Source of the DNA: a virus
Virus record (IMG/VR): IMGVR_UViG_3300030328_001986
Span: 1 to 22,439 of that record
DNA: 22,439 nt
Direction: 5' to 3' (one strand)
A model generated the notes under the pieces. It was not told the DNA's origin. It did no database searches and was given only the letters and a program-made list of their open reading frames with translations. Both the position numbers and the translations under genes were made by a program. Every line of letters begins with the position of its first letter. Positions within the stretch are counted from its first letter, which is position 1. This document shows, piece by piece, positions 1 to 22,439 of this stretch.

Positions 1-107
1 TAGTTAAACGCAAGTGGGTTCATACAACCTAATATAATAGGTATACATGTTCCATCGTCAACATTAGCAGAGTCAGCATAATTTAAAGCTGTTGAATCCA
101 TACAACC
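1..107 (-). repeat. Cys-pair repeats 5 and 6 of the MAM-domain protein (unit 6 cut by window edge)
   Basis: Unit 5 (residues 544-564) reads GCMDSTALNY followed by VDDGTC. Unit 6 starts at residue 570 with GCMNPLAFNY and is cut by the window edge. The repeats therefore continue into the next sequence. Confidence 0.8.
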
Positions 108-1736
108 AAAAATCTTTTCAATGCAATTATCACCACAATATGGCTGCGCATCATAAATCATATATTCAGGTGCTTCAAAGTTTTGCAATGCACCTTGTCC
201 ATTGTTATAAAATGGATTTGTTCCTTCAGCCATTAAAGTATCACCATAATCGTTTACGAGTGTAAATGAATTATGTAAAGTTTGAAAAGATACTTGAGCT
301 GGTGATTGTTGTCCTGTTGCTATTTCAAAATAATATACTTGAATCTCTTGATCTGTTCTTAAAGAATCTAACCAAAATGATTGAGAGAATATTCCAGGAC
401 CTAATCTAAAAGTTCTTTGTAAATGATTACCTTGTACTACACCTATATAAGAAGCGCCCCAACCATCTCCAGCATCATCTTCTAAAGTCAACCAATAGTT
501 ACAATAAGGTTCAATACTATTTTTAGTAGCTAACGAATCATAATTAAAAGCATTTGGATCAGTACAACCATAAGTATGTAGAGTTAAACAACTACCATCA
601 TCAACATTTGCTGAATCAACATATTCAACATAATCAGAATCAGTACATCCAAAGATGACAGTTGGTACGCAAGCTATAGGCCATTGAGCGCCTGAATAAG
701 CTACGTTGCCAAAATTAGGATTTGGTAATTGCCAAAGCGTATCACCATCACAATCCATAATTCTACAATCACCATCGTTAGTCCCACCAGTACCAGAACC
801 TGCTAAACCATCACCGTAACTATCATTTAATATAAACTCAAAACCAGTTAATGGTACGCATATACCATAGGTAAAAGTTTTATTTGCATCTGCGTAGGTA
901 TAAGATCCTTGTGTCACAGCATCAATTGGTTGTCCAGTACTTATATCAGTTAATATCCAACTTGTTTCACCAGGATAATCATCTAGTGTTAATATAATAG
1001 TTATTAAAGTTTCAAGAAGAGTATCACAATCTGTTATAATACAAGAACCATCATCAACATTGGCAAATGGATTATAATTATCAGCACCTGGATTTATACA
1101 CCCATATATATAAACACAGCTACCATTATTAATAGTAGCATTAGGATCGTAATTTGGGGCTATACTATCAGTACATCCAAATATAACAGGATATGGATCA
1201 CTAATCATTATATCATCAATAGCTATATCACTAGTAAAACTATAACCAGTAACACCTTCAAATGCTATTTTAAAATCATTTGTTATATTAAAGCTGTCTA
1301 AAGGTATGTATGCTAATTTCCATAAGTTTGCTTGAGGACCAGATATAAAGGCTATTGAAGTCCAAGCAGTATCTTCTACTATAAACACTTCTAAATCACC
1401 CATTGCAGCGCCATACATATGATACCAGAATGACAATACTTTACCAGGAGTTGCAGATACATCAAATTCAGGCGTATACTGTATAAAATCGTGGTTAGGA
1501 TAATTTGGTGTTGAAGATTCTATATATGAATAAAAACCACTACCAGTAGTATGATCACCCATAGGACCGGTATTAAAAGAACTTGTTGACCCTTGGTTTA
1601 ACCACCAATCACCATAATCATTAGTATCTTGTTCTAATGCCACAGTATCTTCAAAGCTATGAACCCAAGGAAAATTATTTATCTGACCAATACCTGTAAA
1701 GGGCAATAATAATAATAGTAATAATAGTTTTTTCAT
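1..1736 (-). CDS. Secreted MAM-domain protein with Cys-pair repeats (3' end outside window)
   Basis: The frame is open from the ATG at 1736 to the window edge (578 full codons, no stop), so the C-terminus is missing. It starts with a Sec signal peptide, MKKLLLLLLLLPFTGIGQ. Residues about 25-180 look like a MAM-type beta-sandwich: W-V-H-S-F-E near the start, then GPMGDHTTGSGFY at about 57-69, ending in an acidic D-I-A-I-D-D-I strand. From residue 187 come Cys-pair repeats (GCTD...NYD...GSC), separated by two beta-rich modules at about 233-362 (with YPGETSW and NDSYGDGL) and about 413-543 (with DDAGDGWG). In Bacteroidota such proteins are usually extracellular, T9SS-exported or adhesive; that role is inferred here. 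The start lies 2 nt after the stop of the Omp28-like gene, which supports co-translation. A tail fibre is a less likely alternative, because of the signal peptide. Confidence 0.88.
   Translation of the reverse strand, partial: MKKLLLLLLLLPFTGIGQINNFPWVHSFEDTVALEQDTNDYGDWWLNQGSTSSFNTGPMGDHTTGSGFYSYIESSTPNYPNHDFIQYTPEFDVSATPGKVLSFWYHMYGAAMGDLEVFIVEDTAWTSIAFISGPQANLWKLAYIPLDSFNITNDFKIAFEGVTGYSFTSDIAIDDIMISDPYPVIFGCTDSIAPNYDPNATINNGSCVYIYGCINPGADNYNPFANVDDGSCIITDCDTLLETLITIILTLDDYPGETSWILTDISTGQPIDAVTQGSYTYADANKTFTYGICVPLTGFEFILNDSYGDGLAGSGTGGTNDGDCRIMDCDGDTLWQLPNPNFGNVAYSGAQWPIACVPTVIFGCTDSDYVEYVDSANVDDGSCLTLHTYGCTDPNAFNYDSLATKNSIEPYCNYWLTLEDDAGDGWGASYIGVVQGNHLQRTFRLGPGIFSQSFWLDSLRTDQEIQVYYFEIATGQQSPAQVSFQTLHNSFTLVNDYGDTLMAEGTNPFYNNGQGALQNFEAPEYMIYDAQPYCGDNCIEKIFGCMDSTALNYADSANVDDGTCIPIILGCMNPLAFN
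501..650 (-). repeat. Cys-pair repeats 3 and 4 of the MAM-domain protein (unit 4 degenerate)
   Basis: Unit 3 (residues 363-383) keeps GCTD and VDDGSC but has E-Y in place of the central N-Y. Unit 4 (from residue 390) starts GCTDPNAFNYD but lacks the VDDGSC ending. Its partner Cys is displaced to about residue 412, at the start of the next beta module. The unit appears to merge into that module. Confidence 0.8.
1041..1178 (-). repeat. Cys-pair repeats 1 and 2 of the MAM-domain protein
   Basis: Residues 187-207 and 212-232 are two adjacent 21-residue units. Each begins G-C-(T/I)-(D/N), has N-Y at the centre and ends G-S-C. The conserved Cys pair (188/207 and 213/232) probably forms one disulfide per unit. 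Unit 1 ends INNGSC instead of the more usual VDDGSC. Confidence 0.85.
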
Positions 1737-1738
1737 TT

Positions 1739-2749
1739 TTAAAATTTAATAAATTTTTTCATATTTCTTATGTATATCGTATTCTTCTTTATATCTGTTA
1801 CAACTCTACCATAAAGATCATAAGTAACACCAGTGTGTTGACCGTTTGGTAGTATTTCCGCCCAACCAACAGGTGGAGGGGCTGGATAAGTAACGCTACA
1901 CCCGTTAGCTGTAACTATTTCTCCGTACTGACCTTCAGTTAAAAACGCAACAGCTTTTATATGCTCCATTTTAAACATAACGTCATTTATATATGTTGGT
2001 ACTGGGTAGAAGAATCTCTTAAATACAAAGTGACCAGGTCCTACTGGAGCCGGACTGTTGTTCACAGCTTCTCCCCATTGCCCAGCGATCATATCTCTTA
2101 ACATGTGTTGATGAGAATATGTTGGTTGCCATGGACCATTAATTATAGCACCTGGATTATAAGTAGAACCACCAACTTGTGGACCAGCAACACTATCTTG
2201 TGTTAACGCTACATTTATATAGTTTACTGGAGAAAATCCAAAACCATCTACTGGAGTTGAATCTGTATAATATATCTCTACATCTATAACTAAAGTCTCG
2301 TTAATTGTATCATGAACGGCTAAAACACCTACGTTAGCATAAGACGGTTGAGACATAAGATCTGTACAAGCGTCCATCCAATCGCTTCTACTCATAGCAC
2401 TACCACCTAATTGCGACCATGGAAAGCCAAATACTTTTCTATTTACTGACCCCGCTGGGTAACCAGCTATATTTGCTATTTCTGCAATACTATCACTTTC
2501 CATAATCCTAAAATCAGGTTCTCCAGGATTTGGAGATGCGTAACCACCAGTATGTAGGTTTACTAAAAACACATCGTTAGGATATGTGTTTTTTATTTGT
2601 TGTGCTATATAATGCCCATCAGGACAAAACACGCAGTGTATACCCGTAAACTCTTCTAATACAACTTTTTTGTTTTGTGCTGTTGTATCTACTATTAATT
2701 GTGCAAAAGATGCTAAAGGTAATAATAGTGCTAGTAATAAACTACGCAC
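1739..2749 (-). CDS. Omp28-like thioredoxin-fold secreted protein with T9SS-like C-terminus
   Basis: The open frame allows a TTG at 2773 (344 aa). I prefer the GTG at 2749 (336 aa), because it gives a clean signal peptide, MRSLLLALLLPLASFAQ, and an 8-nt GTGCGTAG overlap with the small ORF upstream, like the ATGAGTAA junction two genes earlier. After cleavage, VVLEEFTGIHCVFCPDGH carries a CxxC (Cys39/Cys42) in thioredoxin position, the signature of the Bacteroidota Omp28-related family. The middle is beta-rich. The last ~30 residues (TYDLYGRVV, then NTIYIRNMKKFIKF) resemble the end of a T9SS type A sorting domain. Inferred: a secreted or cell-surface protein with possible thiol-disulfide activity, exported by host machinery. 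It is co-translated with the MAM protein and may act on it. Confidence 0.87.
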   Translation of the reverse strand: MRSLLLALLLPLASFAQLIVDTTAQNKKVVLEEFTGIHCVFCPDGHYIAQQIKNTYPNDVFLVNLHTGGYASPNPGEPDFRIMESDSIAEIANIAGYPAGSVNRKVFGFPWSQLGGSAMSRSDWMDACTDLMSQPSYANVGVLAVHDTINETLVIDVEIYYTDSTPVDGFGFSPVNYINVALTQDSVAGPQVGGSTYNPGAIINGPWQPTYSHQHMLRDMIAGQWGEAVNNSPAPVGPGHFVFKRFFYPVPTYINDVMFKMEHIKAVAFLTEGQYGEIVTANGCSVTYPAPPPVGWAEILPNGQHTGVTYDLYGRVVTDIKKNTIYIRNMKKFIKF

Positions 2750-2828
2750 AGTTACACTCTTTACACCATCCAATACAAACTTTACCTAAAGTAAGTTTGC
2801 AAATTAATTTACATATTTTTTCTTTCAT
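2742..2828 (-). CDS. 28-residue Cys-rich mini-protein (putative)
   Basis: The ATG at 2828 begins 1 nt after the stop of the thioredoxin-like gene. The frame runs 28 codons to a TAG at 2744-2742, which overlaps the preferred GTG start of the Omp28-like gene by 8 nt. The product has six cysteines, with Cys at 6, 10 and 18 and then GWCKECNCA at the C-terminus, including a WCKEC (CxxC) motif. It is basic (six Lys). No family is recognised. Support comes from exact placement between two coupled genes and from composition; it could instead be only a translational bridge. Metal binding or a thiol role is speculative. Confidence 0.5.
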   Translation of the reverse strand: MKEKICKLICKLTLGKVCIGWCKECNCA

Positions 2829-2829
2829 A

Positions 2830-3156
2830 TTAAAAATCGCTCATTATTTGTTCGTTAATAAATTCTTGTATTTCCTTCCTTGTTGCAAGCATTTTAAAAC
2901 TAAGGTCTGCTTGATACCTTTTAATTTCTTCACCGTCTTTAAAAACGATTATAGTAGGTACTATAACCACTTTATGTTTTTGTTGTAATTTAGCTTCTTT
3001 CATTATATCGACCTTAGCTATATCACAATCAGATAACTTTTCTAGCCACTCAACTTTGTTAGCGGCATTCCATTCTGCGTTAAATTCTGTTACTACTATC
3101 TGAGCATTAGCAATCATACTAAATGTCATAAGTAGTGTTAGTATTATTTTACTCAT
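2830..3156 (-). CDS. Exported thioredoxin-fold protein lacking CxxC
   Basis: 108 aa with a signal peptide, MSKIILTLLMTFSMIANAQ. The rest follows the thioredoxin fold: strand IVVTEFNAEW, the active-site position, helix, strand IAKVDI, the cis-Pro loop VVIVPT (Pro67), strand IIVFKDGEEIKRY, and a C-terminal helix. In the place of WCxxC is W29-N-A-A-N33, so both catalytic cysteines are replaced by Asn. Only Cys44 remains. It is unlikely to be a normal oxidoreductase; a chaperone or binding role outside the cytoplasm is inferred. The ATG overlaps the stop of the upstream TM protein by 8 nt (ATGAGTAA), which points to translational coupling. Confidence 0.82.
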   Translation of the reverse strand: MSKIILTLLMTFSMIANAQIVVTEFNAEWNAANKVEWLEKLSDCDIAKVDIMKEAKLQQKHKVVIVPTIIVFKDGEEIKRYQADLSFKMLATRKEIQEFINEQIMSDF

Positions 3157-3427
3157 ATAGTTTGTCTTCTATTTTTTCTATAGATTTCTTAATCTCCTGC
3201 ACGTCCTCTTGAGTTGTCATAATAGTTTGACGAATCATTTGATCCTTCATGTCAAATTCCATTCTTGTAACATCTGGTGCTGGCGGAACTGGCAGTTCTT
3301 TGGCTTCAGCTATATCAGCTTGCAAAGCAAACCACATACCTATAATTGTAGCCATTGCAAAACCTATTGCTATTAATGTTTTTATACTAACTTGGAAGCC
3401 AGTGTCTTCGTTTAATTCTTTTCCCAT
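3149..3427 (-). CDS. Small single-TM protein with C-terminal coiled coil (holin/spanin-like position)
   Basis: The preferred start is the ATG at 3427 (MGKELNEDTGF, 92 aa), 1 nt after the nuclease stop. An in-frame ATG at 3445 would add six residues and overlap the nuclease. The short N-terminus is followed by one hydrophobic segment at about 15-36 (IKTLIAIGFAMATIIGMWFA), a Pro-rich linker ELPVPPAPD, and an amphipathic charged helix to the end (EDVQEIKKSIEKIEDKLYE) that should form a coiled coil. No enzymatic motif is seen. Size, topology and position after the internal-core and nuclease genes fit a holin-like or spanin-like membrane protein, but I cannot assign a family. Confidence 0.78.
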   Translation of the reverse strand: MGKELNEDTGFQVSIKTLIAIGFAMATIIGMWFALQADIAEAKELPVPPAPDVTRMEFDMKDQMIRQTIMTTQEDVQEIKKSIEKIEDKLYE

Positions 3428-3428
3428 T

Positions 3429-3797
3429 TTAACGTTTACCGCCATGATACTCTACAGCATGGCCTTCTTTAATTAATAATTCATTTACATTTATCATAGT
3501 AGGAGAATCTTTATCATCATAACTACTAACATACAACTCACCTAGTACTCTACCATATTTTCCTAAACCATGAGAATCAAGGTGTATTTCCCCAGCGGTT
3601 TCTAATATTTCTTTAAGTCTAGCTTTAGCAGCCAAACCTCTTACTTTTTCCTCTAAGTCTCTTGTTCTAGATTCTGGAGTGTTAATTCCTACGAATCTAA
3701 CACGTTTTTTTGTCTTGATTTCAAAACCAAGATCGATATAGCAATCTATAGTGTCTCCATCTATAATTCTGTCTAACTCTATTTTGTATTGATACAT
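3429..3797 (-). CDS. Staphylococcal-nuclease-like (SNase/thermonuclease family) nuclease
   Basis: The start is set at the ATG at 3797 (MYQYKIELDR, 122 aa), 2 nt after the preceding stop. A longer start at 3827 would add ten residues that overlap the upstream gene. SNase landmarks are in order: RIIDGDTIDCYIDLGF (Asp15 at the Ca-binding position), RVRFVGINTPES (Arg34 and Glu42, matching Arg35 and Glu43 of SNase), YGRVLGELYV (Arg83, matching Arg87), and NELLIKEGHAVEYHGG. The Ca ligand Asp40 of SNase is Asn39 here. There is no signal peptide, so the protein is presumably cytoplasmic. Likely role: DNA/RNA phosphodiester hydrolysis, perhaps host nucleic-acid degradation or genome processing. Family assignment is firm; role is inferred. 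Confidence 0.88.
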   Translation of the reverse strand: MYQYKIELDRIIDGDTIDCYIDLGFEIKTKKRVRFVGINTPESRTRDLEEKVRGLAAKARLKEILETAGEIHLDSHGLGKYGRVLGELYVSSYDDKDSPTMINVNELLIKEGHAVEYHGGKR

Positions 3798-3799
3798 AG

Positions 3800-4852
3800 T
3801 TAGAAGATTACATAGTTTATACCACACTTAAAATCATACCACTCTCTATTCCAATATTTGTTGTATTTACCTTCAACAAAAGTCCCTAAAGATTTGTTTA
3901 GTTTATAACCAAATATAATACCACCACTATAATCAAGCCATTGACCGTTGTTATACTTGTGATAAGAAAACTCACCATCAAGGTCTAAATGATAAGGCAT
4001 AATATTACCCCAAGTGTGAAGCCAGAATAATTTTGTGTAATGATAATAATCAAAACCTAACACAACAGAATGCTGGATTATTTGATCTAACTCGTCACGT
4101 TTTTTCTCTGCATAATCAGCTAGCACAACAGGTATAACAACCTCTTCCCAAACCTCCTTGCTTGTAGCTACTAACGACCCGTTTGGATCGAAGTATTCGT
4201 TGCTATACACATCCACCGTGTAACCCTCTTGTAAAGCTAAGTAAGTGTAATGTATATCTCCATTACTAAGCACCCATTCTTCTAACGGGTCATAACCATA
4301 AGGCTCAGATAATCTTTGAGCAAGACCAGTGTTAAAAGATAATTTATTATTAACTTTATACCTATATCTTTCCGATGTTTCAAAATATTTAATATCCGCA
4401 AAACCATCTTCTAAATATTCACCTTTTAATATATACTTATTATCTACAAATCTTATAAAATGATGCTGATCTAAATACTCATTACCCTGCTGTCTAGTAA
4501 AATCAATTTCAAATAAAAACTCAAGCCCAGAAACTTTACCAATATTAGCACCATCACTCCAAGAGTTTTCAGTACCATCGTAAAATGTTTGAGCTCTGTT
4601 TTCATAACCAAACCTTGCTATCTTACGTATACCAAAAGCCACGTTGTAATCAAAAGGGGTTTTGATAGTTGAGGTTTCTAATCCATTTGTTACAGAAAAT
4701 GTTTCAACGTCAGAAATAGATGTACCACCACTTGCGGCTGCGTAAAACGTAGCAAACTTAAAGTATTTTTTTAAATTTACTTGTGAGCAACAATCTTTTG
4801 GAGTTGCGCAAGAAATTAAAGTAATTAGAAATAGTATAATTATTTTTTTCAT
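3800..4852 (-). CDS. Outer-membrane beta-barrel-like protein with lipoprotein-type signal
   Basis: The start is the ATG at 4852 (349 aa), which gives the signal peptide MKKIIILFLITLISC with an LISC lipobox (Cys15). The start at 4936 would put 28 charged residues before the signal and overlap the giant gene. The mature part is rich in alternating aromatic/polar strands (KYFKFATFYAA, HHFIRFVDNKYIL, SVVLGFDYYHYTKLFWLHTW, GGIIFGYKL) and ends in ...YVIF, an aromatic terminus typical of outer-membrane barrels. Inferred location: host outer membrane. Function is unknown; masking of the receptor (superinfection exclusion) or envelope remodelling are possibilities. A virion role is less likely because of the signal peptide. 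The gene starts 10 nt after the giant gene. Confidence 0.84.
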   Translation of the reverse strand: MKKIIILFLITLISCATPKDCCSQVNLKKYFKFATFYAAASGGTSISDVETFSVTNGLETSTIKTPFDYNVAFGIRKIARFGYENRAQTFYDGTENSWSDGANIGKVSGLEFLFEIDFTRQQGNEYLDQHHFIRFVDNKYILKGEYLEDGFADIKYFETSERYRYKVNNKLSFNTGLAQRLSEPYGYDPLEEWVLSNGDIHYTYLALQEGYTVDVYSNEYFDPNGSLVATSKEVWEEVVIPVVLADYAEKKRDELDQIIQHSVVLGFDYYHYTKLFWLHTWGNIMPYHLDLDGEFSYHKYNNGQWLDYSGGIIFGYKLNKSLGTFVEGKYNKYWNREWYDFKCGINYVIF

Positions 4853-4862
4853 TATTTTTTTT

Positions 4863-7800
4863 TTAATAAGAAATTTTTCTTCTCGATCTTGTTGATCTTT
4901 TTTTGCTAGAAGTACGTTTTTTAGATTTATCTTCAATACCTAAGTTCCATTTTGTCCAACCCATCATTAACGCTATTCGTTGCCAAGCCTCCATATCTTG
5001 AGAAATAGCGTCTGACATATTTACTGTTTTTTGATGTAGTCGAGACAAAGGCACATTTGTCAATGCTTGTGTAAAAGAAAAACCAGCTTCCCAAGCAGGA
5101 TTTTTTAAATTGTAAAAAGGTATTTCTTCAACTAAATCTTTCTCCCATCTCAAAGTTCTTTCAGCGTCTCTAATTTTTCTCAACTTAATACCTAAAGGTG
5201 GAGATAGATTCACCATTTCCATAATTACAGCAGATTCGTCTTTATTAAATGATTTTTGCTGTTCTTTATAAAAAGCTCTTATCATATTTTTAAGTGTAGA
5301 AACAATAGCGCCTTGAACACCCATACCTCTTAATATACTGTCTATACTACCATTTAATACTCTTTCCTTCTTCTTGTCGAATTTTTCGTCGTCGTCATCA
5401 TCGTCAAACATCATAGCGAATAATGCTGTTTGTAAACTGTAAAATATTATATTTTGTACCGCGCCGTAATAAATTATTCTAGACACATTTGCTTTAGCAT
5501 CACCCCTACCATTTACAAGGTCTAACATTGCTTTCTTCATCAATCTAGCGTACTGCATTGGCGTGTTTTGGAAGGCTAGTATTATTCTACCAAGAACAGA
5601 AGCTTGTTGTTGAGAGATCATGTCAGGCCTTGCTGACTGTTGCGTTTCCTCTGCTATAGCTTGAAAATCTTGAAAAGCTTTTTCTTTAGCTTGAGAAATA
5701 CTCATGCCTTCTTTAACATACTTGTTAAACCTGTTTCTATAAAAACTAGCGCCACCCATAGCGATAGCAAAACTATCTGCAATTTGTGTAGGTAAAAATC
5801 CTTTTGATAATAAATAGTTTATAGCAGCTTTATATTTATTTGCTCCAGAACCTCTACTTGATATATAATCTGTTAGTTCACTAGCGTTAACATCAATGTT
5901 TAAACCAGAACGTCTCTGCTTTAGCATGTCAGAATTGAAAATCATTATGAAATCTGCCCAAAACTGTTTTTGATTAGCAAAAGCTTTAGCCGCGGCAAAT
6001 ATATTGTTATCTTGAAAGTTTATAAAATTAACCATTGACAACGTTTGTAGCACTGCTGATCTAGCGTTGAAGAACATGGTAGTACCAATAGATCCATTTA
6101 TCCAGTTCATAAAATCATTAACTAGCTTGTTGCTACCAAAACTTCTATTAGTACCATTTTCTATTCTATAAAGCATATCTTCTAAGGCCTCTCTAAACGC
6201 TTTACCATAAATAGCTTCTATTTTGTTCATGTTTTCTGGAGAAAATATAATTTTCATATTTTCTAAAAACTCTGCAAAAAATTGCTTTCTACCTACTTTA
6301 TCTGTAGCGTTTTTTAAATCAGCTCTAATATCTTCACTCAACCACGTAACTGTAGGTGGAACGTATCCATCTTTTTGCCTTGACAATATAGATAACATAT
6401 CTGCAAAAGCTTTTAATCTAGCGTCGTTCTTTACTGTTTCAACTAGCTCTTTTTGATCTGATTTTGATATACCAGGTATTTCAAACCCAGCTTTATCCCA
6501 CAAGTAAACTCTTATAGCGTCGTTGTAAGTAAAGTCACTATCACCTATAGTGTTAAAAAGTATTTTTTTAACATCAGGCATTTTTTTCTTTAACGCAGCA
6601 AAATCATTTGCTATAGCTTGTTTTGCTTTGTTTAAATCTCTATAAGCTCTATTCAAAGGATCAATTAATGTTTTCTTAAAAAACTTAAACTGTTTTTCAC
6701 CAAGCTTTCCTTTTCCTAAGAATTGATATATAAGACCAAGAAAATCTTCGGCCCCTGGTGGTATAAAAATATTAAACTTTCCTTTGCCCTCACCTCTTCT
6801 TCTAGCTTTAGCATCAGAAAAACGCTTGCTAGCCTCAGTACCAGTAGATTCTTCTAGTATTTCATTAAAGTCTCTGTCGAAATCAATGCTTTTACTAGAT
6901 ATAACTTGTTGTACTTTTGATTTTATATCCAATTGATCCAATACATTTTTAACGGCCTTAACATTAGAAAGAGCATCGTCTACAAAGTACATATCGTTAT
7001 AACCCTCGGTAAATTTATCAAGCATCCACATTGCCTTAGCCTCTCCAGTGCTATTACCTAAGCCTGTTATATTCTTCATAGGTATGTTAATACCTTTTGA
7101 TTTTAACCAACCATGTATCGCTACATCGCTTTCTTGCATTCTAGCCGTTAGTACAAACACGTTATTTGGTCCAAATTTCTTTATTTGGTTTTTCATTTTT
7201 TGTAATAAAGGACCATCAGTTCCACCACGAACATTTACAAAATCTTTAAAGTCAAATTTAAAACCTTTTTCTTGAAACTCAGGACCTTTAGTAGGCCACT
7301 CAGCACTACTTATCTTTGTCTTTTCACCAGTAACAGGGTCTATTGCTGTCACAAAGTTCTTCCCGTCAATAATTAGTGTTTCATCAAAATCAAAAGTACT
7401 CATACCTCTAGACTCTCTATTGTAATTAATAGAGTTTGCCAATCTAGTAAGTTCATTAATCTTTACATCTTGATCTATTTCATTTTTACTTTTTGGTAGT
7501 AAATCTGAAGCAACATTATGCGTTTCACCATAAACAACACCGTCCATTTTACCCTTAACAACATCTTCTATTAATCTTATAGGCTTAACGAAATCAAAAC
7601 CTAAGTTGTAATCGTTAAACATTCTACCAACCCAACCGTCTATATTTCCTGATTCATAACCATCATACATGAGGTACTTGAAACCTGCGGTGTCTAAAGT
7701 TCCATCCGCGTCTTTATTTATTATGCTAACCTTGTAATCAACATACTCGAGATCCATAGCAACTCTTTTGTTTTTTACTTTAGGATCTTGAGCTATTTTT

Positions 7801-10800
7801 ATTAACGACATTAGTAAAAATATAGCTGGTTTACTATGTTCAAATCTTATATTGTCATTGTTAAGTTCTCCTAACAAAAAGTCTCCATTACTATCAATTA
7901 TACCGTCCATTATACCAATTACCTCAGCACCTCTTCGCAAAGATGTTGTTGGGTTACTATTTAAAGAAACCATTTGTAAAACAAAATCATGCTCTGATAT
8001 TAAATTTTTGTTTAGTAAATCTGTAAAAAACAATATTTTATCTATAGTTAATTTTTGTGCAAGCTCAGATTCTTTACTAAACTCTTCTTGATCGTAGGTT
8101 GTAGCACCTTTACGTAGTTTTTCTCCTTTGCTAGACTTTATAGTACGCACCATTCTACCAATTACACCTTTACCATCTTTTGGCATTAAATCTAGACTAG
8201 AGTAAGATAACGAGGTATCAGAAGTGAATGCTGCTTTCTGCTCCTCTGTCATTTTAGCTTTAAAGTCTTCTCCTATAAAATTCCAAACCCACAATCTAAA
8301 ATCTAATTTAGCACCACCATCCTCTTTATTCGCCGCAAAGAACTGCTGTCTTTTAGTGCTTTTAGACGGTTTCTTTTTTATCTTCGTGTTAGTACCAGGT
8401 TCGTATACAAATGCCCCGTCGTTTATTTTATATGCAGTAGCGTTTTCTTGCTCGTACATGTATATCATGTCTAAAACCTCATCTACTGATATTTCTTTTT
8501 TAGTACCAATTCTTTTACGCCACTCTTTAAGTATACCGTTTTCTATAAAGTCAGCAACGTTTATTCTTGCTCTATCAACAGAGTCTACATCAAACAACTC
8601 ACTAACACTAGGTGCTTTCCCGTCTTTATTTTTTAATCCAAAAAACTCTATTAATCCTTCGTGTATATTTCCTTTACCTAACCATTTTTTAGCAAAATCT
8701 TCAAAAGATTCTATGTTTTTAACACCTTGAGAAGTTAATATTTCTTCTCTATATATGTATTGCATTATAACCCCAGACTCATTAAACATTTGACCTAAAA
8801 ATTCATTAGCTTGTTTTTTAGTCAAAGTACCATCTTCTGTGAAAACAGATCTTAAATAATTTATTTTTTGAGTTTTTGTCCAATTCTTATCTATCTCTTG
8901 AACTTTTATGCCTAATTCAGGCATTTTTAAATCAATAGACTCTTGAAGATCTGGGTTTTTAATGTAAAATATAGATTCAGCAAAATTAGACAACCCATCT
9001 TCTAAAGAGTTTTTAAGTCTCACGTCTAAATCACCTGTTGCTTCTAAATTTTTTCTATATTGCTGATTAGTTATAGTCCTATCCATAAGAGATAAAACAG
9101 CCAACAGTCTAGCGCTAGTATTTCTATCAACTCTAAAATCATATTTACCGTCAACTCTATATATACCTAGGTACTCTAAAAATTCCTTTTCAGATAAATT
9201 AGGTTTTTTGTATTGAGGATAATTGTTTTTAATTCTTTTTGAACCTTTATTATAACCAAACTTTAAAAGCACGCCAGGCATATTTGTTGATTTAAATGCT
9301 CTAGTATGTCCTTCGTTAAAAATAGCTGATAATATTAAACCAGGACCAACTTTAACAATAAATTGTTGTGCTGACCTAACTTCGTTGCTACCTGCTTTTG
9401 ACTCTTCTTTTCTTAAATTAGCTAAAAAGGTTTTGCTTCTTGGGTTTAATTTTTCAACATCAACACCAGACTCTCTAGCTAATATTTTATAAGTAACACC
9501 TTCTATATTACTTATAGACATATCATCAAAAGGATCAACAATTTCACCAGTTTTGTCATCAATTTTAAGCATATGCTTGTTCATGAGGTTTCTTTCTAGT
9601 TTGTTAATTTGCTCTTGCTCTTTTTCAGATAAATTTTCTTTACCTTTTAATTCTCTATACGATTTTAACTCTGATAAACCTTCTCTTATAATTGTATCGA
9701 CTTCTTCTTCTAAACCTATTTCCTTAGCAACGTTCTTCTTAGGAGCAACATGTCTATCCGCTGCATCAAAATCATCTGGAGTAGTGTCAGTATCAGTACC
9801 AGCGTCAGGTATTTGCCCAACCTTTTCATTATCTATACTTACACTACCTTCTATAGCACCCCTTTGTTCAGCTTTTAAAACATCACCAAACCTTCTTGGT
9901 AATAACATGTTTAAGTATGCACCAAATGGTACTAATGCTGGATCATAACTTTGTGAAAGACTTAATAGTTGATTTGAAAAACCTGATTGAAATTGGGTAA
10001 AAGAAATTCTTTTTCCTTCTTCTAATCCCATTATTTTAGGATTTTTAGCGGCAAAGTCAGATAGAGCAGTTACTAGTGCCATGTTGTTTAAAACTAAATC
10101 GTTCCTTAAATCTTCATCATATTCAAAAGTGCCGTCTTCAAGAACAATTCTAGTTTCTAAAAGCTCTTTTCTTATTCTATCATTTTCCTCTACTATTTTT
10201 CTTGTACTTTCTTTTAGTTTTAAATCACCTATAATTTCAGGCCTATCATATATATTTTTCTTAGTACGACCAGCCCTTGTAGATAAAGAACTAAACGCTA
10301 CGTTTTTATCCCATTGTTCAAGTTTTTTCTTTTTTTCTTCTTCACTTGCTTTTTCAGCAAAATCCATATCAACCTTGATATTTAAACCATTTTTAATGAT
10401 CTTTCTCATACCTGGTGAAAAGTTCTCTCTATCACCATCTAATAACTCGTCGTTGTAATCTTTTATAAAATTCATCATTTCTCTAGCTGGGTTTGTCCCA
10501 GGAAAGAAATCAATATTTATACCTACGTTTCTCAGCGTTCTTCTAACAACACTATGTAACTTCGTTAGCGTGCCATTGCTTATAGCAACGTCCCCTTGTG
10601 CCATTCCCTCTGATAAGACAGTGAACATCTCGTCCCATTCCATGCTTTCTACTTGTTTTTCATAACTAGCAAACTTACCAGTTACATACTTAGAACCCAT
10701 AATGAAACCGTACTTTGACGGATTTTTTAACAGCTCTTGTCTTAATAAATAAGACAATGCTTTTACTTTTTGAGCACCGCCCTTACCCTTTACAGTGTTA

Positions 10801-13800
10801 CGCATAACGGCGTGGAATATCTCGTGAACACCAACACCATAATTATCAGATTTGTTCATAGCGTCCTTATTTATAATAATTATATGGTCACCAGAGTAAT
10901 CGTCATAAAGTATAGTACCAACGCCTTTAAAATCTTTAATTTTTTGAGGCTTAATTTTTTTCTTTTTGCCTTTCTTTTTATTTTCTTCAGAAGCTTTTTC
11001 ATTTCTAGCTTGAATCTCAGCGTTAGCATTCATCACGTGCTTATTGTACTCCTCTTGGTTTTTCGCTTCGTAAACTTTTATGCTTATACCCATGTTGCCT
11101 AAAAGTTTCTTACCTCTTCTTATAGAGTTTTGATACAGTTCCTTTTTCCATTCATTTGGAGTAGATTCTTTTATCTTTACATCTAAAGCCTTTATCTTTT
11201 CGTTTATAGAATTTATTTCTTCTTCGTTAACAGTTTTATCTTTTTTAGTTAACTTATTTTTTCTCTCAATCAATTTGTTTTTTTCAACAAGATTGTCTAT
11301 CATTCCAACTGTTGCAAACTTACCCGAAGAGTTGTAAGCCTGTAAAGTTGCGTAAACATTGTCGTAGGCTTCTTTTTCTCTTTTGTATTCTTCTAAAAAT
11401 ATATCCCTTTTTGCTTTCCACTTTCCATTTTCAGGTCTTTTTAAGAAAAGCGTGTTGTAGTATTTATATTTCTTTTTTAATTCTTTCTGATTTACTACAG
11501 ATTGATCTAATATTTTACTCCCATGCTTATATATCTCAGCATTTAAGTATGTTTTTGTGTTCATAACTACTGAAGCACCTCTCCCCAAACCTAAACCACC
11601 AGCCAATATAGTTGTGCCAACAAGAACTTGTTGTTGAGCATTTACATCGGTAATTTCCTGAGAGTAGTTTGCTAACATACTACCTTTTACAATACCATTC
11701 AACGCTAAGTCGGCTTGCTCTTCAGCATGTTCCTTTAAAAAGTTTACACCAAACTCTCTAACCGCTTGTCTTCTAACTAAGCTCATAGCGCCTGGAACGA
11801 AAGACTGTTTAGTTGTTTCTCCAAAACTTTTTATTCCTTTCTTTTTTAAATCTTTAACAAAACCTTTTAATAAGTTTTTACCACCAAGAGTTTTAAAGAA
11901 GTTTATATCAGGCATTATTAACTGACTTATACCAGTTGCTAAGGCTGTTGCATTACCATATACAAACGCGTCCATACCACTCAGACCGTTTGCTCTACCA
12001 TCAGCAATATTCCCAAGTAAAAGCATTTTTTGATTAGCTTCAATCATTCTGAGTTTTGCAATATAACCTTTTGTAGGTTTCCAATTTTTATGCAAAGAAG
12101 CAACAATATCATCTCCCATTTTTCCAAGACCTAACTTGTTCATGCCCTTGTTAAACTGTGTTGACTTCTGCGCCATTCTTTTACCCATTTGCTGAGCACC
12201 ACCAATTAAGCTATGGCCTGTTTTACCATATTTCATTGTTTTAAGCGCTAAAACCCTAGTATAACCAAATAAATTAGCCGCTGTTTTACCAACGGTGTAC
12301 GTAGAGAAATTATAAGCTTCAGGATTTGTTAAGTCTTTAAATACATTACCACTAGGTTTGTCCACGCCTTTAAACAGCACGTCAATATTATTTGTTGGCA
12401 CAATGTTAGTAAAAGCCATACCACCTAAAAAATCAAACCACTGATCCATAGCGCTGTAACGGTCCTCATCTGGCGTGCTATCAAAAAAATCATATAAACC
12501 GGCGATTCCAGTACCAATAGCTAAAGCACCAGCGGTGTAAGGATTAGAAAGAAGTGAATACAAACCTTTATACCTGTATATTTCTTGATACCCAGTAGCT
12601 GCTATGTCAATAGTGGCGCCAAAAAAATTAGAGGTAAATTTGTCGTTGTACCACTCGTCAAACTTTTTGTTCTCTGCACTTCTTATAAAAGAAGATTGTT
12701 TGCTTATACCTATGTTTGGATCTAATAACAATCCTTCCCATAAATCTGTTTGGGCTTTTAACACAGAATCACTTTGGTTTAAAAGTTCTGTTTGTCTTTT
12801 TGTTAAATCAATTTGCGTTGATAATAAGTAGTCATATTCAACATCAAGATCTTTTATTCTACCATTTATATCAAAAAGCTTGTCCTTATCTTCATTGGTC
12901 ATCTGCCTTTTTATAGTAGACGGGAAATAAGCTTCCCTACCAGATGCAGTGAAAAAATAATCTCCATATCTATCTTTAACGGCTCTTAAGTCTTTATCAA
13001 CATCTTCTTTCTCAGTGTTAAAATCGGCATATCTATCTTCAAATTCTACTCTATCTTCATTAAATATAGTGGTAGCTTCGTTTATCTTTGCTATTGACTG
13101 GTCAAATATCTTCTGTTGTTTTTCAATAACATTAATCTTTGCCATTGTCACAACGTCTTCTTTTGTATAACCTGCGTTCCTAAACGCGGCCATATCACCT
13201 AGTCTAACTCTTTTTTGTATTTCCGGTGGCACTATGTTTAGTATCTCGTATTTCATAGCCTCCTCGAACTCTCCAAAGTCTAGCTCCTCTTTATGTGGTA
13301 TGTCTTTAAAAGCAAGATTAATCAAACCTCTTATAACGCTGTTACCAGAAGCGTCTTTTCTTTTCATAGTTGTAATCTCGTCAAAGAATTCATCTGCATT
13401 ATTAACATGCTTTTTGCTGTTATTATAATACGTGCCTTGATTTGCTGGTTGATTTTCCCTACTATTTACAAAAGCTTTTTTACTATTGTACAAGTCCCCA
13501 GGGCTCTCACCCTCTACGTACTCCCCATCAACTCCCACTGTGACAGAAAAACCATTCCCAACGTCTATTACTTTAGGTTTGCTTGCCGCCGCTTTTTTTA
13601 ACTTTTTCAAGTCTATATTATTGTTAATGGATAAATCAAGATCAACATCAGTGTATGTTGTACCGTCTTCAAAAGTGTAAGCCGTGTTTCCCATGTAACT
13701 ATCTACCTTATAGCTACCATGATCCGAAACTAAACTCTTAAGCACGCTCATTCTAGTTTTTGGCGCATCTGTTTCGCTAGCAGTTTCTGTTTCAACACCT

Positions 13801-15509
13801 ATATCATCATCATCTTCTTCTATCTCTACAATTTCTTCTGTAGGAGTTTCAATTTCTACATTTTCTGCACCCATAGAGAATATTGGTGGAGCTGGTGCTT
13901 CCTCTAAATTACTTTCTAAGTCTGATTTTTTACTTATTTCATTTAAAACTCCTTGTGGATCTTTTAAATACTGCTCAACAGTATAACCTTGTTTTTCTAA
14001 CGCCGCAACATATTTTGGGTTTTTAGAGTTTTCTAAAGCTTGCTTAGCAGATGGTAATACAAAGGGAGTGGACTCAGTTTCGTCCTCGTCTGTACCTGCG
14101 GTTGTAGTTGTAGTTGTGATAGATCCAGGCATAAGACTTGAAACTGCCTGCGTGTTTGGGTTGAATATAAAGTTAGTCTCCGCTTCGTTTTCATTGGCTA
14201 CATAATTAATCTCGTTGCCAAAATCTAAAGGATAGTTTTTGTTTTTAAAAATATTGCCACTACCTTTTTCTTTTTTAACTTTTTTCTTTTTGTTTTCTTC
14301 TTTTTTAACAATTTCTTCCTCTTCTTGATTTTTACCATCTTTCTCAGATTCTTCTATAGCTTTTAAATACCTCATTTTAGCTTTCATATAACTTCTAGAA
14401 TCTGTAAAATCACCGTAGTTTGGTTTTAAAGGTAGCTGAGTAGTTGCATCGGCCTCTAACACTTCTTTGCTAACAATAGGATCTGCTGTTATTGGCTTAA
14501 GATCTTTTTCTTCTACAGGTATTTCTTTAACAGGTAGTGTTTTTACTACATCAGGACCAGCTTCTCCACCACTTACAGTTACCTCGTCAAGAGTACCAGC
14601 ATCATACGTAGTGTCGTCAACAATATCTTCTTCTTTTTTCTTTTCTTTTTCCCAATCTTCCTTTTTTGGAAGTTCTGTAGTAATTGTGGGCGTTGTTTCG
14701 CCAGGTTTAGGCCCTTGATCTTCTGGACCAACTGGTCTTCCCTCCATGTCTGTTGGGTACTCAGTTCCAGCAATGTGTGTATCTGGATCTTTAGAGATAG
14801 GAAGAGGTTTAGGTCCTTTGTGAGTCGTCTTTTGAGATGGGTCATCAAGAATTGTTAAAGGCTTATAGTACATGTTGATTATAGAGTCTTGATAACCAAC
14901 ACTAGTAGCGTAGCCCGCGTCTTGAATCTTTTTTATTTGAGCAACCGCATCATCACCTTCTTTTATACCACCAAACTTAGCCCACCATCTAACTTGATGG
15001 TCTATACCTTTTTGCGGTGTATCAAAAGTTAAAAAGGGCTGTCCAAGATTTGCTGTCCAAATTTCTTGATCACCCTCCATTCTTTTTGTTAAATAAGTTT
15101 TGTTACCCTTTTTTTCTTCTGCTTTTTTATAAGCAAGATATTCTTTTTCTGATTTAAAATCTTCATGAGTACCCATTGATGTCCAACCAGATATATCTTT
15201 TCTACCAGTAGGCGTCTTTCCACCTTTCCAAGCTTCTATTTGCACATCGCTGGCTTTTAAACCACCAAAATTATTATGACCAAAAGACAGGCCTGACACA
15301 CCCCACTCTGACTCTTTTATCATTTGAGCTAAAATTAATTTAGGGTCTAAATTTGTAGCGCCTTCTTTATATTCACCTTTTTTATGCATTTCTACAGCAT
15401 TTTCTACCATAGGTAAATAATACTCTACAAAACTATCTTGAAAAGCTTTTTTTTCTGTTTTGCTTAACGCTTGGTATTCTTTTCTATTAAGTTGCTTAAA
15501 TTCAGCCAT
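4863..15509 (-). CDS. Giant internal virion/ejection polyprotein (glucosaminidase, HExxH, sigma-2-like, HAD)
   Basis: 3548 aa, uninterrupted. Order: glucosaminidase-like domain ~25-222; acidic/Lys-rich low-complexity linker ~225-620; helical middle with hydrophobic Gly/Ala stretches at ~993-1010 and ~1297-1312; coiled coil ~1380-1450; HEIFH metalloprotease-like motif 1562-1566; sigma-70 region-2-like segment ~1800-1892; HAD phosphatase-like domain ~2700-2870; conserved-looking helical C-terminal region with a hydrophobic segment ~3345-3368, six Asp at 3369-3374, and a Lys/Arg/Ser tail. Its position after gp14-like and gp15-like genes, plus an N-terminal wall hydrolase, matches the layout of T7 gp16, the ejected core protein with transglycosylase. 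Phages with such large multi-domain 'polyvalent' proteins are known. Inferred: packaged in the virion and ejected into the cell, opening peptidoglycan and delivering effector domains. Cleavage into smaller products is possible. Confidence 0.9.
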   Translation of the reverse strand: MAEFKQLNRKEYQALSKTEKKAFQDSFVEYYLPMVENAVEMHKKGEYKEGATNLDPKLILAQMIKESEWGVSGLSFGHNNFGGLKASDVQIEAWKGGKTPTGRKDISGWTSMGTHEDFKSEKEYLAYKKAEEKKGNKTYLTKRMEGDQEIWTANLGQPFLTFDTPQKGIDHQVRWWAKFGGIKEGDDAVAQIKKIQDAGYATSVGYQDSIINMYYKPLTILDDPSQKTTHKGPKPLPISKDPDTHIAGTEYPTDMEGRPVGPEDQGPKPGETTPTITTELPKKEDWEKEKKKEEDIVDDTTYDAGTLDEVTVSGGEAGPDVVKTLPVKEIPVEEKDLKPITADPIVSKEVLEADATTQLPLKPNYGDFTDSRSYMKAKMRYLKAIEESEKDGKNQEEEEIVKKEENKKKKVKKEKGSGNIFKNKNYPLDFGNEINYVANENEAETNFIFNPNTQAVSSLMPGSITTTTTTAGTDEDETESTPFVLPSAKQALENSKNPKYVAALEKQGYTVEQYLKDPQGVLNEISKKSDLESNLEEAPAPPIFSMGAENVEIETPTEEIVEIEEDDDDIGVETETASETDAPKTRMSVLKSLVSDHGSYKVDSYMGNTAYTFEDGTTYTDVDLDLSINNNIDLKKLKKAAASKPKVIDVGNGFSVTVGVDGEYVEGESPGDLYNSKKAFVNSRENQPANQGTYYNNSKKHVNNADEFFDEITTMKRKDASGNSVIRGLINLAFKDIPHKEELDFGEFEEAMKYEILNIVPPEIQKRVRLGDMAAFRNAGYTKEDVVTMAKINVIEKQQKIFDQSIAKINEATTIFNEDRVEFEDRYADFNTEKEDVDKDLRAVKDRYGDYFFTASGREAYFPSTIKRQMTNEDKDKLFDINGRIKDLDVEYDYLLSTQIDLTKRQTELLNQSDSVLKAQTDLWEGLLLDPNIGISKQSSFIRSAENKKFDEWYNDKFTSNFFGATIDIAATGYQEIYRYKGLYSLLSNPYTAGALAIGTGIAGLYDFFDSTPDEDRYSAMDQWFDFLGGMAFTNIVPTNNIDVLFKGVDKPSGNVFKDLTNPEAYNFSTYTVGKTAANLFGYTRVLALKTMKYGKTGHSLIGGAQQMGKRMAQKSTQFNKGMNKLGLGKMGDDIVASLHKNWKPTKGYIAKLRMIEANQKMLLLGNIADGRANGLSGMDAFVYGNATALATGISQLIMPDINFFKTLGGKNLLKGFVKDLKKKGIKSFGETTKQSFVPGAMSLVRRQAVREFGVNFLKEHAEEQADLALNGIVKGSMLANYSQEITDVNAQQQVLVGTTILAGGLGLGRGASVVMNTKTYLNAEIYKHGSKILDQSVVNQKELKKKYKYYNTLFLKRPENGKWKAKRDIFLEEYKREKEAYDNVYATLQAYNSSGKFATVGMIDNLVEKNKLIERKNKLTKKDKTVNEEEINSINEKIKALDVKIKESTPNEWKKELYQNSIRRGKKLLGNMGISIKVYEAKNQEEYNKHVMNANAEIQARNEKASEENKKKGKKKKIKPQKIKDFKGVGTILYDDYSGDHIIIINKDAMNKSDNYGVGVHEIFHAVMRNTVKGKGGAQKVKALSYLLRQELLKNPSKYGFIMGSKYVTGKFASYEKQVESMEWDEMFTVLSEGMAQGDVAISNGTLTKLHSVVRRTLRNVGINIDFFPGTNPAREMMNFIKDYNDELLDGDRENFSPGMRKIIKNGLNIKVDMDFAEKASEEEKKKKLEQWDKNVAFSSLSTRAGRTKKNIYDRPEIIGDLKLKESTRKIVEENDRIRKELLETRIVLEDGTFEYDEDLRNDLVLNNMALVTALSDFAAKNPKIMGLEEGKRISFTQFQSGFSNQLLSLSQSYDPALVPFGAYLNMLLPRRFGDVLKAEQRGAIEGSVSIDNEKVGQIPDAGTDTDTTPDDFDAADRHVAPKKNVAKEIGLEEEVDTIIREGLSELKSYRELKGKENLSEKEQEQINKLERNLMNKHMLKIDDKTGEIVDPFDDMSISNIEGVTYKILARESGVDVEKLNPRSKTFLANLRKEESKAGSNEVRSAQQFIVKVGPGLILSAIFNEGHTRAFKSTNMPGVLLKFGYNKGSKRIKNNYPQYKKPNLSEKEFLEYLGIYRVDGKYDFRVDRNTSARLLAVLSLMDRTITNQQYRKNLEATGDLDVRLKNSLEDGLSNFAESIFYIKNPDLQESIDLKMPELGIKVQEIDKNWTKTQKINYLRSVFTEDGTLTKKQANEFLGQMFNESGVIMQYIYREEILTSQGVKNIESFEDFAKKWLGKGNIHEGLIEFFGLKNKDGKAPSVSELFDVDSVDRARINVADFIENGILKEWRKRIGTKKEISVDEVLDMIYMYEQENATAYKINDGAFVYEPGTNTKIKKKPSKSTKRQQFFAANKEDGGAKLDFRLWVWNFIGEDFKAKMTEEQKAAFTSDTSLSYSSLDLMPKDGKGVIGRMVRTIKSSKGEKLRKGATTYDQEEFSKESELAQKLTIDKILFFTDLLNKNLISEHDFVLQMVSLNSNPTTSLRRGAEVIGIMDGIIDSNGDFLLGELNNDNIRFEHSKPAIFLLMSLIKIAQDPKVKNKRVAMDLEYVDYKVSIINKDADGTLDTAGFKYLMYDGYESGNIDGWVGRMFNDYNLGFDFVKPIRLIEDVVKGKMDGVVYGETHNVASDLLPKSKNEIDQDVKINELTRLANSINYNRESRGMSTFDFDETLIIDGKNFVTAIDPVTGEKTKISSAEWPTKGPEFQEKGFKFDFKDFVNVRGGTDGPLLQKMKNQIKKFGPNNVFVLTARMQESDVAIHGWLKSKGINIPMKNITGLGNSTGEAKAMWMLDKFTEGYNDMYFVDDALSNVKAVKNVLDQLDIKSKVQQVISSKSIDFDRDFNEILEESTGTEASKRFSDAKARRRGEGKGKFNIFIPPGAEDFLGLIYQFLGKGKLGEKQFKFFKKTLIDPLNRAYRDLNKAKQAIANDFAALKKKMPDVKKILFNTIGDSDFTYNDAIRVYLWDKAGFEIPGISKSDQKELVETVKNDARLKAFADMLSILSRQKDGYVPPTVTWLSEDIRADLKNATDKVGRKQFFAEFLENMKIIFSPENMNKIEAIYGKAFREALEDMLYRIENGTNRSFGSNKLVNDFMNWINGSIGTTMFFNARSAVLQTLSMVNFINFQDNNIFAAAKAFANQKQFWADFIMIFNSDMLKQRRSGLNIDVNASELTDYISSRGSGANKYKAAINYLLSKGFLPTQIADSFAIAMGGASFYRNRFNKYVKEGMSISQAKEKAFQDFQAIAEETQQSARPDMISQQQASVLGRIILAFQNTPMQYARLMKKAMLDLVNGRGDAKANVSRIIYYGAVQNIIFYSLQTALFAMMFDDDDDDEKFDKKKERVLNGSIDSILRGMGVQGAIVSTLKNMIRAFYKEQQKSFNKDESAVIMEMVNLSPPLGIKLRKIRDAERTLRWEKDLVEEIPFYNLKNPAWEAGFSFTQALTNVPLSRLHQKTVNMSDAISQDMEAWQRIALMMGWTKWNLGIEDKSKKRTSSKKRSTRSRRKISY
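6900..7412 (-). other. HAD-superfamily phosphatase-like domain of the giant protein
   Basis: Residues ~2700-2870. Motif I is STFDFDETLI (Asp2707 and Asp2709). Motif II is NVFVLTARM (Thr2788). The acidic motif is MYFVDDALSNVKAV (Asp2844, Asp2845). Order and spacing are those of an HAD hydrolase, and all catalytic positions I can place are present. Substrate unknown. Confidence 0.78.
9834..10112 (-). other. Sigma-70 region-2-like segment of the giant protein
   Basis: Residues ~1800-1892 follow the order of conserved positions in sigma region 2: NDLVLNNMALVTALSDFAAK (compare the N-L-x-L-V helix), FTQFQSGFSNQLLSLSQSYD (compare the Q-x-G...L-x-x-A...F/YD core), PFGAYLNMLLPRRFGDVLK (compare F-S/G-x-Y-A...I-R-x-x-I), then EQRG and a short SVSID. 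The likeness is by eye only, and the -10 recognition residues are not clearly conserved. A helical structural domain is the alternative. Confidence 0.42.
10590..10922 (-). other. HExxH zinc-metalloprotease-like segment of the giant protein
   Basis: Residues ~1530-1640. VHEIFHAVM places the HExxH at 1562-1566, preceded by a strand-rich stretch (GVGTILYDDYSGDHIIIIN). The helix SMEWDEMFTVLSEG downstream offers Glu1627 as a possible third zinc ligand, as in gluzincin-type proteases. The pattern is good, but the family is not identified. Confidence 0.6.
14844..15437 (-). other. N-terminal glucosaminidase-like (GH73/FlgJ-type) domain of the giant protein
   Basis: Residues ~25-222. LDPKLILAQMIKESEWGVSG carries the probable catalytic Glu66, in the family pattern of a hydrophobic helix followed by E-S-x-W-G-x-S. 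HNNFGGLK (79-85) matches the usual NNxFGIK segment. Later come FLTFDTPQKGIDHQVRWW and GYATSVGYQDSIINMY, the last matching the YAT...Y...I motif of such hydrolases. Predicted to cleave glycan strands of peptidoglycan during genome entry. Confidence 0.8.
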
Positions 15510-15528
15510 CTATAATTATTTGATTTTA

Positions 15529-17316
15529 TTATATCTCCGTGTTAGTTGCTCTTACTTGGTCACCTTGGTTTAACAATACACCGTCACCACCAGTATCACC
15601 ACCGCCAGTATTGTCTTCTGTATTGACATTGTCTGTTTGATTAAGTTTAATAGCCATTAATTGCACGTAGTCCATTTGTGTTCCATCCGCAAATTTAAAA
15701 AGTTCGTTCTCTTCGTCCCACTCCCAATCTCCATGCTCTCCTACAGCAGTTTCAACTTTGGCCCATTCTTCAGCGTTTAGAGAATTAAATTTTTCTTCAG
15801 TTGCTTTTTTTACAGTAAAAGGAAGATTATCTCTTATGGTCATTTTCCACTCATTTGCATCAGTGCCAAGTGTTTTTAGGTCAGCTTCAATAGGGTTAAA
15901 CGTAGCTATTTCGTCTTGTAGCTTTTTCAGCATTGCTACTTGATCTTCCTTTGTACCTTTGTTAAAATTAAATTCTTTTGTTTCACCACCCTCTACCTTA
16001 ACCTTAAGTATACCATTATCAACATCAAAATCAAGTAAGTCATTTTTAACCTCTGTCTCATAAGTGGCTAGTAAATTGTCCAACAAAGGACCACCATCAT
16101 CAGTGACTAATCTATTAAAATCAGTAGTATTTTCATTATAGTCATCGCCTAAAACAGTATTAAACTTTTGGTCTTTGTAAACCTCTAATCTTTTTGCCTT
16201 AACCGCATCAGCCGTTGGCGCTTTACCACCTTTACCCATAAACATACCGCCCTCGCCAGGTAAATTAAAATATCTATTTTGCTTTTGCATCACATCTTTT
16301 TGCTTTATCTCGTAACCAGCTGTAGTTATTTCTCCCATGTATTTAGCAAGCAAATCTGTAATTACTTTTTTTCTACCACCAGTGTCATTGTAATCTCTAG
16401 TGCCATTTGGATTTGTATTGTTCAACCACGCTTTTAACGCGTCTGGATCGTTTTTGTCTAACGTTTTCTTAAAATCACCCGTTCCAACATTGTAATACTC
16501 ATCAGAAAGCTCACCCCTAGTAAACTTACCATAGAAATCATTACCCTCAATACCATCACCGCCTGGGTCTTGGCCTAATAAGGTTTTTAGATCAAAAAAG
16601 CTTAGATTCATACCTTTAAACTTGTCTTTATAGTCTTGCTCAAAAGTAGGCGGCGCACCTTCCCAACCATCAGTCCTTCCGTTAACTTCAGTTGAAAAAA
16701 CGTTTAATATAGCCTCACCACCCTGATCGTGAAAATCAGATCCCAACGGTAAATTATTCTCATCAAACCAAGTTATATTACCCTCTGACTCTTCTCCATA
16801 ACCATCTGGATTTAATATACCATATTTTACAACACCATTCTCGTCTTCTTTAACGGAATAGTTACCAGCTCTAAGCTCTCTTTGAAAATGCAAGTCTGTT
16901 TCGTCACTATTAAGAGCAAACGTCTCTTCACCATTATGAAACTCTCTATGGCCTTTTATTAAACCTTCCATTCTCATTATTGCGTTTACATGAGAGTTTG
17001 ATTTTCTCAATATTTCTGCTTGAGCTGTTGGATTTCCTTCCATGTCAGCGTACGCTTGAGATTGTGATTTTAAATACGCTGTTACCTGGTCTTGAACTTT
17101 TGAATGAGCAAAGCCGGTGTTGTCATCTAACCCCTTAATATAAGCAGCGTCAAACTTTGCTTTGTTTTCTCTATTTCGCTTGTTTTTATCACCTTGAGCC
17201 TTTAGCATATTTTGAGTCAATTGACCAACCGCCGCTGCGCCTTGCAGCATTGGGTCAACACCATAAGTTGCTCTATCCGCTTGTATTACTGTTGAATCTG
17301 CTTTTCCAAATGCCAT
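15529..17316 (-). CDS. Putative internal virion protein (gp15-like position)
   Basis: 595 aa starting MAFGKADSTVIQAD at the ATG at 17316. No family is recognised. There is no signal peptide and no TM segment. It is strongly acidic and mostly helical/loop-like. The first ~130 residues are Ala/Gln-rich helices (LQGAAAVGQLTQNMLKAQGD, then a Lys/Arg-rich stretch). The middle is rich in Asp, Asn and Gly (GQDPGGDGIEGNDFYG), and the C-terminus is a Gly/Asp linker, NTGGGDTGGDG. It lies between the gp14-like gene (25-nt gap) and the giant gp16-like gene (19-nt gap), so a second component of the ejected internal core is the best guess. The CDS is certain; the role is by position only. Confidence 0.8.
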   Translation of the reverse strand: MAFGKADSTVIQADRATYGVDPMLQGAAAVGQLTQNMLKAQGDKNKRNRENKAKFDAAYIKGLDDNTGFAHSKVQDQVTAYLKSQSQAYADMEGNPTAQAEILRKSNSHVNAIMRMEGLIKGHREFHNGEETFALNSDETDLHFQRELRAGNYSVKEDENGVVKYGILNPDGYGEESEGNITWFDENNLPLGSDFHDQGGEAILNVFSTEVNGRTDGWEGAPPTFEQDYKDKFKGMNLSFFDLKTLLGQDPGGDGIEGNDFYGKFTRGELSDEYYNVGTGDFKKTLDKNDPDALKAWLNNTNPNGTRDYNDTGGRKKVITDLLAKYMGEITTAGYEIKQKDVMQKQNRYFNLPGEGGMFMGKGGKAPTADAVKAKRLEVYKDQKFNTVLGDDYNENTTDFNRLVTDDGGPLLDNLLATYETEVKNDLLDFDVDNGILKVKVEGGETKEFNFNKGTKEDQVAMLKKLQDEIATFNPIEADLKTLGTDANEWKMTIRDNLPFTVKKATEEKFNSLNAEEWAKVETAVGEHGDWEWDEENELFKFADGTQMDYVQLMAIKLNQTDNVNTEDNTGGGDTGGDGVLLNQGDQVRATNTEI

Positions 17317-17341
17317 GTTTTTATAATTTTATATTTTAATC

Positions 17342-18031
17342 TTACTTAAGTTTGTCATATATACCACCAACAGCCATACCTATACCACCAGCCATTTGTC
17401 CCATAGCTTGTGATTGTGCTTGTTGAGCCGCTCCTAATCTATTTGCATCCATACCTAATAATGTTCCCTGCTTACTCTGTTCCATTTGCATAGATGTTAC
17501 TTCACCTTGTGCTTTCGCCATATCAACAGCCGAAGCTCCTTTGGCTTGCAATTGTTGAATATTACCTTTCTCTTGAGCCGTCATCATATCTATTTTAGCT
17601 TGATTTTGCGCTGCTGCAAGATTGTTTGCCGCTTCTTGCTGTCCTATTGACGCTGCTGACTGTCTAGCAAATTTAGCACTGGTATTAGCCATAGCTTGAG
17701 CTAAACTCGCAATACCACTTCCACCCGCTGCACCCTGCATGTTAGCCATGATATTAGCTTGGCTTTGTTGAAACTGTTCTGATTGAAACTCAGCTTGTTG
17801 TGTATTGACTTCAAGATCCGCCATAGCGTTATCCATTCCAGCATATTGACTTTCCATCCCAGCAAATCTATTTTTAAGATTAGCATAAGGATTGCTAGTA
17901 TCTAAATTTTTATATATATTTTTTTGTTTATTATATGCGGTTCTAGCATCATTTAATTCTTTTTTTCTTTTTCCACCCCAATCTACAGACATTAAAGCTT
18001 GAGCTGCTCCTCCTATTATTGCTCCCCACAT
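17342..18031 (-). CDS. Putative internal virion protein (gp14-like, Ala/Gln/Met-rich)
   Basis: 229 aa. It starts MWGAIIGGAAQALMSVDW, a short hydrophobic glycine-rich helix, then KRKKELNDARTAYNKQKNIYK. Residues ~70-220 are a long low-complexity helix-former rich in Ala, Gln, Met and Ser (QQAEFQSEQFQQSQANIMAN, MANTSAKFARQSAASIGQQE), ending in a Gly-rich hydrophobic GQMAGGIGMAVGGIYDKLK. This composition with hydrophobic ends is typical of small internal-core proteins of short-tailed phages (T7 gp14 type), which insert into the outer membrane during ejection. The gene is first of the three-gene core block and is preceded by the longest gap in the window (65 nt). Confidence 0.8.
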   Translation of the reverse strand: MWGAIIGGAAQALMSVDWGGKRKKELNDARTAYNKQKNIYKNLDTSNPYANLKNRFAGMESQYAGMDNAMADLEVNTQQAEFQSEQFQQSQANIMANMQGAAGGSGIASLAQAMANTSAKFARQSAASIGQQEAANNLAAAQNQAKIDMMTAQEKGNIQQLQAKGASAVDMAKAQGEVTSMQMEQSKQGTLLGMDANRLGAAQQAQSQAMGQMAGGIGMAVGGIYDKLK

Positions 18032-18096
18032 ATCGTATTGTTTTTAATTAGTATCATAATTGTGTTGTATGTTAATATAGTTACATTTTTTAGTGA
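18032..18096 (-). other. 65-nt intergenic gap upstream of the internal-core genes
   Basis: This is the largest non-coding gap in the window. It is AT-rich, and I see no convincing hairpin. TTAACA and TATGAT occur on the minus strand but only about 11 nt apart, too close for a standard sigma-70 promoter. No TAnnTTTG-type Bacteroidota -7 element is evident. It may hold a leader or weak promoter; nothing firm can be said. Confidence 0.3.
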
Positions 18097-18450
18097 TTAT
18101 TTACTACTTATAGCTACTTCCGAACCAACAGCAAATAACTCAGCTTTTGACGTGGTTGTATTTTTCATTTCTACCTCCGCATAGTAACCAGTAAGCTTAG
18201 AATTACAAACATCTGCTTTTTTAACAAAGAATACAAAATCGTTAGTAGTAGGAAATCTAGGATAATCAGTATCGGTAAATTGTATTGTTACAGACTTTCT
18301 ATCGGCTGATATAGCGGTGACATCTCCCACGTAAAAAGTATCACTACCTATTTTTGTAAATACAGAATCTCTAGCGTTAGCGTTACCACCAACCTGTAAA
18401 GATTTATTTACTTCGTTTGCAAATGTTAAAATTATTGTTTCTTGTGCCAT
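18097..18450 (-). CDS. Small beta-rich virion-associated protein (hypothetical)
   Basis: 117 aa from the ATG at 18450, 16 nt after the preceding stop. There is no signal peptide or TM segment. Predicted strands alternate with polar loops: ETIILTFANEVNKSLQVG, DTFYVGDVTAISADRKSVTI, FVFFVKKADVCNSKLTGYYA, then EVEMKNTTTSKAELFAVGSE. It reads as a compact all-beta domain, which suits a minor head or tail structural component. The block of structural genes around it supports this, but no family is recognised. Confidence 0.78.
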   Translation of the reverse strand: MAQETIILTFANEVNKSLQVGGNANARDSVFTKIGSDTFYVGDVTAISADRKSVTIQFTDTDYPRFPTTNDFVFFVKKADVCNSKLTGYYAEVEMKNTTTSKAELFAVGSEVAISSK

Positions 18451-18466
18451 ATTTATATAAGTGTTA

Positions 18467-19798
18467 TTAAGCCGATCCTAATCCTCCATCATTTTGTGCT
18501 CCACCAGTTATAGTTCCAGACCCAGTAGATGGTGGTGATGTATGTACTTGTATTTGTTGAAACGCTTGCACGCCAACAGAGTTTACTGACTGAACATAAA
18601 CAGGACTTATTTGTTCTTCAGATAAAGATTTAACACTCAGCGTTGATGGAGAGGTAAATCCAGTAAAAGAATTAGACGAGGTCTCCGTAAGTGTTATAGT
18701 AAAGTCAATATCTGCATCACTACTATTTTTTGGAAAATTTATATACTGTGTGTAAATACCATTAGAAGCTATTGTTTTGGTTCCTGACGCAACTAACACA
18801 TGTTGTAGTTTCATTGTCTCAGTAGAAGCTAGTGCTTGAGCTGTGTCAAAAGTAATTGTATCTGGATTAGCTGTTGTACTTTTACTAACAACCTTTGGTG
18901 TAGGAGTGGCTATGGTAGTTGAACTTAAATAAACTATCTCCATGCCCTTGTTCACCGTTGATACATCTGAACCTGAACCCATAATTAATGTAGTAGCGGC
19001 AGATTGAACAGAGTTTAGAGTAGTAAAAGCTATCAAACCACTCAACACGCTTAACGTAAATGTAGCTCCTGGATCACCAAAAACCACTAACAATCTTGTT
19101 TCAGCGTTTTTGTTTATATTTCTTGTAGTTGGTAAGCTTGACATGGTTAAATCTTTATTAGAATTAGCCGCTGAAATAGATAATTCTTCTAAAGATTTGC
19201 CAGGCGGTTTTGCTAGTAATTGATAACCATATATTCTGCTGCTTGATCCTGTTACATCAACAGATGTTAGGGCTTTAATGTTTATAACATCATTTCTTTT
19301 TAACTTTTTCAACCCAACTTTATGCGTTATCGCATAAACTCTTTTTATAAGTTCTGTAGTATTTTCAAAAGTATCAGTTGTAACAACTTTATAATCGTTC
19401 ATGTTACTTACGTCGTGAAAATCTATAATTGGATTAGGACTTAATATTCTACCGATTTCTCTTTCTACTGTAATTGTTAAAACACTAGTATCACCAACTC
19501 TACCCTCTACGTTAAAAGTATCATCTAAACTAGTAAAAGTTACAGTTGTACCGCTATCTATAGTTGTAGATGTGTCTAAAGTTACCTTTGTTCTTCTATT
19601 ACCAGAATAAACAACATCTTCAACAGCGTTAACTTTAGCAGACCCGGTGTAACCAGTGAACGATATTTGTTGTCCAACTTTTATTTGACCATTACTAACA
19701 AAATGATGTTCAACACCAGTTACATTAGCAATAGAATCTGCTGTTGTTGTAATAACAACACTACAACCTTGTCTAAATATTTTTATCTCTCCTGTCAT
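18467..19798 (-). CDS. Beta-rich structural protein (putative tail/virion component)
   Basis: 443 aa. Its ATG at 19798 lies 1 nt after the stop of the large structural gene, so the two are co-translated. The protein is very rich in Thr, Ser and Val and reads as successive beta modules: N-terminal strands with SFTGYTGSAKVNAVEDVVYS and RRTKVTLDTSTTIDSG, a middle part with VYAITHKVGLKKLKRNDVIN and RLLVVFGDPGATFTLSVL, further strands through TIASNGIYTQYINFP, and a Gly-rich tail (GSGTITGGAQNDGG). No signal peptide or catalytic motif is seen. Best guess is a tail-associated or head-decoration protein. The CDS is secure; the function is inferred from context. Confidence 0.8.
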   Translation of the reverse strand: MTGEIKIFRQGCSVVITTTADSIANVTGVEHHFVSNGQIKVGQQISFTGYTGSAKVNAVEDVVYSGNRRTKVTLDTSTTIDSGTTVTFTSLDDTFNVEGRVGDTSVLTITVEREIGRILSPNPIIDFHDVSNMNDYKVVTTDTFENTTELIKRVYAITHKVGLKKLKRNDVINIKALTSVDVTGSSSRIYGYQLLAKPPGKSLEELSISAANSNKDLTMSSLPTTRNINKNAETRLLVVFGDPGATFTLSVLSGLIAFTTLNSVQSAATTLIMGSGSDVSTVNKGMEIVYLSSTTIATPTPKVVSKSTTANPDTITFDTAQALASTETMKLQHVLVASGTKTIASNGIYTQYINFPKNSSDADIDFTITLTETSSNSFTGFTSPSTLSVKSLSEEQISPVYVQSVNSVGVQAFQQIQVHTSPPSTGSGTITGGAQNDGGLGSA

Positions 19799-19799
19799 A

Positions 19800-22439
19800 T
19801 TATATTTGTTCTTGATAAGCTGATCCAGCTGTCATTGTTAATGTTGATGTCGTATCTGCTGTAGGCCATGGGTTTGAAGTTATGACAATTCTAACCCTTA
19901 GAGATCCGGAACCTTCTAGCGTAACGCTAACAACCCCTGCGAAATCACTGATGCTTTCCGCGTAATTAAAGGTAAAGTCTGTAGTAGATAGTTTCCACGC
20001 AACCCCTTTTACTGTTTGTGGGTGCACGTAAAAATCGGCGGTTGGAACAACGTTACTTCCTTGCGCAAGATTAATTTTAATTGTTGAGTCTGTAGAAGTT
20101 GTGTCTGTTGCTGAGTTGTTAAATATCCATCTTTTAGGTTCTTTATTTGTCGCAATATCTACCGCTGTTATAACATGCTGTGAACCAGAGGTATTACTGT
20201 TTGCATTTACACTTGATGGTTTCCCTATACCCTGAACGTTTAATCCAGAAGTTTTTAGTAAGTCCACGTCGTTATTAATATTAACACCTTTTATAAAGTT
20301 AAAATATTTACCTTCTTTTTCAATAAAACTTGATACGCTCCCGCTTTCTTTATCTGTCGTTATGGTGTTAGCCGTCCAACCACTGTCACCCTCATAATTT
20401 ATTGTTTTAAAATCTTTAACTGTATCAGGCTCTGAGTTAAAAACTAATTTTAAAGTAGAGTCGTATTGAGTTCCATAAAAGTTATTTCTAGTAGCACTTT
20501 CTCCATGCATGTATATTTCCCCACCATTAAACGTGTAGTATGAGTTTGAATATGATATACCACTTTCTGGTTTAAAAGATTTAAAAGCTGTCCACCCATT
20601 TACTTTTTCGGTAAAACTTACCGTTTTGTCGTTTAAGGTTAGATTGTAATTGTCCTTTAGAGAGTCATAAGAACCTTTTATAACCAAAGAGTTATCTAGA
20701 TTATCTCTAAAAAACTTCGACATACCCTTTTCCGCTATATCAGTTATACCATCGCCAGATAATCTTATAACAGCACCTCTTTTTCTATCCGCATAATAGC
20801 ATCTGTAACCAAAAGACGCAAAAGATTCTGGATTTGTAGATATACCAAACTCACCAACAAACGGGACAACTTGTCCTAAAACATTATTTGTAGAGGTTAA
20901 ATTAACATTCCCATCTGCATTAAATAAAGCATCTTTGTTTGCTAAAACCTTCAACGTTTTATCTTCGCATAAAACCACTACGTTAGTGTTTCTAGTAAAT
21001 AACTTTTGAATACTACCGTAATCTGGATTTAAATCTTTTGTTATTTTTTCCCCTTGTATAAATTGATTTAAACTATTAAAACTAGATTTAGAATTGTATA
21101 TACCAGAGTATATTATACCATTAGCTTTTCTTTCTTCTTTATAATCAGATTCTAATATAGTTGACACCCTTGGTCCTTTGTCTATAGTGACCTCATTATA
21201 ATCATCAAAGATTCTATTTGATTCTACACCGTTACCAAACGCAAAGCAGTTGTAATATTTTAAATCAGCTTGGTTCATTTCTATTATATTATACACCTGA
21301 GCGTTGACCGTGTTAAAATTATTAGATTTTGTCGCCATAATACCACTTCCTGGTGGTAACAACTCTATTTCTAGAACTACATTTTGGGAGAATAAAATGT
21401 TTCCATTTTGATCTTTTTTGCATATTGTTATTTTTTCTCCAGCAGGTATGTTGTGTAAAACATAAGCAGGATCTATTTGAAAGACATTTCCAGTGTTGTT
21501 TTGCTTTGATCTCATTTTTACAATAACTGCGTCAGCGTGCAAAGGATTATCACCGTTGGGTGTTCTATAATCTGTTTTTACACTCATCCCGGTTTTAACA
21601 ACCATTCTAGTTACCGGTGTTTCGTAGAATAAATTTAAATCTAACTTTTCTTTAGGTAACACCTCGAAAACAGCTGGAGACTCACTACTCATTTTAGCTT
21701 CACCAAAATCAATTTCACAAGCTGAAAACACGCTACCATTTGTAGAAGCTGTTTTTGCTTCGTTAGCTTTTTGAACAGCACCTGTCCCAATAGCGTCATT
21801 TACCGCGTAAGTACCGCTAGTTGTGGATAATTCTAAGGGAACGTTTACAGGTTGTCCTTGACTGTCAGTTTCCTCAAAAGGACTCCACCTAATAGATTTG
21901 TCTAGCTCCACTTCTATAATAATAGCTTTTTCGTAATACTTTAGTTCAAAAGGATCTATTCTGTTTGTTTGCATGCAAGTTTGTCCAGCTCTATCAACAC
22001 ACTGCGTGTTAACAGCAAAAGCAGATCTAGTAGCCATAATAGTGTAGACAGTGTTTGTTGGGTCATTTGTAAACCTAAAGGTTTGCCCTTTGGTTTTTAA
22101 ATATGTAAAAAAGTTATACGCGTTGTGACCTAAAACACCAGCGCTTTCAATAAACTTATCTATACCCACAATTTTAAAAGTACAATTACTCTTACCAACT
22201 TGAAAACCATCACCAACATACGGGTACGCATCATGATTTGTGTATTTTTCATCTTCAGCCTGTTGATCTTCAGTTACGTTGGTATACATGTCATTAGCTG
22301 GGGTACTTTTAAGTATAAAACTAACAGATTGATCAATAAGAAACATAGGGTTACTTGATCCACCAGATAATGATGGCGTTGTGTAATTTAGCTCTTTCAT
22401 GCTATAACCAGTTATACTATCCTGGCCAGTATGCGTGTC
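19800..22439 (-). CDS. Large beta-rich virion protein, crAss-type stabilisation/muzzle-like (5' end outside window)
   Basis: An ATG at 22400 would give 866 aa (MKELNYTTPSLSGG), but the 13 codons upstream (DTHTGQDSITGYS) stay open to the window edge, so the true start probably lies beyond. The N-terminal visible part is a beta domain with several Cys. Around residues 490-690 (counted from the ATG) comes a conserved-looking block: VPFVGEFGISTNPESFASFG, YYADRKRGAVIRLSGDGITD, NLTLNDKTVSFTEKVNGWTA, RNNFYGTQYDSTLKLVFN and TINYEGDSGW. To my recollection this pattern is shared with 'stabilisation' (muzzle) proteins of crAss-like and other Bacteroidota podoviruses. The C-terminus is an Ig-like beta region. 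Likely a tail-tube or muzzle component; the name is an inference. Confidence 0.82.
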   Translation of the reverse strand, partial: DTHTGQDSITGYSMKELNYTTPSLSGGSSNPMFLIDQSVSFILKSTPANDMYTNVTEDQQAEDEKYTNHDAYPYVGDGFQVGKSNCTFKIVGIDKFIESAGVLGHNAYNFFTYLKTKGQTFRFTNDPTNTVYTIMATRSAFAVNTQCVDRAGQTCMQTNRIDPFELKYYEKAIIIEVELDKSIRWSPFEETDSQGQPVNVPLELSTTSGTYAVNDAIGTGAVQKANEAKTASTNGSVFSACEIDFGEAKMSSESPAVFEVLPKEKLDLNLFYETPVTRMVVKTGMSVKTDYRTPNGDNPLHADAVIVKMRSKQNNTGNVFQIDPAYVLHNIPAGEKITICKKDQNGNILFSQNVVLEIELLPPGSGIMATKSNNFNTVNAQVYNIIEMNQADLKYYNCFAFGNGVESNRIFDDYNEVTIDKGPRVSTILESDYKEERKANGIIYSGIYNSKSSFNSLNQFIQGEKITKDLNPDYGSIQKLFTRNTNVVVLCEDKTLKVLANKDALFNADGNVNLTSTNNVLGQVVPFVGEFGISTNPESFASFGYRCYYADRKRGAVIRLSGDGITDIAEKGMSKFFRDNLDNSLVIKGSYDSLKDNYNLTLNDKTVSFTEKVNGWTAFKSFKPESGISYSNSYYTFNGGEIYMHGESATRNNFYGTQYDSTLKLVFNSEPDTVKDFKTINYEGDSGWTANTITTDKESGSVSSFIEKEGKYFNFIKGVNINNDVDLLKTSGLNVQGIGKPSSVNANSNTSGSQHVITAVDIATNKEPKRWIFNNSATDTTSTDSTIKINLAQGSNVVPTADFYVHPQTVKGVAWKLSTTDFTFNYAESISDFAGVVSVTLEGSGSLRVRIVITSNPWPTADTTSTLTMTAGSAYQEQI

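Follow-up and report, generated by a model that had tools for sequence, protein, structure and literature searches.

The stretch of DNA analyzed here, referred to throughout as the window, covers positions 1-22,439 of a viral record 52,100 bases long (IMGVR_UViG_3300030328_001986), and window position 1 coincides with the end of that record. The part of the record outside the window has matches to PHROG terminase, portal, virion structural, holin and GroEL families, and the record is therefore a tailed-phage contig. Its terminase resembles those of phages of Flavobacterium, Cellulophaga, Tenacibaculum and Maribacter (87 records, with <60% identity in all but one), and the host of the virus is probably a Bacteroidota bacterium. 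At locus L003, a phage-record GroEL gene was observed at 6203-7774 (phrog_5725, E 6e-133), and a GroES-like protein was read by eye at 5959-6216. The features of the window considered in this study are collected in Table 1.

Table 1. Genes and protein features at the left end of the window (window coordinates; units and modules belong to the MAM protein).
Feature	Position	Strand	Basis
3,548-aa backbone protein, upstream of the cassette and outside it	4863..15509	-	ORF, neighbor comparison
OMP378, predicted exported outer-membrane beta-barrel; likely start near 4852 by eye	3800..4936	-	Model, homologues
Staphylococcal-nuclease-like protein	3429..3827	-	PF00565 E 3.9e-10, phrog_452 E 3.5e-35
sp98, one-pass membrane protein with coil-like tail (topology by eye)	3149..3445	-	Neighbor comparison
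Exported thioredoxin-fold protein, WNxxN in place of WCxxC	2830..3156	-	PF00085 E 9.5e-8
Omp28-like exported protein, CVFC motif, 344 aa, 2 bases upstream of the MAM gene	1739..2773	-	NF033782
Secreted MAM and Cys-pair-repeat protein, 578 aa, C-terminus missing	3..1736	-	Open at contig end
Signal peptide, residues 1-18	1683..1736	-	Sequence, by eye
MAM domain region, residues 19-182, no cysteines	1191..1682	-	PF00629; fold match of homologue L005
Cys-pair units 1 and 2 (1116-1178; 1041-1103)	1041..1178	-	Sequence
Beta module 1, DDYPGETSW...YGDG type	666..1028	-	Sequence, alignment
Cys-pair units 3 and 4 (588-650; 501-569), unit 4 irregular	501..650	-	Sequence, alignment
Beta module 2	117..494	-	Sequence, alignment
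Cys-pair unit 5 (45-107) and start of unit 6 (3-29)	3..107	-	Sequence

An initial annotation had described a signal peptide, a MAM-type domain and six Cys-pair repeats arranged as 2 + 2 + 2 with beta modules between them, and this architecture was confirmed on the minus strand at positions 3-1736, where the reading frame runs off the contig, so that the C-terminus of the window copy is unreadable. The N-terminus, MKKLLLLLLLLPFTGIGQ, was recognized by eye as a Sec signal peptide, and PF00629 (MAM) matched residues 28-179 with an E-value of 1.1e-22 and a score of 81 bits against a curated cut-off of 26.4. Animal-type MAM domains have conserved disulfide cysteines; residues 19-182 of the window protein contain no cysteine at all, which sets its domain apart from the animal type in this respect. 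The Cys-pair units begin at residues 187, 212, 363, 390, 544 and 570, and five of the six are complete, the sixth having only its first cysteine before the contig ends. A regular expression recovered five units; when the letters of the protein were shuffled 2,000 times, it counted 0.21 on average and never more than 3, and the repeats are thus not due to chance. Unit 4, described at the outset as degenerate and merging into the following module, indeed has a shifted second cysteine and continues into the next beta module, an irregularity shared by the 14 other rows of alignment A1. PHROGs contained no family for the MAM, Omp28-like or OMP378 proteins.

The same gene recurs in related phage contigs. 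Two scans of viral contigs returned 23 and 39 loci, with some contigs in both, and 30 complete, distinct homologues were aligned (A2); cut or broken copies lie outside this alignment (L004, L020-L022, L121, L122, L124, L132 and L135), and L023-L026 of the first scan have part of the MAM domain alone in common with the others. All 30 complete homologues carry PF00629 and, by a crude hydrophobicity test, a signal peptide, and each contains 11-28 Cys-pair units as counted by regular expression. The order in 26 of them is two units, a beta module, two units, a second beta module, a long array of units, a CC..WD..C module and a tail; in L127, L128, L136 and L137, units 1 and 2 are separated by approximately 100 additional residues. 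The 2 + 2 + 2 layout, accordingly, is correct for the window and is the start of a longer array in complete proteins. Identity between the window protein and the complete homologues of the first scan is 45-49%, and on the MAM tree the window protein forms a pair of its own with the copy on the closest contig (L004), which is likewise cut. An AlphaFold model of one entire homologue (L005) was of poor quality, with a mean pLDDT of 48.4 and values >60 mainly in the MAM region, in the beta modules and over the C-terminal ~30 residues; a model of L005 matched the solved MAM domains 8yt7 and 5l73.

The view of this gene as encoding a secreted, surface-type protein within a phage operon was strengthened by the C-termini of the complete homologues, which carry Bacteroidota T9SS sorting tails. 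TIGR04183 (T9SS type A) matched 10 of the 30 complete homologues and 15 of 36 further repeat proteins (E up to 0.01; 25/66 overall), PF18962 gave equal counts (10/30 and 15/36), and L009 scored above both curated cut-offs (35.6 vs 23 bits and 39.5 vs 27 bits, respectively). The other 20 homologues end in a short tail of ~40 residues with the form KKLIMITDLLGRPxKxxKNxLLFYIYxDGTVxKKLIK, which neither TIGR04183 nor PF18962 called; alignment A3 combines 18 of these 20 with two neighbor proteins. The mechanical ORFs of the viral loci have 4,641 distinct ends; two tail models, one built from the 20 short and one from the 10 canonical sequences, matched 74 of them, a count that includes the building sequences, which match by construction. 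Seventy-one of these matches fell on repeat-rich ORFs (44 short and 27 canonical), and the remaining three, all short, were a fragment of a frameshifted ORF, an Omp28-like protein and a 169-aa exported protein. The gene for the 169-aa protein lies immediately upstream of the MAM gene (L007/L008, 9343-9852).

The short and canonical tails occupy the same place in otherwise similar proteins. The CC..WD..C module precedes the tail in all 71 tailed repeat proteins, at a distance of 56-62 residues from the C-terminal end where the tail is short and 87-93 residues where it is canonical, the short form being ~32 residues shorter. On a 30-tip tree of the protein body (approximately the first 530 residues), tail kind switched eight times, with at least six switches forced by well-supported branches; shuffled tail labels gave a mean of 8.6 changes, and 202 of 500 shuffles were as low as the observed value, so that the two kinds look interchangeable. 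Profile comparison with hhalign gave 69.6%, a score of 25.3 and an E-value of 4e-5, as against 14.5 for the best of 60 column shuffles, the aligned parts of the two tails being the DLLGR strand and the lysine-rich strand at the very end. When applied to five phage records, the short-tail profile was positive in the two short-tailed and silent in the three canonical-tailed ones. Bacterial genomes encode the short tail rarely (0/6, 1/46 and 1/395 genomes, with up to 18 candidates scored per genome among the 395). The sole match of the profile in 46 Bacteroidota genomes was an SBBP beta-propeller protein that likewise ends in the short tail (L138, E 1.5e-11), and its three matches in the 395 Bacteroidota genomes were a short-tailed GH16 enzyme (L139, E 7.2e-14) and two proteins bearing PF18962 tails (L140 and L141, E 1.9e-5 and 6.9e-4); six further bacterial genomes gave none. 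SprA, a core T9SS protein, is encoded in all four genomes with a match. A YPNP-type pattern count of bacterial tails (37/91) missed tails visible by eye and was set aside. Based on its position, its exchange with the canonical tail, the profile similarity and the host proteins that bear it, the short tail is, at the level of sequence, a relative of the canonical T9SS type A tail. A minimal tail is plausible: according to a review (PMC10202324), GFP is secreted by the T9SS when it carries no more than the final 22 residues of the HBP35 tail, with motifs D and E. With its 45-49% identical relatives serving as proxy, we infer that the window copy also has a T9SS tail.

Export signal and tail occurred together with few exceptions. 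Among 84 complete repeat-rich ORFs, 73 had both, two had a signal only, two had a tail only and seven had neither. The signal-only pair (L124 and L163) are both frameshifted, and the tail-only pair consists of the later L124 fragment and L221, the start of which is apparently wrong. The crude signal test was positive in 75 of the 84 ORFs; applied to 739 ORFs of at least 150 aa, it was positive in 235 as well. The splitting of the repeat protein by frameshifts in L124 and L163 may represent assembly error or decay. The seven ORFs with neither signal nor tail (426-1,560 aa, at five loci of cassette-bearing phages) are particle-like by eye and indicate that secretion goes with the tailed protein type and not with the repeat as such. 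Large signal-less proteins with several Cys-pair repeats are encoded at L126 159-4685, L127 899-5254, L173 3402-8084, L177 2569-6912 and L183 2345-6943. The large signal-less proteins are probably particle proteins, so that the same repeat would be used both inside and outside the cell. The heads of 71 repeat proteins comprised 38 of the YPSETSW beta type, 29 MAM domains, three others and one fragment, and the N-terminal head of non-MAM members looks similar by eye to beta module 1. Another cargo protein (L203) matched, in parts, just six of 50,697 phage records, and its match to a 'virion structural protein' gene of Synechococcus phage S-CAM3 involved the repeat alone (31% over 14% of the query, E 7e-4).

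These distributions bear on whether the protein might be a virion component, that is, a tail fiber or decoration that binds the next host through its repeats and beta modules and whose signal peptide serves periplasmic assembly or attachment after lysis. Such a role would fit the variable heads on a conserved stem, the presence of the repeat in the S-CAM3 gene and in the large proteins without a signal that cassette phages encode, and the location of the MAM gene in relatives near endolysin and fiber-like genes (the latter so judged by eye). We nevertheless consider it unlikely: signal and T9SS tail are found together in 73 of the 84 ORFs, the four mixed cases being frameshifts or matters of start choice; the seven repeat proteins without a signal are also without a tail; and the window protein has no PHROG match. 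Homologues occurring solely as tail fibers, the outcome that the initial annotation had set against its own proposal, were not seen, although the repeat does extend to the signal-less phage proteins and the S-CAM3 gene.

The repeat protein is encoded in a cassette together with an outer-membrane barrel, a one-pass membrane protein and a thioredoxin fold without cysteines. At least 537 stretches of viral contigs are related to OMP378, and the best 80 of them were fetched. At all 43 of these best-80 loci with at least 4 kb beyond OMP378 (39 distinct OMP378 sequences), sp98, thioredoxin-like and repeat-rich or MAM-protein-like genes lie nearby, in the order barrel, sp98, thioredoxin-like protein and repeat protein in 33 cases, the other 10 being rearranged or having a second repeat gene; the adhesin gene is usually last in the cassette. 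The nuclease gene, which lies near OMP378 in 12 of the 43 loci, is a frequent neighbor rather than a constant one. Where a locus extends 8 kb or more upstream (68 loci), a homologue of the 3,548-aa gene precedes the cassette in 52 and is absent from the other 16, and the cassette therefore occurs on at least two genome backbones. In tblastn searches of 50,697 phage records, from which records very near that of the window may be absent, no match was found for the MAM protein or OMP378 at E 1e-5 or for sp98 at E 1e-3. Runs of small lysine-rich proteins, perhaps DNA-binding as judged by eye, are present between the thioredoxin-like and MAM genes at L006 8098-10004, L008 6839-9343 and L012 7981-9868.

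On the basis of its structural model (pLDDT 61.8), OMP378 is predicted to be an outer-membrane beta-barrel, the best match being to PcoB (7pge) with a Z score of 12.7 over 150 residues at 3.0 A. We rejected the possibility that it is a PorP/SprF or PorV homologue: hhalign gave 5.2% and 0.2%, respectively, compared with 77.3% for the control comparison of PorP with PorV. Models of PorP and PorV were absent among the NCBIfam matches of OMP378. In the fold comparison, the PorV chains 8gl6_F and 6h3i_F reached Z scores of 8.4 and 8.2, and many barrels unrelated to them ranked higher. A lipobox-like start with a twin cysteine (C-x-x-PK-x-CC-x-Q or similar) was observed in OMP378 and in the MAM proteins L009, L114 and L134 and is not universal. 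In the thioredoxin-like family, CxxC is missing from 94 of 95 sequences, including the window copy; the active-site cysteine positions are occupied by Asn in 91/95 and 90/95, and every one of the 95 retains Pro-Thr in its cis-proline loop. Replacement of both active-site cysteines by Asn suggests a binding or chaperone role for this protein as opposed to a redox one. The Omp28-like protein scored below the cut-offs of both models that it resembles (NF033782, E 1.6e-21 and 76.7 vs 150 bits; PF11551, 33.4 vs 34.9 bits) and ends in a still shorter T9SS-like tail at about 1742-1822 (alignment A3). It is likely, from its sequence, a second T9SS cargo protein beside the MAM gene. Relatives of the Omp28-like protein were found at L142, L145 and L151, and its C-terminal part at L004.

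The initial annotation had suggested that the MAM gene was acquired from a host, and a recently acquired surface gene, passive in the phage or serving the fitness of the host, would be in keeping with MAM domains and T9SS tails being domains of a bacterial kind. A scan of a genome collection detected 122 relatives, and the 80 best of these, at 79 loci, matched the MAM domain at up to 48% identity; within these 80, L039 extended to query residue 312 and L040 to residue 255, and none matched the whole protein. Both scan patterns lie in the MAM domain, and bacterial relatives with other heads would consequently have been missed. In a MAM phylogeny of 33 phage rows and 34 rows hand-picked from 91 bacterial ones, the phage domains formed one group (100/100), apart from the bacterial rows, on a stem of 1.6 changes per site. 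This single deep clade argues for an old phage gene rather than a recent acquisition, and the gene looks like an old resident of phage genomes; if it did come from bacteria, the acquisition would have been old and, as far as the MAM tree shows, single. The suggestion of host acquisition, at least in its recent form, is thus opposed by the deep phage clade, by linkage of the gene to the cassette, and by the lack of a whole-length bacterial homologue in a scan limited to MAM-bearing proteins. In addition, OMP378 was found in 0 of 395 Bacteroidota genomes, a set with no positive control among them and with up to five candidates scored per genome among those shown. We regard a recent host origin as very improbable.

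We therefore favor, with a probability of roughly two-thirds, the interpretation that the gene encodes a large, disulfide-rich phage adhesin that is cargo of the T9SS and is displayed on, or shed from, the infected Bacteroidota cell. The Sec machinery of the infected cell would take up the adhesin via its signal peptide, disulfides would form in the periplasm, and the presumed T9SS of the host would recognize the C-terminal tail and move the protein across the outer membrane, after which it would be held at the surface or released. Carriage by the T9SS is probable in light of the tails, and retention at the surface is somewhat favored over release alone. The barrel and the redox-dead thioredoxin could serve as anchor and chaperone of the adhesin, a contact that is hypothetical. 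An adhesin so displayed might mask or alter the surface against competing phages or keep released progeny off debris; alternatively, it might promote adhesion to a new host or attach to virions. Of its purposes, a change of the host surface is the one we put forward, tentatively, with receptor masking or exclusion of competing phages as the most likely form; otherwise, adhesion between cells or to virions would be its function.

A broader and rather doubtful proposal is that the cassette is a dedicated phage surface-display system, with OMP378 as anchor, an inner-membrane partner, a redox-dead thioredoxin chaperone, a modular adhesin and a minimal, previously undescribed T9SS tail, which would re-coat the cell before lysis and be common, on two or more backbones, among Bacteroidota phages not yet cultivated. 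The same export evidence would also accommodate jamming of the T9SS, or receptor replacement, in which abundant phage cargo occupies the secretion system or its carriers and the surface adhesins used by other phages go undisplayed. Two cargo-like genes stand in tandem in the window, and gliding adhesins are exported by the T9SS according to the review cited above (PMC10202324). Jamming would, however, have no need of a large conserved adhesive body, and a late-gene position, as judged from neighboring genes, would leave it little time; we hold it to be quite improbable.

Phage-borne T9SS cargo as such is already in print, and it is the cassette, the architecture of the adhesin and the interchangeable short tail that appear to be new. 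Cargo genes of this kind have been reported in Cryophage (PMC7468147), where they encode an endoglucanase, a GH39 protein and a PA14 protein and are termed variable genes; here, by contrast, we find a MAM/Cys-pair adhesin, a four-gene envelope cassette and an additional short tail. The crAss-like BACON phages of cluster 2 likewise have phage ORFs with T9SS sorting domains, theirs being near head genes and built of BACON repeats, with no such cassette described in the accessible part of that paper (PMC6949934), whereas the present proteins are composed of MAM, beta and Cys-pair modules. The combination of signal peptide and C-terminal sorting domain, found in 25 of 66 scanned homologues, is that of Bacteroidota T9SS type A cargo, from which the present case differs in that the gene is viral and in that 44 of 71 tails are shorter and escape TIGR04183 and PF18962. 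Clustering of a cargo gene with an outer-membrane beta-barrel gene recalls SprB-SprF-type cargo/carrier pairs; those pairs, in the accessible parts of PMC10202324 and PMC12635249, have type B tails and PorP/SprF barrels, whereas the tails here are type A-like and OMP378 has no detectable PorP/SprF or PorV homology. A search of the literature on phage T9SS, phage MAM domains and the repeat motif, with most subscription papers and all preprints outside its coverage, returned no report of the cassette, and one on the repeat motif and on MAM domains in Bacteroidetes phages returned nothing relevant.

Through the present analysis, what had been scattered reports on a single cryoconite phage and on some of the crAss-like phages becomes a conserved module of wide distribution, which provides a precise target for the question of whether phages re-coat infected cells. 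The interchangeable short tail would flag host and viral T9SS cargo missed by current models and helps to narrow the requirements of the T9SS secretion signal. The genome of a 642-kb uncultured phage (LR756502.1 325931-326140; L224) also matched the C-terminal 69 residues of L203, if weakly (E 4e-4), and T9SS-type tails may therefore occur in huge phages as well.
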